Source of the DNA: Sedimenticola thiotaurini
GTDB lineage: Bacteria; Pseudomonadota; Gammaproteobacteria; Chromatiales; Chromatiaceae
Length of the DNA: 64,000 bases
NCBI RefSeq assembly: GCF_001007875.1
Contig: NZ_CP011412.1
Coordinates: 186,001-250,000, forward strand
Direction of reading: 5' to 3'
Part shown: positions 1-64,000 of the stretch, one piece after another
Layout of the letters: each line of letters starts with the position of its first letter
Numbering within the stretch: position 1 is the first letter of the stretch
Notes under the pieces: model-generated
The model's database searches: none
What the model was told of the DNA's origin: nothing
The model's input: only the letters and a program-made list of their open reading frames with translations
Translations under genes and position numbers: made by a program

Positions 1-338
1 ATGGAGGTGTCACGGCCCAATCAGAGTGGCAAGGCATACCCACCCCGGACATCAACAGTTTCTGGACCAAATGGTACAGCACCGGCAAGGTGGAGGGGCG
101 GGAATCGGTAACACTGCCAGCGGGTACTTACGATGCACTCAAGCTGGAGATCTGGAGTGCCCGGGCCGCCTCCGGTGGCCGGACACAAAAGGATGCGGAA
201 CCGGTGCGGATCCGATACGAGATCTGGTACGCGGCCGGGATCAAACGTTATGTGAAGATGGTGCGCACCACTACAGCGGCGTCCGGGCAGCGCATCAATA
301 CCGATACCTTTGAGTTGCTCGACTATCAACAGCGGTGA
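1..338 (+). CDS. C-terminal end of a probable secreted hypothetical protein (5' truncated)
   Basis: The frame is open from base 3 without a start and ends in TGA at 336-338, so the gene begins outside the window. The visible 111 residues are beta-rich. They contain the pattern VTLPAGTYDALKLEIW followed by a WYAAGIKRYVK motif, which is seen at the C-termini of DUF3108-like and related periplasmic proteins of unknown function. No catalytic motif can be recognised. The next gene (photolyase) is on the opposite strand and converges with it. Family assignment is by pattern only. Confidence 0.55.
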   Translation, partial: GGVTAQSEWQGIPTPDINSFWTKWYSTGKVEGRESVTLPAGTYDALKLEIWSARAASGGRTQKDAEPVRIRYEIWYAAGIKRYVKMVRTTTAASGQRINTDTFELLDYQQR

Positions 339-399
339 GATGTGGCAGCGGTGGTTGAGCCGGGAGCAAGCCGTCCCGGTCGGCCTTTGCTGGGCAGGA

Positions 400-1836
400 T
401 TACTCGCGCTGTTGTCGCTTGATCCGTTCCCAGCGTTGCAGCGCATCGCGGCGGCTCCGGCTCAGATCCAGGATGGGCAGGGGATAGTCGAAGGGCTCAT
501 CGCTGAGTCGGCCGCTATACAGTACGTTTTTCCCGGCCCCGGTCAGCTCCGGCAACCACCGCTTGATATAACGGCCTTCAGGGTCAAAGCGTTTGGCCTG
601 GGTGGCCGGATTGAAGATGCGAAAATAGGGGGCAGCATCAACGCCACAGCCGGCGCTCCACTGCCAGCCCAGGCTGTTGTTGGCCAGGTCCGCATCCACC
701 AGGGTATCCCAGAACCAGCGGGCACCCTGCAGCCAGTGAACGCCAAGGTTCTTGGTCAGCAGCGAGGCCACAAGCATCCTGACCCGGTTATGCATCCAGC
801 CGGTCTGCCACAGCTCCCGCATACCGGCATCCACAATCGGGATACCGGTTTCACCCCGTTGCCATGCCTGCAACTCGGCATCCTGTTCGTCGTCAGCCTT
901 CCAGGCCAGCTTTTCAAAGCGGCGGTCGAGCGATTGATTGGCGCTGCGGGGTGAGTGATAGAGGATATAGTGGGCGAATTCCCGCCAGCCGAGCTGGCTG
1001 TGGATTCGCTCCAGGTGGGTGACCGTGGCGGGTGACTGGTCAGCCTGCTGCCGCAAACCCCACAGAAGCTGGCGTGGCGAAATCTCGCCGAAGTGCAGAT
1101 GGGGCGACAGGCGGGAAGTGCCGTCACGGTCGGGAAAGTCCCGTAACCGGTCATAGGCCGGCAGTGCATGCAACAGAAACTGTTCCCAGCGCTCCAGGGC
1201 CGCCTGTTCGCCCGTTTGCCAGACGCTGTGAAATCCACCATCCCAGGGTATCCGGGGGAGCAGTGCCAGATCGCCGGGCGACAGGGTGGGCAGATCTTTC
1301 GATGGTGAACTGATCCGTCGGACAGGGGGTAGGGGAGGCGGTATCTGATGCAGCTGCCCGCTGACGGTTCGCCAGTAGGCGCCAAACACCTTATAGGGGG
1401 TGCCCTGGCCGGTCAGGATACTGGCCGGTTCGCTCAGCAGATTGGCGTTGAACGACTGGCAGGACAGACCCTGGCCGGTCAGCCTCTGCTTGATGTCACG
1501 GTCCCGGCTCATGCTGGTGGGATCGTAGTTGCGGTTCCAGAACAGGTGGGTGGCCCCGGTTTGCCGGACTATGTGCTGCAGCCGTTCCAGTGTGGGGCCC
1601 GTGGCGATGATCAGTTTCGCGCCCGCCTGATGCAGCTCCCGTTGCAGGGCGCAGAGACTGTGATGCAACCACCAGTTGCTGGCCCTGCCCGGAATCCAGG
1701 GCGCCGCCTCGTCGGGCGCGTGAATATAGAGCGGGATTACCCGGGCACACTGGTTCACCGCCGCCGTCAGGGCCGGATTGTCAGCCAGGCGCAAGTCCCT
1801 GCGAAACCAGACCAAAGCAGTATCGGTTCTGTCCAT
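400..1836 (-). CDS. phrB: Deoxyribodipyrimidine photolyase (class I CPD photolyase)
   Basis: The enzyme splits UV-induced cyclobutane pyrimidine dimers with blue light, using FAD and an antenna cofactor. The N-terminus has the photolyase start ALVWFRRDLRLADNPAL. The C-terminal half has the FAD/DNA-binding signatures SRLSPHLHFGEISPRQ, GWMHNRVRM and AAPYFRIFNP, with the conserved Trp residues around NNSLGWQWSAG. Length is 478 aa from the chosen start, close to the E. coli enzyme. A frame-matched ATG lies six codons upstream (1854), but its bases form part of the GGGGGAG ribosome site that precedes codon 1836, so 1836 is preferred. It stands alone and converges with the truncated gene on its right flank in transcription terms. 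Confidence 0.96.
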   Translation of the reverse strand: MDRTDTALVWFRRDLRLADNPALTAAVNQCARVIPLYIHAPDEAAPWIPGRASNWWLHHSLCALQRELHQAGAKLIIATGPTLERLQHIVRQTGATHLFWNRNYDPTSMSRDRDIKQRLTGQGLSCQSFNANLLSEPASILTGQGTPYKVFGAYWRTVSGQLHQIPPPLPPVRRISSPSKDLPTLSPGDLALLPRIPWDGGFHSVWQTGEQAALERWEQFLLHALPAYDRLRDFPDRDGTSRLSPHLHFGEISPRQLLWGLRQQADQSPATVTHLERIHSQLGWREFAHYILYHSPRSANQSLDRRFEKLAWKADDEQDAELQAWQRGETGIPIVDAGMRELWQTGWMHNRVRMLVASLLTKNLGVHWLQGARWFWDTLVDADLANNSLGWQWSAGCGVDAAPYFRIFNPATQAKRFDPEGRYIKRWLPELTGAGKNVLYSGRLSDEPFDYPLPILDLSRSRRDALQRWERIKRQQRE

Positions 1837-1939
1837 GGAGCCAGTCTCCCCCATTGGATGTGGATTGTCACCGCCTGTTTCAACAGGGCGGGCGGGGTGG
1901 CTCAGCTGCCGGTTGTGGAGACGGCGAGATGGAGGTCGA

Positions 1940-3286
1940 TCAGATGATCCACCAGGCGCCCAGGCTGATCAGGCAGGCCAGCACCAGGTTCATCACAACC
2001 CCGGCCCGCATCATCTGCCCCTGGGGGACATAGCCGCATCCGTATACGATGGCGTTGGGCGGCGTGGCCACCGGCAGCATGAAGGCGCAGGAGGCGGCGA
2101 TGGCAATCACCACCGTCATCACAGTGGATGAGACCCCCATCGCCTCGGCGATGGAGGCGAAGATCGGTACCATCAGAGCGCTGCTGGCGGTGTTACTGGC
2201 CACCTCGGTCAGGAAGACCATGAAGAGCACGATCACCAGCAGCAGCATCAACAGGGGCGCCCCCTGTAACAGGCCGGCGGCCCCCTCCGCCAGAAATACG
2301 CTGGTGCCGGTCTCCTTGAGCATGGCCGAAAGGGTCAGGCCACCGCCGAACAGCAGCAGTACACCCCAGTTGGCCGACCCTTCGATATCATTCCACTCCA
2401 CCAGTCGCAGGGCGGCGATCAGGACAATCGCCATGATCGACACCAGGGAGTCGAATCCTGCGCCGATACCCAGCAGCTCTGAGATCGGCCGGCTGAGCAG
2501 CCAGAGCAGCACGGTGAGCAGGAATACGCCCAGGGTCAAGCGCTGCTGCAGGGTCAGGGGGCCCTGTTCGGCAGAGAGCTCCGTGGTCGGTTCCAGGTGG
2601 TAGGACAGGTCCGGTTGTAACAGCAGTCTCAGTAATATCACCACCAGGGGCAGCATCACCAGTACGATCGGCAGACCGAAGCTGAACCATTCAACAAAGC
2701 TGATGCCACTGGCGGCGGCCGCAATGGCATTGGGCGGGCTGCCCACCAGGGTACCGATGCCGCCGATATTGGCTGAATAGGCCAGGCCCAGCAGCAGATA
2801 CCAGTGGGTGGCGCGATACTTTTCATAGGGTAGGCGGGCAAGCAGACCCAGTGCCAGGGGCAGCATCATCGCGGTGGTGGCAGTATTGGATATCCACATG
2901 GAGACAAACGCCGTGGTGGCGAACAGCAGCAGGGCTGCCCGGGATAGCTGGCCATGGGCCGCCCGCATCACCAGGGAGGCGAGGCGGACATCGATCTGCT
3001 GCCGGTGCAGGGCCGCCGCCAGGGCAAAGCCGCCCAGGAAGAGAAATATGATCGGATGGGCGAAATTGCGCAGCGCCTCGCTGGCGCTGAACACCCCACT
3101 GCCGACGGTCAGTAATGGGATCAGCAGGGCGGTGATGGTGATGTGGAAAGTTTCGGTAATCCAGAGCAGGGCGATAAAGGCGAGTATGGACAGACCGATG
3201 CGCAGTGGTTCGTCCAGGTTTATCCCCCAATAGAGTACCAGGGCGATCACGGTTGCCCCGGTCAGCGTAATCCAGCGTCGATCCAT
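1940..3286 (-). CDS. DASS/SLC13-family sodium:anion (dicarboxylate or sulfate) symporter
   Basis: An inner-membrane carrier of 448 aa with about 11-12 hydrophobic segments. It has the internal duplication typical of the divalent anion:Na+ symporters: two SNT motifs (residues 133-135 and 364-366), each followed by a Pro-Pro-Asn element (VGSPPNAI near 182 and ATPPNAI near 407). In the family these form the two sodium and anion sites. There are no fused TrkA-C/RCK domains, unlike many bacterial SLC13 relatives. The substrate (C4-dicarboxylate, sulfate or similar) cannot be read from the sequence. It is monocistronic, downstream of the c-di-GMP operon on the same strand. Confidence 0.88.
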   Translation of the reverse strand: MDRRWITLTGATVIALVLYWGINLDEPLRIGLSILAFIALLWITETFHITITALLIPLLTVGSGVFSASEALRNFAHPIIFLFLGGFALAAALHRQQIDVRLASLVMRAAHGQLSRAALLLFATTAFVSMWISNTATTAMMLPLALGLLARLPYEKYRATHWYLLLGLAYSANIGGIGTLVGSPPNAIAAAASGISFVEWFSFGLPIVLVMLPLVVILLRLLLQPDLSYHLEPTTELSAEQGPLTLQQRLTLGVFLLTVLLWLLSRPISELLGIGAGFDSLVSIMAIVLIAALRLVEWNDIEGSANWGVLLLFGGGLTLSAMLKETGTSVFLAEGAAGLLQGAPLLMLLLVIVLFMVFLTEVASNTASSALMVPIFASIAEAMGVSSTVMTVVIAIAASCAFMLPVATPPNAIVYGCGYVPQGQMMRAGVVMNLVLACLISLGAWWII

Positions 3287-3448
3287 ATCAGATGCTCATT
3301 TGCGGCTGCCAAACAGGTAGCCAATGTTGTTATTGTGGTGGCCTGTTCCGGGTGTCTGTTGACCGGCGGTGTTTCTGTCCCGGTCTTGCCCCGCTTTTCT
3401 GGTATTAGGGCTAGATTAACATGTTAATTGCCCGGGTTGCAGACCGGC

Positions 3449-4762
3449 TCAGCCAGTGGGGTTGGCTGCTTTCATAAACGCTTTTTCAGGCCGATAGTTT
3501 TTTAACCACTCGGCAAACTCCCGGGCCGGCATGGGCTTGGCGAAGAAGTAGCCCTGTGCCAGGTCGCAGCCGTTTTTCTTCAGGTAGAGTGCCGCCTCCT
3601 CTGTTTCCACACCTTCGGCAACCACCTGTAACTCAAACCGGTGTGCGATGTCGATAATCAGGCTGACAATGTGGAGATTGGCCTTATCATCCTTCAGGCC
3701 CCGGATAAAGGACTGGTCGATCTTCAGTTCGTCAGTGGGAATGTCCCGGAAATAGGAGAGGCTGGAGTAGCCGGTGCCAAAGTCATCAATGGCGATCCCG
3801 ATGCCCAGATTTCTCAGGGCGTTGAGTTTTTCAAACACCGTGTCGATGTCGGTGATGAAAGACTGTTCCAGCACCTCCAGACAGAGGTCCACGTTGTCCC
3901 GTTGCCAGAGTTTCTCGGCGCTCATCACCAGATCGACAAAATCGGGTTGGGCCAGAATGTTGGGGGGAATATTCACCGACACCGACAGCCGGCCCCACTG
4001 CTCTGTCCACTCACCGCTCAGCCGCAGTGCGCTGTTCAGCATCCAGATGGTCAGGGGTTTGAGGAAACCGATCGCTTCCGCGACCGGCAGAAACTGGTCC
4101 GGGGAGAGCAGGCCACGGGTTCTGTTCTGCCAGCGAACCAGGGCTTCCGCCCCCACCGGTCTGCCGGTGTCCAGGGAGATTTTGGGTTGGAAGAACACCT
4201 GTAACTCGGAGTGATTGATTGCATCACCAAGGGCAACCTCAATATCCCAGTTCTCCGGGATCTCCTGCTCCCGGGTCAGTTTCGGGAAGCCGATCGGCTG
4301 CTCCTGGTACTTGGCTTCTGCCAGTGCCAGTTCGGCCGACTGTAACAGGGCAGTGGCGGTATCGGCATTGGCGGGACAGAGGCTGACTCCGATAACCGCC
4401 TTGCAACGAAAATCCCGCCCCTCAACGTTGATGGGCAGATCGAGCAAGCGCTGGATCTTCATGGCGGCCAGTTGGGCATGCCCGACGTTGGCCACCCGAT
4501 CCAGGATCAGGGCAAACTGGTCGTCACCGATGCGGGCCAGGTAGTCATCCTTGCGTCGCACCTGTTTGAGCACTTCGGCCACCGCTTTCAACACCGCGTC
4601 GCCGGTGTGATGGCCGAAGTGTCTGTTGATTTTGTGGAAGCGCTGAATGTCAATAATCAGCAGCGCCATGGGGGCGCTGAAGTCCACCGCGTCCTGAACC
4701 ATCTGGTTGAGCAGTTCCATGAACCGGGGACGGTTATAGAGACCGGTGAGCAGGTCATTCAT
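3449..4762 (-). CDS. Degenerate GGDEF plus intact EAL protein (probable c-di-GMP phosphodiesterase)
   Basis: A 437-aa cytoplasmic protein that starts directly in a GGDEF domain, with no sensory region. The signature is GDDQF (79-83) instead of GGDEF, so cyclase activity is unlikely. An RxxD inhibitory-site pattern (R70, D73) is kept five residues before it, so c-di-GMP or GTP binding is possible. The EAL domain is complete by eye: EAL at 206-208, Asn264 in VSVNIPP, the LEVLE glutamates near 296-300, DDFGTGYSSL at 326-335 and the LKID lysine near 347. It lies 18 bp downstream of the HD-GYP gene and is surely co-transcribed with it. Hydrolysis of c-di-GMP by the EAL domain, with a regulatory GGDEF domain, is the best reading. 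Confidence 0.9.
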   Translation of the reverse strand: MNDLLTGLYNRPRFMELLNQMVQDAVDFSAPMALLIIDIQRFHKINRHFGHHTGDAVLKAVAEVLKQVRRKDDYLARIGDDQFALILDRVANVGHAQLAAMKIQRLLDLPINVEGRDFRCKAVIGVSLCPANADTATALLQSAELALAEAKYQEQPIGFPKLTREQEIPENWDIEVALGDAINHSELQVFFQPKISLDTGRPVGAEALVRWQNRTRGLLSPDQFLPVAEAIGFLKPLTIWMLNSALRLSGEWTEQWGRLSVSVNIPPNILAQPDFVDLVMSAEKLWQRDNVDLCLEVLEQSFITDIDTVFEKLNALRNLGIGIAIDDFGTGYSSLSYFRDIPTDELKIDQSFIRGLKDDKANLHIVSLIIDIAHRFELQVVAEGVETEEAALYLKKNGCDLAQGYFFAKPMPAREFAEWLKNYRPEKAFMKAANPTG

Positions 4763-4780
4763 GGTGTTGAGTGAAACCGC

Positions 4781-6067
4781 TCACAGGAACAGCTCCTGCA
4801 TGTTGATGCCGTAGGCCCCCGGCTCCAATCCCCGTTCGACCCGGAATGCTTCCCCTGTGGTTGTCAGGTCGATCCGTTTGAACTGGCTGTAGGGCTCCTT
4901 GTTTTCATCCAGCAGCAGCATCACCGTAGGTTGCAGCCGACGCAGTCCGTTGGTCTCGATGACCGCCCCCACCTGTCCGGTGTTAAGTTCCACCAGGGAA
5001 CCGGTGGGGTAGAGTCCTACGGTTTGAATAAACTGCTCCACCAGCTCCCCCTGGAATTTATCGTCACGCAGACTGTACAGTTCGGTAATGGCTTCGTGGG
5101 GAGAGAGTGGTCGGGATTCACGGTAGGGACGTTCGCTGGTCATGGCGTCATAGCTGTCCACAATGCCGGCTATCCGGCCGTACATAGGGATATCATTGTT
5201 CGCCAGGCCCTGCGGGTAACCGCTGCCGTCGTAGCGTTCGTGGTGGGTGGCGACCATCTGCAACACATCATAGTCCAGGCTGTTTTTGCCGCCTTTTTTC
5301 CTCTCCTCGGAAATCAGTACCCGTACGCTCTGGTCGACATGCTGGCGAATAATCTCCAGTTCCGCATCGGTCAGTTCACCCTTTTTGTTCAGAATATCCG
5401 GTGGAATACGGCTCTTGCCCAGGTCGAGCAGCAGGCCACCGAGGGCCAGTTTGTTGATGCCGCTGATCTCCAGCCCCAGGTGCCGACCGAATGTGGCGCA
5501 CCAGACCGAGGTACCCAACGCCCGGGAGTAGGTGTACTCGTCCAGCTTCTTGAGCTGCACGATCCACATCATGGCGGCCGGATTGCGGTTGACACTCTCC
5601 ACCATGTCCGATACACCGGCCTTGACCACACTCAGGTCGATATCACGGCCCTTCTCCAGGTCCACCAGCAACTGCCTGTACTCATGGGTGAGTGACTCGG
5701 AGGCCTTGGTGGCGGTCTCTATCTCGGTACGGAACTCTTCCGTGTTCTGATAGGTGGTCTTGCGCAGTGACTGGTACTCCCGTTTTATCTCCGCAATGGC
5801 TGCCTGGGACTGGGGGTTGGGCGTCTCTCCGAATAGCTGTTGATCGGCGGCTTTGTCCAGTATCCAGTAGCGCGGATGGGGGGAGATGCCCTGTTCCACA
5901 TCGATATAGACATAGCTGCAATATTTGCGGATACGTTCAATATCCTCCGGCGATGTGATTTTTACTCCCTCCAGATCGAACGGGGTCCTGATCCAGGGAC
6001 GATCCAGTCTGGATACAAACATCCCGATTTCAAGCCCATCAACACTGGTTTTTACTTCTGTCTTCAT
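4781..6067 (-). CDS. HD-GYP protein with N-terminal DUF3391, degenerate metal site
   Basis: A 428-aa protein with a DUF3391-type N-terminus (KTSVDGLEIGMFVSRLDRPW), a coiled linker (about 90-145) and a C-terminal HD-GYP domain with the hallmark HHERYDGSGYP (275-285) and DSYDAMTSERPYR. Two ligands expected in active enzymes look lost: the first His is Arg182 (EYTYSRALG) and the HD pair is Leu214-Asp215 (LLLDLGK). H243, H275, H276 and D304 remain. It may be a weak enzyme or a c-di-GMP-responsive scaffold. The TTG-initiated extension (to 6103) is rejected in favour of the ATG at MKTEV, the usual start of this family. It is the first gene of a two-gene operon with the GGDEF/EAL protein. Confidence 0.88.
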   Translation of the reverse strand: MKTEVKTSVDGLEIGMFVSRLDRPWIRTPFDLEGVKITSPEDIERIRKYCSYVYIDVEQGISPHPRYWILDKAADQQLFGETPNPQSQAAIAEIKREYQSLRKTTYQNTEEFRTEIETATKASESLTHEYRQLLVDLEKGRDIDLSVVKAGVSDMVESVNRNPAAMMWIVQLKKLDEYTYSRALGTSVWCATFGRHLGLEISGINKLALGGLLLDLGKSRIPPDILNKKGELTDAELEIIRQHVDQSVRVLISEERKKGGKNSLDYDVLQMVATHHERYDGSGYPQGLANNDIPMYGRIAGIVDSYDAMTSERPYRESRPLSPHEAITELYSLRDDKFQGELVEQFIQTVGLYPTGSLVELNTGQVGAVIETNGLRRLQPTVMLLLDENKEPYSQFKRIDLTTTGEAFRVERGLEPGAYGINMQELFL

Positions 6068-6172
6068 ACAGGAGAATTCGTTTGATTCGTAACCGCTGTT
6101 CAATTTCGGCCATGAAACCCGATCATGACAGTAATTCCTCTAGTCGAGGTTATCCTCTCCCCACTTTAAAAT

Positions 6173-6212
6173 CCACAGGCGGGATCATGGAAGTCGGGCG
6201 ACTCGCCTGTGG
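6173..6212 (-). terminator. Hairpin terminator after recQ
   Basis: A perfect 9-bp inverted repeat (CCACAGGCG at 6173-6181, CGCCTGTGG at 6204-6212) with a 22-nt loop lies just past the recQ stop. On the minus strand the stem is followed by ATTTTAAAG, a modest U-tract. The spacing and position suit termination of recQ transcription before the HD-GYP operon. Confidence 0.55.
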
Positions 6213-6236
6213 GCTTTTGCCCGGCTGGCAACGGTG

Positions 6237-8063
<1,827 letters not shown>

Positions 8064-8104
8064 CCGGGCATTCTAAAGGTTGCAGGGGAGGGCCACAATT
8101 GGAA

Positions 8105-8138
8105 CCCGGACACCCCCCGCATGGAGGGGGTGTCCGGG
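8105..8138 (-). terminator. Long perfect GC-rich hairpin at the end of the envelope module
   Basis: Arms CCCGGACACCCCC (8105-8117) and GGGGGTGTCCGGG (8126-8138) pair perfectly over 13 bp around an 8-nt loop. It lies between the stop of the 419-aa secreted gene and the recQ start, so it probably ends the module transcript. There is no clear U-tract on the minus strand after the stem. Confidence 0.5.
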
Positions 8139-8179
8139 GCATCCTGACCGAAGGTGATCACGCCGGGGCCTGGAACAGC

Positions 8180-8204
8180 TCCCCGCCGTGGAATCTGGCG
8201 GGGA
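8180..8204 (-). repeat. Second short hairpin directly after the 419-aa gene
   Basis: An 8-bp perfect inverted repeat (TCCCCGCC at 8180-8187, GGCGGGGA at 8197-8204) starts 6 nt past the stop codon of the secreted gene. With the larger hairpin at 8105-8138 it makes a tandem stem pair that may terminate or stabilise the mRNA end. Confidence 0.4.
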
Positions 8205-8210
8205 AGGGAT

Positions 8211-9470
8211 TTAACGGATCACCCTTTTCGGTTGCTCTTCACTCGTCGGGGATTTGAGCTGCAACTGGGGTATTGGCTGGGGCCCAGGGGGCGTGGTGGT
8301 GATTTTCCGGACCGGCTTGCTGGGCGAAGTGGCCTGAGCCCTGGGTGTCAATTGACCGGGTATCACCGGGGTGCTGCCGGGGGCCTTGAAACCCGGGTTA
8401 ACTGTAGGCACCGCGGGTTTCGGCTTGCAGGTGTAGTACCAGCTCAGGCCGGTGAAGTGACCTTTTTTACTCCAGGTGAATTTTTTTGCGTTCTCATCTT
8501 TCTCCTCAATCAAAAGGCTGAAATCGCGCTTAAACTCTTTGTTTATCTTCTCCCAGGTTTTGTTCTCATCCAGGGCTGCTGTATAGCTGAAATGGTGCTG
8601 TTTGTAACCCTCGTCACTGTTGTAGCTGATAGGGAACGACTGGTAGACGGAATTGCCACCCATGACGATGCTGTAACGGATGTAACCTTTGCCATGGCCT
8701 TTGAAGCTGACAGTGAATTGCTTATCGCTGGGGCAATAGCCTGCGTCGTGAATTTTGTTGGTGGTGATTTGTGCCTGAGTGATCATGAGCGGCTGATATC
8801 CACCTCCGATACTGTTCGCACCGGAGATCGGCGTGCTCTTGGCTTTGATAGAACCGACCCCACCGGAAGCCTTACAGATGATATCCACCGCGACGTTGGT
8901 GGTTGCTTTCTCAAAATACCGCTTGGACGCATTCGACTTGGGGCCACAGGAAGCTACTGCGGACAAAGCGATGTTTCTGGACAGGTGCTGATCAGAGTTC
9001 ATCACCTGTAGTTTGCTGACGCCCTGATTCTGCTTGGTTTGCAGCATATCCTTACACAGCTGGACCGGATTGAACGGCAGTTCACTCAAGGGAACCTGCA
9101 TCTCTGCGCTGGTATAGCCGATCGATTTTTGTCCCCTGGCGAACAAGTGGACGGTGTAATAGGGGTGGTACTCAGCAATACCGCCGCCTATATTTGGGTT
9201 TCCGAAGACCATGTCGGTCGACTTGAGGATGTTGTAGTTTTTACAGCCGGCTTTCATCTCCATGTGGTAGTTAACACTATTGCCACTGGTAACCTTGTTG
9301 TATTCCCCGTTAGTCGCCTCAACTACTATTTTTCCGTCGTTGATGTGGATGCCATCAGCCTTGCGGATATCAACATATTCGACACGGTCCAGCAGTGCCC
9401 AACCGGGCAGGCTCAGGCCACCGGTCGTGATGGCGAGTAAGCTGGTGGCTATAATACGATTGGTGTTCAT
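8211..9470 (-). CDS. Secreted Cys-containing protein with Pro-rich tail, unknown function
   Basis: I do not recognise a family. The product (419 aa from the chosen start) has a signal peptide (RIIATSLLAITTGGLSLPGWA). The mature part carries six Cys, rich in Asn, Lys, Ser and aromatic residues, with a possible internal duplication: a segment ending in VDIICKASG and a later one ending in LSWYYTCKPKP. The last about 70 residues are a Pro/Thr/Lys/Gln-rich low-complexity tail. Start: an ATG four codons upstream (9482) forms part of the GGAG ribosome site for the ATG at 9470, so 9470 is chosen. A copy of the cluster promoter lies immediately upstream. It is the last gene of the sigma/anti-sigma/subtilase module and is likely an exported effector or structural part. 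Confidence 0.8.
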   Translation of the reverse strand: MNTNRIIATSLLAITTGGLSLPGWALLDRVEYVDIRKADGIHINDGKIVVEATNGEYNKVTSGNSVNYHMEMKAGCKNYNILKSTDMVFGNPNIGGGIAEYHPYYTVHLFARGQKSIGYTSAEMQVPLSELPFNPVQLCKDMLQTKQNQGVSKLQVMNSDQHLSRNIALSAVASCGPKSNASKRYFEKATTNVAVDIICKASGGVGSIKAKSTPISGANSIGGGYQPLMITQAQITTNKIHDAGYCPSDKQFTVSFKGHGKGYIRYSIVMGGNSVYQSFPISYNSDEGYKQHHFSYTAALDENKTWEKINKEFKRDFSLLIEEKDENAKKFTWSKKGHFTGLSWYYTCKPKPAVPTVNPGFKAPGSTPVIPGQLTPRAQATSPSKPVRKITTTPPGPQPIPQLQLKSPTSEEQPKRVIR

Positions 9471-9506
9471 GGTGCTCTCCATTTGAATTTGTTATCCAGA
9501 CACCTT

Positions 9507-9534
9507 TGAGTCGAAGCTCGCAGCAAAACGGTTC
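9507..9534 (-). promoter_or_regulatory. Predicted ECF sigma promoter before the 419-aa secreted gene
   Basis: Reading the minus strand: TGAACCGTTTTGC (GAAC at 9534-9531), 17 nt, then CGACTCA (9513-9507). The same GAACC-17-CGAC..A arrangement occurs before the anti-sigma gene and before the small secreted gene of this cluster. The -35 part overlaps the end of the subtilase gene, and the 5' leader would be roughly 30 nt. Confidence 0.65.
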
Positions 9535-9535
9535 A

Positions 9536-10957
9536 CTATTTTTTCCACTGAATGATTCCGTAACCAAATACCGGGTCCCGACCAGGGATGCCCAGATCTG
9601 TTGTGAGGGCGGGCAGGGTCTCCGGGTGAGCCGCCAGAACCGCCGTAACCCAGGGCGCGGCATAGGAGCTGCCGCTGGCGTAAAAGCCCTTGCCTCCCAG
9701 GTCAGCGGCCCAGACATCCACTCCTGGGGCTACCACGTCAAGTAATGGGCTGTCGGGTGAGGTCCTGGCTTTGCTGTGTTGGATATCGACGGCGGCCACG
9801 GCAATCACATCGGGATGGTTGGCCGGGAAGAGCAGGGGCGAATCCCGGCCTCCATTACCGGCGGCGGCAACCAGCACTATGTTGGCCTGGTGAAACCGAG
9901 TCAGTGCCTGGGCAATTATCCAGCTGTCACCGCCCCCAAAACTCATATTCAGCGCGTCGGGCCTTTCCATACGGGCAAAAATAGTTTCCAGCCCCTGCAA
10001 CCACCAATCAGTGCGGGTACGCAGTTCACCCTGGGTTCCGGGTTTGAAGATATTGACGGCCAATAGGCGCGCCTCCGGCAGGGCGCCGCTGACAAAATTC
10101 CGGCCCACCAGCAGGCTCGCCACGGCGGTGCCATGGCGGCTGGCTGTTGTGTCCTGACCGGTTATATCCAGACTCTCGATCCGGCTGTTGCGTAATGCCG
10201 GGTGCTGAGTATCCACCTTGCCATCCAGCATGGCGATGTAGGGATCTGAACCGATCGACCCCGGGTCCGGCAGGCCGGTCAGCGGCCGCGCATATTCCCG
10301 GCCTCGACTGCTCTGCAGAAAATAATAGCGATTGAACTCGGCCTGGAGTTGCGGGTGGTGTTGCTGCAGCCGCTTCAGTAATGCATCGCTATCGGTGGTT
10401 GTGGGTACCCGATAAACACTCAGCACCATGGACAGGCTTTTCAACACCAGACGGCGTTTAATCCGCAGGCCGTACTCTCTCAGCAGTTGTTGCTGGGTTT
10501 GGGCTTCAGCCAATGTGTTGGCTATGATCAGGATCTCCGACTTGATCAGTACCCCTGCCCGTTCCCGCTGACTGCTGATAGCCGGCATGGAGGGGAGCTG
10601 GCCAAGCAGCTGGAGTTCCCGCTGGCCGGTCGGTGGGGGAGCGTCGGGTTCACCTCGATCCTGGAGTGTTCCTGTGGTATCCGGTTGTCTGCCTGCGGTG
10701 GCGCTACCTGCGGATATTGAACCGGCGTTGGTAGCGGCAGCCCTGTCAGGCGCGGTATCCGCGACAGGTGCGCCGGTAGGCTGGAGGTGCTGATCCGGTG
10801 CGCTGGTTGTGGCCCGTATGACGACCGGTGTTGTAGTGGGGTTTGCAGCTGTGCTGGCAGATCCCGGAACGCCTGCCGGGTCCGTGCTCTGGGCCAAACC
10901 AGCTGCTGACCAGAGCAGTGAAATTCCCAATGTCAGGTGCAGCAGAGGCCTACTCAT
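9536..10957 (-). CDS. Secreted S8 (subtilisin-like) serine protease with long N-terminal region
   Basis: A subtilase with signal peptide (LTLGISLLWSAAGLAQ), an Ala/Thr/Pro-rich low-complexity stretch (about 26-115), an alpha/beta prodomain-like region (about 141-216, starting SEILIIANT) and a catalytic domain. Numbering is from the TTG-initiated frame two codons upstream (10963). The triad is complete: D247 in AMLDGKV, H277 in SRHGTAVAS, S433 in SGSSYAAPW, with oxyanion N370 in AAAGNGG. The gene overlaps the anti-sigma stop by 8 bp (14 bp if the TTG is used), so translation is coupled. Periplasmic or extracellular action is expected. Its context suggests a role in releasing the anti-sigma factor or maturing the co-encoded secreted proteins; that role is inference. 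Confidence 0.92.
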   Translation of the reverse strand: MSRPLLHLTLGISLLWSAAGLAQSTDPAGVPGSASTAANPTTTPVVIRATTSAPDQHLQPTGAPVADTAPDRAAATNAGSISAGSATAGRQPDTTGTLQDRGEPDAPPPTGQRELQLLGQLPSMPAISSQRERAGVLIKSEILIIANTLAEAQTQQQLLREYGLRIKRRLVLKSLSMVLSVYRVPTTTDSDALLKRLQQHHPQLQAEFNRYYFLQSSRGREYARPLTGLPDPGSIGSDPYIAMLDGKVDTQHPALRNSRIESLDITGQDTTASRHGTAVASLLVGRNFVSGALPEARLLAVNIFKPGTQGELRTRTDWWLQGLETIFARMERPDALNMSFGGGDSWIIAQALTRFHQANIVLVAAAGNGGRDSPLLFPANHPDVIAVAAVDIQHSKARTSPDSPLLDVVAPGVDVWAADLGGKGFYASGSSYAAPWVTAVLAAHPETLPALTTDLGIPGRDPVFGYGIIQWKK

Positions 10958-11558
10958 GGCCAATGATCTGGGCGTGCTCGATAAAGCTGGCGCCAGTCAG
11001 CTGGTTGAGAATAGCCTGGCTGTCAGCCTCTTTGGGAACCGCCAGGGTGACAACCCCCAGTGCAGAGGGTCCATCCACAACCTGGGCCTGCAGGGTGAAC
11101 AACAGGGCTTCAATATCGCCCCAGAGCGCATCCTGTTTGATCACTACGCGAAACAGTTGCCCATCCAGCTGTTGTACCTGCGGGTCACCACCCAGTACCT
11201 GGGTCGGTGTCTGATCGATCGGTTTGAAATAGATGCCCACCTGCAGACAGATAACCAGCACCGCGGCTGCAGCGAGGAAACGATTCCAGAAGTTACCGGT
11301 GCCGGCCTTGCGGTTATCGACTGGCGGTTTGTGCAGACTTTTTTGCAGTCGTTTCCAACCCAGCTCGCCAGGTTCAACCGATTTCCACTGGGCCTTTACA
11401 TGATCCTGAAGGGACTCCAGCATGGCTTTTTCGGCACGTGCCTCGGCGGAACGTTCAAGCAGCTCGTCGACGGCCTGGCGTTCTTCGCCGCACAGGGTAC
11501 CGTTGACGTACCAGGGCAGCAGTTCGATCAGTTTGTCGTCTTTGGCCTTGTCGTTCAT
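10950..11558 (-). CDS. Membrane anti-sigma factor with prodomain-like periplasmic domain
   Basis: An approximately 202-aa single-pass membrane protein. Its N-terminal LIELLPWYVNGTL matches the anti-sigma domain family, but the HxxxCxxC zinc motif is absent (ERSAEARAE stands in that place). One transmembrane segment lies at about 97-114 (LAAAAVLVICLQVGIYF). The periplasmic part (about 137-203) has a beta-alpha-beta-beta-alpha-beta pattern around AQVVDGPSALGVVTLAVP, similar in layout to the I9-like prodomain of the adjacent subtilase. It follows the ECF sigma gene by about 50 bp and overlaps the protease gene. A GTG three codons upstream (11567) is an alternative start. It probably holds the ECF sigma factor inactive at the inner membrane. 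Confidence 0.85.
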   Translation of the reverse strand: MNDKAKDDKLIELLPWYVNGTLCGEERQAVDELLERSAEARAEKAMLESLQDHVKAQWKSVEPGELGWKRLQKSLHKPPVDNRKAGTGNFWNRFLAAAAVLVICLQVGIYFKPIDQTPTQVLGGDPQVQQLDGQLFRVVIKQDALWGDIEALLFTLQAQVVDGPSALGVVTLAVPKEADSQAILNQLTGASFIEHAQIIGHE

Positions 11559-11588
11559 GTCACTCACTCGCTTGGGTCTGTTGGTCTA

Positions 11589-11616
11589 TCTGTCGTTGGC
11601 GGTGCGAAAAGGGTTC
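11589..11616 (-). promoter_or_regulatory. Predicted ECF sigma promoter before the anti-sigma gene
   Basis: On the minus strand: TTGAACCCTTTTCGC (GAAC at 11616-11613), 17 nt, CGACAGA (11595-11589). The -35 block overlaps the sigma stop codon. The -10 block is identical to the one before the small secreted gene (15928-15934). It would give the anti-sigma/protease pair its own sigma-dependent transcript and so negative feedback. Confidence 0.65.
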
Positions 11617-12172
11617 AATCCAGTTTCGACAGGAAGCGACTCAAACAGGCCAGCAGTAGTTTTTTCGCATGTAACATGCGGGTTTTGACTGTGCCCTCAG
11701 GAATACTCAGGGTTTGGGCTATTTCCGGATAGCTGCAACCTTCAAAAAAGGTGAGATAGACAACCTGACGATGACCCTGCCCCAGCTCCTCCAGGCAGAA
11801 CTTGACGTGTCCCCGGTTCTCCCGGGCGATCTCGCCGATTTCCAGGGAGCAGCCCATTCGGTCCGGTGAATTTTCATCAATATGGGTTTCGTCTTCGTGG
11901 TCATGGCGCACGTTACGGCGCACCATGTCCACTGCCTTGTGGTGGGTGATGGAGAACAGCCAGGTTTTGACGGAAGATTTACCGGTGTACCCGGTGGCTT
12001 TGTGCCATACCTCCGTCATCACCTCGTTCATTACCTCGCTGGCATCCACCGGGTTTTTCACTGTGCGCAGGGCAAAGTTGTAAACCATGCCGGAGTATTT
12101 GCGATAGAACCGTTCCAGTGCCGATTCCTGGCCCGCGATTATCCCCTGTAGCAGGGCCTTGTCGTCATCCAT
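11615..12172 (-). CDS. ECF-type RNA polymerase sigma factor
   Basis: A 185-aa sigma-70 family protein with only regions 2 and 4. Region 2 spans about 18-90 (ALERFYRKYSGMVYNFALR, then VMTEVWHKA and SVKTWLFSITHHKAVD for -10 recognition). Region 4 spans about 125-178 (QVVYLTFFEGCSYPEIAQ, then IPEGTVKTRMLHAKK helix-turn-helix). The acidic linker between them (HDHEDETHIDEN) is typical. It is followed by the anti-sigma gene. It lies 36 bp after the Fn3-like secreted gene and has no cluster-type promoter of its own, so it is probably read from the barrel-gene promoter. The specific ECF group cannot be fixed without a search. Confidence 0.93.
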   Translation of the reverse strand: MDDDKALLQGIIAGQESALERFYRKYSGMVYNFALRTVKNPVDASEVMNEVMTEVWHKATGYTGKSSVKTWLFSITHHKAVDMVRRNVRHDHEDETHIDENSPDRMGCSLEIGEIARENRGHVKFCLEELGQGHRQVVYLTFFEGCSYPEIAQTLSIPEGTVKTRMLHAKKLLLACLSRFLSKLD

Positions 12173-12208
12173 GGCGAGGCGTCAGCTCCCAACTGTTTAT
12201 CCTGTAGC

Positions 12209-13354
12209 TCATTGCTGGACAAAGGCAAAGGTCTTGAGGGGGGATTTACCGATGATCTGACCCTGCTGATCCAGGGCGTTCACCCGCCACAGGTATTGCT
12301 GATGGCTTTGCAGCTTGCCGAGCACCAGGGGAGACAGGGTAGTCTCAGTGCTGCCTTTGGGAATCAGCATGCCGGTGACAAAGGCTGGGGAGGCATCCCC
12401 GGACGGCTGGAATACCTGTAACTGGTAAACCACGGCACCATCGACCTGGCTCCAGTCCAGGAGCGTGTCGCCGTTGATGGGTTGGCTGCTGGGGGTCAGG
12501 GTCATCATGGTCAGGGCGATATCGGACTTCATCAGGACCTGGTACAGCACTTCCACCCGCTTGCCACTGGTTTCACAATCCTGATTGGTATCATCGCTAT
12601 TGGCACGATCCAGCAGGCAGAAACGCAACAGGTACTTGCCGGGTTTATTGGTGGGCAGCCTGGGGCTGATCAGGCGGCTGTGTTGCAGCTGGTTCAGGGT
12701 TTTGCGCTCCAGCTTCAGGGTGCGGTAGATGGGATTGGCTTCCGTACTGCCGGGCTCAGCCAGTTGCCAGTAACCTTCCAGCACGCCGCTTCCGCTGTAA
12801 TTTACATCCAGGTAGCTGAACAACTCTTCACCGGACTCCACGACGGTCATGCTGGAGAGATTGGGGAAGCTCAGCTGCATCATCTGCACGGCAAACTGGC
12901 TCTGGTCACGGGTGGTGCGTAGACCACTATCGTTCAGGCGAAAACGGACATCGGCATTAATCCCGGGGGTAGGGGCACCACTAGTGTCCGCAAAGGAGCG
13001 GCGGATAACAATGGTTTTGTAGCCGGCGTTGATCCAGCTTTGCACCTGGCTGGCGCTGATATTGAAACTCTCCGGGTAAACCTGCCCGGGTGGTGTGATG
13101 GCACCCGCAATTACCAGTGGTGTTGCCAGGTTCTCCACCCGCGCCTGGGATGAGAATCTGTCGGAAGTGGAGCTGACGTGCCACTGAATGGTGAAGTGAT
13201 TGTTTCTGTTTGCCTGCAATACCAGGGTGGAGGATGAACCTGAGGCAGCAGTGACATCGGCCCGGGCCGTGGACAACAGGCCCAGACAACTGCCGATCAG
13301 CAGCAGGGCGACCAGCAGGCGGGAGGTAGTTTGTGTTAACAGTTGTTTTTTCAT
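12209..13354 (-). CDS. Secreted protein with C-terminal Fn3-like domain, unknown function
   Basis: A 381-aa product with a clear signal peptide (LLVALLLIGSCLGLLSTARA). The body is beta-rich without catalytic motifs. A central segment (NKPGKYLLRFCLLD...NQDCETSG) holds the only mature Cys pair. The last about 90 residues (NGDTLLDWSQVDGAVVYQL to QQYLWRVNALDQQG) look like a fibronectin type III fold, as used for protein or glycan contacts at the cell surface. The chosen ATG has an AAGAG ribosome site and lies 10 bp after the stop of the barrel gene; a TTG start upstream (13396) would overlap that gene. It is co-transcribed with the barrel upstream and the sigma gene downstream. Confidence 0.8.
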   Translation of the reverse strand: MKKQLLTQTTSRLLVALLLIGSCLGLLSTARADVTAASGSSSTLVLQANRNNHFTIQWHVSSTSDRFSSQARVENLATPLVIAGAITPPGQVYPESFNISASQVQSWINAGYKTIVIRRSFADTSGAPTPGINADVRFRLNDSGLRTTRDQSQFAVQMMQLSFPNLSSMTVVESGEELFSYLDVNYSGSGVLEGYWQLAEPGSTEANPIYRTLKLERKTLNQLQHSRLISPRLPTNKPGKYLLRFCLLDRANSDDTNQDCETSGKRVEVLYQVLMKSDIALTMMTLTPSSQPINGDTLLDWSQVDGAVVYQLQVFQPSGDASPAFVTGMLIPKGSTETTLSPLVLGKLQSHQQYLWRVNALDQQGQIIGKSPLKTFAFVQQ

Positions 13355-13364
13355 GGCAGCTCTT

Positions 13365-15386
13365 TTAACCCTCGTTATTGCCAGACCAGTAGACACTGAA
13401 GCCCATCAGGATCTGCCAATTTTCATAGTCGCTTGTGTTGATGGAGTCCTCCTGTCTGCCGTAACTGCCTTTCAGGAACAGATCCAGGCCGGGTTTACGA
13501 GATTGCGCTTCAATAGCTTTCCAGCTTAATTGCAAGTTACCGGTATGGGTGTCCTGTCGGCTGTCCAGATAAACAGGGTTTCCATACTGGTTGTCGAAGC
13601 GACCGTAAAAATAGTTCAGATTCATTGTCAACTTACGGGGAATCAAGCCGATCTGGGTATCAAAGCCGGCATTGAGCGTCTCCTGTTCATTGCCGTTACG
13701 CTTTTCGCGATAACGATTCCACTGTAGTTGTGGCGTGATGCTGAAGCGGCTGTTTGGATACCACCCCAACTGAAACGTGGTCATGTGATTCGTGGTATCA
13801 CCCAGTGGGGTATATATCTCGACGGCATTTTGCATTACCGCTTCACTGCGGTCTTCCACATCCACCCGGGCATAGCTGAGTCCCCAGTTCCAGGTGTCGT
13901 GGCTGAGGGTAAAGCCGATGGAGTACTCCTGCTGGGTGTTATCGATATCCATGCCGCTGAGCAGTTGGTCGCCATCCCGTTGGGTATTTTTAGTGAAGTG
14001 GTAATAGGCGTTCAGGCTTGGTGCACCGAGGGTTGACCAGACACCTTGCCCGGTGTCGACGGTGGGCGTGTAGTACAAGTCCAGTCCACGATAATCCATT
14101 TTGCGGGTGGCACGATCACTGCGGTCAGATTCGTTGGTCTCCTGCTGCTGCAAGTCCGCATTAAAACTCAGGGAGCCGGCACCGCCGGAGAAGGTGGCCT
14201 GGTGCGAGATCAGGTCGCCGGGCAGCGCCAGATTGGCGATGCTGTAAAAGTACTCACCTACCCGCTGGCGCTGCAGGTTGAGCTGCCAGTAATCCAGTCC
14301 CAGGGTGGGCATGGCCTCGCCGGAATTGAGCTGCACCAGAAACTTGCTGGCGTTATCGTTCAGGGTGTCATCGCCATACTCAAGGCCGTCACTGTCAAAA
14401 TCTGAAGCGGCGCTCTCCCAGTGCAGCCAGAGGGCACGGTTCATCCATATGGAATCGAGCGATAGGCCCCAGCTGTGACCGCCATAGACGGTATCAGAAT
14501 CAATCACCGTAAAGCCGCTGCCGGCCGAGGTCCCCTTACCGTCCACGTAACTGGCACCGATAATCAAGCGCTCCGGGTGATTGCTGATGGGGCTGAAAGA
14601 AAGGGTGCCGCCGACGGTCTGGTTCTGTTGTTCATCGGTCCAGAACAGATCCTCCCCGGCACTGTTGGTGGTCTCGCTCACCGCGCCAAAAAGGGATGCT
14701 TTAAATCGATCATCGTGGCGCTTGCTGAACAGGTTGATGCTGCGGCGCTGATAGCCGGAGAAGAGCAGGCTCTCCTGTTCCACACTGTTGTTGCCCACCT
14801 GTATTCCGGTGGAATACTGGTCACCATCATGAGACAGGGTGGCCTGGTAATCAGCCAGTTGCCATTGGTTTTCGGGGACGTGCCCCTGCTGCATTGAGTC
14901 ATAAATGGCCTGGATACGCGCGTCCACCCGGGCATTGCCATTCTGATAAGTCAGCGCACCATCAATAGCGGCATTACTCTGCCAGTGATCGCTATTGCTG
15001 TAGTCGGCCTGATCATCTTCATCAACGCGGTACTGGGTGGATAAGGTGGAGTTGATTGACCACTGGGTATGGCTCTTGGGCGCTATGCTGAGCATGGTTT
15101 CGGTCAGGGTTTCGACCTCGCCGTCCTCATAATAGGCCACTACATAGGCTTCGTAGTTGCCCGGTTCCAGATCACTCTCCACAGTCACCGTTACACCCGT
15201 ATCACTGAAATGTGCGAACTGAGTGACATCGTAACCGCCGATTTCGACACTGAAATAACTAACGGGTTTTCCCTTCGGCGGATGTTGGAACTGGAGAGCT
15301 ATATCGTCCGCTGCTTGTGTCTGCAGACAGCAAAGTATCAGACTGAGGGAGACCAATAGCCTCCCATGGCTTGCCAGCGTAGTCAT
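13365..15386 (-). CDS. Probable outer-membrane beta-barrel protein with N-terminal Ig-like domain
   Basis: A 673-aa exported protein (signal LLVSLSLILCCLQTQA). After a short Ig-like segment (about 30-105, ending VETLTETMLSIAP), the rest is a long run of amphipathic strands with alternating hydrophobic/polar residues, many aromatic girdle residues and Asp/Asn/Gly-rich turns, for example YSIGFTLSHDTWNWGLSYAR and GNLQLSWKAIEAQ. It ends in GFSVYWSGNNEG, where the last aromatic is not the terminal residue as in classic porins. No TonB box or plug is apparent, so a TonB receptor is unlikely. Length suits about 20 or more strands. It heads the operon with the Fn3-like protein and the sigma factor. 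Transport or surface-display function is unknown. Confidence 0.75.
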   Translation of the reverse strand: MTTLASHGRLLVSLSLILCCLQTQAADDIALQFQHPPKGKPVSYFSVEIGGYDVTQFAHFSDTGVTVTVESDLEPGNYEAYVVAYYEDGEVETLTETMLSIAPKSHTQWSINSTLSTQYRVDEDDQADYSNSDHWQSNAAIDGALTYQNGNARVDARIQAIYDSMQQGHVPENQWQLADYQATLSHDGDQYSTGIQVGNNSVEQESLLFSGYQRRSINLFSKRHDDRFKASLFGAVSETTNSAGEDLFWTDEQQNQTVGGTLSFSPISNHPERLIIGASYVDGKGTSAGSGFTVIDSDTVYGGHSWGLSLDSIWMNRALWLHWESAASDFDSDGLEYGDDTLNDNASKFLVQLNSGEAMPTLGLDYWQLNLQRQRVGEYFYSIANLALPGDLISHQATFSGGAGSLSFNADLQQQETNESDRSDRATRKMDYRGLDLYYTPTVDTGQGVWSTLGAPSLNAYYHFTKNTQRDGDQLLSGMDIDNTQQEYSIGFTLSHDTWNWGLSYARVDVEDRSEAVMQNAVEIYTPLGDTTNHMTTFQLGWYPNSRFSITPQLQWNRYREKRNGNEQETLNAGFDTQIGLIPRKLTMNLNYFYGRFDNQYGNPVYLDSRQDTHTGNLQLSWKAIEAQSRKPGLDLFLKGSYGRQEDSINTSDYENWQILMGFSVYWSGNNEG

Positions 15387-15404
15387 ACCGATATCCTTAT
15401 GGGT

Positions 15405-15424
15405 TTATTATTGTGCAATAATAA
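15405..15424. promoter_or_regulatory. Near-perfect 20-bp palindrome upstream of the barrel gene
   Basis: TTATTATTG-TG-CAATAATAA, 9-bp arms with a 2-nt centre, 18-38 bp before the ATG of the barrel gene. It falls where the -10 of the barrel promoter would be, given the GAAC block at 15439-15442, so it may be an operator that overlaps the promoter. Confidence 0.45.
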
Positions 15425-15438
15425 TGCCAGTCGAAAAA

Positions 15439-15445
15439 GTTCAAT
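15439..15445 (-). promoter_or_regulatory. Half-site of the ECF promoter motif before the barrel gene
   Basis: The minus strand reads ATTGAACTTTTTCGA, almost the same extended -35 block as at 15952 and 11613 but without the CC. At the expected 17-nt distance the bases are TTATTGC, not CGAC, so only the -35 half is convincing. The AT-rich palindrome covers the -10 position. Confidence 0.35.
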
Positions 15446-15458
15446 ACAAGCGCAAAGC

Positions 15459-15478
15459 CGCCGGGCCGAAGCCCAGCG
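15459..15478 (-). terminator. UUCG-tetraloop hairpin after the small secreted gene
   Basis: In RNA of the minus strand CGCUGGGC-UUCG-GCCCGGCG forms an 8-bp stem (one G-U pair) capped by a UUCG tetraloop, some 30 nt past the stop of the small secreted gene. A U-tract is lacking; it may be a partial terminator before the barrel gene. Confidence 0.45.
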
Positions 15479-15509
15479 TCTGGTGTTGTAAAGTTCGAGT
15501 TGTTAACGG

Positions 15510-15893
15510 CTACTTGACCGGTACATAGTTGAAGCAGGTGTAGGACAGATACATCTTGGAGTCATTGTTCTGACCATCAGAAGGCAGGTCGATAAACCTA
15601 TTCTTCACCTTGATGACATCTGTGTCCGCATTACAGGTGCGTTTGATAACTTTTTGTTGTGCACAATCATACTGGTACCACTTTTTACCCTCATGCTCCA
15701 TCAGCTTGATGTTGATTGGCGTAAAACCGGCTCCGCACTGCGCCGGTTTGACAATCTGCGTCGCTGACAGAACCAATTTGGGTACAACGGGTTTTGCCTG
15801 GTTCTGCGGGGCCGCCAGGGCAGTCCCGATCAAACCTGCGCTGAACGCCACCAGGCAGAGAGCGATAGCGGATAAAAAAGCGTGTTTCTTCAT
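15510..15893 (-). CDS. Small secreted protein with four Cys, unknown function
   Basis: A 127-aa protein with signal peptide (AFLSAIALCLVAFSAGLIGTALA). The approximately 100-aa mature part has four Cys spaced as two likely disulfides (PAQCGAG, YDCAQQ, KRTCNAD, SYTCFNY). Its ending MYLSYTCFNY resembles the LSWYYTC ending of a segment in the 419-aa protein at the other end of the module, which may reflect a shared fold. ATG 15893 has an AGGGA site; the TTG-initiated extension (15926) would destroy the signal peptide geometry. It sits under a strong copy of the cluster promoter. Confidence 0.75.
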   Translation of the reverse strand: MKKHAFLSAIALCLVAFSAGLIGTALAAPQNQAKPVVPKLVLSATQIVKPAQCGAGFTPINIKLMEHEGKKWYQYDCAQQKVIKRTCNADTDVIKVKNRFIDLPSDGQNNDSKMYLSYTCFNYVPVK

Positions 15894-15927
15894 GATGATT
15901 TCCCTGTTTGGTTGCTGGATGTACAAC

Positions 15928-15955
15928 TCTGTCGCAGGAAATCGAAAAAGGGTTC
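15928..15955 (-). promoter_or_regulatory. Predicted ECF sigma promoter before the small secreted gene
   Basis: On the minus strand: TTTGAACCCTTTTTCG (GAAC at 15955-15952), 17 nt, CGACAGA (15934-15928). It shares the -35 block, spacing and complete -10 block with the site at 11589-11616. It lies 35 nt before the ATG at 15893. Confidence 0.7.
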
Positions 15956-16022
15956 AAAGGGAAGTCACCCCGTCTGGTCAGGGAGGGATTGTGGGGTGGA
16001 GTGGCGCTGGAACAGCTCGCCG

Positions 16023-19000
16023 TTATCGCTTCTCTCCGCCCTGCCAATCGATCTTCGGATCCACTGAGCGCAGGTGCAGATCCCGTTGTGGGAAGGGGAT
16101 CTCGATACCGCCCTCCGCCAGCGCCTTGTTCAGGGCCATGTGCAGATCGTGCAACAGGGGCATGCGCTTGAAGTTGTCGCTGACAAAGACGCGGATGTCG
16201 AAGTTCAGCGAACTGTCGCCAAAGCCGGTGAAGAAGATGGTGGAGCGGGGTTCCTTCATCACTTCAGGGTGATTTTCCACCACCTCGGTCATGATCTTCA
16301 GCGCCTTGTCGGTATCCGAGCCGTAGGCAATGCCCACCGTGATGACGATACGGGTCACCGGATCGGTCAGGGTCCAGTTGATCAGGGGATCGGTGATGAA
16401 GTTCTTGTTCGGCACCACCAGCTCCTTGTTGTCCCAGTCGGTGATGGTGGTGGCGCGGATACGGATCCGGGAGACGGTGCCGCTGATGTCGCCAATGGTG
16501 ACGGTGTCGCCGATGCGGATCGGGCGTTCAAACAGGATCAGTATGCCGGAGAAGAAATTGGCGAAAATCTCCTTCAGTCCGAACCCGAGGCCGACGCCCA
16601 TGGCTGCCACCAGCCACTGCACATCATCCCACCGCAGGCCGACCAGATTGAGTACCAGCAGACTGCCGGCACCGTAGATGGTATAGCGGCTGATGGTGGA
16701 GACCGCATAGCGGGTGCCCAGGTCCAGGCTCAGCGGTTGCAGTAGGGTGATCTCCAGCAATCCCGGCAGGTTGCGTCCGGCAACCATGGTGAGGGCCACC
16801 GCCGCCAGCGCCGCCAGACCCTCCCAGAGGGAGATGTCGGAGATCTCGCCGGCGCTTTCGAACCGCCACAGCACCACGGTGTTTAGCCAGCTGAGGGCGG
16901 GTGTCAGCTGTTCCCAGATCAGGTAGATCAGCACGGCAAACAGCAGGCCGGCACCGACCCGCAGCAGTCGCCGGGTCTGTTCGTTGATGGTGGCCAGGTT
17001 GATCGCCTCGAACTCCGCCAGTTCCGGTACCCCCTCACCGGCGGCCTCGGCGGCCTCCTTGGTGAGCTTGGCTTCCTGGGCCGCCTGTCGTCTGGCCCTG
17101 GCCCGTGCCAGCGCCAGACGGCGCTCCGCCACCAGTAACCAGCGCTCCAGCAGGTGGTAGGTCAGAAAGATGAATATTCCGCCGATCATGGAGAAATAGA
17201 GCATGCGCTCCAGGTTGAGGGCACTGAAGTAGTAGCCCTCAAAGGCCAGTATGGCCAGGCTCAGGTTGACCAGCACCACCGCTGGATACCAGAGCCTGCT
17301 CAGGGTGGTGCGATTGTCGTTGCCATCGGTTGCCAGAAAACCGCTCCAGGGGTTGAGCATGCGATGGAAAAACAGCGTCATGACCAGCAGCCCGGCGATA
17401 AAGGCCAAACGCCCCAGGGAGTTGATATAGGCGTCATTCTCGACCCACTCAAACACCCCGACAGTAAAGCCGATGGGAACCAGGGCAGCCACCAGCCAAT
17501 GCATGTGTTGACGGAAATGGGTGCCGTGTGCCGGGTTCCAGCGAAAGTGCACTTCGGCCAGGCCGTTCCTGATAAACAGGTAACGGACAATTTGGATGAT
17601 GAAGAAGAACACCGCCACGCGCCGCAGTCCGATGGATAGCGCTACGGTGAAAGAGTGATCGGAGCCCTTGGTGAGCCACCATCCCAGGGCGGCCATCAGC
17701 AGCGGCCAGGGCAGTGCCAGCAGCAGGGTGATGAGAAAGGCGCTGCCGGTATTGCCGAAGCTGTCCCGGGTCACATTGCCGACAGCAGGGGCAATTTCAG
17801 CCAGCCGCCGGCGCATCTTCTTTCGGTAGGCCAACAGCAGGCCCATTATCATCACCAGCAGTATAAACCGGTAGGGATAGCGTTCCAGGCCGTTGATGAT
17901 GCCATCGGCGGCGCTGTGCCAGTTCTGGGCGGAGAAGAACCAGCCGATTGCCGCGATTGTGTCCCGGAAAGTATCCGCGGATATTCGGCTGGTGGAAGGT
18001 ATCCAGAGCAGATGGCGGTCCAGCAGTTCACCATACTGGGCCACCCGGTCGTAGAGTTGCAACTGTTCGGCGTTGAGGTCGGCCTGCGTCTTCTCATAGC
18101 GCCCATAGGCCGTTATCAGTTTGTCCAGCAGCACCAGTCGATCATCCAGCAGCTGTTTCAGTTCGAGGCGGATACCGCTCCACTCCGCGGCAGACAGATC
18201 AGCCGGGCGGAGTTCATCAATCAGGTCATGTTCGAGTTCCGCCTGTAACTGTTTTCTTTGATCATCGATCTGAAAAGACTCCAGCCGCACGGTGGCGATC
18301 TCGGCGCGTCGCTTCTCGACGCTTTTCTCGATATCCGCCAGGCGGGGCAGGCTGGTGCGCTGCTTCTGCAGGACGCGGCCCGGCTGTTCATCCAGGCCAC
18401 CGATACTGATCTGTTGCTGAACCCGCTCCTGGCTCTGGCGGATCGCCTCTTTGCGGGCCACGGTCTTCTCCAGCTCCAGGGTGATCGCTTCGGTCCGGCT
18501 GGCCAGTTGGGCCAGCTTCTGGCTGAGAGCGCTGTTCTGGTTGGCGTACTGCTGGATCAGCGGATGCTTCCCCGCTGCCTCCTGCTGGGCAATTGCCGCC
18601 TGCTGCTGGGCCTGCTGCGCCTCTTCGGACTGCACCAGGGAGGTCTGCTCCTGGAACTGCTGCACCTGGGCGTCGGCCTGTTTCAACCGGGCCTGGGCCA
18701 GTTCAATCTGAACCGCCAGTTGGTCCATGCGGTGGGTATGGCTGAGCCGCTCCATCTGCAGGCGGTTTATCTTGTTTTTCAGCATCAGCTGGGTGGCTGA
18801 CGCGAGCTGTTTTTGCGACGCCTGGAGCCGGTTTGCCGATTCGCCACTCAGCTGCTGTTCGATCTCCTCCAGCCAGCGCTTGGCATCTGCCAGCTCCTTA
18901 CCGGACTGTTCCGGCCGGAGTCGCTGCCGGCTGCGCTGCTCCTCCAGCTCCTGCAGCTCGGTCTGGGCCAGTTGGCGTTCCGACTGGGCCAGGTTATAGC

Positions 19001-19421
19001 GTCGACTCAGCTCCTCAAATGTCAGATTGGCGGATGGGGTGGAGGGTTTGCTCTGGCCGGCGAACAGGCTGAGGGCATTGCGTAGCTCCTTGAGTTGCTG
19101 TTCAGCGTTGTCGACTGTCTGCTTGTACAGCTCTGCCTGCTTCTGCTCCCGCTCGGCCTGCTGCAGCAGGTCCAGAATCTGGCGGTAGACCTCCAGCTCC
19201 TTGCTGTCGCTCCCTTCCTGCCCGGCGATCGCTTCCAGCTCGGTAACCTTGGCCCGGGCGCTCTCGATGGTCAGGGCGGTGGACTCCAGTGGGTCGACCG
19301 GGTCCGCCGCCAGAATGGGCAGGATGACCGCCAGGTTCAACAGGAGTATCGGCAGCAGCCTGGACAGTGGCCGAAATTGGATCAGGAGGTTCAGCACGGA
19401 TCTCCCCGGAGGTGCGCTCAT
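16023..19421 (-). CDS. mscK: Large MscS-superfamily mechanosensitive channel (MscK/KefA type)
   Basis: A 1132-aa inner-membrane channel, close in size to E. coli MscK (about 1120 aa). Order: N-terminal signal-like segment (LLPILLLNLAVILPILA), a long periplasmic coiled-coil region (about 50-460, Gln/Leu/Glu-rich), about 11 transmembrane segments, then the MscS core. The core pore helix reads GVGLGFGLKEIFANFFSG, followed by the beta domain IRIGDTVTIGDISGTVSRI and a C-terminal cytoplasmic domain. It releases solutes on hypo-osmotic shock. It is monocistronic and precedes the envelope module on the same strand. Confidence 0.93.
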   Translation of the reverse strand: MSAPPGRSVLNLLIQFRPLSRLLPILLLNLAVILPILAADPVDPLESTALTIESARAKVTELEAIAGQEGSDSKELEVYRQILDLLQQAEREQKQAELYKQTVDNAEQQLKELRNALSLFAGQSKPSTPSANLTFEELSRRYNLAQSERQLAQTELQELEEQRSRQRLRPEQSGKELADAKRWLEEIEQQLSGESANRLQASQKQLASATQLMLKNKINRLQMERLSHTHRMDQLAVQIELAQARLKQADAQVQQFQEQTSLVQSEEAQQAQQQAAIAQQEAAGKHPLIQQYANQNSALSQKLAQLASRTEAITLELEKTVARKEAIRQSQERVQQQISIGGLDEQPGRVLQKQRTSLPRLADIEKSVEKRRAEIATVRLESFQIDDQRKQLQAELEHDLIDELRPADLSAAEWSGIRLELKQLLDDRLVLLDKLITAYGRYEKTQADLNAEQLQLYDRVAQYGELLDRHLLWIPSTSRISADTFRDTIAAIGWFFSAQNWHSAADGIINGLERYPYRFILLVMIMGLLLAYRKKMRRRLAEIAPAVGNVTRDSFGNTGSAFLITLLLALPWPLLMAALGWWLTKGSDHSFTVALSIGLRRVAVFFFIIQIVRYLFIRNGLAEVHFRWNPAHGTHFRQHMHWLVAALVPIGFTVGVFEWVENDAYINSLGRLAFIAGLLVMTLFFHRMLNPWSGFLATDGNDNRTTLSRLWYPAVVLVNLSLAILAFEGYYFSALNLERMLYFSMIGGIFIFLTYHLLERWLLVAERRLALARARARRQAAQEAKLTKEAAEAAGEGVPELAEFEAINLATINEQTRRLLRVGAGLLFAVLIYLIWEQLTPALSWLNTVVLWRFESAGEISDISLWEGLAALAAVALTMVAGRNLPGLLEITLLQPLSLDLGTRYAVSTISRYTIYGAGSLLVLNLVGLRWDDVQWLVAAMGVGLGFGLKEIFANFFSGILILFERPIRIGDTVTIGDISGTVSRIRIRATTITDWDNKELVVPNKNFITDPLINWTLTDPVTRIVITVGIAYGSDTDKALKIMTEVVENHPEVMKEPRSTIFFTGFGDSSLNFDIRVFVSDNFKRMPLLHDLHMALNKALAEGGIEIPFPQRDLHLRSVDPKIDWQGGEKR

Positions 19422-19593
19422 TAGTAGCCGATGTGGCAGATACTGACCCGCTCTGGAGCGGTTGGTTCAAAATCCCACCCCCCGGTGGTGTTGTCAACAG
19501 ATACTATTCTTCTCTGGCCGCCCCCGGGGTCGATTTCCGGCCAGGTCCGGGGGTGTGCCGGATCGTTCTGTACAGAATGGGGTGCAGTGGCGA

Positions 19594-20370
19594 TCAGTCG
19601 TTGGTATGGGGATGGCTGTGTCCGGGAACGGTGTCATCGTGTTCATGTCCGGCATCCAGGCCGCTGGCGTGGATATGCAGATGGGAATGGGTATGCACAT
19701 GGGGGTGGCTGTGTATCACCCCCTCGCTCAGGGTGCCGTCCTTGATCACCACCGCACGGGTGGCCAACCGTTCCACCAGTCTGCGGTCGTGGGAGACAAA
19801 CAGCATCGCCTGGGGCAGCGACTCCAGGTGTTCCAGCAGGCGCTGTTCGGCCTTCTCATCCAGCCCGTTGGTCGGTTCATCCATCAACAGCACCTGGGGT
19901 TGCATGGCCAGCACAGTGGCCAGCGCAACCATCCGTTTTTCCCCGCCGGAGAGTTTGTAGGTGATGCGGTCGGCATAGTGGGCGAGACCCAGGGAGTCCA
20001 GCACCTGTCTTCCTATCACCTCCGCTTCGGTCCCGGTTTTGCCCAGGTTACGTGGCCCGAAAACCACATCCTCCAGCACAGTCGGGCAGAACAGCTGGTC
20101 ATCCGCATCCTGGAACAGCAGCCCGGCCCGGGCCCGGACTTCCCGGAAATCCGCCTCGCTGTGACGCTCCCGGCCGAAGGCGTGGATCGTTCCCTGGGTG
20201 GGTTTGTGCAACCCCACCATCAGTTGCAGCAGGGTGGTCTTGCCGGCACCGTTCCCCCCCAGCAGGGCGACCCGCTCACCGGCGTGCAGGTGGAAATCAA
20301 TCCCGGACAGTACCGGGTGTCCCGGGTAGCCAAAGGCGATGTCCTGCAACCGGATCAGGGCTTCATTCAT
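19594..20370 (-). CDS. nikO: Nickel ECF/ABC transporter ATPase NikO with His-rich tail
   Basis: A 258-aa ATPase of the CbiO/NikO family. Walker A is GGNGAGKT (38-45), the signature LSGGEKR, Walker B VLLMDEP, and the switch His is in MLFVSHDRR. The last about 45 residues are an unusual His-rich tail with repeats such as HSHPHVHTHSH, likely binding Ni2+ in the cytoplasm. The start at 20370 overlaps the nikQ stop by 4 bp (ATGA); the longer frame to 20493 lies inside nikQ and is rejected. It is the last gene of the nikKMLQO operon and powers Ni2+ uptake together with NikQ and NikM. Confidence 0.95.
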   Translation of the reverse strand: MNEALIRLQDIAFGYPGHPVLSGIDFHLHAGERVALLGGNGAGKTTLLQLMVGLHKPTQGTIHAFGRERHSEADFREVRARAGLLFQDADDQLFCPTVLEDVVFGPRNLGKTGTEAEVIGRQVLDSLGLAHYADRITYKLSGGEKRMVALATVLAMQPQVLLMDEPTNGLDEKAEQRLLEHLESLPQAMLFVSHDRRLVERLATRAVVIKDGTLSEGVIHSHPHVHTHSHLHIHASGLDAGHEHDDTVPGHSHPHTND

Positions 20371-21128
20371 AGGATCTGCTCCAGCAGCAGTAGTGTACCG
20401 GCGACTCCCAGTACCAGCAGCAGCGCCAGGGAGTCGTGGCGACCCCAGAGCGTCTGTCTGGCCAGGTAGAAGCGGCCATTGAAACCGCGGCATTTCATGG
20501 CCGCCAGGATGCGTTCGGAACGTTTCAGGCTGCGTAGCAGCAACATTCCCACCAGCCAGCCGAAGGTCTGCCAGGTGTGTCGGTTGCTGCCGGCCACAAA
20601 GGCGCGCGCCCGCATGGCTAGCCGCAGGCGCCGGTACTCTTCAAACAGGACGCCGATATAGCGCACGGTAAACAGGAACAGGTGGATCAGCTTGTCCGGT
20701 AAGCGCAACTGGCCCAGAGCGTGGCCCAGCACCACCGGTTCCAGGGTGCCCACCAGGGCCATCAGCAGGATCACGATGGTATTGGCCTTGAGTACGATCC
20801 CCAGTGCCCGCTGCAGCCCCTCCACACTGGCGCTGAACGGTCCCAGGCTGATCAGGCTCTCTCCGGGGATGGAGAAGGGCAGCATCACCAGCAGCAGGAT
20901 CATGAATCCCTCCATAGCCAGCAGCCGTTTACCCAGTGAGGCACCCCCCAGCCCGATCCACCAGGCCGCAGCCAGGCTCAGTAGCAGGCTGGGCAGTAAC
21001 AGGGAGATCCGTTCCAGGGAGACCAGGGTCAGGGCCATCAGCAGGGCGCTGATCACCCGCAGGCGGGGATCGAAACGGGCCAGCCGGTTGTGGCGGGATG
21101 CCTCGTCAATCAGAGCCAGCTGCATCAT
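20367..21128 (-). CDS. nikQ: Nickel transporter transmembrane T component NikQ
   Basis: A CbiQ-family T component (253 aa) of a group I energy-coupling-factor transporter. About five hydrophobic segments lead to the conserved cytoplasmic coupling helices, with the Ala-Arg-Gly-like signatures LAMRARAF and ILAAMKCRGFNG. The N-terminal LIDEASRHNRLARFDPRLRV is typical of CbiQ. The double ATG at 21128 overlaps the nikL stop. It links the S unit NikM to the ATPase NikO in the inner membrane. Confidence 0.93.
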   Translation of the reverse strand: MMQLALIDEASRHNRLARFDPRLRVISALLMALTLVSLERISLLLPSLLLSLAAAWWIGLGGASLGKRLLAMEGFMILLLVMLPFSIPGESLISLGPFSASVEGLQRALGIVLKANTIVILLMALVGTLEPVVLGHALGQLRLPDKLIHLFLFTVRYIGVLFEEYRRLRLAMRARAFVAGSNRHTWQTFGWLVGMLLLRSLKRSERILAAMKCRGFNGRFYLARQTLWGRHDSLALLLVLGVAGTLLLLEQIL

Positions 21129-21703
21129 CGGTCGGGGGCTCCCCGCCTGGCGCGCCACCAGAGAGCCACCCCGGCCAGACCAAAGATGAAACCGATGCCG
21201 CCCAGGATGTCGCTCAGCCGGGCCCGATCATCACTGCGCTGCAACTGTTCACGCAGGGGGCCGATCTGCCGGGCCACGGCCTGCTCGATCAATCTGGCCA
21301 ATTGTGTATCGGGCGGAGTGACGGAACCAGACTGTGGCGCGGGGCTGTGATCGGTCGCTGCCGGTGGTGTGACTGAGCTGACCGGTGCGGGGGCAAACTC
21401 GCTGGAATGGATCTGCCACTCGGCCTGATGCCCCTCGCCGGTGTTGACCCGCAGCCGGTATTCCCCGGCGCTGGTCACCGGGTAGCTGAAGGTCCCCCGG
21501 GGGTCGGTCCTCAGTTCCGCCACTGTTTGGTTATCGGCATCGCTGATGGTGACCAGAGCGTCCGCCACGCCGGCACCACCGGCGAAGTAGGCGCTGCCGT
21601 GGATACGATCGCCCTCAACATAGGCAAACAGTTTCAGCAGGTGGGCCTCGGCCACGCCGTTACAGAGCAGCAGGAACGGGATAATCAGGCACAGACGCGA
21701 CAT
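21125..21703 (-). CDS. nikL: Nickel transporter accessory protein NikL
   Basis: A 192-aa protein with signal peptide (LIIPFLLLCNGVAEA), a carboxypeptidase-regulatory-like beta domain (about 20-100, VEGDRIHGSAYFAGG and PRGTFSYPVTSAGEYRL), a Pro-rich linker, a short coiled segment and one C-terminal transmembrane helix (ILGGIGFIFGLAGVALWW). This layout, with a mature N-terminus beginning at His-Leu, is that of NikL, the auxiliary membrane protein that replaces NikN in some nickel ECF systems. It sits between nikM (4-nt gap) and nikQ (4-bp overlap). Confidence 0.85.
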   Translation of the reverse strand: MSRLCLIIPFLLLCNGVAEAHLLKLFAYVEGDRIHGSAYFAGGAGVADALVTISDADNQTVAELRTDPRGTFSYPVTSAGEYRLRVNTGEGHQAEWQIHSSEFAPAPVSSVTPPAATDHSPAPQSGSVTPPDTQLARLIEQAVARQIGPLREQLQRSDDRARLSDILGGIGFIFGLAGVALWWRARRGAPDR

Positions 21704-21707
21704 CGGG

Positions 21708-22316
21708 TTACTCCCGTACAGTGATCAGTTCCGGCGCCACCCGGAGTATGAAACCGAGGGCGAAGCCGGTGACGGCGGCCTCGCCAATGATCAGTGGTGC
21801 ATAGGTGGCCAGCACCAGTCTGGCCGCCGGTAAAAATTCGCTGCTGCTCAGGCCGAGACTGAAGCTTACCATCAGAGCGGTCAGCAGCACCCCCAGGGCG
21901 CCACCGAGACCACCCCAGAACAGCGTGGCCCTGCCGCTGGAACGGCGCAGTACCGGGCCGATCAGTGCCGCGCAAAGCAGCGCCGGCAGGGCGATATTCA
22001 GGGTGTTGACCCCCAGCACCAGCAGCCCCCCGTAGCCGAAAAAGACCGCCTGCATGATCAGGGCGACAAAAATGGCGGGTACTGCCGCCCAACCCAGGAT
22101 CAATCCCATCAGCCCGTTCAGAATCAGGTGAACACTGCTGGGCCCGACCGGTATGGAGACCAGGGAGGCGACAAAGAAGGCGGCCGAGAGTACCGCCGCC
22201 TGGGGTATCCGGTCGTAGTCGAGTCGCCGGATCGCCACCGCCAACAGGCCGGCGGTGGCAACGGCGCCGGTGATCAGTATGGGGCTGGAGAGCACCCCGT
22301 CAGGGATATGGGCGAT
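21708..22316 (-). CDS. nikM: Nickel-specific substrate-binding membrane protein NikM, probable AUC start
   Basis: The CbiM/NikM-family S component, 202 aa with about seven transmembrane helices; VGPSSVHLILNGLMGLILG carries the conserved internal His. In this family the N-terminus (Met/Ala-His-Ile-Pro-Asp/Glu-Gly) itself ligates Ni2+. Here those residues (AHIPDGVLSSP) are encoded, but no ATG, GTG or TTG precedes them. A strong AAGGAG (22325-22330) sits 8 nt before an ATC codon at 22316-22314, giving M-A-H-I-P-D-G. Starting at the first regular codon (GTG, 22295) would remove the metal-binding His. The ATC start is inference; a sequencing error at that base is the alternative. Confidence 0.88.
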   Translation of the reverse strand: MAHIPDGVLSSPILITGAVATAGLLAVAIRRLDYDRIPQAAVLSAAFFVASLVSIPVGPSSVHLILNGLMGLILGWAAVPAIFVALIMQAVFFGYGGLLVLGVNTLNIALPALLCAALIGPVLRRSSGRATLFWGGLGGALGVLLTALMVSFSLGLSSSEFLPAARLVLATYAPLIIGEAAVTGFALGFILRVAPELITVRE

Positions 22317-22332
22317 TGTGGTGGCTCCTTGG

Positions 22333-23106
22333 CTATGGCATGTCCCGGGTAAATACCCAGATCAGTGCCCCCTGTTCCACCGGAACCGCTTCACCGGCGG
22401 GATTGTTCATCTTCTCCGGCCCTTCCAGCAGCGCGGCGAATCCCCACCAGCCGGCCCGGGGCATGACATAGCTGAAGGTGCCGTTGGCATCCGCCTTGAT
22501 CACCTGGGTGACATACGCGTCTGCCGGCGGCGTCACGCTGCCGTCATTCAGCCACTCAACCTCCACCTCTGCAAAGGGCACCGGCTGACCATTTTGCTGC
22601 ACTACGCCCCGGAACTGGTTGCCGGTCCAGAGCCCGAAAGGACGGGTCAGAGGCTCGATCTCCACCGGAAATCCCACCGACCTGTCCCAGCCGGTTTCCG
22701 CGGCGAAGGCATCCACCACCACTTTGGTGTAGTGCTCGATCATCACCCCCTCGGCCGGCTCCCAGTAAGGGGCGGGTTGCAGGTAGAACAGGTAATCGCC
22801 GGGCCGGTTAAAGCGGAAATCGGCCCGGTAGGCAGTGGCACCGGCTACCTGATAGGGGGTGAGTGCGTCACGCAGATCCTGGTGGCCATCGGGTCCCAAC
22901 ACCCCGAACTGTACCGGTTCCCCCATCGCCATGGCCGGGCCCCGGGACATGGGATGGGTGAAACGCATATCCAGTTGTATGCTCCGCGGCGTTGCCTCAT
23001 GGATCAGATCATGGGACGGGATCAGGGTCTGGAAGTGGGCGGCGGCAAACGACGGGAAGAGGACGACAATGGCCGGAATCAGGCAGGGGGCAAACCGTTT
23101 AAACAT
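22333..23106 (-). CDS. nikK: Periplasmic nickel-binding DUF4198 protein NikK
   Basis: A 257-aa exported protein with signal peptide ([15 protein letters not shown]) followed at once by His-Phe, the mature start usual for NikK/DUF4198 proteins. The body is beta-rich and carries His and Met residues ([24 protein letters not shown]) that may bind metal. As the first gene of the transport operon behind the NikR-type operator it probably supplies Ni2+ to NikM/NikL in the periplasm. Its stop lies 16 nt before the proposed nikM start. Confidence 0.88.
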
Positions 23107-23170
23107 GGGCGAACTCCAGAGGTGAAAGCGGTCGGGGGTTCCTACCGCGTACCGGGGGAAGATTAAGAAA

Positions 23171-23195
23171 TATTACAAAAAAATAATTTGTAATA
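23171..23195. promoter_or_regulatory. Predicted NikR operator upstream of nikK
   Basis: TATTACA (23171-23177) and TGTAATA (23189-23195) form a perfect 7-bp inverted repeat separated by 11 nt. It lies in a very AT-rich patch between the nikR stop and the nikK start. NikR binds widely spaced dyads of this kind in several proteobacteria. Repression of nikKMLQO at high nickel is the expected outcome. Confidence 0.75.
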
Positions 23196-23236
23196 CAAAC
23201 GTCGACGCCCGGCCGGTGTCGGGTTGGTTTGCCGCT

Positions 23237-23704
23237 TCAGGTCTGGGGGTGGGTGTGACTGTGTTTCTGGGCACCGCTGCCGTGGTGGTGGTGCTCCTGA
23301 TGTACCTCCACCGGGATCAGGTTGAGCCTGCCGTGTCGTACTCCGGGCTGGGTGATGACGGCGTTGGCGAACGCCTCCACCTGGCGGGTGGGGCCGTTCA
23401 CCACCACGGTCTCCAGGCAGTTCTCATGATCCAGGTGGACGTGCAGAGTGGAGACCGAAACATCGTGATGGTGGTGGTGGGCATGGGTCAGGCGCCGGGC
23501 CAGCTCCCGCTCCTCGTGGTTGAACACGTAGCTGAGGGTACCGACGCAGTGGCTGGAGTCGGTCTGTTCCATGCGATCCGCCTCCAGGGTATCGCGGATC
23601 ATATCCCGGATCGCCTCCGAGCGGTTCCTGTAGTTACGCCGTTTCAGATACTCCTCGAACTGGCTGATCAGTTCATCATCCAGGGAGATGGTGATACGTT
23701 CCAT
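23237..23704 (-). CDS. nikR: Nickel-responsive repressor NikR with His-rich C-terminal tail
   Basis: A ribbon-helix-helix plus ACT-domain regulator, 155 aa. The RHH part is MERITISLDDELISQFEEYL with NRSEAIRDMIR. The high-affinity nickel site is present: H88 and H90 in STLHVHLDHENCLE, C96, and a His from the HAHHHHH run (75-80) of the partner subunit. The E. coli protein ends near PGVRHGHL...P. Here about 22 extra residues (EHHHHGSGAQKHSHTH) add a second His cluster. It is transcribed upstream of, and in the same direction as, nikK, with the operator in between. Confidence 0.96.
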   Translation of the reverse strand: MERITISLDDELISQFEEYLKRRNYRNRSEAIRDMIRDTLEADRMEQTDSSHCVGTLSYVFNHEERELARRLTHAHHHHHDVSVSTLHVHLDHENCLETVVVNGPTRQVEAFANAVITQPGVRHGRLNLIPVEVHQEHHHHGSGAQKHSHTHPQT

Positions 23705-23806
23705 GGGGCTTCCTCGTAATCGACTGCCGGTTAGGCCCGAATCATCTCAGGAGAAGCGGGACAGGGCAAACGGCCGGCGGGGGTGGCAGGCTGTTCCGGG
23801 TGGCTG

Positions 23807-24589
23807 TTACCAAAGCTCTTTCAGGAGTCCCACCACGCTGATCAACAGCAGGGCCGAACCGAGCAACCGGAAGAACAGGGGCGATTCCCGGTCCAGCATC
23901 CGGCGGTGCAGTCGCAACCCCAGCAGGTGACCGATGGTGGCGCAGGGCAGCAACCAGAGCTGATGAATCAGCTGCAGGTCGATACCCACGGCGATAAAGG
24001 CGGCCATCTTGATAGTGACCAGGATGAACCAGAGGACAAACAGGGTGTCGCGCAGCTGGTGTTTATCCACATGGTTGGCGAATACGGCGATGATCAGGGG
24101 GGCGCCGATCAGGGATGAGCCGCTGATATAACCCCCCAGCATCAGAAACAGGGCGTCTACGCTCTTGCTCTTGCTGCGGAAGGGACGGTTCAGGATATAG
24201 CCGACCGCATATACCGCCACGATAGAGAAGATGATGCCACTCATTATCGCTGGAGGCAGGGTGATCAGACCGAACACACCCAGCAGTTTCGGTATGATCA
24301 TCACCGCCAGCGCATAGCGCAGGTAGGCCCAGTCGATATTCTGCCGCATGACCTCACCGCTGGCCTCGGCCGACCGGGAGCGGCGAGCATTCACCAGCAC
24401 AGTGGAGGAGGAGAACACCAGCAGGTGGATGGCGATAATGGGCAGGAAAATCAGCGGCCGATTGTCGATCAGCAGCAGAAAGGGGAGAGACAGGGCGGCG
24501 CCACCGAAGCCGAGACCGGAGCGGACAAAACCGCTCCAGACAAAAATCAGGCCAATCAACAGGTATTGATAACTCTCCAGGTCACTCAT
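23807..24589 (-). CDS. TSUP (TauE/SafE) family membrane permease
   Basis: A 260-aa protein with eight or so transmembrane segments in the duplicated TSUP layout. The N-terminal FVRSGLGFGGAALSLPFLLL and the mid-protein LGGYISGSSLIGAPLII are the two family repeats that line the path for sulfur-containing anions or organic acids. The substrate is not readable. It lies downstream of the pirin gene on the same strand with a 141-nt gap, so co-transcription is uncertain. Confidence 0.88.
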   Translation of the reverse strand: MSDLESYQYLLIGLIFVWSGFVRSGLGFGGAALSLPFLLLIDNRPLIFLPIIAIHLLVFSSSTVLVNARRSRSAEASGEVMRQNIDWAYLRYALAVMIIPKLLGVFGLITLPPAIMSGIIFSIVAVYAVGYILNRPFRSKSKSVDALFLMLGGYISGSSLIGAPLIIAVFANHVDKHQLRDTLFVLWFILVTIKMAAFIAVGIDLQLIHQLWLLPCATIGHLLGLRLHRRMLDRESPLFFRLLGSALLLISVVGLLKELW

Positions 24590-24730
24590 TGGCGGAACAG
24601 TCCAGGGGTATGCCGGGGGCTCTGTACACTTTCTCTGTCTATCGGTTGCGGATCCGTAAGCTGGCCAATGATACGCTTTCGTGAGCGCTCGCGGCAGGTT
24701 GACAGCGGGTTGAGTTTCTGGATGGTCCGA

Positions 24731-25447
24731 TCAATGGGCGGCTGGCTCCGCAGGCAGATCAAACAGCAGAATCTCTGCCTGCTCCAGGCCGGTCAGTGCC
24801 ACCTCAGGCTCATCCGCCAGCACGATGGCATCACCACCGGTGAGCTGTTCGCCGTTGATCGACGCCGCACCCCTGGCGATATGCACATAGGCGATACGAC
24901 CCGGCTCCAGAACATGGGTGATGGGGTGATCCCGATCCAGCAGGCTGCCGTAGATCAGGCCGTCCTGATGGGCGCTCAGAGAGCCGTCGCGGCCATCCGG
25001 GGAGACCAGCAAGCGGAGCCGGTTACGACGTTCCGGGAGGGGGAACTGCTTCTGGGCATAGCCGGGTTCCACCCCCTGCCGGTTGGGCAGCAGCCAGATC
25101 TGCAGCAGATGTACCGGTTGTTGATCGGAGTGGTTGAACTCACTGTGTTGTACTCCGCTGCCGGCGCTCATACGCTGGATCTCCCCGGGACGGATCAGGG
25201 AGCCGTTACCCAGGCTGTCCCTGTGTTCCAGCACACCATCCAGCAGGTAGGTGACGATCTCCATATCCCGGTGTGGATGGGTGGGAAACCCGCCGGCCGG
25301 TGCGATACGGTCATCATTGATCACCCGCAGGATGGAGATCCCCATCTGTTCCGGGTCATGGTAGTCGGCGAAAGAAAAGCTGTGGTAGCTGTCGAGCCAG
25401 TCATGCCGGCTATGGCCGCGCTCGGTTGCTGCTCTGATGCGTTTCAT
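24731..25447 (-). CDS. Pirin-family cupin protein (YhhW-like)
   Basis: A bicupin protein of 238 aa. The N-terminal cupin contains the metal-binding pattern GGFPTHPHRDMEIVTYLLDG and the later GSGVQHSEFNHS, giving three His plus a Glu as in YhhW, which has quercetin 2,3-dioxygenase activity in vitro. The C-terminal cupin (RIAYVHIARGAASINGEQL) lacks a metal set. The physiological role is unknown in most bacteria. ATG at 25447 is immediately before the conserved RIRAATERGHSRHDWLDSYH. Confidence 0.92.
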   Translation of the reverse strand: MKRIRAATERGHSRHDWLDSYHSFSFADYHDPEQMGISILRVINDDRIAPAGGFPTHPHRDMEIVTYLLDGVLEHRDSLGNGSLIRPGEIQRMSAGSGVQHSEFNHSDQQPVHLLQIWLLPNRQGVEPGYAQKQFPLPERRNRLRLLVSPDGRDGSLSAHQDGLIYGSLLDRDHPITHVLEPGRIAYVHIARGAASINGEQLTGGDAIVLADEPEVALTGLEQAEILLFDLPAEPAAH

Positions 25448-25610
25448 TGTGCTGGTCTCCTGCAGAATACCCCAGAGTGTAGTTTGGTCAGCTTCGGAGC
25501 ACCAATAAGTGGCCCACTATAGCTGCCAGGACCAGGCGGGAGGAATCCCCGGGCTTTATGTGAACCGGATGATATGGGATAAATGTCCACAGGATCTGGG
25601 AGGAAGAGGC

Positions 25611-25892
25611 ATGGGGTTGATCGAATATCTGAAGTCACTGTTCGTTGCTGCCGGCGCAGAGGAGCCGGAACCGGAGCTGGAGACCACCCTGGAGTACAAG
25701 GGGTTCGAGATCCGGGCGGAGCCTAAGGCCGAGGATGGACAGTTCCGTGTACAGGGCTGGATCAGTCGGGCGGGACAGATCCACCACTTTATCCGTGCCG
25801 ACCTGCTGCCGAGCCACGAAACCTGCATTGCCGAGACCCTGCGCAAGGCGCGGGTGCTGGTCGATCAGCAGGGAGATGACCTGTTCAGATGA
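25611..25892 (+). CDS. HlyU-family protein
   Basis: A 93-aa cytoplasmic protein matching the short HlyU-type family (not the ArsR-type Vibrio HlyU). The pattern YKGFEIRAEPKAEDGQFRVQGWI, followed by HFIRADLLPSHETC and a C-terminal helix, is characteristic. Function is not established. The start at 25611 follows a GGGAGGAAGAGG ribosome site; the upstream in-frame codon at 25509 adds unrelated residues. It precedes the CHASE2 kinase by 45 bp on the same strand. Confidence 0.8.
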   Translation: MGLIEYLKSLFVAAGAEEPEPELETTLEYKGFEIRAEPKAEDGQFRVQGWISRAGQIHHFIRADLLPSHETCIAETLRKARVLVDQQGDDLFR

Positions 25893-25937
25893 TAGGATCG
25901 GATCAAGATATCGCTGTCCCGTGCCGGTGTGCCGACC

Positions 25938-28628
25938 ATGCTGCGTAGGGTAGCGTCCACCATTCTTCGCGTGGGTCGCGGGCCGCTGCGCTTTTCACCC
26001 GAGTGGCTGCTGTTATCGCTGTTACTGACCGGCGGGATCCTCTACATGGTTCACTCCCAGTGGCTGTGGCGGCTTGACCAGCTGCTTTATGACGCCCAGC
26101 TCGATGCCTGGTCACGCCCGGCACCGGATGATCTGGTGATTGTCGCCATCGACAGCGCCAGTCTGGTGAAGTACGGGCGCTGGCCCTGGCCACGGGCCCT
26201 GCATGGCGAACTGATTGACCGTCTGAGTGACGCGGGCGCCAGCGCCATCTTTATGGATATCCTGTTTGTCGAACCGGATGACCGGGACCCGGAGGGGGAT
26301 CTGCGCCTGGAACAGGCGGTGGCTGATAGTGGCCGGGTATTCCTGCCGGTGATTATCGAACGTCATGACGGCCGGCTGAGCGAGACCCTGCCGATGCCGG
26401 CGTTGCGGATGCAGGCCAGGGGGCTGGGCCACGTGGATATCGACCTGGACCCGGATGGTATCGCCCGCCGGGTGTATCTCCGTGAGGGGCTGGGATCACC
26501 CCGCTGGCCCAGTATCAGCGTGGCGGTGCTGCAGGCACTGCAACCGGACGCGGTAGACCCGCTGCCCGGCAGCCGCAATCCGTCCGGCACGCCGGCCGAT
26601 CCGAACACGATTGTGCGGGACCACCATATCCTGCTGCCGTTTGCCGGCTCACCGGGCCATTTTCACCGGGTCTCCTACCAGGATGTTATGGCGGGCCAGT
26701 TCAGCGAGGATACTTTTGCCAACAAGATAGTGCTGGTGGGTGCCACCGCGCCCGGACTGGGTGATCTGTTACCCACCCCGGTATCCGGCTATAGCCGACC
26801 CATGTCGGGGGTGGAGGTCAACGCCAACCTGATCGATGCGCTGCGTCGTGGTATCACCATCCAGTCCCTGGCCCTGAATTGGCAGATCCAGTTGGATGGA
26901 CTGTTTCTGCTGCTGGTGTTTCTCTCATTCCCCCTGCTGAAACCGAACGTGGTGCTGCCGGTGGTTACCGGCATGGCGTTTCTGACACTGGCCATCTGTG
27001 GCTTGCTGCTGCACCTGTTTCAACTCTGGTATCCGCCGACGGCGATTCTGATCGGTCTGCTGTTTGGATTCCCGCTCTGGAGCTGGCGCCGCATGGTGCG
27101 AACGGTACACTATTTCGAGCAGGAGCTGACCCGCCTGCGCGCTGAGCCCCGGGGCATTGGCTTCCACCCGTCCACCACCCACATCTCCCGGGGACTCGTT
27201 TTTCTGCGCATGCTGCTGCCCCTGCATGGCTGGATCCTGCTGGATGCCAACGGAACCGTGTTGCGCCGGGAAAAATGGACCGCACCGCCCACCGCACCCA
27301 TGCTGGCGATTCCGCTGGAACCGTTGATCCAACAGCAGCGGGTCTGGATACGGATACCGCGTGGTGATACCTACTGGCAGCTGGGCGTGGTACTGGATGG
27401 GGAGCCGGTGTCGGACAGTCCCTCGCTGCAACTGCTCTCGGATTATGCGGGCCAGTATGCCATCACCCATCTGCGCGAACGCAGGAGCAATATAGAACGG
27501 GTGGAGCGCCAGGTGCGCCGGGTCCAGTCCGCTATCGCCGACCTGCGGGCGGTACGGCGTCTGCTATCGGATATTCTGCGCCAGATGGTGGATGGCCTGC
27601 TGGTGGTCAATCTGGGTGGCGAAGTGGTGATGAACAATGAGCAGGCGGTTCGGCTGCTCGGCATGTCCCAGGAGGCCGACCTCTCCAGCCTGGATATGCT
27701 CACCCTGTCCGAGCGGATCGAGATGAAAAATGGCGAGGGCCTGATTCCGGCGTTTCGCCAGGTGCTGGTGCAGGGGGAGAGCCACTCGTTGGAGGGGCGC
27801 TTGGTGGCGGGTAATGAGCTGCTGATACAGGTGTCGCCGCTGACCGCGGCAGGCGGCAGTTTCCACGGTGCGATCATCATTCTTTCCGATATTACCCGCT
27901 TGAAAGAGAGCGAGCGCAGACGCACCGAGACACTCAATTTCCTCTCCCACGATCTGCGCTCTCCCCTGGCCTCCATGATCTCCATGCTGGAGATACAGCG
28001 CTCGGCGGTTGGCCAGATGGATCGGGCCGAAATGGCCGAACGTATCGAGTGGTACGCCCATAAGGCGCTGAAACTTGCGGACGATTTTCTGCGCCTGGCG
28101 AGAGCGGAGAATGCGGATTATGCCGAGTTCCAGCCGGTTGACCTGGTGACAGTGGGACAGAATGCGGTCGATGCGGTCTATGCCGAGGCGCAGAAGAAGT
28201 CGATTCGACTGGTGCGTGACATGGAGATCGAAAGCGCCTGGATCAAGGCGGATGGCATGCTGCTGGAGCGTGCCCTGATCAATCTGCTGGAGAACGCCCT
28301 GCGCCACAGTCCGGTGGGAGGCGTGGTGGAGCTTCGGGTTGAGACCGGGGAGGGGGAGGTGCGTTGCCTGGTCAGGGATCAGGGGCCGGGGATCGCGGAG
28401 TCCGACCAGCAGCGGATATTTGCCCCGTTTCAACAGGTCAGGAGAGGAGAGGGTAATCAGCAGAAGGGGACCGGACTGGGGTTGGCCTTTGTCAAAGTGG
28501 TGGCGGTGAAACATCGGGGTCAGATCACTGTCCAAAGTGCGGTCGGCAGCGGTACCCAGTTCTGTCTTGCGCTGCCCTTTATCGATGACACTCCCGTGGA
28601 GCATGAAACAGGAGCCGGATTGGCATGA
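25938..28628 (+). CDS. CHASE2-PAS sensor histidine kinase
   Basis: A membrane histidine kinase of about 896 aa (residue numbers from the GTG at 25929, an alternative start). Order: one N-terminal TM (about 27-44), a large extracytoplasmic CHASE2 domain (about 45-315: DDLVIVAIDSASLVKYGRWPW, GASAIFMDILFVEPD), three TMs (about 320-385) as usual for CHASE2, a linker, a PAS domain (about 545-655), then HisKA with H674 in FLSHDLRSPLA and HATPase_c with N-box ALINLLENALRHSP, G1 DQGPGIAES and G2 KGTGLGLAF. It is a complete kinase without receiver. No response regulator gene is in the window. It overlaps the TerB-like gene by 4 bp, which suggests a functional link. Confidence 0.92.
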   Translation: MLRRVASTILRVGRGPLRFSPEWLLLSLLLTGGILYMVHSQWLWRLDQLLYDAQLDAWSRPAPDDLVIVAIDSASLVKYGRWPWPRALHGELIDRLSDAGASAIFMDILFVEPDDRDPEGDLRLEQAVADSGRVFLPVIIERHDGRLSETLPMPALRMQARGLGHVDIDLDPDGIARRVYLREGLGSPRWPSISVAVLQALQPDAVDPLPGSRNPSGTPADPNTIVRDHHILLPFAGSPGHFHRVSYQDVMAGQFSEDTFANKIVLVGATAPGLGDLLPTPVSGYSRPMSGVEVNANLIDALRRGITIQSLALNWQIQLDGLFLLLVFLSFPLLKPNVVLPVVTGMAFLTLAICGLLLHLFQLWYPPTAILIGLLFGFPLWSWRRMVRTVHYFEQELTRLRAEPRGIGFHPSTTHISRGLVFLRMLLPLHGWILLDANGTVLRREKWTAPPTAPMLAIPLEPLIQQQRVWIRIPRGDTYWQLGVVLDGEPVSDSPSLQLLSDYAGQYAITHLRERRSNIERVERQVRRVQSAIADLRAVRRLLSDILRQMVDGLLVVNLGGEVVMNNEQAVRLLGMSQEADLSSLDMLTLSERIEMKNGEGLIPAFRQVLVQGESHSLEGRLVAGNELLIQVSPLTAAGGSFHGAIIILSDITRLKESERRRTETLNFLSHDLRSPLASMISMLEIQRSAVGQMDRAEMAERIEWYAHKALKLADDFLRLARAENADYAEFQPVDLVTVGQNAVDAVYAEAQKKSIRLVRDMEIESAWIKADGMLLERALINLLENALRHSPVGGVVELRVETGEGEVRCLVRDQGPGIAESDQQRIFAPFQQVRRGEGNQQKGTGLGLAFVKVVAVKHRGQITVQSAVGSGTQFCLALPFIDDTPVEHETGAGLA

Positions 28629-29086
28629 TTGACAAGATTAAGCAGTTCTTTGAGACCCATCTGGTTCCCGATTTCGACAACATGGCGAAAGAGCCGCAAC
28701 AGGCCCTGCAACTGGCGGTGACGGTGCTGTTACTGGAAGTGGCTGAGTCTGATTATCAGCAACTGCCGGAGGAGGAGGCTGCTCTGCTGAAAGTGGTGCG
28801 AGACTGTTTCGATCTGACCCAGGCACAGGCGGAGGAGTTACTGGATGTGGCCCGGTCCGAGCATGCCGACTCCACGGATTATTTTGAGTTTACCCGCCTG
28901 ATCAATCAGCATTACACGCCCGAACAGAAGAACCAGTTGATTGAGTCCCTGTGGCAGGTCGCCTTTGCCGACCAGTCTCTGCACCATTACGAAGAGCATG
29001 TGATCCGGCGTCTGTCGGAGCTGCTCCATGTGCCCCATTCGGTCTTTATTGCAGCAAAGCTGCGGATCGCTAACCGCTCTGTCTGA
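28625..29086 (+). CDS. TerB-like (COG4103) protein coupled to the CHASE2 kinase
   Basis: A 153-aa all-helical cytoplasmic protein of the TerB superfamily: LQLAVTVLLLEVAESDYQ and a second half LIESLWQVAFADQSLHHYEE, both with the acidic residues used for metal contact in TerB-like folds. The ATGA overlap with the histidine kinase stop indicates translational coupling, making it a candidate partner or modulator of the kinase. Its biochemical role is not known. Confidence 0.85.
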   Translation: MIDKIKQFFETHLVPDFDNMAKEPQQALQLAVTVLLLEVAESDYQQLPEEEAALLKVVRDCFDLTQAQAEELLDVARSEHADSTDYFEFTRLINQHYTPEQKNQLIESLWQVAFADQSLHHYEEHVIRRLSELLHVPHSVFIAAKLRIANRSV

Positions 29087-29228
29087 GCGTCTGCACTTGA
29101 CTCCCGAATGGCGGAACTTCATGCTACTCGATCCAGATGAACTGGAATGATTTTTAAATAGTTCCCGGTCTGGCCGGCAATACGGAATTCACCTTTAATG
29201 GTATGGTATTTTTCAGGAGATATAAGGG

Positions 29229-29687
29229 ATGAAAAAGGGTCTGCTTCAATCTGCATTGATTATTAGCTTGCTGGGTGCGGCGACATCGGCCAGTCAGGCC
29301 GAAGTGCGTATCCAGGGAGCGATTGACTTCAGGGAGTCGATCATGACTACCTTCAAGTGGTACATGGGCCCGATGGGTTCGATGGTCAAGGGGAGGATGC
29401 CGTTCGATGCCGAACTGTTCAAGAGTCGTGCCGAAGGACTGGTCAAGGCGACCCGTCTCGATTTGGCGGAAGGTTACCCCAAAGGATCGGTGGGCGATAG
29501 CGAAGCGAAACCGGAGATCTGGGAAAACTGGGATGAGTTCGAAGCCAAAATCCAGAGTCTGAGGGACGAGGCTGCCAAGTTGCAGGAAGTGGCTGCAACG
29601 GGAGATGAAGCGGCAATTAAGGCCCAGTTTGGCGAAACCGGTAAAGTCTGTGGCAGTTGTCACAAACAGTTCCGCAGCAAGAAATAG
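29229..29687 (+). CDS. cycP: Cytochrome c' (class II cytochrome c)
   Basis: A periplasmic four-helix-bundle haem protein of 152 aa with signal peptide (LLQSALIISLLGAATSASQA). The haem motif CGSCH (141-145) lies near the C-terminus, as required for class II cytochromes. The N-terminal helix RESIMTTFKWYMGPMG, which packs on the distal haem face, is conserved. Such proteins bind NO or CO and can protect from nitrosative stress. It has a strong AGGAGATATAAGG ribosome site and ends in a long hairpin. Confidence 0.94.
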   Translation: MKKGLLQSALIISLLGAATSASQAEVRIQGAIDFRESIMTTFKWYMGPMGSMVKGRMPFDAELFKSRAEGLVKATRLDLAEGYPKGSVGDSEAKPEIWENWDEFEAKIQSLRDEAAKLQEVAATGDEAAIKAQFGETGKVCGSCHKQFRSKK

Positions 29688-29707
29688 TCGCAACAGCGCT
29701 ACACGCC

Positions 29708-29741
29708 GTGCCGGACGGGTCCGGAGTGACCCGTCCGGCAC
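29708..29741 (+). terminator. Perfect 14-bp hairpin after cytochrome c'
   Basis: GTGCCGGACGGGTC (29708-29721) and GACCCGTCCGGCAC (29728-29741) pair perfectly over 14 bp with a 6-nt loop, 20 nt after the stop. No U-tract follows (CTCCCCGTATC), so it is either a U-independent terminator or a 3' stability element. Confidence 0.6.
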
Positions 29742-29825
29742 TCCCCGTATCTTCCTGCCGCTGGCGGGATCCATTTTCCAGTCGGGACCATCCCTGTTGC
29801 TCCCATCCAGAGAGACTTTCCACCC

Positions 29826-30935
29826 GTGACACAGCAAGCCCCACTCTTTGCCTCTTACCGTCTGGGTAATCTCCAATTGACCAACCGCATTGTCATGGCG
29901 CCCCTGACCCGCAGCCGCGCCGGAGCCGGTTGCGTACCGACGCAGCTGATGGCGGAATACTATGCCCAGCGCGCCTCGGCCGGATTGATCATCGCCGAAG
30001 CGGCGCAGATCTCCCAGCAAGGGCAGGGTTACCAGAATACACCGGGTATCTACAACCAGGAACAGATTGACGGCTGGCGCCTGGTGACCGAAGCGGTGCA
30101 TGCCGCCGGTGGGCATATTTTTCTGCAGCTCTGGCATGTGGGGCGGGTTTCCCACACCAGCCTGCAACCGGGGGGCGCGCAACCGGTTGCCCCGTCAGCG
30201 ATCCGGGCTGATGCGCTGACCTTTGTTGACGGTGCCTTTATCCCGGCCAGCCAGCCCCGGGCACTGCGGATCGACGAGATCGCTGCCATTGTGGAGGAGT
30301 ACCGGCAGGCCAGCGCCAACGCCCTGGCGGCCGGTTTTGACGGGGTGGAGATCCATGCCGCCAACGGTTATCTGATCGATCAGTTCCTGCGCGACGGCTC
30401 CAATCAGCGCACCGACCGTTATGGAGGTTCAATTGAAAACCGCAGCCGTTTCCTGATGGAGGTGATGGGGGCGGTGATCGCTGAAGCGGGTGCGCAACGG
30501 GTGGGTGTACGGCTGTCGCCGGTGAGTCCCGCCAATGGGGTCAGCAACCGGGATAATCTGGCCCTGTTTGAAACGGTGTTCGATCAGCTCAATCAACTGG
30601 CTCCGGTCTACCTGCATGTGATCGAAGGGGCCACCATGTCCTCCCGTGACCACGATCCCGATTTCGATTTCACCCGGCTGCGCCAGCGCTTTAGCGGTAC
30701 CTATATCGCCAATAACGGTTATAACCTGGAGTTGGCCAAAGCTTTGACCGAGTCGGATCCGCAGGCGCTGGTGGCCTTCGGCCGGCCCTTCATCGCCAAT
30801 CCGGACCTGGTACAGCGTCTGAAAATCAATGCGCCCTTGCAGCGTCTGGACAAGCAGACGCTCTATGGTGGTGGTGCGGCCGGTTATACCGATTATCCCC
30901 TGCTGGAAGCCGAGTCGGCCGATACCCCGGGCTAG
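29826..30935 (+). CDS. Old Yellow Enzyme-family flavin oxidoreductase (NemA-like ene-reductase)
   Basis: An FMN-dependent NAD(P)H:2-enoate/maleimide reductase-like enzyme of 369 aa. Family marks: NRIVMAPLTRSRA near the N-terminus, FLQLWHVGRVSH, the substrate-binding pair in VEIHAANGYLIDQFLRDG, RTDRYGGSIENR, and the FMN phosphate region VAFGRPFIANPDLV. It reduces activated C=C bonds or nitro esters in the cytoplasm. The physiological substrate is unknown. The start is GTG with AGAGAG upstream. Its end overlaps the convergent panP gene by 4 bp. Confidence 0.94.
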   Translation: MTQQAPLFASYRLGNLQLTNRIVMAPLTRSRAGAGCVPTQLMAEYYAQRASAGLIIAEAAQISQQGQGYQNTPGIYNQEQIDGWRLVTEAVHAAGGHIFLQLWHVGRVSHTSLQPGGAQPVAPSAIRADALTFVDGAFIPASQPRALRIDEIAAIVEEYRQASANALAAGFDGVEIHAANGYLIDQFLRDGSNQRTDRYGGSIENRSRFLMEVMGAVIAEAGAQRVGVRLSPVSPANGVSNRDNLALFETVFDQLNQLAPVYLHVIEGATMSSRDHDPDFDFTRLRQRFSGTYIANNGYNLELAKALTESDPQALVAFGRPFIANPDLVQRLKINAPLQRLDKQTLYGGGAAGYTDYPLLEAESADTPG

Positions 30936-32593
30936 TCTTCGGCAACCGACTCCAGCAAACCGGCGACTATCGCGGCGGCCTCCGGGTCTTCTGTCGCAAT
31001 CTGTTTCTGTTCGGCCAGCATCTCCCGCAGGATCTCCGGTGTGGTGAGCGGGTTGGCCAGTACCACCCGGAATACGGTGATGGTGTCATTATCGTATTGC
31101 GGCCGGGACAGCCGGGTCCGGGAGACGAAGCTCTGGCCGGCTGCCCGTTGGACTTTCTGGATCTGCATGGTCAGGGCATCCAGTTCCCGGTTGACTGCAG
31201 CGAGTTCGCCGGCCGGCAGTTTGGGCAGTAGCGCCTGCAGCGGGGCTGGCACATAACGGTAGGTGAGCAGATTCAGTTCCGGTTCGGTGATCAGTTCGAA
31301 ATCGGCATCGGCATCAATCATGGCAGCGAAGGTACGGGCTATCCCGATTCCCTTGTCAATCAGCAGTTCGTAACCCTTGCGGCCGATAATATTCAGGGCT
31401 GAGTGGACCAGCATGGCGGTACCCGGGCGCGAACCCTCCAGTGTATGGCTGCCCAGATCCTTGGAGCCCTTGCGCAGGATGTACTCCGCATGGTGTTCGA
31501 TGCTGGAGAGGGAGGCCGGGTTCTTGAACAGCACCATGCCGGCGCCCATAGGCACGTAGAGCTGCTTGTGGGCATCGATGGTGACCGAGTCGGCCCGTTC
31601 GATCCCTTTCAGCAGCGGTTTGTAGGTCTCGGAGAACAGGGTCGGTCCGCCCCAGGCGGCATCAACGTGGAAGTGACAACCCTGCTGCTCGGCGATATCC
31701 GCCAACTTGTCCAGGGGATCCACATTACCGGTTTCGGTGGTGCCAGCAATGCCCACCAGGCTGATTATCCTGATGCCCTGTTCCTTCAGCCGGTCGCAGG
31801 TCGCTTGGAGTTCCCCGATATCGATCCGGTTATCGGCATCGGTGGGGATAGCGATAATGGAATCCCGGCCGATCCCCAGCAGGTCGGCTGCCTTACCGAA
31901 GGAGTAGTGCCCCCGTTGTGAAATCAGTACCACCGCCCCTTCGCACCCGTAGTGCCGGAAGGCCCGGTAGAGTCCCTCCTTGGCGATGCCCTGAAAACCG
32001 TCGTCGGCCGGGAACAGGTTGTTTCGGGCCACCCAGAGCGCGGTGATGTTGGCCAGGGTGCCACCGGAGCAGAAGGAGCCCAGGGCGCACTCCGGGTCGT
32101 GCATCCAGTGCTGGTAATAGGCATCATCTTTACCGTAGATCAGGGCATGGAGCATCCCCAGTACCTGCCGCTCCATGGGGGTGAAGGCCTTTGAGGTCTC
32201 GATCTTAACCAGATTCTGGTTCAGCGCGGTCATGATGCGTGACAGGGGCAGCATGAAATTGGGCAGGGCCGATGTCATGTGGCCGACAAATCCAGGTGCC
32301 GCGGTATGTACCGACTGGGCAACCAGCGTATCCAGCAGGAATTCGGTATAATCCGACACGAAGGTCGGCTGCTCTGGAATCCTGGGTGATGAGAAACCCT
32401 GCTCGATAATTGTCAGATCCTGCTCCGTGGCAACGATATGATTGCGCAGGAAACCGTTCAGGTTCTGGGAGATCTCCTGATCAATCCTGCCCAGGGTGGA
32501 GTCCGGGGATTCGGGGACGGTGAAAATTCGATACAGGTTACTCAGATTGGCGACCGCATGCTTCTGGTCGCTTGCTTTACCCGGAGTCATCAT
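30932..32593 (-). CDS. panP: PLP-dependent decarboxylase, PanP-type (putative aspartate 1-decarboxylase)
   Basis: A group II PLP decarboxylase of about 553 aa. The PLP-lysine is in TIDAHKQLYVP (near 348), the aldimine-stacking and phosphate-binding parts are GSFCSGGTLANITALWVAR and HVDAAWGGPTLFS. The long N-terminal region with GHMTSALPNFMLPLSRIM matches the family that supplies beta-alanine for pantothenate in bacteria lacking PanD, although related proteins decarboxylate glutamate. Two adjacent ATGs (32593, 32590) are the likely start; the TTG at 32614 is weaker. It converges with the OYE gene. Confidence 0.85.
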   Translation of the reverse strand: MMTPGKASDQKHAVANLSNLYRIFTVPESPDSTLGRIDQEISQNLNGFLRNHIVATEQDLTIIEQGFSSPRIPEQPTFVSDYTEFLLDTLVAQSVHTAAPGFVGHMTSALPNFMLPLSRIMTALNQNLVKIETSKAFTPMERQVLGMLHALIYGKDDAYYQHWMHDPECALGSFCSGGTLANITALWVARNNLFPADDGFQGIAKEGLYRAFRHYGCEGAVVLISQRGHYSFGKAADLLGIGRDSIIAIPTDADNRIDIGELQATCDRLKEQGIRIISLVGIAGTTETGNVDPLDKLADIAEQQGCHFHVDAAWGGPTLFSETYKPLLKGIERADSVTIDAHKQLYVPMGAGMVLFKNPASLSSIEHHAEYILRKGSKDLGSHTLEGSRPGTAMLVHSALNIIGRKGYELLIDKGIGIARTFAAMIDADADFELITEPELNLLTYRYVPAPLQALLPKLPAGELAAVNRELDALTMQIQKVQRAAGQSFVSRTRLSRPQYDNDTITVFRVVLANPLTTPEILREMLAEQKQIATEDPEAAAIVAGLLESVAED

Positions 32594-32885
32594 TGTTTCT
32601 GGAACACTCTGCAAATTGCCAAGGGGAGAATGTAGAGGCTGGCTTGGGCGCTGTCGAGTACTATTTGTTGCTACGCATCATTTCGTTGCCATGCATCATT
32701 AAAGATAAACAGGATTTATCCGTTAACTGACGGTAACTGGTAAATACTCAAACTGGACATGGTTTAAAAATGGATTGGCTACTTTTTACAGTGATAGCAA
32801 CACCACAGAAAGGAGAGTGGACGCAGTTGAGGAATTGCCCGCTTAACGCACCCTCCGGCATAGCTCTGATACCGGGGGGAATAGG

Positions 32886-35726
32886 ATGACTGGCGCTGCC
32901 AAGTCCGATAATCCCCAGAGTGTTAGCGCGACTCTGCTGCGCAGCCTGATAGAGACTCTGCCTGACCTGGTTTGGCTGAAAGATCCCGACGGTGCCTATC
33001 TGGTATGCAACCGACGGGTGCAGCGTCTGTACGGGGTCCCCGAAGCGGAGATTATCGGCAAAACCGATTTTGACTTGGTCTCCAGGGAGCAGGCGGAGTT
33101 CTTTTGCCGACAGGACCGGCTGGCCATGGAGTCGGAAACCCCCCTTGTCTATGACGAGTGGGTCACTTATGCCGATGATGGTCGCCAGGAGTTGCTGGAA
33201 ACCATCAAAACACCGATGTATGACAGTGATGGGAGCCTGATCGGTGTACTGGGTATCGGTCGCGATGTCACTGACAGGCAGCGGACCGAAACCGAACTGC
33301 GCGAGTTCAAGGAGCGTCTTACCGAAGTGCAACGCCTCTCCAGCAGCGGCAACTGGGAGATGGACCTGGTGGCGGACAAGCTCTGGTGGTCTGATGAGGT
33401 GTACCGGATCTTTGAAGTCGACCCATCGGAGTTTGTCCCCAGCTTTGAAACTTTTATGTCACTGGTCCACCCGGAGGATCGGGAGGCTGTGGCTACTGCC
33501 TACCAGGCGTCTTTAAAGCGGCGGGAGTCCTACGACCAGGTGCATCGGGTGTTGCTGGCGAATGGGCGAATTAAGTTTATCCGGGAGCACTGCAACACGG
33601 TTGTTGCGGAAGACGGTACACCGTTGCGGTCCCTGGGTATGATTCAGGATATCACCAACCAGGTTGAGGCTCAGCAGGCCCTTGCCCTGAGTGAACAGCG
33701 CCACCAGACCATGTTGGATAATGCGCCGGCAGTGGTCTACCTGAAAGACCTGGATGGTCGTTACCTCATGGTCAACAAGCGGTATGAACGTTTGTTGAAT
33801 GTTGATCAGCAGGATGTGATCGGCCGGCAGGATACCGAACTGTTCCCCATCGAGCAGGCCCTGGTGCTGCAGGCGAATGACAAGCAGGTGCGGGAAAGCG
33901 GTGCCGCGCTGCAGGTTGAGGAGCAGGTTCATCAGGATGACGGCATACACACCTACCTGTCGATCAAGTTTCCGGTACGGGATGTCCAGGGAGAAATCTA
34001 TGCGGTATGCGGTATCTCCACCGACATCACGGAGAACAAACAGGCTGAAGAGCGATTAAGGCAGTCGGCAGCGGTTTTTGAAAATATCTCGGAAGGCATG
34101 CTGATAACCGATCTGGACGCGCGGATACTGGATGTCAACAAGTCGTTCTGCGATATCAGTGGCTATAGCCGGGAAGAGGTGCTGGGCGCCAATCCCCGTA
34201 TGTGGCGATCCGACCGGCACGATACCGATTTTTATCGTGCCATGTGGCATTCAATTATCCATGAAGGTCATTGGCGCGGAGAGATCTGGAATCGCCGCAA
34301 GAACGGCAACGTCTATCCCGCCCAGTTAATCATTAACGCGATCAGCGATGATCAGAATAACGCCACCCATTACGTGGCGCTGTTTTCCGATATCACCCAT
34401 CTTAAACAGTCGGAAGAACAACTGGAGCGTCTGGCGCACCATGATCCGTTGACCGAACTGCCCAACCGGCTGCTGTTCCATGCCAGGCTCAGTCACGCAC
34501 TGGACCAGTGCACCCGAAGCAGCCGGCAGTTGTCACTGCTGTTTATTGACCTGGACCGGTTCAAGGATATCAATGACAGCTTTGGTCACGTGGTGGGAGA
34601 TGAACTGCTGCGCCAGGTTGCGAAACGCCTGACGGAGTCCCTGCGCCGGGAAGATACGGTAGCCCGAATCGGTGGCGATGAGTTTATCGTGCTGCTGGAG
34701 AATTGCGGGCAGCCGTCCCAGGTGGCGGCGGCGGCGGAGAAGATTCTCACCAGTTTTGAAGCCCCTTTCAAGTTGCTGGGGCGGGAAGCGTTTATCTCCC
34801 CCAGTATCGGAATCAGTGTCTATCCCCGGGATGGACGCGACTGTGGCTCGTTGATGCGTAATGCAGATACCGCCATGTACCGGGCCAAGGAGGCGGGGCG
34901 CAATAGCTACGCCTTCTACACCGAGGAGATGACCGCACAGGCGTTGCAGCGGGTGCTGCTGGAGAACAACCTGCGCAAGGCGGTGGAGCAGGATGAGCTG
35001 CTGCTGCACTATCAACCGCAACTGGACATGGAGCGTGGCACCCTGATCGGCGCCGAGGCGTTGTTACGCTGGTGGCAGCCGGCATCGGGATTGACACCAC
35101 CGGATCGCTTTATTCCCCTGGCGGAGGAGAGTGGCCTGATCGTACCGATCGGCGAATGGGTGCTGTATGCCGCCTGTCGCCAGGCGAAAACCTGGCTGGA
35201 CAAGGGGCTGTCGTTTGGCAGTGTCTCGGTTAATATCGCGACCCCCCAGATACAGCGGGGTAACCTGGTGCAACTGGTGCAGCGGGTGCTGGATGAGACC
35301 GGGCTGCCGCCGCACTGCCTGGAACTGGAAGTGACCGAGAGTGTGGTGATGGATGACTTCGATCAGGCGGCGGCGGTGTTGCGGGGCGTGCGCGATCTGG
35401 GTGTTCGGCTGGCGATGGATGACTTTGGCACCGGCTACTCATCACTGGCCAACCTGAAACGGTTGCCGATCGAGCAGTTGAAGATTGATAAATCCTTTGT
35501 CCGGGATATCCCCAGCGACCTGAACGATATCGCCATTACCCGGGCGGTAATCGCCCTGGCACTGAGCCTGCAGATGGAGGTGATTGCAGAGGGCGTGGAG
35601 ACTGAAGAGCAACGGGAGTTTCTGATACAGGAGGGGTGTCGCTTGGGCCAGGGGTACCTTTTCCAGCGGCCGTTGCCGGCGGATCAGTTTGAAACCTGGG
35701 TCAGCGAGCTGCTGAACACCTGCTGA
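32886..35726 (+). CDS. PAS-rich GGDEF/EAL c-di-GMP regulator
   Basis: A soluble 946-aa protein with four PAS-type domains (about 15-135, 145-262, 270-390, 395-515), then GGDEF (about 520-685) and EAL (about 700-940). GGDEF at 596-600 is intact (RIGGDEFIVLL), with inhibitory site RxxD (R587, D590). EAL at 724-726 (GAEALLRWW) and DDFGTGYSSL are intact, so both synthesis and hydrolysis are possible. There is no TM segment. Multiple PAS domains suggest redox, ligand or oxygen sensing. The ATG follows a GGGGGGAATAGG ribosome site. It is divergent from panP across a 290-nt region. Confidence 0.94.
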   Translation: MTGAAKSDNPQSVSATLLRSLIETLPDLVWLKDPDGAYLVCNRRVQRLYGVPEAEIIGKTDFDLVSREQAEFFCRQDRLAMESETPLVYDEWVTYADDGRQELLETIKTPMYDSDGSLIGVLGIGRDVTDRQRTETELREFKERLTEVQRLSSSGNWEMDLVADKLWWSDEVYRIFEVDPSEFVPSFETFMSLVHPEDREAVATAYQASLKRRESYDQVHRVLLANGRIKFIREHCNTVVAEDGTPLRSLGMIQDITNQVEAQQALALSEQRHQTMLDNAPAVVYLKDLDGRYLMVNKRYERLLNVDQQDVIGRQDTELFPIEQALVLQANDKQVRESGAALQVEEQVHQDDGIHTYLSIKFPVRDVQGEIYAVCGISTDITENKQAEERLRQSAAVFENISEGMLITDLDARILDVNKSFCDISGYSREEVLGANPRMWRSDRHDTDFYRAMWHSIIHEGHWRGEIWNRRKNGNVYPAQLIINAISDDQNNATHYVALFSDITHLKQSEEQLERLAHHDPLTELPNRLLFHARLSHALDQCTRSSRQLSLLFIDLDRFKDINDSFGHVVGDELLRQVAKRLTESLRREDTVARIGGDEFIVLLENCGQPSQVAAAAEKILTSFEAPFKLLGREAFISPSIGISVYPRDGRDCGSLMRNADTAMYRAKEAGRNSYAFYTEEMTAQALQRVLLENNLRKAVEQDELLLHYQPQLDMERGTLIGAEALLRWWQPASGLTPPDRFIPLAEESGLIVPIGEWVLYAACRQAKTWLDKGLSFGSVSVNIATPQIQRGNLVQLVQRVLDETGLPPHCLELEVTESVVMDDFDQAAAVLRGVRDLGVRLAMDDFGTGYSSLANLKRLPIEQLKIDKSFVRDIPSDLNDIAITRAVIALALSLQMEVIAEGVETEEQREFLIQEGCRLGQGYLFQRPLPADQFETWVSELLNTC

Positions 35727-35808
35727 TACCCCCAGGCCGCTGCGGCAAACCGCAACCCGGGGGCGATGGCTTGCGCAATTGCCTGTCGGCTGAAGACGCG
35801 GGTGCTCT

Positions 35809-36735
35809 TCACAGTGACGCGAAGTAGGTGATCATTCGCGCCCGTTGTTCGGGATCGGGAAGCTGTCCCCAGCCCGCCTGCATATTGTCCCGCATGTGTT
35901 TGACCTTTGTGGTGGCCGGAATGGCGCAGGTCACCGCCGGGTGGGAGACGGCAAACTTCAGGAAGAACTGTCCCCAACTGGCACAGCCGAACTCCTCTGC
36001 CCATGCCGGTACGGGTTTGCCCTTTACCTTGCGGAACAGGGCGCCGCGTTGAAACGGCCGGTTCACAATCACTCCGATGCCCCGTTCCTGGGCAATCGGC
36101 AGCAGACGTGACTCCGCCTCCCGGTTGCCCAGGTTGTAGGTCAATTGCACGAAATCGAACGGATGCTGCTGCAGGATGCGCTCCAGAGCGTTGTGGTCCC
36201 GGCCGTGGGAGGTGGTGATGCCCACATAACGGATCGTCCCATCGGCCTTCATCTGCAACAGGCTCTCCAGGTGAGTCTCCCAATCCAGCAGGTTGTGGAT
36301 CTGCATCAGGTCGAAACGCTCCACACCCCACAGGCGCCGGGACTCTTCCATCTGGCGGAGACCGCTCTCCCGCCCGCGGGTCCACACCTTGGTGGCGGCA
36401 AACAGATTTTTCTCCCCGTTTATGGTCGGCAGCAGCTGACCAATCACCTGCTGGGCCGAGCCGTACATGGGGGAGGAGTCGATCATGCCACCACCGTGAT
36501 CGAAAAACGCCTGTATCACCTCCCCCAGACGGGCCAGCATGTCGGCATCACCGCCGGTCTCAAAAGTACGTGAAGTACCCATGCCGATCACCGGCAGCAG
36601 TTCGCCACTTGAGGGGATCGCCTTGCGTATGGTCTGGTTGGCTGCGGCAACACCGCCGGGCAGTAACAGACCGGCGGCCAGGCTGGCGCTGGCCTGCATA
36701 AACTGACGACGGTTCAGGATTGGTAGATGGGGCAT
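35809..36735 (-). CDS. Tat-exported aldo/keto reductase
   Basis: A 308-aa aldo/keto reductase-fold protein with a twin-arginine signal (NRRQFMQASASLAAGLLLPGG, Arg9-Arg10). The catalytic Asp-Tyr-Lys-His tetrad is partly visible: D in MIDSSPMYGSA with the Tyr, Lys in AATKVWTRG, and His in LMQIHNLLDW. The C-terminal CAIPATTKVKHMRDNM is the cofactor-binding end. Export after folding implies a periplasmic oxidoreductase that carries its cofactor. The substrate is unknown. It lies 3 bp downstream of the carrier gene 36739-38043 and is co-transcribed with it. Confidence 0.9.
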   Translation of the reverse strand: MPHLPILNRRQFMQASASLAAGLLLPGGVAAANQTIRKAIPSSGELLPVIGMGTSRTFETGGDADMLARLGEVIQAFFDHGGGMIDSSPMYGSAQQVIGQLLPTINGEKNLFAATKVWTRGRESGLRQMEESRRLWGVERFDLMQIHNLLDWETHLESLLQMKADGTIRYVGITTSHGRDHNALERILQQHPFDFVQLTYNLGNREAESRLLPIAQERGIGVIVNRPFQRGALFRKVKGKPVPAWAEEFGCASWGQFFLKFAVSHPAVTCAIPATTKVKHMRDNMQAGWGQLPDPEQRARMITYFASL

Positions 36736-36738
36736 GTT

Positions 36739-38043
36739 TTACACCTCTTCAGAATGGCGGGTCTCCGCCAGCTTCACCTGCTGGCGTCCCAGGGAAAATG
36801 CGATTCCGGCCCAGATCAGGGCCAGTGGTACGGCGATCAGGGCGATGCCGCCAAGGCCCATGCCCAGGCTGCGCATGCCGGCGTAGATCCAGGCGCTGAC
36901 CGCATCGCCACTGCGATAAATCAGGGTATCGATCAGATTCTTCGCCTTGTACTTCTCCTCTCTGGTCAACACTACATATAGCATCTCCCGGGCCGGGCGC
37001 ATGATGGCGTAGTTCCCGGCCCGTCGGATCACCTGCACCACCAGCAGTACCATCAGTACCGGCGCCATGCTGAGCACGGTGAAACCGATGCTGAGCAGCA
37101 GGGGGATAATGGCCAGTACGGTGGCCAGTCCGAACCATTTGATCAGCCGACTGGTCAGGAACAGTTGCAGCAGCAGGGTCAGGCCATTGACGGTCAGGTC
37201 GATGGCGGCGAATACCGCGGTGCGCTGTGCAGAATCGGAAAATGCGTCCCGTACAATCTGCGCCTGCATCAGGTAAAGGAAGGTGGCCAGGGTGGTGAAC
37301 AGCAGCATTAACAGGCAGATGCCCAGCAGATAGGGTGAGCGTATCACCAGCCGGATACCGTCCCAGATACCGCCGCCCAGCAACTGGTCCGCATCCGGTA
37401 CCGGGTGATCGGTCGGCCGGTTCCCCGACCAGCGCGACAGCCGGGCGATACAGAAAATGGCCCAAACCAGCAGTAGTGCCGAAACCAACAGCAGGTTTCT
37501 TGCCCCCAGTGGTTGTACCAGCAGGGTGGTCAGGGCCGGGCCGGCCAGGGCCCCCAGGGTGCCGCCGGCGGCGATGAAACCGAACAGGCGCCGCGCCTGA
37601 TGATCGGCCCAGATATCGGTCATGAAGCTCCAGAACACCGATACCACGAACAGATTGAACACACTGGCCCAGATAAAAAAGGCTCTCGCCACGGTCGGCG
37701 AGGCGCGCTGCTGATCCATTAACAGGTAAAACAGCAGCAGTGCCAGGATAAAAAAGCCGTACACATAAGGCAGAAAGCGGCGCCGGGGAAAACGGGAGCT
37801 GACCCAGCCAAACAGCGGGATCGCCGCTGTCATGGCCAGCAGGGTGCCGGTAAACAGCCACTGCAGATTCTCCACGCCACCCAGCACGCCCATCTCGTCC
37901 CGCATGGGGCGGATGATGTAGTAGCTGCAGAGCAGGGCGAAGAAGTAACTGAATGACCAGAGCAGTGCGGTCACTTCATCCCGCGCAACCTGTACCGACC
38001 GGAGTAACAGTTGGTGCACGGGGAACTTGGGACGGGGCATCAC
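36739..38043 (-). CDS. MFS-fold carrier resembling NTP/NDP exchange transporters
   Basis: A 434-aa inner-membrane protein with 12 predicted transmembrane segments. The start ALLWSFSYFFALLCSYYIIRPMRDEMG and the later FWSFMTDIWADHQARRLFGFIAAGGTLGA are typical of bacterial TlcC/NTP-NDP exchanger-like MFS proteins in free-living Proteobacteria, whose true substrate is unclear. Start ATG-ATG at 38043 with weak ribosome site. The aldo/keto reductase follows directly, implying a shared task. Confidence 0.8.
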   Translation of the reverse strand: MMPRPKFPVHQLLLRSVQVARDEVTALLWSFSYFFALLCSYYIIRPMRDEMGVLGGVENLQWLFTGTLLAMTAAIPLFGWVSSRFPRRRFLPYVYGFFILALLLFYLLMDQQRASPTVARAFFIWASVFNLFVVSVFWSFMTDIWADHQARRLFGFIAAGGTLGALAGPALTTLLVQPLGARNLLLVSALLLVWAIFCIARLSRWSGNRPTDHPVPDADQLLGGGIWDGIRLVIRSPYLLGICLLMLLFTTLATFLYLMQAQIVRDAFSDSAQRTAVFAAIDLTVNGLTLLLQLFLTSRLIKWFGLATVLAIIPLLLSIGFTVLSMAPVLMVLLVVQVIRRAGNYAIMRPAREMLYVVLTREEKYKAKNLIDTLIYRSGDAVSAWIYAGMRSLGMGLGGIALIAVPLALIWAGIAFSLGRQQVKLAETRHSEEV

Positions 38044-38248
38044 GACTCCTTGATGGCAAACACGGGATGATGCGGGATCATAAAACCGCCTGGCTATTTT
38101 TGCTAACTATAGCCTGTTCGGGTAGCCTGATCCCCTGGCTGGCCCGGTGCCGGGGTTGCCGGAAGATTTTCCCTTTTGGTACATTCATCCTATCTGAGTC
38201 AGACGTACATAGATAACAGCTTATAAGACTTGTCCAGGGAGAAATCCT

Positions 38249-39445
38249 ATGGTTAGTGCAGAAGATCTGATATCTGGTGAGCCGTCGAATCAATCGTCCG
38301 GGAACGGTCGGGAAGCCGGGCGATCTGTTGAACCACCGAAGGTGCTGCGGGATCTGGCCGCCGAGGCGGATGTGCATTTCAATGGTGACCGGCCCTGGGA
38401 TATCCAGGTGTTCCATCCATCGGTCTACCGGCGCATCCTGCTGCAGGGGTCGCTCGGATTCGGAGAGTCCTTTATGGATGGGCTTTGGACCTCCCGGCGA
38501 CTCGATGAAACCATCTACCGATTGTTGTCCAGTGATCTGGATCAACGCATCAATCGACGTATCCGGTTGCGCTGGATGGGGGCGTTGCTGCGCAATCTGC
38601 TGTTTAATCGCCAGTCACGCAAGCGGGCCTTCCAGGTGGGTGAGCAGCACTATGATATCGGCAACGATATCTATACCGCGATGCTGGATTCCACCATGAG
38701 CTACAGCTGTGGCTACTGGCCCCGGGCAGACAGTCTGGAGCAGGCGCAACGGGCCAAGCTGGATCTGATCTGCCGGAAACTGAATCTCCGTCCCGGCCTG
38801 CGGCTGCTGGATATCGGTTGTGGTTGGGGTGGTCTGGCCCGGCATGCGGCCGAACATTACGGTGTCACCGTTGACGGTATCACCGTCTCCCGGGAGCAGC
38901 TGACCCTGGCCCGGCAGCGATGCGATGGATTGCCGGTCAATCTTCAGTTGATGGACTACCGGGATCTCGACGGCCGTTACGATCGGGTGGTCTCGGTGGG
39001 CATGTTCGAGCATGTCGGTCCTAAGAATTACGCGACCTTTTTCCAGACCGTTGACCGGGTGCTTGATGATCAGGGTATCTTCCTGCTGCATACCATCGGT
39101 GAGCAGAATGACACCATTGCCACCGATCCCTGGATAGACAAATATATATTTCCCAATGGCAAGATCCCCTCACCGCAACGCCTGATAGCGGCCTTTCAGC
39201 CCGGTTTCGTACTGGAGGATTGGCACAATTTCGGTGGGGACTACGATCGCACCCTGATGGCCTGGTGGAAACGTTTCGATGCGGCCTGGCCCTCGTTACA
39301 GGGGCGCTATGACCAGCGTTTCTACCGTATGTGGAAATACTATCTGCACAGTTGCGCCGGCTATTTCCGCTCCCGCCAGGGGCAGTTGTGGCAACTGGTA
39401 CTGACCAAACGGAAGCGCCCCCCCACCTACCGATCCCTGCGCTAG
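38249..39445 (+). CDS. cfa: Cyclopropane-fatty-acyl-phospholipid synthase
   Basis: An S-adenosylmethionine-dependent enzyme of 398 aa that converts unsaturated phospholipid chains to cyclopropane forms at the membrane. The SAM site is LLDIGCGWGGLARHAAEHYG. Other family marks are QHYDIGNDIYTAMLDSTMSYSCGYW (quoted around the active-site Cys), VSVGMFEHVGPKNY and HTIGEQ. Length and order match E. coli Cfa. It has an AGGGAG ribosome site and stands alone, divergent from the carrier gene. Confidence 0.96.
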   Translation: MVSAEDLISGEPSNQSSGNGREAGRSVEPPKVLRDLAAEADVHFNGDRPWDIQVFHPSVYRRILLQGSLGFGESFMDGLWTSRRLDETIYRLLSSDLDQRINRRIRLRWMGALLRNLLFNRQSRKRAFQVGEQHYDIGNDIYTAMLDSTMSYSCGYWPRADSLEQAQRAKLDLICRKLNLRPGLRLLDIGCGWGGLARHAAEHYGVTVDGITVSREQLTLARQRCDGLPVNLQLMDYRDLDGRYDRVVSVGMFEHVGPKNYATFFQTVDRVLDDQGIFLLHTIGEQNDTIATDPWIDKYIFPNGKIPSPQRLIAAFQPGFVLEDWHNFGGDYDRTLMAWWKRFDAAWPSLQGRYDQRFYRMWKYYLHSCAGYFRSRQGQLWQLVLTKRKRPPTYRSLR

Positions 39446-39475
39446 GAGAAGGCCAGAACAGGGGCGGAGATTCTG

Positions 39476-39766
39476 TTAGCCGCCGTCCACGATAAACAGT
39501 GTGCAGTCGGCGTTGTCCAGACGCATGGCCTTGACCGGGGCATACTCATCCGAGTCCACAAATGCCTGGGCGCTCCTCATGTCGGGGAATTCGATGATCA
39601 CTATCCGGGTGGGTGTCCACAGCTCGCTCTGCCTGATATCCATGACGCCTCCCCTGACGCGATAGACACCGCCGAATTTTTCAGCAATCGGTTTGGCCAG
39701 CCTTTTGTACTCTTCATACCGGTCTGGATTGTTGATCCGGGTGTCTACCACCAGGTATGCGCTCAT
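39476..39766 (-). CDS. DUF1330 family protein
   Basis: A 96-aa dimeric alpha-beta-barrel type protein: SAYLVVDTRINNPDRYEEYK at the start, GGVYRVRGG in the middle and the ending RIVIIEFPDMRSAQAFVDS are the family marks. Function is unknown. ATG 39766 follows GGAGAACAATTC; the earlier in-frame codon lies in the hairpin region and is rejected. It lies downstream of the carbonic anhydrase gene, from which it is separated by a hairpin. Confidence 0.88.
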   Translation of the reverse strand: MSAYLVVDTRINNPDRYEEYKRLAKPIAEKFGGVYRVRGGVMDIRQSELWTPTRIVIIEFPDMRSAQAFVDSDEYAPVKAMRLDNADCTLFIVDGG

Positions 39767-39798
39767 GAATTGTTCTCCGGTTGCGTGGTGGGACACCC

Positions 39799-39829
39799 AC
39801 TGCGGGCAGCATGGGCGGCTGCCCGCAGT
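39799..39829 (-). terminator. Perfect 12-bp hairpin after the carbonic anhydrase gene
   Basis: ACTGCGGGCAGC (39799-39810) and GCTGCCCGCAGT (39818-39829) with a 7-nt loop, 22 nt past the carbonic anhydrase stop. It has no U-tract on the minus strand, so full termination before the DUF1330 gene is uncertain. Confidence 0.5.
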
Positions 39830-39850
39830 TAGGTGGGCTGACTTTGCTGT

Positions 39851-40432
39851 TTAGCGAGCCCTACCCGCTGCGGTCGCTTCGGGTACTTCCACCAGCTTCC
39901 CGGTTTTGCAGTCGTAGATGTAGCCGTAGATGGGGATATCCCCGGGCACCATCGGGCTGTTCCGGATACGCTGTACATCCTCCAGCACGCTTTGCGCCTG
40001 GTCACTGATGGTCAGCCAGTTGATGTACTTGCCGTCAGTGGTTCCACCGCCGGCATTGCTGTCGTGCCAGCCGTCTGCATCTACCGTGGCGGTTTTCAGG
40101 CTGCCGGACAGCAGATCCCCCATGATCTCGTTGGTGAAGGTCTCCATGCCGCAATCGGTGTGGTGGATGACAAACCACTCCCGGGTGCCGAGCAACTTGT
40201 AGGAGATCACCAGGGAGCGGATTGCGTCGTCACTGGCCCGGCCGCCGGCGTTGCGGATCACATGGGCATCACCCTCGGCGAGGCCGGCATACTTGGCTGG
40301 GTCAAGTCGGGCGTCCATACAGGTGAGAATGGCGAACTGGCGTCCCGGGGGCATGGGCAGATTACCCTTGTCACCAAACTCTGCTGCGTAACTGCTATTG
40401 GCGGACAGTACCTCTTTGACGATGTTACTCAT
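39851..40432 (-). CDS. Beta-class carbonic anhydrase
   Basis: A zinc enzyme of 193 aa that interconverts CO2 and bicarbonate. Zinc ligands and dyad: C38 and D40-R42 in [11 protein letters not shown]91 and C94 in [10 protein letters not shown]. The compact size and [21 protein letters not shown] place it among the short actinobacterial/archaeal-like (type with CMDARLDP) beta enzymes. ATG 40432 (MSNIVKEVL) has GAGAGGAGT upstream; the longer open frame to 40555 is not protein-like. The cytoplasmic location suggests bicarbonate supply for carboxylation. Confidence 0.93.
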
Positions 40433-40639
40433 TTTGTTACTCCTCTCTGGTTTATAGCATCCTGTAAGATCAGGATTTTTGTTATGGCTTTTTGCCGGAA
40501 CCCCGTGGGTTACCGGGTGCAGGGCTTGAACAGTACCTGTGTCGGGTGACTGCAAACCATTATCATTATAGGAGCTGCTGCCAGGATAGGGAGGGGTCTT
40601 TACCTTGTTTGTCAGATGGGATTTTGCACGGTAAAAAAA

Positions 40640-40666
40640 GGGGCGCCCATCGCTGATGGGCGCCCC
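40640..40666 (-). terminator. Rho-independent terminator of glcB
   Basis: On the minus strand GGGGCGCCCATC, a 3-nt loop and the complementary arm are followed directly by TTTTTTTACC. It is a textbook intrinsic terminator, 25 nt downstream of the malate synthase stop codon, and the only hairpin in this window with a strong U-tract. Confidence 0.93.
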
Positions 40667-40690
40667 GGTGGTATGGGTTAACGGCTCTGA

Positions 40691-42868
40691 TCAGGCCTGG
40701 GCATATTTGGCCTTGGCTTCACGACGACGGGCATGCAGCACCGGTTCGGTGTAACCGCTGGGCTGCTCGCAACCCTTGAACACCAGGTCACAGGCGGCCT
40801 GGAAGGCAACACCATCGAACTCCGGTGCCATGTTCCGGTAGTTCGGGTCGCCGGCATTCTGCCGGTCCACCACGGCGGCCATCCGTTTCAGGGTCTCCAT
40901 CACCTGCGCTTCGCTGCAGATGCCGTGACGCAGCCAGTTGGCGATGTGCTGGCTGGAGATACGCAGGGTGGCGCGATCCTCCATCAGGCCCACATCGTTG
41001 ATATCCGGCACTTTGGAGCAGCCGATACCCTGGTCAATCCAGCGCACCACATAACCCAGGATACCCTGGGCATTGTTATCCAGCTCCTGCTGGATCTCTT
41101 CGGCACTGTAGCTGCGATCCCCCATCAGCGGGATGGTCAGAATATCGTCCAGGCTGGCCAGTTCACGGTATGCCAGCTCTTCCTGGCGTTGCGCCACGTT
41201 GACCTGGTGATAGTGGGTGGCATGCAGGGTGGCAGCGGTGGGTGAGGGGACCCAGGCGGTGTTGGCGCCAGCCAGGGGATGGGCAATCTTGGCTTCCAGC
41301 ATATTGGCCATCTGGTCGGGGATCGGCCACATGCCCTTGCCGATCTGGGCGCGACCCTTCAAACCGCAGCGCAGGCCGATATCCACGTTCCAGTCTTCAT
41401 AGGCCTTGATCCAGGGCAGCTGTTTCATCTCTTCCTTGCGGGCTACCGGGCCGGCCTCCATGCTGGTATGAATCTCGTCACCGGTGCGATCCAGGAAACC
41501 GGTGTTGATAAACACCACCCGCTCCCGGGCCGCCTGGATACAGGCCTTCAGGTTCACCGTGGTGCGGCGCTCCTCGTCCATGATGCCCACCTTGATGGTG
41601 TTGCGCTCCAGACCCAGCGCCTCCTCGATACGGCTGAACAGCTCGCAGGTGAAGGCGACCTCTTCCGGACCGTGCATTTTCGGTTTGACAATATAGATGC
41701 TGCCGGTTCGGCTGTTACGGTATTTGCCGTTGCCCTTCAGGTCGTGTAGCGAGATCAGGGCGGTTATCATGCCGTCCATAATGCCTTCCGGGATCTCGTC
41801 GCCATTGCGGTCGAGGATCGCCTCGTTGGTCATCAGGTGGCCCACGTTCCGGAAGAACAGCAGGCTGCGGCCCGGCAGGGTCAGGGTGCCGCCACCCGGG
41901 GTGGTGTAGGTGCGATCCGGGTTCAGATGGCGGGTGATCTGCTTGCCGCCCTTCTCCATCTCGGCGCTGAGGTTACCCATTACCAGCCCCAGCATATTGG
42001 CGTAGACCTCCGCCTTGTCCTCGGCATCGACCGCAGTGACCGAATCCTCGCAGTCCTGGATGGTGGTGATGGCCGCTTCCAGAATCACGTCCTTGATACC
42101 GGCCCGGTCGTCGTGGCCGATCTCCGATTGCCGGTCGATCTGGATCTCCAGGTGCAGACCGTTGTTTTTCAGCAGGATGGCAGTGGGGTTATCACCATCT
42201 CCGTTGAATCCCACCAGCTTTTCCGGTTGGGCCAGCCCGGTGCGGCTGTCGTTACGCAGGGTGGCGGACAGTTTTCCGGTGATGATCTGATATTCGATCA
42301 CATCTTTGTGGCTGCCCTCGGCCAGGGGTACCGCCTGGTCCAGCAGTTCCCGGGCCGCCTCGATCACCCGGGCTCCACGGGCCGGATTGTAGCTGCCGGT
42401 CAGGGCCAGGTCACCGCTCTGCTCGATGGCATCGGTGCCGTACAGGGCATCGTACAGGCTGCCCCAGCGGGCGTTGGCGGCGTTCAGCGCGTAGCGGGCG
42501 TTGTTGATCGGCACCACCAGCTGTGGTCCGGCCATTTCCGCGATCTCCGGATCCACGTTGTCAGTTTCGATGGTGAAATCCTCCACCTCCGGCAGCAGGT
42601 AGCCGATCTCCATCAGGAACGCCTTGTAGGCGGCGGCGTCCAGCGGTTTGCCCGCCTGTTTCTGATGCCACTGGTCGATCTGGCGCTGCAGCTCATCACG
42701 TCGCGCCAGCAAGGCACGGTTTTTCGGGGTCAGGTCATTGACGATCTGCTCCAGTTCCGTCCAGAAGGTGGTGCTGTTGATACCGCTTCCGGGTAAGATC
42801 TGGCTCTCTACTAACTCTTTGATCACGTTGGCGATTTTTAGTCCGCCGATCTGGGTGCGTGCTGTCAT
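40691..42868 (-). CDS. glcB: Malate synthase G
   Basis: Condenses glyoxylate and acetyl-CoA to malate. The 725-aa length is the G isoform. Marks: start [16 protein letters not shown], the catalytic barrel with [56 protein letters not shown] and the Asp/Glu-containing [17 protein letters not shown] near the C-terminus. No isocitrate lyase is nearby, so the glyoxylate source (glycolate oxidation or a distant aceA) cannot be seen. It is monocistronic with its own intrinsic terminator. Confidence 0.97.
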
Positions 42869-43037
42869 GTAATGCCCTTGTTGCAGTTAATCGATTCGAA
42901 TGGCGTCATTCATGCCCGCGACGCGGAGCGTATCCGTGTCGTATCTGGTTAATCTAAGCCGGGTCAGGAGATAACGGTAAATAATCAGTCTATCAAAACC
43001 CTGTATGGAGTATACCCCAGGAAAACAGGGATATAAC

Positions 43038-44270
43038 TTAATCACCTTCCGAGAGCAGTCGGGCCAGGGGGCGCTCATTGATCGGCAGGTGAATGACTCC
43101 TGCCAGCAGTCCCAGTACCACGCCTGCCCACCAGACCGCATCGTAGGTGCCGGTGGTATCGTACAGCCGGCCGCCCAGCCAGACACCGATGAAGCTGCCC
43201 AGTTGGTGGCTGAAAAAGACAATGCCGAACAGGGTTGCCATGTAGCGCACACCAAACACCTGGGCCACGATGCCGGAGGTCAGTGGTACGGTGGAGAGCC
43301 AGAGAATGCCCATCACAGCAGCGAACAGATAGATGGTCAGATCGGTTTTCGGTGCCAGCAACATGGCGGTGATCACGATCGCCCGGCTGAAATAGATAAA
43401 CGCAAGACCGCTTTTCTTACTCCAACGGGTACCGGCGGCGCCGGACAGGAAGGAGCCGGCGATATTGAACAGGCCGATCAGGGCCAGCGCGTAGGCCCCC
43501 ACCTCCGGCGACAGTCCCAGGTCCTTCACATAGGAGGGGAAGTGCACGGTGATAAAGGCGACATGGAAACCGCACACAAAGAAGCCGCTGGTGAGCAGCA
43601 CAAAGCCGCGATGCCCCGCCGCTTCCCGCAGCGCCGCACCGAGGCTCTGATCGAAGTGCGGCTCTCCCGGGTGGCTGTCACTGCCCGGCAGAACCAGTGC
43701 CAGGGGGATAATCAACAGTGCCGTGGCGGCCAGGATCAGCAGAGCGGCCGACCAGCCGAAGGCGCTGATAAACTGCTGACCCAGCGGGGAGAACAGCACC
43801 TGTCCCAGGGAGCCGGCGGCGGTACCCAGGCCCAGCACCAGGGTGCGCCGTTCCGGCCCCACCGCACGGGCCATGGCGGCCAGGGTGATGGAGAAGGCCG
43901 AGAAGGCGATGCCGAGACCGGTCAGCACACCTCCGAACAGCTGCAGACCCAGGCTGGTGTCGCTGGTGGCCATGCCCCAGACCCCCAGGCCATAGAGCAG
44001 TGCGCCGAAGGAGAGTACCCGGGTCGGGCCATAACGATCGGCCATCGCCCCGGCTACGGGTACCCCGATGCCCCAGAGCAGGTTCTGAATCGCCATGGCA
44101 ATGGCGAAGGTCTCCCGACTCCAACCGTAGGTCAGAGTCATGGGCTCCAGAAACAGGCCGAATACCGAACGGATACCAAAGCCGATCATGGCGATCAGGC
44201 AGCCGGCGATGATCACCAGCAGCGGAGTCCGCCAACTGGGTGACGTCGGGTTGGGGGGAAGTCTGGGCAT
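43038..44270 (-). CDS. MFS transporter (oxalate/formate-antiporter-like)
   Basis: A 410-aa carrier with 12 transmembrane segments. The N-terminal FGIRSVFGLFLEPMTLTYGWSR and the loop GAMADRYGPTRVLSFGALLYG are typical of monocarboxylate/oxalate-formate-type MFS proteins. The substrate is unknown. The ATG at 44270 (MPRLPPNP) is preferred; two earlier in-frame codons add a non-hydrophobic 23-residue extension. It follows glcB upstream on the same strand with a 169-nt gap. Confidence 0.86.
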   Translation of the reverse strand: MPRLPPNPTSPSWRTPLLVIIAGCLIAMIGFGIRSVFGLFLEPMTLTYGWSRETFAIAMAIQNLLWGIGVPVAGAMADRYGPTRVLSFGALLYGLGVWGMATSDTSLGLQLFGGVLTGLGIAFSAFSITLAAMARAVGPERRTLVLGLGTAAGSLGQVLFSPLGQQFISAFGWSAALLILAATALLIIPLALVLPGSDSHPGEPHFDQSLGAALREAAGHRGFVLLTSGFFVCGFHVAFITVHFPSYVKDLGLSPEVGAYALALIGLFNIAGSFLSGAAGTRWSKKSGLAFIYFSRAIVITAMLLAPKTDLTIYLFAAVMGILWLSTVPLTSGIVAQVFGVRYMATLFGIVFFSHQLGSFIGVWLGGRLYDTTGTYDAVWWAGVVLGLLAGVIHLPINERPLARLLSEGD

Positions 44271-44465
44271 GGGGGACGCGGCTCCTCCGGGGAGAGTGGC
44301 CATGCTACCTGATCGGCAGGGAGTTGATAACAGCACCAATCCGGGGGGAATTGCAGCAGTTGAGGGAGTATGGTCGGGTGGGGCAGATCGCCTGGCGGCT
44401 GTGTCCGGTTGATTAATCGGGTATGATTTTCGATTAATTCGAACTCAGGTGCGGTCGTTACCCCT

Positions 44466-45083
44466 ATGTCGGCAGAAAGTGCCCTGGCCTTCTTCGTGGC
44501 CATCTTTATCTTCTCCATCACTCCGGGACCGGGTGTGTTCGCCATTCTGGCGCGGGCCATGACAGAGGGAGCGGCCGCCTGCGTGGCTCTGGCTCTGGGG
44601 ATGGCCATCAGTGATATCGTCTACCTGGTGTTCGCCTGTTACGGTCTGGCGGCCATCGCGGAGCACTGGGGCGGACTGTTCACCCTGATTCGGATCCTGG
44701 GGGCCGCTTACCTGCTCTACCTGGGCTGGAAGATGTGGCACACCCGCCCCAGCCTGGCGGCTGAAGCCGGGGCGGTGAAATCGGCAGACCAGTTGAAGAG
44801 CTTTGTCCAGGGTTTCCTGATTTCCGCCTCCAATCCGAAGGTGATCCTGTTTTATATCGCCTTTCTACCGACCTTTATGGATTTGAACGTGCTGACTTCC
44901 CGGGATATTGCGCTGGTGGCGCTGATCACCCTGCTGGGCCTGATGCTGGGGTTGATGCTGATCGCCGTCTCCGCCTCCTGGGCACGCCGAAAGTTCCGCT
45001 CTGAACGGGCCATGCATGGCCTGAACCGGGTGGCCGGGTCCATCATGATAGCGGCCGGTACCTATCTCGGCCTGCGTCACTGA
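44466..45083 (+). CDS. LysE/RhtB-family amino-acid exporter
   Basis: A 205-aa inner-membrane exporter with about six transmembrane segments. Family marks: SITPGPGVFAILARAMTEG near the N-terminus, LRIL/IRILGAAYLLYLGWKMW in the middle and SASNPKVILFYIAFLPTFM. Such proteins expel amino acids such as threonine, homoserine or lysine. The specific substrate is not predictable. It is followed 42 bp later by an EamA permease on the same strand. Confidence 0.9.
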   Translation: MSAESALAFFVAIFIFSITPGPGVFAILARAMTEGAAACVALALGMAISDIVYLVFACYGLAAIAEHWGGLFTLIRILGAAYLLYLGWKMWHTRPSLAAEAGAVKSADQLKSFVQGFLISASNPKVILFYIAFLPTFMDLNVLTSRDIALVALITLLGLMLGLMLIAVSASWARRKFRSERAMHGLNRVAGSIMIAAGTYLGLRH

Positions 45084-45125
45084 TTCCGCCCACTCCTCCG
45101 TCCACTCCCGATCCGAGCGCAGCCC

Positions 45126-46064
45126 ATGCCCCATCGTAAGAGCCATCTTGATCCCCTGGCCATGCTTCTGCTGCTGGTACTGTGCGCCAGCTGGGGGTTG
45201 CAGCAGGTGGCGGTGAAGCTGGCCAGCGTGGGTATCTCGCCTTTTTTTCAGGCCGGCATCCGCTCCCTGGGTGCGGCGCTGCTACTGCTGGTGTGGATGT
45301 GGCTGCGGCGTGTCCCGATCCTGCAGCGGGATGGCTCCGGGCGCTGGGGTGTGTTGGCCGGCTTGCTGTTTGGCAGCGAGTTTATGCTGATCTTCTGGGG
45401 GTTGGAGTTTACCACCGCCTCCCGGGCGGTGATCTTTCTCTACCTGTCACCCTTTGTGGTCGCCATCGGTGCCCACTTCTTCGTCGCCGGTGAACGGCTG
45501 CGCTGGCTCCAGGTGGTGGGCCTGGTGGGGGCGTTTGCCGGCATCCTGCTGGTGTTTGGCGAGTCCATCCGGTTACCGTCCGCAGAGATGCTGATCGGTG
45601 ACAGCATGCTGGTACTGGCGGCGCTGCTCTGGGGTTCCACTACGGTGGTGATCAAGGCGTCGGTGCTGCGCTCCCTGGCGCCGAGCAAGACCCTGCTTTA
45701 CCAACTCGGCGTCTCCGCTCCATTGCTGCTGCTGGCCTCCTGGGGGGCGAATGAGCCGGGCATTACCCGCCTGACCCCGCTGATCCTGGGCAGTCTGCTG
45801 TTCCAGACCCTGTGGATCGCCTTTGTCACCTACCTGGCCTGGTTCTGGCTGGTTCGGCACTACCCGGCGGGCCGTCTCACCGCCTTCACCTTTCTGACCC
45901 CCCTGTTTGGGGTACTGGCCGGCCATCTGGTGCTGGATGAGCCGCTCTCGCCGGCACTGCTGGCGGCGCTGCTGTTGGTCGGGCTGGGTATCTACCTGGT
46001 GAATCGCCCACCACCTAAGGTGCTCCCGGGGGAGTTGGCGGAGCGGCAGAACAGCTCGGGCTGA
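45126..46064 (+). CDS. EamA-domain (DMT superfamily) permease
   Basis: A 312-aa membrane protein with ten segments in two EamA repeats: LVLCASWGLQQVAVKLAS opens the first, and VLAALLWGSTTVVIKASV the second. These drug/metabolite transporters move small metabolites, often amino acids or bases. It is probably co-transcribed with the LysE gene. The tail PPPKVLPGELAERQ is cytoplasmic. Confidence 0.9.
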   Translation: MPHRKSHLDPLAMLLLLVLCASWGLQQVAVKLASVGISPFFQAGIRSLGAALLLLVWMWLRRVPILQRDGSGRWGVLAGLLFGSEFMLIFWGLEFTTASRAVIFLYLSPFVVAIGAHFFVAGERLRWLQVVGLVGAFAGILLVFGESIRLPSAEMLIGDSMLVLAALLWGSTTVVIKASVLRSLAPSKTLLYQLGVSAPLLLLASWGANEPGITRLTPLILGSLLFQTLWIAFVTYLAWFWLVRHYPAGRLTAFTFLTPLFGVLAGHLVLDEPLSPALLAALLLVGLGIYLVNRPPPKVLPGELAERQNSSG

Positions 46065-46311
46065 AGGGTACCTGGTCTTATCGGCAGGGGATTTATCGCT
46101 CTGGCGGACCGGATAGCCGGGCTTATTCGGGCAGGCTATGCGAATTTTGCATGACCCGGTTGCGTGATTTCGATTGTCACCCTTCCTATCATGGTTTTAG
46201 GCTCTATGCTTGAAAGATGGTCAGGCCGGGCAATCCATACCGTCTGGGAACTGGACGGTGGAAGTTGATCGGTCCCTGGAAACAGCAATAACCAACATCG
46301 GGATATTGAGC

Positions 46312-47868
46312 ATGAAAAGAACCTCCTCACTGTTATGCGGCGCGCTACTCGCTCTTGGACTGGCTGCAGGGTCCCAGGCGGCTACGCTGAAAATGGCTTA
46401 CGACGCCGATCCGGTATCTCTCGATCCCCATGAGCAGCTTTCGGGCGGTACCCTGCAACTGTCACACATGGTGATGGATCCACTGGTCCGCTGGACCCAG
46501 GATCTGACCTTTGAACCGCGCCTGGCGGAGAGCTGGGAACGGATTGATGAGAAAACCGTCCGATTCAAACTGCGCGAGGGGGTCAAGTTCCACTCCGGCA
46601 ACCAATTGACCACCCAGGATGTGCAGTGGACTTTTAACCGGCTCAAGAGCAGTCCGGACTTCAAGGCGATCTTCGAACCGTTTGATAAGGTCAATATTAT
46701 CGATGACTATACCTTCGATCTGACCACCAAGAGCGCCTATCCCCTGGTGCTGCACAGCGCCACCTATATCTTCCCGATGGACTCCAAGTTCTACAGCGGC
46801 ACCGATGAGAACGGTGAACCCAAGGACCGGCTGGTAAAACATGCCGGTACCTATGCAGCGACCCATGTCTCCGGTACCGGGCCTTTCCGGGTGGCCAGTC
46901 GGGAGCAGGGTGTCCGGGTGGAGTTTGAGCGTTTTGCCGATTACTGGGACAAGAATTCAAAAGGCAACGTGGACAAGATTGTCTTTACCCCGATCAAAGA
47001 GGCCCCCACCCGGGTGGCGGCCCTGCTGTCGGGTGATGTGGACTTTATCGCCCCGGTGCCCCCCAACGACCATAAACGGATCCAGGGCAATGACAAGGTC
47101 AACCTGGTTACCCTCGGTGGTACCCGGGTGATCACCTTCCAGCTCAACCAGCAACGGCGTGAAGAGTTCAAGGATGTGCGGGTCCGCCAGGCGATTGTGC
47201 ATGCGGTGAATAATGCCGGCATCGTGAAGAAGATCATGAAGGGCTTTGCCACCGTAGCGGCGCAGCAGAGTCCGGCGGGTTATCTGGGCCACAAGGAGAG
47301 CCTGAAACCCCGTTTTGATCTGAAGAAGGCCCGCCAACTGATGAAGGAGGCCGGTTACGAGAAGGGTTTCAGCGTCACCATGATGGCACCCAATAACCGC
47401 TACGTGAACGATGAAAAGATCGCCCAGGCGGTCGCCTCGATGCTGGCCAAGATCAATATCAAGGTGGATCTGAAGACCCTGCCGAAGGCGCAGTACTGGC
47501 CCGAGTTTGACGCCCGCTCCGCGGATATCATGATGATCGGCTGGCATTCGGATACCGAGGATTCGGCCAACTTCAGCGAGTTCCTTGTCATGTGCCCCAA
47601 TGAGGAGACCGGCAAGGGTCAGTACAACAGCGGCAACTATTGCAATCCTAAGGTTGATGAGTTGGTTAACCGCAGCGCAAGTGAAACCGACCCGGCAAAG
47701 CGTAAGGCGATGCTGCAGGAGGTGGAGCAGATTCTCTATGATGACGCCGCCTTTGTCCCGCTGCATTGGCAGAACCTGGCCTGGGCTGCCGCCAGGAATG
47801 TCGATATCGCTCCTATCGTCAATGTGCAGAACTTCCCCTACCTGGGCGACCTGGTGATCAAGGAGTAG
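46312..47868 (+). CDS. dppA: Peptide ABC transporter substrate-binding protein (DppA-like)
   Basis: A periplasmic SBP_bac_5-family protein of 518 aa with signal peptide (LLCGALLALGLAAGSQA). Landmarks: MAYDADPVSLDPHEQLSGG, LAESWERIDEKTVRFKLR, VPPNDHKRIQ and DIMMIGWHSDTED. The family binds di-/oligopeptides, though some members carry other solutes such as opines or glutathione. It heads a five-gene operon with permeases and ATPases. ATG 46312 is preceded by a GGGATATTGAGC region with a weak ribosome site; the upstream in-frame start (46210) is non-coding. Confidence 0.93.
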   Translation: MKRTSSLLCGALLALGLAAGSQAATLKMAYDADPVSLDPHEQLSGGTLQLSHMVMDPLVRWTQDLTFEPRLAESWERIDEKTVRFKLREGVKFHSGNQLTTQDVQWTFNRLKSSPDFKAIFEPFDKVNIIDDYTFDLTTKSAYPLVLHSATYIFPMDSKFYSGTDENGEPKDRLVKHAGTYAATHVSGTGPFRVASREQGVRVEFERFADYWDKNSKGNVDKIVFTPIKEAPTRVAALLSGDVDFIAPVPPNDHKRIQGNDKVNLVTLGGTRVITFQLNQQRREEFKDVRVRQAIVHAVNNAGIVKKIMKGFATVAAQQSPAGYLGHKESLKPRFDLKKARQLMKEAGYEKGFSVTMMAPNNRYVNDEKIAQAVASMLAKINIKVDLKTLPKAQYWPEFDARSADIMMIGWHSDTEDSANFSEFLVMCPNEETGKGQYNSGNYCNPKVDELVNRSASETDPAKRKAMLQEVEQILYDDAAFVPLHWQNLAWAAARNVDIAPIVNVQNFPYLGDLVIKE

Positions 47869-47887
47869 GGACTGCCGGGTGGATGAT

Positions 47888-47929
47888 TGCAGTGCCGGTG
47901 ATGCCGCTGAATGGGCCACCGGCACTGCA
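47888..47929 (+). repeat. Perfect 13-bp hairpin between dppA and dppB
   Basis: TGCAGTGCCGGTG (47888-47900) and CACCGGCACTGCA (47917-47929) with a 16-nt loop, 20 nt after dppA stops. Such intercistronic stems commonly stabilise the binding-protein mRNA or lower read-through into the permease genes. No U-tract follows, consistent with partial rather than full termination. Confidence 0.55.
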
Positions 47930-48064
47930 TCAGTCCGGACTGATCCCTGAGTTGCTGACCTCCGGATGGGGGCGTTGGGGTCCGGTAAAACAACCCATAC
48001 GCCCGATGTCATAACGGTTGTACAACCCCTGTCTGAGTGACACTAGCCGAGAGTTATCCAGATC

Positions 48065-49045
48065 ATGCTTGCGTTTTTGATAAGACGCCTGTTCCAGGCG
48101 ATGGTTGTCATGTTTGTGATCAGCCTGCTCAGCTTCTCCATCCAGGACAACCTGGGTGATCCCCTGCGGGAGCTGGTCGGGCAGTCGGTATCGGAGGAGC
48201 AGCGCCAGGTGCTGCGGGACGAGTTGGGACTGAATGACCCGTTCATCACCCAGTACCTGCGCTTCGCTGGCAAGGCGCTGCAGGGCGACCTGGGCACCTC
48301 CTACTTTTTCAAGGAACCGGCCCTGCAGGTGATCCTGAAGAAACTGCCGGCGACCCTGGAGCTGGTGTTCGGGGCCACCCTGATTATTATCTTCTTTTCA
48401 GTGCCGATCGGTGTCTACGCGGCTATCAAGCCGGAAAGCTGGTTTTCCAAATGCGCCATGGGGTTAAGTATCGTCGGCATATCGATCCCGGTGTTTCTCA
48501 CCGCCATCCTGGCGATCTATCTGTTCTCTGTTGAGCTGGCCTGGCTGCCTTCGTTCGGGCGTGGCGTCACCGAGCATGTGTTCGGTAGCTGGGAGACCGG
48601 CTTTCTGAATGCGGACGGCCTGCTGCACCTGCTACTGCCCTGTGTCTCCCTGGCCTCGATCATGCTGCCCCTGTTTGTGCGCCTGATTCGGGCCGAGATG
48701 ATGGAGATCCTGCAGTCCGAATATGTCAAGTATGCCTGGGCCAAGGGGCTGTCACCGATGCGGATCTGGTTTGTCCATGCGCTGAAAAACACCATGCTGC
48801 CGGTGATTACCGTCGGTGGTGTGCAGATCGGCACCATGGTGGCCTACACCATCCTGACCGAGACGGTTTTCCAGTGGCCGGGAATGGGTTTTCTGTTTCT
48901 GGAGGCGGTGAACCGGGTAGATACGCCGCTGATCGTCGCCTACCTGATCGTGGTGGGAGCGATTTTTGTTATCACCAATACGGTTGTTGACCTGATCTAC
49001 GGCCTGGTTAATCCCACCGTCAAACTGGCCGGGAGGGCATCATGA
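48065..49045 (+). CDS. dppB: Peptide ABC transporter permease DppB
   Basis: A 326-aa inner-membrane permease with six transmembrane segments. The BPD_transp_1 coupling loop EYVKYAWAKGLSPMRIWFVHALKN (quoted in part) contacts the ATPases; the N-terminal LAFLIRRLFQAMVVMFVISLLS is the typical DppB start. It ends 4 bp inside dppC (overlap ATGA), so the pair is translationally coupled. Confidence 0.94.
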   Translation: MLAFLIRRLFQAMVVMFVISLLSFSIQDNLGDPLRELVGQSVSEEQRQVLRDELGLNDPFITQYLRFAGKALQGDLGTSYFFKEPALQVILKKLPATLELVFGATLIIIFFSVPIGVYAAIKPESWFSKCAMGLSIVGISIPVFLTAILAIYLFSVELAWLPSFGRGVTEHVFGSWETGFLNADGLLHLLLPCVSLASIMLPLFVRLIRAEMMEILQSEYVKYAWAKGLSPMRIWFVHALKNTMLPVITVGGVQIGTMVAYTILTETVFQWPGMGFLFLEAVNRVDTPLIVAYLIVVGAIFVITNTVVDLIYGLVNPTVKLAGRAS

Positions 49046-50001
49046 ACGACACAGCCGCTCCCACCACTGTGAATGAAGCGGAATACAGCCGCTGGCAGCG
49101 CTTCAAGCGCAGCCATCTCTATCACAGCTTCGTCAATGACCGGGTGGCGATGGTCAGTCTGCTGATCTTCCTGCTCTACGCGGTCGCCGCCCTGCTGGCG
49201 CCGCTGATTGCACCCTACGATCCCTACGATCCGGCCATGATCGATATCATGGATTCGGAAATTCCACCCAGCTGGCAGGAGGAGGCGGATGAGCGTTTTC
49301 TGCTGGGTACCGATGCCCAGGGCAGGGACATGCTCAGCACCATGCTGTACGGCACCCGTATCTCCCTGCTGATCGGTGTCTGTGCGGTGATCCTGCAGTG
49401 TCTGCTGGGTGTGCTGGTGGGCCTGACCGCCGGTTATTTCGGCGGCCGGGTGGACAGCTTCCTGATGCGGCTGGCGGATATCCAGCTCAGCTTCTCCACC
49501 CTGATGGTGGCTATCGTGGTGCTGGCGGTGTTTCAGGCCGCCTTCGGTGCCGAGCTTTATGCCGAGCTGGCGATCTTCATGCTGATCCTGGTGATCGGTA
49601 TTGCGGAGTGGCCCCAGTATGCGCGAACCGTTCGCGCCTCCGTGCTGGCGGAGAAACACAAGGAGTATGTGGATGCGGCCCGGGTGATGGGCTTTACCAG
49701 CCGGCGCATCATGTGGGGACATATCCTGCCCAACACTCTGTCGCCGCTGCTGGTGATCTCCACCGTGCAGGTGGCCAACGCCATTATCAGCGAGGCGTCG
49801 CTGTCGTTCCTGGGGCTTGGCATGCCGGTCTCCCAGCCATCCCTGGGCTCCCTGATCTCAAGTGGCTTCGAGTACATCTTCAGCGGCTCCTGGTGGATTA
49901 CCGTGATACCCGGTTTTGTGCTGGTGATCCTGGTGCTGGTGATGAACCTGCTGGGCGACTGGCTGCGGGATGTGCTGAATCCGAAACTCTACAAGGGCTA
50001 G
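49042..50001 (+). CDS. dppC: Peptide ABC transporter permease DppC
   Basis: The second permease, 319 aa, with the OppC-type N-terminal cytosolic stretch and first TM (VSLLIFLLYAVAALLAPLIA). The family signature LLGTDAQGRDMLSTMLYGTR is present, and the coupling loop is KEYVDAARVMGFTSRRI. It ends 4 bp before dppD. With DppB it forms the membrane channel. Confidence 0.94.
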   Translation: MNDTAAPTTVNEAEYSRWQRFKRSHLYHSFVNDRVAMVSLLIFLLYAVAALLAPLIAPYDPYDPAMIDIMDSEIPPSWQEEADERFLLGTDAQGRDMLSTMLYGTRISLLIGVCAVILQCLLGVLVGLTAGYFGGRVDSFLMRLADIQLSFSTLMVAIVVLAVFQAAFGAELYAELAIFMLILVIGIAEWPQYARTVRASVLAEKHKEYVDAARVMGFTSRRIMWGHILPNTLSPLLVISTVQVANAIISEASLSFLGLGMPVSQPSLGSLISSGFEYIFSGSWWITVIPGFVLVILVLVMNLLGDWLRDVLNPKLYKG

Positions 50002-50005
50002 ACCG

Positions 50006-50992
50006 ATGTCTTTTCTGCAAGTGAACCATCTGGAAGTGACTTTCGGCCTGCGTAACGGGGCGGTCAAGGCGCTGCGGGATATCAGTTTCTCCCTGGAGCG
50101 GGGCGAACGGATCGGTATCGTGGGAGAGAGCGGCGCTGGCAAATCGGTGGCCGCCTTCGCGGTGATCAACCTGCTCAGTCGGCCCGGCTATATCTCGGCT
50201 GGTGAGGTGCTGTTTGAGGGTCGGGATCTGGCGCAACTCTCGCCCCGTGAGATGCGCTCCATCCGCGGCAACCGCATCGCCATGATTTTCCAGGATCCCA
50301 TGATGACCCTCAATCCGGTGCTCACCATCAGCCAGCAGATGGTGGAGTGTCTCCAGGCGCATCGAAACATCTCCCGCCGGGATGCCCGCGCCATTGCGGT
50401 GGAGAAGCTCAAGCAGGTGCAGATCCCGTCGCCGGAAAAACGGCTCGATCAGTATCCCCATGAACTCTCCGGCGGCATGCGCCAACGGATCATCATCGCC
50501 ATTGCCCTACTGATGGATCCGGCCCTGATTATCGCCGATGAGCCGACCACGGCGCTGGATGTGACCATTCAGGCCGAGATCATGGAACTGCTGCTGGAGT
50601 TGTGCGCCTCCAATAACGTGGGCCTGATGCTGATCACCCATGACCTGGGAATTGTCTCCCAGGTGACCGAGCGGGCCATCGTCATGTATGCGGGACGCAT
50701 TATTGAGACCGGGCCGACCAAGGAGATCATCAATGACGGGCAGCACCCCTACACCCAGGGCCTGATCAATGCACTGCCCCAGCAGACCGTACCCGGCCAT
50801 CGGCTGAATCAGATACCGGGATCCATGCCGTCGCTTCAGGATATTCCGGCCGGCTGTGCCTTCAACCCACGCTGTGATTTTGTGATGGATATCTGCAAGT
50901 CGGAGATCCCCGGCTTCACCCGTTCCGGCGGCTGCTCGGTGGCCTGCCACATGGTTCAGGCAATGGTGGAATCCGCCCGGCAGGAGATATAA
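50006..50992 (+). CDS. dppD: Peptide ABC transporter ATPase DppD
   Basis: A 328-aa ATPase. Walker A GESGAGKS, signature LSGGMRQR, Walker [13 protein letters not shown], switch H in LITHDLG. The C-terminal oligopeptide-transporter extension carries the Cys pattern [14 protein letters not shown]...CSVACH, which in DppD/OppD holds an iron-sulfur cluster or metal in some homologues. It abuts dppF without a gap. Confidence 0.95.
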
Positions 50993-52060
50993 ATGGCAAA
51001 GAGCTGGCAGACATTGCAACAGGAGGCCCGGGCCGCCGACGCGGTGGGTATCGGGGAGTCCCTGATCACGGTACGCGGACTCTACAAACGGTTTGATATG
51101 TCCGGTGACCTGCTCGACCAGTTCCACTTCAGCGGTGGCAGGCTGCAGCGGAAACGGGAGTTTGTACACGCCATCAACGGCGTCAATCTGGATGTCCGCA
51201 AAGGGGAGGCGCTCTGCGTAGTGGGGGAGAGCGGCTGTGGCAAATCCACCGTGGCGCGGGTGGTCATGGGGCTGTTAAAGCCCTCCGCCGGCGAGGTGGT
51301 GTACCGGGGCGAACGGATCGACAATCTGAGTGACCGGGCCATGCTGCCTTACCGGCGTAAACTGCAGATGATTTTCCAGAATCCCTACGCTTCACTCAAT
51401 CCCCGAAAAACCATCACCCAGGCATTGGAAGAGCCGCTGCGTTTCCATTTTCCCCACTATTCCGCCGCCGAAGTACGTGAACGGGTGGCGGAGGTGATGG
51501 ATTCGGTCGGTGTGGATCACGGCTGGGGCGTGCGCTATCCGCACGAGTTTTCCGGTGGTCAGCGGCAGCGCATCTCCATCGCCCGGGCACTGATCCTGGA
51601 TCCGGAGTTTATCGTCGCCGACGAGCCGATCTCGGCCCTGGATGTGTCGATCCAGGCCCAGGTGCTGAACCTGATGATGGAGGCCCAGGAGCGCCGTGAT
51701 CTCACCTATCTGTTCATTACCCATGATCTGGCGGTGGTGGAGCACTTCGGTACCCGGGTGGCGGTTATGTACCTGGGAACGGTGTGCGAACTGGCGCCAA
51801 CCCGACGACTGTTTGACTCCCCCAAGCACCCCTATACCCAGGCGCTGCTGAGCGCCATCCCCAGGCTGCAGGATAACCAGCCGCCCCATATCAAGCTGCA
51901 TGGGGAAGTCCCCACGCCGGTCAACCTGCCCCCGGGCTGTGTCTTCCACGGACGTTGCCCCTATGCCAATGAGCGCTGTCGGCGGGAGATACCGCAACTG
52001 ATCTGGCACGATGACGGCAGCCAGGTGGCCTGCCACGGTGTGGAGGAGGGGCGTCTGTAG
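50993..52060 (+). CDS. dppF: Peptide ABC transporter ATPase DppF
   Basis: A 355-aa ATPase partner of DppD. Walker A GESGCGKS, signature FSGGQRQR, Walker B FIVADEPISALD, switch LFITHDLAVV. The N-terminal region is about 40 residues longer than usual (up to FVHAINGVNLDVRKGE), with an insert around MSGDLLDQFHFSGGRLQRKRE. The C-terminal CVFHGRCPYANERC resembles the Cys motif of DppD. It is the last gene of the operon and converges with the CcdA-like gene. Confidence 0.95.
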   Translation: MAKSWQTLQQEARAADAVGIGESLITVRGLYKRFDMSGDLLDQFHFSGGRLQRKREFVHAINGVNLDVRKGEALCVVGESGCGKSTVARVVMGLLKPSAGEVVYRGERIDNLSDRAMLPYRRKLQMIFQNPYASLNPRKTITQALEEPLRFHFPHYSAAEVRERVAEVMDSVGVDHGWGVRYPHEFSGGQRQRISIARALILDPEFIVADEPISALDVSIQAQVLNLMMEAQERRDLTYLFITHDLAVVEHFGTRVAVMYLGTVCELAPTRRLFDSPKHPYTQALLSAIPRLQDNQPPHIKLHGEVPTPVNLPPGCVFHGRCPYANERCRREIPQLIWHDDGSQVACHGVEEGRL

Positions 52061-52077
52061 CTGCCTGCCGGGAGTAA

Positions 52078-52148
52078 ATGGTCGCTCTGTCCTGTCGAGA
52101 GGTAGCCCTGCGGCCGATCTTTCGCCTTGCCGACAGATGGTCGCTCTG
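52078..52148. repeat. Imperfect direct repeat in the dppF/CcdA convergent gap
   Basis: ATGGTCGCTCTG occurs at 52078-52089 and again at 52137-52148, and each copy is followed within a few bases by CCTGTCGA. The two copies, about 60 bp apart, look like an imperfect tandem duplication between two converging genes. No function is evident. Confidence 0.5.
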
Positions 52149-52171
52149 CTACAGCCTGTCGAATCGCTGAA

Positions 52172-52858
52172 TCAGGCGCTGACTACCAGCGTGCCGGCTC
52201 CAAGCAGTAACAGAGCGCCGCAGATCGAGCGGCCCCAGGCAAAACTGCCAAGACCGTTCAGCCAACGCTGTACCCGATCCAGGGAACCGGCAGCCAGTAA
52301 TATGCCGGCGCAGTGGCCGATTCCAAACAGTATCAGCAGGAGCGCCGGTAGGGCCAGCCCCGCAGACGCCTGCATCCAGGCCACTCCCAGCAAGGGGGCG
52401 ATCCAGGCGAAGGCACAGGGTCCCAGGGCAAGGCCGAAGAGCATACCAAGAACCAGGGCGGTCCAGGCGCCCCGGGAGGTCACTTGGGGTAATCCGCGGC
52501 CGCTGGGCATCGGCAACCACTCCAGCAGATAGAGACCGGTAACCAGGCAGATCAGCGCCACCAGGTAGTTGCTGGAGATACCCAGGTCGCCGGCAACCCG
52601 TCCCAGCAATAGCGTGACCACGCCCAGCGGTATCAGGCTAAGCAGGCTGCCGAGGGCAAAGGCGAGAATCACCCGTACGCGCCTGTCGGGAGCTGGGGTG
52701 TTGTCGCTAATGGAGAGATAACCCACCACCAGGGGGATCCCTGCCAGGTGGCAGGGACTCAGCCAGATACTGGCAAACCCCCATCCCATGGCCGCCAGGG
52801 CCGCAATCCAGCCGCTACCGGAGAGTGCGTCGGACAGCGGTGCCAACAGCTCCATCAT
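52172..52858 (-). CDS. CcdA/DsbD-like thiol-transfer membrane protein
   Basis: A 228-aa polytopic protein of about six transmembrane segments. It carries the paired Cys motifs of the CcdA fold, SPCHLAGIPLVVGYLS in the first half and GPCAFAWIAPLLG in the second, which relay electrons from cytoplasmic thioredoxin across the membrane. Here the first motif (SPCH rather than SPCV) is of the type seen in shorter CcdA homologues. Its ATG overlaps the upstream thioredoxin-like gene by 4 bp, so the two form a redox pair for periplasmic thiols, possibly haem ligation. Confidence 0.88.
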   Translation of the reverse strand: MMELLAPLSDALSGSGWIAALAAMGWGFASIWLSPCHLAGIPLVVGYLSISDNTPAPDRRVRVILAFALGSLLSLIPLGVVTLLLGRVAGDLGISSNYLVALICLVTGLYLLEWLPMPSGRGLPQVTSRGAWTALVLGMLFGLALGPCAFAWIAPLLGVAWMQASAGLALPALLLILFGIGHCAGILLAAGSLDRVQRWLNGLGSFAWGRSICGALLLLGAGTLVVSA

Positions 52859-53316
52859 GACTCATCACCGACTGACTCCAGGGGCACTCCCCGGGTGGTG
52901 AAAACTTCCACAATCGCCCGCGCTGAAAGGACGCCCATATGCCGGTAGAGTTCCTGACCGGCGTCATCCAGGAACACCTGGGTGGGAATGGCCATGATCT
53001 TCCACTGACGGGTTAAATCGCTTTGTTCCAGGATATTTACCCGAATGATCCGCAGACGCTCGCCATGGGTTGCGTCCAACTCATCCAGTATCCGGTGCAT
53101 GGTCCTGCAACTGGCACAGCTGTTCATGCCGAACTCCACCAGGGTGGGGCGGCCGTCGCCGACAATGGATGGGAGAGTAACCTCTGTGCTTTGAGGTGGC
53201 GTTTCGCTGTTCATCCACTGATACAGGGCCAGGCCGACAAGGGCGAGGAGCAGGGCCGCCAGGGGCAACAGGTATTGGCTTAAGGATTTCATGGTGGCGG
53301 GTTCGGTTGCAGGCAT
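52855..53316 (-). CDS. Membrane-anchored periplasmic thioredoxin-like protein
   Basis: A 153-aa protein with an N-terminal membrane anchor (YLLPLAALLLALVGLALYQW) and a thioredoxin fold. The active site is CASC (in GMNSCASCRTMH) and the cis-Pro is in MAIPTQVFLDDAGQE. It would receive electrons from the coupled CcdA-like protein. ATG 53316 has GGGGGA at a good distance; an internal ATG (53292) lacks a ribosome site. No further disulfide or cytochrome maturation gene is adjacent. Confidence 0.9.
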   Translation of the reverse strand: MPATEPATMKSLSQYLLPLAALLLALVGLALYQWMNSETPPQSTEVTLPSIVGDGRPTLVEFGMNSCASCRTMHRILDELDATHGERLRIIRVNILEQSDLTRQWKIMAIPTQVFLDDAGQELYRHMGVLSARAIVEVFTTRGVPLESVGDES

Positions 53317-53715
53317 GGTCAGGCATCCCCCTTTTCATTGGAACGGGCTCGACCGGGGTTATGGTGCAGTCTTGAATAGCGCTGTGTCATCTGGGTAGAC
53401 TCCGTCTCTTGTTGCGTAGGCATCGGCTGGCTTATCTGCGAGTTAGGGAACCAGTCCACTCTGGGTGCTGATAGACATTAATCTGCCTACCAGATAGTTA
53501 AGACGGAGCAGGGATAAAAAGGATGCAGTGTTGGTGGGAATTTTGTTGTTCCTCTGCTGAATTGGCAGGCGTCGGGCAGCGGGGCTGGCTGATCAGTGGG
53601 CCCCTGGAAGGGCCGTTTTGACCCATAGAGACACGATTCCAATTTCCGTGAAAGTCTATCGGGCAGTAATGGGTTAAACTATGCGAAGTTTGATGACGGC
53701 GGAAACGATCCTGCG
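53317..53715. other. 400-bp divergent intergenic region
   Basis: The gap between the thioredoxin gene (leftward) and the HypT-like regulator (rightward) shows no gene-like frame before 53716. It contains a short GGGCCCCTGGAAGGGCC hairpin followed by GTTTT (about 53609-53630, plus strand) and an AT-richer stretch around 53500-53540. Promoters for both flanking units must lie here, but no convincing -35/-10 pair could be fixed by eye. Confidence 0.4.
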
Positions 53716-53811
53716 ATGCCTTACCTTCCTTACCAGATGACTCTCGTCAACGCGGATGGGCCGGGCCATTCGGCGGGCCTGGTGGGCGCACGCCATGGAG
53801 CGGCGCACTGA
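53716..53811 (+). CDS. Possible 31-codon leader ORF coupled to the HypT-like gene
   Basis: ATG at 53716 opens 31 codons (starting MPYLPYQMTLVNADG, ending ARHGAAH). They end in TGA whose last base is the A of the regulator's ATG (TGATG). The upstream ribosome site is weak. It is too short for family recognition. The exact stop-start overlap suggests translational coupling, although chance is possible. Confidence 0.35.
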   Translation: MPYLPYQMTLVNADGPGHSAGLVGARHGAAH

Positions 53812-54767
53812 TGGAGATTCGCTGGCTGGAGGATTTTCTTGCGCTGGCCCGGACCCGCCACTTCTCCCGTGCTGCGGAACAACAGAACATCTCCCAACCC
53901 GCCTTCAGCCGGCGTATCAAGATGCTGGAGGAGGAGATGGGGGTGGTACTGGTGGACCGGGAGACCCTGCCGCTCTCCCTGACGCCCGCCGGGCAGGTGT
54001 TTCTGGAGGCGTCAGAGAAGATCACCCGCACTCTTCGGGAGACCCGGGAGACCTGCCAGGAGATGATCCAGAGCGAAGCCAACAAGCTCCGTTTCGCCAC
54101 CCATCAGACCCTCTATCTGAGCTTTTTCCGTAACTGGGTTGAATCGCTCAACAGCGATGTGGACCTGGGGGTCAATCTCAAGTCCACCGCCTGGCCGGGC
54201 CGGCTGCTGGTGCAGGCTCTGGAGCGGGGTGAGTGCGATCTGATCCTCTGCTATTGGTCTCCTGATATCGACTTCCTGGAGGTGCTCGACCGGCCCGAAT
54301 ATGAGTACCAGGTGGTGTCTGCCGATACCCTGCTGCCGGTGACCGCCCTGAACCGCCACGGCCAGCCGAAATTTCTCCTGCCCGGCAGTGACGCGGCCCC
54401 ATTGCCCTATATCGGCTACAGTGAACAGACCTTTCTGCAGCGGGTGTTGTCCGCCGGCTTCCGCGCCCGGCCCGGTCTGCCCCACCTGCTCAACGTAAAT
54501 GAGAACACCCAGGCGGTCAGCGTCAAGGCGATGGTGGCAGAGGGTTATGGCATCGGCTGGCTGCCGGCCCGCCTGCTGGCCAGCCAGGGCGCGCAGGGAC
54601 TGGTGCCTGCCGGGGATGAAACCTGGCATTATCCCATGGAGATCCGCATCTACCGTTCCAGGGAAAACCCACACCCCATGTTGCCTCGCTTCTGGGAGGA
54701 TGTGGCCCGCAGTCTGGCCACTTCCCAGGAGCTGCCGGTTCGCCATGCCGCCGGGTTGGAGCACTGA
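53811..54767 (+). CDS. LysR-type regulator resembling HypT (hypochlorite response)
   Basis: A 318-aa LysR-type protein. The N-terminal wHTH ETKWL-like start here reads EIRWLEDFLALARTRHFSRA, followed by NISQPAFSRRIKMLEEEMGV and the LPLSLTPAGQVFLE element, the spacing and wording of the HypT/YjiE branch. The effector domain (about 95-300) ends in RFWEDVARSL, similar to the HypT ending FWREL. HypT responds to HOCl through Met/Cys oxidation; whether this homologue does so is unknown. Its own ribosome site (GGAG) lies inside the end of the leader ORF. Confidence 0.82.
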   Translation: MEIRWLEDFLALARTRHFSRAAEQQNISQPAFSRRIKMLEEEMGVVLVDRETLPLSLTPAGQVFLEASEKITRTLRETRETCQEMIQSEANKLRFATHQTLYLSFFRNWVESLNSDVDLGVNLKSTAWPGRLLVQALERGECDLILCYWSPDIDFLEVLDRPEYEYQVVSADTLLPVTALNRHGQPKFLLPGSDAAPLPYIGYSEQTFLQRVLSAGFRARPGLPHLLNVNENTQAVSVKAMVAEGYGIGWLPARLLASQGAQGLVPAGDETWHYPMEIRIYRSRENPHPMLPRFWEDVARSLATSQELPVRHAAGLEH

Positions 54768-54774
54768 TCGCCGG

Positions 54775-55737
54775 TTACAGATTATTTCTCAGGCCCAGGG
54801 CGTCCGGATGGGGTTGCAGGTAGACCTGCCGGGCGATGTAGGGATCGGGATGGAGGCGGAAATAGTGCCGGAACAGGGTGATCGGCACCACCAGGGGTAT
54901 CTCACCCTGCCGGTAGCGTTCGATACTCTCCCCCAGTTCCTGTTTGTCACGACTGTCGATCTGGCGTTTCAGATAACCCATGATGTGTTGCAGCACATTG
55001 CTGTGGCCCTTGCGGTTGGCTGGTCGTCGCAGGGCGCTCATCAATTCGCTGAAATAGGCGCTGCTGGCGGATGCAACCGCCTCCCTGGGCAGGTTGGATA
55101 ACAGTCGGCCGAGGCGCTTGTAGGCCGCCTGGGAGTGGGCCATCACCAGGTACTTGTGTCGGGCGTGGAAGTCGATCAGTCCCGCTGCCGTAACTCCTGT
55201 CTGGATTAACCGCTGCCAGTCCCGGTAGACGTAGATCCGATTGATGAAGTTCTCCCGCAGGATCGGGTCATTCAACCGCCCTTCGTCCTCCACCGGTAGC
55301 TCGGGCAGGCGGCTCATCAGGGCGCGGGCAAAGATGCCGCTGCCCTGGCGCCGGGCCCTGCCCCCCGATTCCGGAAAGACCTTGACCCGCTTCATGCCAC
55401 AGCTGGGTGAATCTTTCTTGAGGATGTAGCCGCTGATGCCATCCAGCCCGGCCAGCGCCTGTTCCGAATAGGCTTGCAGCTGCGCTGTGACATCCAGCTC
55501 CGGCTGGTTGACCCCGACCACGCGGGGATTGTCCGCTTCACCCACCAGCTGTACCGCCGGTCGGGGCGTGGTCATGCCGCTGCCCACTTCCGGGCAGAGG
55601 GGGATAAAACGGAGGAAAGGGGCCAGTTGTTCGGTCACGAAACGGTCCTGTTTGTGGCCGCCGTCGTAGCGTACCTGTTCCCCCAGCAGACAGCTGCTGA
55701 TACCGATAGTGACCGGGCTGAAACGATCTGTTGTCAT
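54775..55737 (-). CDS. DUF523-DUF1722 (YbgA-like) fusion protein
   Basis: A 320-aa protein. The N-terminal DUF523 part (about 5-150) has conserved Cys: GISSCLLGEQVRYDGGHK, IPLCPEVGSGM and KKDSPSCGMKRVKVF. The C-terminal DUF1722 (about 190-310, FHARHKYLVMAHSQAAYKRLG) is the E. coli YbgA domain. The three Cys suggest metal or Fe-S binding; function is not established. YbgA is often found near photolyase genes, though here phrB is 53 kb away. ATG 55737 chosen. It follows the YfcH-like gene by 38 bp and is likely co-transcribed. Confidence 0.9.
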   Translation of the reverse strand: MTTDRFSPVTIGISSCLLGEQVRYDGGHKQDRFVTEQLAPFLRFIPLCPEVGSGMTTPRPAVQLVGEADNPRVVGVNQPELDVTAQLQAYSEQALAGLDGISGYILKKDSPSCGMKRVKVFPESGGRARRQGSGIFARALMSRLPELPVEDEGRLNDPILRENFINRIYVYRDWQRLIQTGVTAAGLIDFHARHKYLVMAHSQAAYKRLGRLLSNLPREAVASASSAYFSELMSALRRPANRKGHSNVLQHIMGYLKRQIDSRDKQELGESIERYRQGEIPLVVPITLFRHYFRLHPDPYIARQVYLQPHPDALGLRNNL

Positions 55738-55775
55738 TTGGTTTAAGTCTGCTCCTCTGCTTCGTTGGTTCTGTC

Positions 55776-56639
55776 TCACGCCGGACCGGTGATCTCCTGC
55801 AACGCCTTGGCCAGGGTGTCGTACTGGAAATGGAAGCCTGCTTCAGGCAGTCGTTCAGAGATCAGATACTGTCCGCTGGCCAGGGCTTCGGCCCCCTGTC
55901 CGAACCGTAACTTGAGCATAAACAGGGGCACCGGCAGCAGGGCGGGGCGGTGCAGTTGCCGGCCCAATGTCCGGGTAAACTGCCGGTTGGTGGTGCTGTC
56001 AGGGGCGCTGAGGTGATAGATGCCGCCCATCTCCGGCTGGGCCAGGGCAAAGCTGTAGGCGCGCACCAGGTCGTCGATATGGATCCAGGAGAAGGGCTGG
56101 CTGCCGTCACCGATCGGTCCCCCCAACCCCAGGCGGAAAGGCAGCAGCAGCTGTTTCATCATGCCCCCGTCCCGACCCAGTACCAGGCTCAGGCGGAAGA
56201 TCAAGGTGCGCACACCCAGGGTTTCGGCCTGTAGAGCGGCGGCCTCCCAGTCACGGGTGAGGCGACCGAAGAAGCCGCCTGCATTGGGTGGGTCGGATTC
56301 GCTGTAGCGGCCCAGGCTGTCAAAAGCGCCCATGGCAGAAGTGGAGATGAGCAGGCCCGGACGCTGCTCCAGCCGGGACAGTGCCTCCACCAGCGCGCGG
56401 GTGGTCAGTACCCGGCTGTCGTACAAAGCCTGCATGTAGGCCTCGCTCCAGCGTCGGCCGATGTTCTCCCCGGCCAGGTTGATGATGGCGTCGCAACCCT
56501 GGAGTTGCCCGGCCAACCGGTCGATATCATCCTGCAGTGCCTGGCGCCCCAGTTGGATCAGCTGGTGGCCGGCGCTGTTCAGTGCGGTGCAGAGGCGCCT
56601 GCCGATGAAGCCGGTCGCTCCGGTAATGGCGATTTTCAT
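55776..56639 (-). CDS. TIGR01777 family SDR-type epimerase (YfcH-like)
   Basis: An NAD(P)-binding extended short-chain dehydrogenase-like protein of 287 aa. The glycine motif is ITGATGFIGRRLC, then DAIINLAGENIGRRW and the family's STSAMGAFDSLGRYSE. In place of the usual YxxxK the Tyr/Lys dyad is not obvious. The C-terminal DUF1731 segment carries PLFMLKLRFGQGAEALASGQ. Often linked to cell division by distant SulA annotation, but the actual activity is unknown. Confidence 0.92.
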   Translation of the reverse strand: MKIAITGATGFIGRRLCTALNSAGHQLIQLGRQALQDDIDRLAGQLQGCDAIINLAGENIGRRWSEAYMQALYDSRVLTTRALVEALSRLEQRPGLLISTSAMGAFDSLGRYSESDPPNAGGFFGRLTRDWEAAALQAETLGVRTLIFRLSLVLGRDGGMMKQLLLPFRLGLGGPIGDGSQPFSWIHIDDLVRAYSFALAQPEMGGIYHLSAPDSTTNRQFTRTLGRQLHRPALLPVPLFMLKLRFGQGAEALASGQYLISERLPEAGFHFQYDTLAKALQEITGPA

Positions 56640-56701
56640 GTGGATCGGTACCTGCTGGTCGGTGTTGTCCGGACTGCCTTAAGCATAGTTCAGTGGGCCG
56701 G

Positions 56702-57571
56702 TTACAGGGCCGGATAGCGTTGGGCAAAGCCGGTGCGGATCTGTTGCGCCAGTTCCCTGACGATCACGTTGACGCCGTGCCCCGGCAGGCGCAGGTTGAT
56801 GTAGTAACGTGGCAGGTCGGGCAGGCCGATCGCCGGGTCGATCATGCTCAGGGTCTCGGGGATCACCTGGGACATGTAAGGGGCGATGGCCATGTCCGCC
56901 TCCAGGCTGGCGATCACCGGTTCGGTGCTGCCAACCTGGCAGATTGAGATCCACTCCAACCCGGCGCTGTTCAGCGCCGCCACGGCGGAATCACGAAATC
57001 CACAGGACTCCAGACCGAGGGCGACCGGCAGGGGGTGCCGGTGGCAGGCTTCACCATTCGGTGCGCCGATCCACACCAGGGCGTCGGTGAGCAGCAGTTC
57101 GTCCCGGTCGCCCCGCACCGACTCGGTGGTGAGGGTGAGGTCGATCTGCTGCTTTTTCAGCATATCCAGCAGTACCGGGGTCGAGTCACTGATCAGGGTG
57201 ACCCGGATATTGGGGAACTCCCGGTTGAACCGTTTCAGGATCGGCGGCATGAAGGGACGCACGATATCCGGCGGCACACCGAGCAGGATCTTGCCGGTGA
57301 ACTCCGGCTGACGCATCAGCTGCAGCACCTCGTCATTCAGTGCCAGCAGGCGATTGGCGCTGGCAATCAGCTTTTCGCCGTCCGGTGTCAGCTGCATCTG
57401 CTTCTGCCGGCGGTCAAACAGCTGTTTGCCGAACTGGATCTCCAGCCGCTTGATCTGCTGGCTGACCGCGCCCTGGGTGAGGTTGAGGGTCTGGGCGGCC
57501 CGGGTCATGCCGCCACTCTCCGCCACCGCCAGGAAAGTACGGATCAGACCGATATCGATATCACGCTGCAC
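56702..57571 (-). CDS. LysR-type transcriptional regulator
   Basis: A 289-aa LysR-type regulator. The wHTH has GLIRTFLAVAESGGMTRAA then NLTQGAVSQQIKRLE; the effector-binding domain spans about 95-285. It is divergently transcribed from an EamA permease gene with a 97-bp shared region that holds the dyad ATTATGATAAT, so it probably controls that permease and itself. The co-inducer is unknown. Confidence 0.92.
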   Translation of the reverse strand: MQRDIDIGLIRTFLAVAESGGMTRAAQTLNLTQGAVSQQIKRLEIQFGKQLFDRRQKQMQLTPDGEKLIASANRLLALNDEVLQLMRQPEFTGKILLGVPPDIVRPFMPPILKRFNREFPNIRVTLISDSTPVLLDMLKKQQIDLTLTTESVRGDRDELLLTDALVWIGAPNGEACHRHPLPVALGLESCGFRDSAVAALNSAGLEWISICQVGSTEPVIASLEADMAIAPYMSQVIPETLSMIDPAIGLPDLPRYYINLRLPGHGVNVIVRELAQQIRTGFAQRYPAL

Positions 57572-57605
57572 GGGTTACCTTTCATTACGGTTGCTAATTA
57601 CTTCC

Positions 57606-57616
57606 ATTATGATAAT
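57606..57616. promoter_or_regulatory. Possible LysR binding dyad between regulator and EamA gene
   Basis: ATTATGATAAT is a perfect 5-bp inverted repeat with a 1-nt centre in the AT-rich 97-bp divergent gap. Its spacing suits the T-N11-A type site of LysR regulators, but one short dyad is weak evidence. Confidence 0.4.
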
Positions 57617-57668
57617 TGGCTTTAATAATACATGCCGGGCGCGTATAAGATAGTTTTTTGTACCACCC

Positions 57669-58616
57669 ATGGAATTTCCCCTACCCATGTTAACCCACTC
57701 TGTCAGTCTCTACTTTGCGGCGGTATTTATCTGGGGCTCCACCTGGTACGCCATCAAGTTCCAGTTGGGAGCGGTGCCGCCCGAGCTGTCGGTTGCCTAC
57801 CGTTTTACACTGGCGGCACTGATCCTGTTCGCCTGGTGTCTGCTGCGGGGTCTGCCGTTGCGCTTCGGGCGCCGGGAACACCTCTGGATGGCACTGCAGG
57901 GCCTGATGCTGTTCTGCCTTAACTACCTGATCTTCTACTGGGCCACGGCGGAGCTGACCAGTGGCCTGATTGCGGTGATCTTCTCCACCATCGTGCTGAT
58001 GAACATTGTCAACAGCGCACTGTTTTTCCGTAAACCGGTGAATGCCACCATGGTGGTTGGTGCATGCATCGGCCTGCTGGGCATTACCCTGGTATTCTGG
58101 CCTGAAGTGGCTAACCTGCAGCATAACGGTGGTGCCCTGAAGGGGCTGGTGCTGAGTCTGCTGGGTACCTTCATCGCCTCCCTGGGTAACATTATCTCTG
58201 CCCGGAATCAGCGCCAGCGACTGCCGGTGATCCAGAGCAATGCCTTCGGCATGGCCTATGGTGCCCTGATCCTGTTTCTGTACGCCCTGTTCCAGGGTGT
58301 GGCGTTTGTCTACGACCCCTCCATGGCCTATAACCTGTCCCTGCTCTATCTGGCCCTGTTCGGTTCGGTGCTTGCGTTCGGCAGCTATCTCACTCTGCTG
58401 GGCCGTATCGGGCCGGAGAAGGCGGCCTATGCCACGGTGCTGTTCCCGCTCGTGGCGCTGGGTATCTCGACCCTGTTTGAAAATTATCACTGGAGCCTGA
58501 TGGCGGCCGCCGGCGTGGTGTTGGTGGTGGCGGGAAATGTGCTGATCATCATGCCCCGGCGACTGTTGTTGCGCCTGGTTGGACGTCGGGAACAGGTGGG
58601 TGAAGCCCCTCTGTAA
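57669..58616 (+). CDS. EamA-family permease controlled by the divergent LysR
   Basis: A 315-aa DMT permease with ten transmembrane segments in two repeats: FAAVFIWGSTWYAIKFQLG (first) and LLGTFIASLGNIISARNQ (second). The cytoplasmic tail is Arg-rich. Substrates of such permeases are small metabolites; the divergent LysR implies induced export. A second ATG at 57687 is an alternative start. Confidence 0.9.
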   Translation: MEFPLPMLTHSVSLYFAAVFIWGSTWYAIKFQLGAVPPELSVAYRFTLAALILFAWCLLRGLPLRFGRREHLWMALQGLMLFCLNYLIFYWATAELTSGLIAVIFSTIVLMNIVNSALFFRKPVNATMVVGACIGLLGITLVFWPEVANLQHNGGALKGLVLSLLGTFIASLGNIISARNQRQRLPVIQSNAFGMAYGALILFLYALFQGVAFVYDPSMAYNLSLLYLALFGSVLAFGSYLTLLGRIGPEKAAYATVLFPLVALGISTLFENYHWSLMAAAGVVLVVAGNVLIIMPRRLLLRLVGRREQVGEAPL

Positions 58617-58640
58617 CGGGGTGATGCAAGTGGCCTCCGG

Positions 58641-59528
58641 TCAGGCCGGTTCCGGTCGGGACCGGTCCCGCATCACCGGTAACTGGGAGATCAGCATGCC
58701 GCTCAACATGATGGCGCAACCCAGCAGACCGCGGGTGCCCAGTGACTCATCCAGCAGCAGCCAGCCCCCCAGTGCCGCGAACACCGACTCCAGGCTTAAA
58801 ATGATAGCGGCGTGGGCGGCCGGGGCGTGGCGTTGTGCCACCACCTGCAGGGTGTAGGCGACCCCCACCGAGAGAATGCCCGCATAGCCGATTGGAACCC
58901 AGACGTTGGACAGGGCCTGCAGATCAAACTGCTCCCAGAGCAGCGCCGCGCCGAGACTCAGCAGGGTACAGACCAGGAATTGCCCCAGTGCCAGGCGGAT
59001 CGGATCCAGCCGGCGGCAGAGCCAGCCGATCAGCAACACGTGGCCGGCCCAGAACAGGGCGCCGATCAGCTCCAGCAGATCCCCGTAGGCCAGGGTCCAT
59101 TGATCCGTCATGCTCAGCATGAACAGTCCGACCAGGGAAACGAACGCGCCGATCCAGGTGTAGGCATCGGTCTTGTGACGCCAGAACAGGGCCAGGATCG
59201 GCACCATAACGATATAGAGCCCGGTAATGAAACCGGCATTGGCGGCGGTGGTGTAGACCAGGCCGATCTGCTGCAGTGACGATCCGGCAAACAGCAGTGT
59301 ACCGGCCGCCAGACTACCCAGAAGCAGGGGGCGGAACGGCTGAGCCGGGCCGTTTCTGCGCCACCAGAGCAGTGGCAGCAGTGACAGGCAGCCCAGGGCA
59401 AAGCGGGCGCTGTTGAAGACAAACGGACCGATATGCTCCATGCTGGCGCGCTGCGCCACAAAGGCGAGTCCCCAGATAATGGCGGTGACCATCAACAGGC
59501 CATCGGCTTGCCAGGTGCGTGATTTCAT
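58641..59528 (-). CDS. EamA-family permease
   Basis: A 295-aa DMT-type permease. The first repeat is TAIIWGLAFVAQRASMEHIGPF, and the second contains GLFMLSMTDQWTLAYGDLLELIGALFWAGH (quoted around the conserved Gly/Ala pair) and ILSLESVFAALGGWLLLDE, a common EamA ending. It converges with the neighbouring EamA gene and is divergent from the amino-acid ABC operon. Substrate unknown. Confidence 0.9.
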   Translation of the reverse strand: MKSRTWQADGLLMVTAIIWGLAFVAQRASMEHIGPFVFNSARFALGCLSLLPLLWWRRNGPAQPFRPLLLGSLAAGTLLFAGSSLQQIGLVYTTAANAGFITGLYIVMVPILALFWRHKTDAYTWIGAFVSLVGLFMLSMTDQWTLAYGDLLELIGALFWAGHVLLIGWLCRRLDPIRLALGQFLVCTLLSLGAALLWEQFDLQALSNVWVPIGYAGILSVGVAYTLQVVAQRHAPAAHAAIILSLESVFAALGGWLLLDESLGTRGLLGCAIMLSGMLISQLPVMRDRSRPEPA

Positions 59529-59614
59529 CGGGCGGACTCGCTAATCGGCTGTAAGGGCGGTGTGAAAGGGTGATTGCAAAAGCAACAATTCTACTGTTTA
59601 CGGACGCTTTGTTC

Positions 59615-59620
59615 TATAAT
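59615..59620 (+). promoter_or_regulatory. Consensus -10 box before the amino-acid ABC operon
   Basis: A perfect TATAAT lies 90 bp before the ATPase start, in an AT-rich patch (TTTACGGACGCTTTGTTCTATAAT). No good TTGACA-like element stands at 16-18 nt, so an activator or an extended region may compensate. Confidence 0.45.
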
Positions 59621-59709
59621 CCCGGCGAAGTGTATCCCTGAAAAAAGAGCGAGCCCGTCTCAGAGACAAGGGATGCTGCCGAAAACAGCCAACAAGCCCG
59701 GATATTTTC

Positions 59710-60498
59710 ATGTCTCAAGTGACAACTGGCAATCGCGACACCGTCATGGTGGTCGATAACCTCCACAAATGTTTTGGTGATCTGGAAGTCCTCAAGGGTA
59801 TCTCCCTGTCGGCCACTGAAGGCGATGTAATTTCACTGATCGGTTCCAGTGGTTCGGGCAAGAGCACCCTGCTGCGCTGTATCAATCTCCTGGAGACGCC
59901 CGATTCCGGGGACGTCTTTATTCACGGGGAGCAGATTCAGATGACAAAGAATCGCCGTGGTGAGCCGGTCGCCGCCGACCCCCGGCAGGTGGACCGGATC
60001 CGTTCCCGGCTCGGCATGGTGTTCCAGAGTTTCAATCTCTGGAGTCACATGAGTGTGCTGGAGAATGTCATGGAGGCGCCGGTGCATGTGCTGAAAGTGC
60101 CGAAAAATGAGGCCCGGGAGCGGGCCATCGCCATGCTGGAGAAGGTTGGTATCGGTGACAAGCTGGATGCCTACCCGGCCCAGCTCTCCGGTGGTCAGCA
60201 GCAGCGTGCCGCCATCGCCCGGGCGCTCGCCGTGGAGCCGGAACTGATGCTGTTCGATGAACCGACTTCGGCCCTCGACCCCGAAATGGTGGGCGAGGTG
60301 CTCAAGGTGATGCGTCAGCTGGCGGAAGAGGGACGCACCATGCTGGTGGTGACCCACGAGATGGGTTTCGCCCGGGAGGTCTCGTCGAAAGTGCTGTTTC
60401 TGCACCAGGGACAGATCGAAGAGCAGGGCACACCTGCCGATGTGTTCAATAATCCGACGTCGGAACGTTGTCGACAATTCCTTGCCAGTCATCTATAA
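59710..60498 (+). CDS. hisP: Polar amino-acid ABC transporter ATPase (HisP/ArtP-like)
   Basis: A 262-aa ATPase. Walker A is GSSGSGKS, signature LSGGQQQR, Walker [13 protein letters not shown], and switch [12 protein letters not shown]. The insert [19 protein letters not shown] is the one typical of HisP/OccP-type ATPases. It is the first gene of an ATPase-SBP-permease-permease operon, with a 58-nt gap to the binding protein. Confidence 0.93.
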
Positions 60499-60556
60499 CA
60501 ACCGATTTACTGTGGCAATCCGCCAGTAATCGTTAATTCAATCGAAGGGGACGACT

Positions 60557-61333
60557 ATGAAACATATCCAACTACGGGCCATGCTCCTGATGCTGCTGCT
60601 CTGTATTAGTGGCCTGGCAGTGGCTGAAACGATGAAGATCCGTATGGGAACCGAAGGTGCCTATCCTCCGTTCAACCTGATCGACAAGAATGGCGAACTG
60701 GCCGGATTTGATGTCGAGATCGGCAAAGCCCTCTGTGCGGCAATGAAAGCGGAATGTGAATGGGTAACCTCGGATTGGGAGGGCATCATCCCGGCTCTGC
60801 TGTCGAAGAAGTTCGATACCATTATCGCTTCCATGTCGATTACTGAAGAGCGCAAGGAAAAAGTCGCTTTCACCGACAAGTACTACACCACCCCGGTTCG
60901 GTTCGCCCGGGCCAAGGGAACCGATTTCGAGATCAGCGATGAGGCACTGAAGGGCAAGATCGTTGGTGTGCAGGCATCCACTGTCGCGGAGAATTTCCTG
61001 CGTGGTCGTTTCGGAGACATCGTGGAAGTGCGCGCCTACGGCACCCAGGACGAGGCCAATCTGGACCTGTTGTCCGGTCGGGTGGACCTGCTGTTGGCCG
61101 ACTCCTTTGTACTGGGTGAGTTCCTGAAGTCAGAGAGTGGTCAGGCGGCTGAATTTGTCGGCCCCGGCTATACCGATAAAAAGTATCTTGGTGAAGGCAT
61201 CGGCATCGCGGTAAGGAAAGAGGATACGGCGTTGCTGGAGAAACTGAACCAGGCGATCAAACAGATCCGTGAGGACGGCACCTACGCCCGGATCAATGAT
61301 AAATACTTCGACTTCGACGTGTATGGCGAATGA
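60557..61333 (+). CDS. argT: Periplasmic basic amino-acid binding protein (ArgT/HisJ-like)
   Basis: A 258-aa SBP_bac_3 protein with signal peptide (AMLLMLLLCISGLAVA). Family marks: GTEGAYPPFNLIDKNGELAGFDVEIGKALC (pattern start), WEGIIPALLSKKFDTIIASMSIT and VGVQASTVAENFL. A Cys pair (near 55 and 62, ALCAAMKAECEW) matches the disulfide of LAO/HisJ proteins. Ligand is likely Lys, Arg, Orn or His. It has an AAGGGG ribosome site. Confidence 0.92.
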   Translation: MKHIQLRAMLLMLLLCISGLAVAETMKIRMGTEGAYPPFNLIDKNGELAGFDVEIGKALCAAMKAECEWVTSDWEGIIPALLSKKFDTIIASMSITEERKEKVAFTDKYYTTPVRFARAKGTDFEISDEALKGKIVGVQASTVAENFLRGRFGDIVEVRAYGTQDEANLDLLSGRVDLLLADSFVLGEFLKSESGQAAEFVGPGYTDKKYLGEGIGIAVRKEDTALLEKLNQAIKQIREDGTYARINDKYFDFDVYGE

Positions 61334-61402
61334 GTCGGTCGGTTAACCAGAGCCGGCAGTTTTACGTTTTAACGGTGTATTATCCAGGCGGCAGGCGGAT
61401 CC

Positions 61403-62092
61403 ATGTTTGACCTGAAAGGATATGGCGGCCTGCTACTGGACGGCCTCTGGTTGACCATTGCTGTTGGCCTCAGCTCCATGCTGCTGGCCATTTTTCTGGG
61501 GCTGCTCGGTTCCTGGGCGAAACTGTCCAGGAACCGGTTGGCCAATTTTCTGGCCGACACCTATACCACGGTGGTGCGTGGTATCCCGGAGCTGATCCTG
61601 CTGTTGCTGGTCTATTTTGGTATCCCGACCCTGATTCAGGATATCGCCCAGCGCTTCGGCCACGACATCACCATCGACCTGAACCCTTTCCTGGCCGGTA
61701 CCCTGGCGATCGGTTTTATCTATGGCGCATTCAGCACCGAGGTGTTCAGGGGGGCGTTTAATTCCATTCACCCCGGCCAGCTGGAAGCGGCCCGGGCCAT
61801 GGGGATGAATCGCCTGCTCGCCTTCCGGCGTATTCTGCTGCCCCAGGCGATGCGTTTTGCGCTGCCCGGTCTCGGCAATGTCTGGATGGTGCTGATCAAG
61901 GCCACGGCGCTGGTCTCCATCATTCAGCTGGAAGAGTTGATGCGCAAGACCAAGATCGCCGCCAACGCCACCCACCAGCCCTTTACCTTCTATCTGCTCG
62001 CCTCCCTGATCTATCTGGGACTGACCGTGGTCTCCATGCTGCTGCAGCAGCGGGCGGAACGTTGGGCCAACCGCGGCGTCGCGGGGAGGTGA
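61403..62092 (+). CDS. hisQ: Amino-acid ABC transporter permease (HisQ-like)
   Basis: A 229-aa permease with five or so transmembrane segments. The N-terminal YGGLLLDGLWLTIAVGLSSM and coupling loop GQLEAARAMGMNRLLAFRRILLPQAMR (HisQ motif) are diagnostic. It overlaps the next permease start by 1 bp. Together with HisM it forms the membrane pore. Confidence 0.93.
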   Translation: MFDLKGYGGLLLDGLWLTIAVGLSSMLLAIFLGLLGSWAKLSRNRLANFLADTYTTVVRGIPELILLLLVYFGIPTLIQDIAQRFGHDITIDLNPFLAGTLAIGFIYGAFSTEVFRGAFNSIHPGQLEAARAMGMNRLLAFRRILLPQAMRFALPGLGNVWMVLIKATALVSIIQLEELMRKTKIAANATHQPFTFYLLASLIYLGLTVVSMLLQQRAERWANRGVAGR

Positions 62093-62778
62093 TGATGGAT
62101 CTGGAGGTCATCTGGGAAAATCTGCCAAAACTGCTTCAGGGCGCCCAGCTCACCCTGGAGATCACCGTCATCAGTCTGCTGATCGGGCTGGCGATTGCCA
62201 TACCGTTCGCCCTGATGCGGCTCTCCCGCCATGCGGTGCTGTGGATGCCCGCCTACGCCTATATTCTCTATTTCCGGGGTACGCCGCTGCTGGTGCAGCT
62301 GTTCCTGATCTACTACGGCAGTGGGCAGTTCCGGGCCGAGCTGAGTGATCTGGGGCTGTGGGGTTTTTTCCGCGATGCTTACTTCTGCGGGGTGGTGGCC
62401 CTGACCCTGAATACCGGTGCCTACACGGCGGAGATCCTGCGTGGTGCCATCCAGGCGGTGCCGGCGGGGGATATTGAAGCGGCCCGGGCCTGCGGTATGA
62501 GCAAAGTGCTGATGTACCGGCGTATTATCCTACCCAAGGCTATCCGCCTGGCGTGGCCCATGTACGGCAATGAGGTGGTGTTTCTGATGCAGGCCACCTC
62601 TCTGGTCAGCGTGATCACGCTGCTGGATCTGACCGGTGTGGCGGGTCGTATCATCTCCAAGACCTTTGCGGTCTATGAAATCTATATCACCACGGCGGTG
62701 CTCTACCTGATTATCACTTACGCGATTGTATTCGTGTTCCGCCGCATCGAGCGTCGACTGAACCGTCACCAGGCGTGA
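62092..62778 (+). CDS. hisM: Amino-acid ABC transporter permease (HisM-like)
   Basis: A 228-aa permease. Start VIWENLPKLLQGAQLTLEITV, the loop GDIEAARACGMSKVLMYRRI and the ending YAIVFVFRRIERRLNRH match HisM. The double ATG at 62092 overlaps the hisQ stop by one base (TGATG). It is the last gene of the operon. Confidence 0.93.
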   Translation: MMDLEVIWENLPKLLQGAQLTLEITVISLLIGLAIAIPFALMRLSRHAVLWMPAYAYILYFRGTPLLVQLFLIYYGSGQFRAELSDLGLWGFFRDAYFCGVVALTLNTGAYTAEILRGAIQAVPAGDIEAARACGMSKVLMYRRIILPKAIRLAWPMYGNEVVFLMQATSLVSVITLLDLTGVAGRIISKTFAVYEIYITTAVLYLIITYAIVFVFRRIERRLNRHQA

Positions 62779-62815
62779 GTTGATCAGCGTTCCCGGAACG
62801 CCGGCTGGATAGGGT

Positions 62816-62959
62816 TTATTGCTGATACAGGGTCTCGAAATAGTCCTGCACCTGTTCGTCGTCCAACTCGTCCAGATCATCCAGGTCGAAGTAGCTGTAG
62901 TCGAACTCGTCGTGCTCGAAACTGGCTTCAGAAAAACCGTTGGTGAGTGTCTCATACAT
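62816..62959 (-). CDS. Small acidic protein without Lys or Arg, unknown
   Basis: A 47-residue product with 16 Asp/Glu and no Lys or Arg, net charge about -16. Ten aromatic residues alternate with the acidic ones (FDYSYFDLDDLDELDD). It has an excellent ribosome site (AGGAGA, 7 nt before ATG 62959), which supports real translation; the longer open frame to 63064 is not protein-like. It lies 75 bp downstream of the cytochrome c gene on the same strand. The family is not recognised. It could be a basic-partner mimic or an assembly aid for the cytochrome, but this is a guess. Confidence 0.7.
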   Translation of the reverse strand: MYETLTNGFSEASFEHDEFDYSYFDLDDLDELDDEQVQDYFETLYQQ

Positions 62960-63033
62960 GGTTCTGTCTCCTGATAATGGCATCAGGGCACAGGCTAATA
63001 ACTGAATGCGACAGCTTGATGACAGCGGTTTGA

Positions 63034-63543
63034 CTACTCTTTTTTCTGCCCGGTGATCAGCCACAGCATCTGCAGCAGCAGGGTGTTATGCAGGCGTGAC
63101 TGCTGGCAGGTCTCCAGTTGTCTGTCTTCGCTGCAGATCTTGTCGAACAGCAGGGTGGAGTGACCCCCGTACTCCACGAACAGGCGACGGCTGCGATTCA
63201 CCACGTAAGCCACCGCAGCTGAGATATCGTGTTCGGTGAGTTCGTCCAGGCCCCCCTTGGGCGGCATCTCGCCATGGCCGTTGATAGCGTGGCTGATCAG
63301 CAAGGGCAGCGGTCGCTTGAGCCGCTCCTCCCAGTCATTCACGGCGCCCAGTTGCGGAGCGCCGGAGTCCGGTTTGCCATGACACTTGATGCACTGGGTG
63401 GTGAATATCACGCGACCCAAGCCAAGATTGTACTGCTGTGGTTCGCTCCTGACCGGGCCCGGTTCCACCGCTGCGGCTGTACCGCTGATCAGGCAACTGA
63501 ACAGGGTGCATATGAGGGAGTATAAACAACGGCTGCTGGGCAT
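63034..63543 (-). CDS. Class I cytochrome c (c5-like) with C-terminal extension
   Basis: A 169-aa exported monohaem cytochrome. Signal LYSLICTLFSCLISGTAAA, haem motif CIKCH (51-55), axial Met93 in HGEMPPKGGLDELTEHD, and a final helix ISAAVAYVVNRSR, the cytochrome c5 pattern. About 50 further residues, with two Cys (137, 146) and an amphipathic end (LHNTLLLQMLWLITG), are not part of the usual fold. It probably carries electrons in the periplasm. The acidic miniprotein follows. Confidence 0.88.
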   Translation of the reverse strand: MPSSRCLYSLICTLFSCLISGTAAAVEPGPVRSEPQQYNLGLGRVIFTTQCIKCHGKPDSGAPQLGAVNDWEERLKRPLPLLISHAINGHGEMPPKGGLDELTEHDISAAVAYVVNRSRRLFVEYGGHSTLLFDKICSEDRQLETCQQSRLHNTLLLQMLWLITGQKKE

Positions 63544-63731
63544 GGGGGGATTCCGTGGTTGGGAAAACTTTCGGCCGGAACAGGTGAACTGTGCTGGCCA
63601 TGACTCAATGCTATAGGGAACTATAGACCGTCACCCTGATGCAGGTAAGAAAAAGTGCCGGGGATCCATCGCGGACGACTGGTCGAGCCGGGGATGTTTT
63701 GCGGTACGGTGTTTGATCCGCACCTGGCCCA

Positions 63732-63771
63732 CCGGGGCAGGCAGCGCTTTCGCAAGATCTGCCTGCCCCGG
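63732..63771 (-). terminator. Perfect 13-bp hairpin after lpdA
   Basis: CCGGGGCAGGCAG (63732-63744) and CTGCCTGCCCCGG (63759-63771) with a 14-nt loop, 24 nt past the stop of the lpd gene. No U-tract on the minus strand. Likely transcription end of the upstream dehydrogenase unit. Confidence 0.55.
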
Positions 63772-63795
63772 TCCGCCATTTGGCGGAGACGGCTG

Positions 63796-64000
63796 TTACT
63801 TTTTACGTTTCGGTATGTAGAGATCGGTGAGGGTGCCTTCGAACGCTTCCGCTGCCATAGCCACTGTCTCAGACAGGGTTGGGTGGGGATGGACGGTGAG
63901 GCTGATATCGGACGCGTCACAGCCCATCTCGATCGCCAGACACACCTCGGCGATCAGATCCCCGGCGTTGGGACCGACAATACCGGCACCGATCACCTGG
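63796..64000 (-). CDS. lpdA: Dihydrolipoyl dehydrogenase, C-terminal end (5' truncated by window)
   Basis: The frame is open to the window edge and ends in TAA at 63796-63798, leaving about 67 residues. VIGAGIVGPNAGDLIAEVCLAIEMG and TVHPHPTLSETVAMAAEAFEG are the interface domain of dihydrolipoyl dehydrogenase; the HPHPTLSE motif holds the catalytic His-Glu dyad (E3 of 2-oxo acid dehydrogenase complexes). The C-terminal tail DLYIPKRKK is typical for gammaproteobacterial Lpd. Confidence 0.93.
   Translation of the reverse strand, partial: QVIGAGIVGPNAGDLIAEVCLAIEMGCDASDISLTVHPHPTLSETVAMAAEAFEGTLTDLYIPKRKK

Follow-up and report, generated by a model that had tools for sequence, protein, structure and literature searches.

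In the 64-kb stretch of Sedimenticola thiotaurini DNA that was analysed as a whole (hereafter, the window), seven genes lie on the minus strand, flanked by a mechanosensitive-channel-like gene (16023-19421) on one side and a RecQ-like helicase gene (6237-8063) on the other, both named from reading their translations. The seven genes and the putative promoters among them are listed in Table 1. An Rfam search of the window returned no match.

Table 1. Features of the ECF sigma factor cluster in the window
Feature	Position	Strand	Remarks
ECF-type promoter P1	15928..15956	-	TGAACC (-35), N16, CGACAGA (-10); GAACCCTTTTTCGATTTCCTGCGACAGA at 15928-15955; 5' of the small secreted gene
Small secreted protein	15510..15893	-	127 aa when counted from ATG; no family assigned by Pfam at cut-off
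Outer-membrane beta-barrel protein (OMP)	13365..15386	-	673 aa; N-terminal Ig-like domain and about 26 strands
Intragenic promoter P4 (probable)	13593..13618	-	TGAACTATTTTTACGGTCGCTTCGAC, one mismatch; within the OMP coding sequence, some 240 nt 5' of the Ig-like gene
Secreted Ig-like protein	12209..13354	-	381 aa from ATG; ORF 12209-13396 from GTG
ECF sigma factor	11615..12172	-	185 aa
ECF-type promoter P2	11589..11617	-	GAACCCTTTTCGCACCGCCAACGACAGA at 11589-11616; 5' of the anti-sigma/protease genes
Single-pass anti-sigma factor	10950..11558	-	202 aa from ATG
Secreted S8 subtilase	9536..10963	-	N-terminal prodomain-like region; PF00082, E = 2.8e-24
ECF-type promoter P3	9507..9535	-	GAACCGTTTTGCTGCGAGCTTCGACTCA at 9507-9534; 5' of the 423/419-aa secreted protein gene
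Secreted protein, 423 aa (419 aa from second ATG)	8211..9482	-	Proline-rich tail

The predicted domains of the sigma factor are PF04542 (Sigma70_r2; residues 22-89, E = 1e-13) and PF08281 (Sigma70_r4_2; residues 126-173, E = 6e-13), both above the cut-off, and with sigma-70 regions 2 and 4 only the product is classed by its sequence as an ECF (group 4) sigma factor. The protein encoded next to it consists of an N-terminal anti-sigma domain, a transmembrane helix at about 92-111 and a periplasmic domain at 133-199, and its N-terminal domain together with the single transmembrane helix and periplasmic sensor places it among class I anti-sigma factors. The N-terminal domain is recognised as zf-HC2 in eight of nine members (best E-value, 7.9e-8), and its profile matches the structures of ChrR (1.8e-5) and RsiW (0.022); the HxxxCxxC zinc residues are present in the Nitrospiria member and absent from the window protein. 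In the S8 subtilase, a signal peptide was recognised by eye, and the catalytic triad (D247, H277 and S433) is invariant in an alignment of eight homologues. NCBIfam and PADLOC contained no family specific to the module, and a defence reading was dropped, as the S8 protein matched only generic subtilase models and, weakly, IetS models. The AlphaFold2 model of the OMP (pLDDT 82.7) matched solely large outer-membrane barrels in Foldseek (FimD, MtrB, FecA and LptD), none of them a close relative.

The minus strand carries three copies of one promoter-like word, TGAACCNTTTT-N11-CGAC (9510-9535, 11592-11617 and 15931-15956), and their number, orientation and downstream genes agree with what a sequence-only reading of this DNA had reported. 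All three share the layout TGAACC, one base, TTTT, 11 bases and CGAC, followed by AGA in P1 and P2 and by TCA in P3. The spacer of exactly 17 nt given in that reading is correct when counted from GAAC to CGAC, whereas it is 16 nt when counted from GAACC. CGAC is separated from the likely ATG by 37 nt in P1, 33 nt in P2 and 39 nt in P3, in line with the gap of about 20-40 nt given in that reading. The secreted protein downstream of P3, described earlier as 419 aa long, has that length from the second ATG but comprises 423 aa from the first. The TGA of the P2 -35 element is the stop codon of the ECF gene, so that the -35 element overlaps the end of that gene.

The pattern TGAACCNTTTTN11CGAC has exactly three exact matches in the 3.96-Mb genome, all of them in this cluster, and its sole one-mismatch match genome-wide is P4, on the same strand of the same cluster; the reversed pattern used as a control gave two one-mismatch matches. 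Given that the pattern was derived from the three sites themselves, the independent proof has to come from comparative conservation. The minimal motif without the T tract had 26 matches in the genome versus 14 for the control, an approximately twofold excess that is not specific, and the T tract or the context must therefore supply the added specificity. Among the other minimal-motif matches, inspection of the downstream genes genome-wide revealed no convincing secreted-gene promoter. A loose form, GAACC-N16-28-CGAC, was not enriched in the window (6 seen versus 6.5 expected); unlike this form, the one with fixed spacing and a T tract was enriched. A genome scan at three mismatches was dominated by background. 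No further convincing target beyond the cluster was thus found in this genome, within which the regulon looks self-contained, as described.

Gene maps revealed a conserved module, in the order OMP barrel, Ig-like protein, ECF sigma factor, anti-sigma factor and S8 protease, which is flanked by variable secreted genes. Besides Marinobacterium and Pseudomonas, other gammaproteobacteria and a Nitrospiria genome also have the module, including the OMP; a search with the ECF protein retrieved relatives in Marinobacterium (74-75%), Pseudomonas (about 50%) and the Nitrospiria genome (42%). A profile search with the anti-sigma factor retrieved further relatives in gammaproteobacteria. In 19 of the 22 module loci, TGAACC-N15/17-CGAC occurs right after the ECF stop codon, within 140 nt, compared with at most 1 in 300 per locus in composition-matched resampled sequence and none in an outgroup of 7 loci with more distant ECF/anti-sigma pairs. 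The count becomes 21 of 24 once the same-genus loci L155 and L156 are included at one mismatch; there, the ECF stop codon is TAA and the -35 element reads TAAACC, one mismatch from the pattern. The exact motif is missing after the ECF gene in L094-L096. The TGA of the -35 element coincides with the ECF stop codon in nine loci, the window included. A de novo search for spaced word pairs, run without a preset pattern, ranked GAACC-16-CGAC at the top (17 of 24 post-ECF regions; shuffled maximum, 4). Conserved protein sequence also yields high counts in coding control regions (16 inside the ECF gene), and the relevant comparison is therefore with non-coding regions.

The motif recurs at the edges of the module as well, where its targets nearly always encode secreted proteins. 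Equivalents of P1 lie at 4274 in L042 and at 3970 in L043, and the P3 equivalent precedes homologous genes in L042 and L043, where they are inverted, and in L044. Copies are found in Marinobacterium 5' of small secreted genes and of an opposite-strand homologue of the 423-aa protein, and in Pseudomonas 5' of a CARDB-domain protein gene or the OMP operon and of a gene for a 441-aa secreted protein. Others precede secreted proteins, some of them with FG-GAP propeller-like repeats (named by eye). A search of eight other genomes with an extended motif, TGAACCN15-17CGACWSA, gave 22 matches, 14 of them in module loci, versus 0 for the reversed pattern. One match outside the module loci lies 5' of a homologue of the 441-aa protein on another contig, and three Nitrospiria matches on other contigs lie 5' of likely secreted proteins. 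Judging from the latter sites, the regulon of other species can probably include genes outside the cluster.

The periplasmic domain of the anti-sigma factor (133-199) was confidently modelled by AlphaFold2 as a beta-alpha-beta-beta-alpha-beta fold (pLDDT mostly >90). When isolated, 10 of 24 such domains matched the fervidolysin prodomain family PF22148 (I9-like), with a best E-value of 2.6e-4; the window domain scored 18.6 bits (E = 0.0024), below the cut-off of 21. Foldseek superposed it on 3whi, 3cnq, 1spb, 1scj and 9fid with an rmsd of 2.3-3.6 A, at E-values of about 0.03 and with many other ferredoxin-like folds matching too. Free prodomain chains gave target TM scores of 0.59-0.67, and the highest among the matches listed, 0.64-0.67, were those of subtilisin/furin prodomains. 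Alignment with the prodomain of the neighbouring S8 protein by hhalign showed the same order of elements (E = 0.022, probability 2%), and a PDB sequence search with the periplasmic domain retrieved no prodomain. The modelled domain hence resembles a subtilisin prodomain, weakly so by strict E-values, and its occurrence beside a subtilase suggests signalling between the protease and the anti-sigma factor. In the outgroup loci L097, L098 and L100, such an anti-sigma factor occurs without an adjoining S8 gene.

No motif copy was found directly upstream of the ECF gene. A P4-like copy is present approximately 215-290 nt before the end of the OMP gene in L084, L085, L086, L089, L090, L092 and two same-genus loci, and the window and the two Marinobacterium loci carry a one-mismatch copy at the tail of their OMP gene. 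The exact motif occurs in this tail in 6 of 20 loci, versus a mean of 1.1 and a maximum of 4 in 300 synonymous codon shuffles within the gene, and the one-mismatch motif in 12 of 20, versus a mean of 4.5 and a maximum of 9 in 300 such shuffles, the loci being related and hence not independent. P4 might merely be a by-product of the conserved OMP protein sequence (LNR....DD), an explanation to which we give appreciable weight while considering it the less probable one: LNRExxSDDS is common to several loci and readily encodes TGAACCG and CGAC, which accounts for part of the pattern, and the expected rate under synonymous shuffling reaches 0.42 in single loci. However, the counts exceed the shuffled maximum both for the exact motif and at one mismatch, and L155 and L156 keep the motif although their protein sequence differs (15 and 70 of 1000 shuffles, respectively). 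Since the motif is more frequent than synonymous shuffling produces, we favour the view that P4 is a dual-coding promoter that would serve sigma autoregulation from upstream of the Ig-like and ECF genes.

A common putative promoter therefore lies 5' of the cluster genes and is conserved in related clusters, as expected of an autoregulated regulon, and we estimate a probability of about 0.82 that the locus is an autoregulated ECF regulon serving an envelope and secreted-protein module; this figure applies to the regulon and not to the switch discussed below. The proposal that the ECF sigma factor drives the motif promoters is supported by the co-occurrence of motif and module at homologous positions, from which we infer that this sigma factor recognises the motif. 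Comparison of genomes likewise supports the proposed roles of the anti-sigma factor and protease as feedback and of the secreted proteins as output, as far as sequences can tell. The shortness of the motif and the lack of enrichment of its loose form in the window would fit a chance likeness of three AT-rich upstream regions; the genome-wide matches and the conservation at homologous positions contradict this view, which we regard as scarcely credible. Several ECF groups share GAAC-type -35 elements, and the motif could accordingly be read by another sigma factor or be the operator of a regulator, with the ECF protein acting on other targets. We consider this improbable, as the motif accompanies this ECF module in both Gammaproteobacteria and Nitrospiria, is not found behind the more distantly related ECF genes, and has a fixed -35/-10-like spacing that often overlaps the ECF stop codon.

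In the autoregulated regulon that we prefer, the ECF sigma factor would read TGAACC-N16-CGAC 5' of the small secreted gene, the anti-sigma and protease genes and the 423-aa protein gene, and probably also P4 in the OMP gene, upstream of the Ig-like and ECF genes. The anti-sigma factor, judging from its domains, would retain the sigma factor at the inner membrane. A signal from the envelope or from secretion, perhaps sensed via the barrel and Ig-like proteins, would free or activate the subtilase, which would then dock on or cut the prodomain-like domain of the anti-sigma factor and cause sigma release. The released sigma factor would increase the production of module and secreted proteins alike; newly made anti-sigma factor would then shut the system off. 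The prodomain-like fold and the predicted co-transcription with the subtilase make contact between subtilase and anti-sigma factor the most likely switch; the protease-prodomain switch and the sensing by barrel and Ig-like proteins are nevertheless speculative, and we place them somewhat below even odds. A rival of similar weight to the switch, which we likewise hold to be possible without being the probable case, is that the S8 protease acts on the secreted outputs, maturing or releasing them, and that DegS/RseP-type proteases control the anti-sigma factor. The signal peptide and invariant triad of the subtilase, the secreted nature and proline-rich tails of the outputs and the weakness of the prodomain resemblance by strict E-values fit this alternative; against it, the protease shares its putative promoter with the anti-sigma factor and not with the outputs, and the fold modelled for the anti-sigma domain is prodomain-like. 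The complete picture, in which a captured subtilisin prodomain acts as the anti-sigma sensor, is bound and cut by the presumably co-transcribed subtilase so that protease availability sets sigma release, and a promoter doubles as OMP coding sequence for sigma autoregulation, is put forward tentatively and is rather doubtful as a whole.

The autoregulated operons of ECF sigma factors and class I anti-sigma factors, such as RpoE-RseA, SigW-RsiW and RpoE-ChrR, have promoters with AAC-type -35 elements in their own clusters. The present system shares with them the ECF regions 2 and 4, an adjacent membrane anti-sigma factor and the AAC-type -35 element, but one of its putative self-promoters lies after the sigma gene, where it overlaps the stop codon, and another within the OMP gene further upstream; moreover, the periplasmic part of its anti-sigma factor is prodomain-like, and a secreted subtilase is predicted to be co-transcribed. 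The intragenic P4, the OMP and Ig-like proteins as module members, the overlap of the -35 element with the ECF stop codon and the prodomain-like domain are all additions to the sequence-only reading. As in FecI-FecR-FecA, an ECF sigma factor, an anti-sigma factor and an outer-membrane barrel are clustered; unlike in that system, the barrel has an N-terminal Ig-like domain and is accompanied by a protease and an Ig-like protein. Neither the OMP nor its homologues gave a Pfam match to a TonB-dependent receptor, plug or STN/secretin domain, and FecIRA-type cell-surface signalling, which is defined by a TonB-dependent receptor with plug and STN domains, was rejected accordingly. In the ECF54 group, a subtilase/CHAT protein is encoded in the neighbourhood of the sigma gene (PMC8999054); the group is described as having no anti-sigma factor, with the subtilase keeping the sigma factor inactive. 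The present cluster likewise has a subtilase near the ECF gene but is set apart from ECF54 by the conserved anti-sigma factor. To the prodomains of fervidolysin and subtilisin (PF22148, I9-like), the anti-sigma domain shows a likeness in its modelled fold and a weak sequence match; in contrast to them, it is joined to an inner-membrane anti-sigma factor rather than to a protease, and the window protein is below the Pfam cut-off. In the part of the literature covered, we found no account of the module or of a subtilase/prodomain anti-sigma factor. An autoregulated ECF cluster is of a known kind, and the present sensor arrangement looks like an undescribed variant of it.

The module is a widespread, apparently uncharacterised ECF system whose testable promoter word would allow the regulon to be read from genomes, and it links one conserved control cassette to fast-changing secreted proteins. 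If the anti-sigma factor is indeed a substrate or partner of the subtilase, this would be an unusual wiring of a protease to transcription. A search with the 423-aa protein found no relative in the same-genus genomes. The module itself is present in only two of eight same-genus genomes, and the G+C content of the outer genes is 0.50-0.54 versus 0.60; this patchy presence and lower G+C content suggest that the module is accessory and has possibly been exchanged.

The -35 element (TGAACC) of the ECF-type promoter motif opens with the TGA stop codon of the ECF sigma factor gene, and the same overlap is present in the homologous loci L042, L043, L049, L084, L085, L087, L088, and L090 from other genomes. 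In L155 and L156, the -35 element is TAAACC and the ECF stop codon is TAA. ECF/anti-sigma pairs are also found in L097, L098, and L100, where the C-terminal end of the anti-sigma factor exhibits a FAEP signature resembling a subtilisin prodomain, with neither an adjacent S8 subtilase gene nor the motif.

The module is patchily distributed in the genus, being present in two of the eight other genomes with different secreted outputs, and its outer genes have a lower G+C content; these features suggest that it is mobile or accessory.

Coordinates of the features
Feature	Sequence	Position	Strand
Module	window	8211-15893	-
ECF stop/-35 overlap	window	11615-11617	-
Inverted repeat	window	8098-8145	
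Small gene/OMP gene interval	window	15420-15470	
824-aa secreted protein	L094	9800-12349	

A strong inverted repeat, GGACACCCCC...GGGGGTGTCC, lies in the gap separating the 423-aa gene from the RecQ-like gene and is probably a transcription terminator. The interval that separates the small gene from the OMP gene contains a GC-rich hairpin as well as a TTGAACTTTTTCGAC stretch, for which the sigma-70-like match is weak, and may provide a separate OMP promoter.

At L126 and at L139/L145 (Nitrospiria genome, other contigs), the genes downstream of extended motif copies probably encode secreted proteins or lipoproteins and are not linked to the ECF cluster; delta-60-like repeats were seen by eye in one of them. 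The 824-aa secreted protein downstream of a motif copy in L094 terminates with GGGGAFNLLTLFMLVLIVMGRQYIRR, a sequence reminiscent of a C-terminal sorting signal.

Follow-up and report, generated by a model that had tools for sequence, protein, structure and literature searches.

Evidence for a conserved AUC start codon with a strong Shine-Dalgarno sequence at nikM of Sedimenticola thiotaurini and related bacteria

Introduction

To our knowledge, natural AUC starts have rarely been documented in bacteria. The closest described systems are infC, the gene for initiation factor 3 (IF3), whose near-cognate starts of the AUU/AUA/AUC type are conserved among relatives, and the Staphylococcus genes ccpN (AUA) and cvfC1 (AUU), for which conserved non-canonical starts with a strong, extended Shine-Dalgarno (SD) sequence were shown by Ribo-Ret and reporters in the available text of PMC13009471. 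The same text has a strong SD offsetting AUU/AUA starts in S. aureus and, together with the accessible part of PMC9845219, describes infC as autoregulated by its own product. According to the available portion of PMC10158994, IF3 disfavours weak third-base pairs; AUC appears there with other anticodons and not as the AUC/CAU pair.

NikM and CbiM are S components of group I ECF transporters. The NikM metal site requires an unblocked N-terminal amino group and a His as second residue, and an initial Met is readily removed when Ala follows it. The first two residues of NikM take part in metal binding (accessible text of PMC6828968), and nikKMLQO is an operon arrangement given in the available parts of PMC545781 and PMC2667541.

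Here we describe a nikM gene that appears to begin with AUC, located in a 64,000 nt stretch of the Sedimenticola thiotaurini genome (contig NZ_CP011412.1, positions 186,001-250,000; hereafter the window). It shares with the known S components the protein family, the operon type and the N-terminal His, but differs from them in its start codon and in having Ala before the His instead of a Met-His start. As for infC, the near-cognate start is conserved among relatives, but NikM, a membrane transporter, is unconnected with initiation. The combination of a conserved non-canonical start and a strong SD is likewise that of ccpN and cvfC1, whereas those genes use other codons, belong to another phylum and encode no transporter, and their starts were established experimentally.

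Results

The nikM start site in the window

Read on the minus strand, the site consists of AAGGAG (22330-22325), the 8 nt spacer CCACCACA and ATC (22316-22314), 3' of which the codons GCC CAT ATC CCT GAC GGG GTG (the last at 22295-22293) specify A-H-I-P-D-G-V (Table 1). Upstream, the frame ends at TGA (22364-22362), and the 15 codons between this stop and the ATC include no ATG, GTG, TTG or CTG; the nikK stop, TAG (22335-22333), lies in another frame. An earlier note on this DNA had stated that the A-H-I-P-D-G codons precede the first regular start (GTG 22295), that no ATG, GTG or TTG is found in frame before the nikK stop, and that AAGGAG stands exactly 8 nt before it, all of which our reading of the minus strand bears out. 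Its further expectation, that the metal site would be lost to ordinary gene callers, holds for mechanical ORF calling, which opens nikM at GTG 22295 and thereby drops AHIPDG. The string AAGGAG-N8-ATCGCCCAT had one exact occurrence in the window and none in 100 shuffles; conservation is the better measure of chance, a near-cognate codon with a strong SD being found at the corresponding position of 14 other loci.

Table 1. Features of the nikM locus, with positions counted along the window
Feature	Coordinates	Strand	Evidence or remark
nikM (CbiM/NikM S component), 202 aa from ATC, stop included	21708..22316	-	Pfam PF01891, E 1.7e-54
ATC, proposed nikM start codon (AUC in mRNA)	22314..22316	-	ATC also at the aligned codon of 13 other loci; ATA in 1 more
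Shine-Dalgarno AAGGAG, 8 nt 5' of ATC	22325..22330	-	anti-SD duplex energy -7.7 kcal/mol
TGA, in-frame stop bounding the nikM frame upstream	22362..22364	-	sequence reading
GTG, first ordinary in-frame start; rejected as true start	22293..22295	-	removes AHIPDG; GTA in at least 4 other ATC genomes
nikK (DUF4198), directly upstream of nikM; stop 16 nt before ATC, different frame	22333..23106	-	PF10670, E 2.1e-60
nikL-like gene, 192 aa, carboxypeptidase-regulatory-like domain	21125..21703	-	name after PMC545781
nikQ (CbiQ, T component); start approximate	20367..21158	-	PF02361, E 2.7e-28
nikO (ABC ATPase); start approximate	19594..20493	-	PF00005, E 1.8e-31
nikR, nickel-responsive repressor	23237..23704	-	PF08753, E 3.1e-29, and PF01402
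Putative NikR box GTATTAC-N13-GTAATAT upstream of nikK	23170..23196	-	0.03 expected; resembles PMC545781 signal

Identity of the protein and its operon

Residues 3-197 of the NikM protein matched positions 1-205 of the 205-position PF01891 profile with 185 bits (cut-off 23.1). Against the solved NikM structures PDB 4m58 and 4m5b, residues 3-162 aligned with chain positions 2-166 (E about 1e-10), such that H3, which follows I1-A2, falls on His2 of the solved chains. The T and A components and the accessory K and L genes of a NikM/CbiM operon are all present around it. Nickel is the likely substrate, as indicated by the NikR gene and the putative NikR box nearby. Palindromes like this box are also found in the loci of genus relatives.

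Recurrence of the near-cognate start

Of the 210 genomes in the family survey, 69 contained a match with an E-value of 1e-30 or below, yielding 75 loci, all of which were examined; an order-level search covered 210 genomes, the same number as the family search. The 75 loci divided into 54 of AHIP type (start residue, then Ala-His) and 21 of MH type, all 21 with M before the His. At the aligned start codon the AHIP-type loci carried ATG (34), ATC (9), TTG (8) or GTG (3), the nine ATC loci being L001 and L003-L006 (window's genus), L008, L010, L013 and L062. Within the window's genus, five of seven AHIP-type loci thus have ATC. The other two (L002 and L007) use ATG and retain an SD, and as such AUC is not required. 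At L011 (genome G038), a TTG start directly follows an in-frame ATC codon, and the start position there is possibly shifted.

We also scanned GTDB r220 contigs for ATA, ATC or ATT before A-H-I-P-[D/E]-G-V-[L/F], which returned 14 stretches, 11 of them nikM (10 ATC, 1 ATA, 0 ATT). The remaining three (L086, L087 and L090) were chance matches in other, unrelated proteins and were discarded. Six of the nikM matches duplicate family loci, including those of Sedimenticola hydrogenitrophicus, S. selenatireducens, S. thiotaurini BK-3, Sedimenticola sp. BM503 and Thiococcus pfennigii; the others come from new lineages, namely MAGs with the labels Thioalkalivibrio paradoxus, Thiotrichales, Alphaproteobacteria, Aestuariirhabdus (ATA) and Chromatiales. 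The Aestuariirhabdus gene (L095:4359), with AAGGAG 8 nt upstream of its ATA, has the only non-ATC near-cognate start seen. Additionally, an even draw of 369 class genomes gave 19 with a match at 1e-40; among 17 class loci, 16 were of MH or VH type (14 M, two GTG), and the sole AHIP-type locus seen outside the family, L098, has ATC.

Beyond the family, six loci therefore have a near-cognate start: L084, L085, L089, L096 and L098 (ATC) and L095 (ATA). In total, a codon other than ATG, GTG or TTG occupies the aligned start in several species, in 15 of 60 AHIP-type NikM loci (ATC 14, ATA 1). This set of 60 is separate from the 21 MH-type family loci, the 16 MH- or VH-type class loci, and L020 and L023-L029, which fall outside the start survey; L131 (a copy of L085) and L088, L091-L094 and L097 (copies of other loci) were removed as duplicates. 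A pattern search of 20 genomes around G455 had two matches, G455 itself (already known) and G062 (L124), and a plasmid search found no relative. A comparison of window ORFs with the genus loci, made to detect further N-terminal extensions, returned for the most part shadow frames of real genes and yielded no usable case.

These counts bear on a single-base sequencing or assembly error, with ATG as the true codon, which the earlier note had offered as an alternative. The ATC is one base from ATG, and L002 and L007 carry ATG at that very place. The note's suggested check of the codon in related genomes, however, found ATC at the same place in nine of 54 family AHIP-type genes and in further loci, that is, in isolates and MAGs that were sequenced separately and span several genera and families, and always with a strong SD. 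As the codon is conserved in independently sequenced genomes, we reject such an error, which is highly improbable.

Alternative starts and translational fusion

In 13 of the 15 near-cognate loci, no ATG, GTG or TTG lies between the in-frame stop and the near-cognate codon; the exceptions are L013, with a single GTG 11 codons before its ATC, and L098, with GTGs 14 and 43 codons before. Downstream, the nikM frame of the window offers its first ordinary start at GTG 22295, from which, or from a later ordinary start, NikM might begin without AHIPDG. Against this, L003-L006 have GTA at that residue, and among the 15 loci the next ordinary start falls at positions between residues 7 and 28; therefore, a shorter NikM is not a conserved alternative. 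Moreover, A-H-I-P-D-G is identical in 15 of 15, its His aligns with His2 of the solved chains, and the SD is spaced for the ATC, all of which leave a downstream start very unlikely.

A start codon would be unnecessary altogether if NikM were made as a NikK-NikM fusion through stop read-through or frameshifting, and nikK does lie 4-124 nt upstream of nikM in 14 of the 15 near-cognate loci. Among those 14, however, the nikK stop codons are spread over all three frames with respect to nikM, an argument against a conserved fusion, whilst L062 is without a detectable nikK, and an N-terminal fusion would presumably deprive the metal site of its free amino end. Fusion thus has hardly any likelihood.

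For nikM, dN/dS was 0.10-0.23 in the 10 pairs tested, and the NikM proteins are under purifying selection; dS reached 1.8 within the genus, with synonymous sites near saturation. The preference for ATC over ATT and ATA was mildly above the Ile codon use of these genes (P 0.034, with rows treated as independent). Predicted mRNA folding around the start did not differ (p 0.38).

Strength of the Shine-Dalgarno sequence

All 15 near-cognate loci have an SD match of at least 4 nt ending 7-9 nt before the codon, compared with 10 of 34 ATG loci even when every spacing is allowed. Median SD pairing energies were -8.6 kcal/mol for near-cognate (ATC/ATA) starts, -5.1 kcal/mol for GTG/TTG and -4.0 kcal/mol for ATG (n=34), near-cognate loci differing from the rest with a Mann-Whitney p of 7e-8. 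As a control, SDs were calculated for neighbouring genes at all 15 near-cognate loci and 25 of the 45 ordinary ones (208 vs 330 genes), using leftmost starts, such that these values are estimates only. Neighbour-gene medians were alike, whether pooled (-3.6 vs -3.3, p 0.47) or per locus (-3.25 vs -3.3, p 0.61), and because of this similarity the strong nikM SD is not a general property of these genomes. The nikM SD ranked in the top 0-16 % of local genes in 15 of 15 near-cognate loci; in the 25 control loci, mostly a quarter to two thirds of local genes had an SD as strong as that of nikM. Three ATG siblings in the same clade (L043, L044 and L048; genus code g7) combine weak SDs with the lack of a detectable nikK and with nikR directly upstream of nikM.

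Phylogeny of the start codon

In the tree, all 15 near-cognate starts fall, with five ATG starts, in a group of 20 rows (support 85/99), and the codon distribution requires four changes. An independent-pairs test had just two contrasts on supported branches and four on all branches (median p 1), so few that the SD association is not separable from shared ancestry. In a second tree, made by a quick method with an outgroup added and the long branches L062, L089 and L017 dropped, the near-cognate rows sit near the base of the AHIP subfamily and are excluded from a clade formed by 39 ordinary rows (SH-aLRT 96). Given this basal position, a simple reading would be an old AUC with later returns to ATG, a direction that the weak root leaves unproven.

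Initiator tRNA

Cognate initiation on AUC would be conceivable with a dedicated initiator tRNA bearing a GAU anticodon, and the strain's own genome contains two GGGCTGATAACCC matches; ARAGORN, however, places neither of them in a tRNA. An initiator-stem pattern, which finds genes with the searched stem sequence only, had nine matches in this genome, eight of which (all but GGGTTTATCACCC) were checked. Among these eight, ARAGORN called a tRNA at one, tRNA-Met with anticodon CAT, and no unusual initiator tRNA was found. On the matches checked, a dedicated initiator has a vanishingly small probability.

A companion observation at infC

IF3_N was found in six of nine genus genomes (L125-L130), none of which has an ordinary start before RMNDEI. 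In these six Sedimenticola genomes infC reads TGA, GTT or ATT, ATC GCT/GCC GCA CCA AAA. Because the ATC is conserved and no ordinary start precedes RMNDEI, ATC is a likely candidate for the infC start, with ATT possible in one genome, an assignment that is suggestive only. The SD-to-ATC spacing is longer here, 11 nt after GGAGGA. The site is overlapped by an out-of-frame ATG (ATGAGTTATCGC in five of the six).

Discussion

The explanation that we favour, with a probability of about 0.88, is a genuine, long-lived AUC start at nikM, used by the ordinary initiator tRNA with help from a strong SD. The AUC start looks real because the odd start and the strong SD recur together in many related bacteria. 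The strong, well-placed SD would hold the 30S subunit over AUC 22316-22314, upon which ordinary fMet-tRNA (anticodon CAU) could initiate with A and U paired and the third base mismatched. Removal of Met from Met-Ala would then leave the Ala-His N-terminus at which S components of the TtNikM2 type bind metal. The AUC start itself may be old in the AHIP-type NikM subfamily, moving with the nikK-M-L-Q-O operon. The analysis shows the sequence, its recurrence, the strength of the SD, purifying selection on the protein and the lack of other usable starts; initiation at AUC as such, the loss of Met, decoding by the ordinary initiator tRNA and a regulatory role of any sort, be it lower or IF3-sensitive NikM synthesis, are what we infer.

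The earlier note had interpreted the site as AUC initiation that would keep NikM translation low. Conservation supports the first part; the second does not follow, as the AUC codons are paired with unusually strong SDs and net NikM output could therefore be normal. In the available text of PMC9680021, AUC, AUU, AUA and CUG reach 0.1-0.3 % of the AUG level in a single E. coli reporter context, and on that basis NikM expression could be very low; in two clostridia the same codons reach 5-20 % of AUG.

What the AUC start is for admits two readings. It may have drifted and be nearly neutral, with a tiny need for NikM, output kept sufficient by the strong SD, and no regulation. This variant is compatible with the favoured explanation, and we place it a little short of even odds. 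The alternation of AUC with ATG within the clade and the strong SD that accompanies AUC are both in keeping with drift, whilst the persistence of AUC across lineages near synonymous saturation, though one transversion gives ATG, speaks against it. More tentatively, the AUC may be a selected, long-retained translational control element, ancestral in AHIP-type NikM and carried between families with the nik operon. It would set the metal-binding subunit at a low dose, or tie it to IF3 level and growth state, atop transcriptional control by NikR.

No report of an AUC start for NikM/CbiM was found in the open-licence PMC literature, as far as its available text extends. As far as the literature searched shows, the kind of start is already known from infC, ccpN and cvfC1, and it is the codon, the gene and the breadth of occurrence that are new. 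For annotation, callers limited to ATG, GTG and TTG miss AUC starts, and many AHIP-type NikM proteins, although they belong to a well-studied metal transporter, would be annotated without their metal site. Furthermore, 15 near-cognate and 45 ordinary starts within one protein subfamily, with the SD as covariate, constitute a natural experiment on the compensation of a weak start codon by the SD, and the AHIP-type NikM set offers a direct test of near-cognate starts as regulators.
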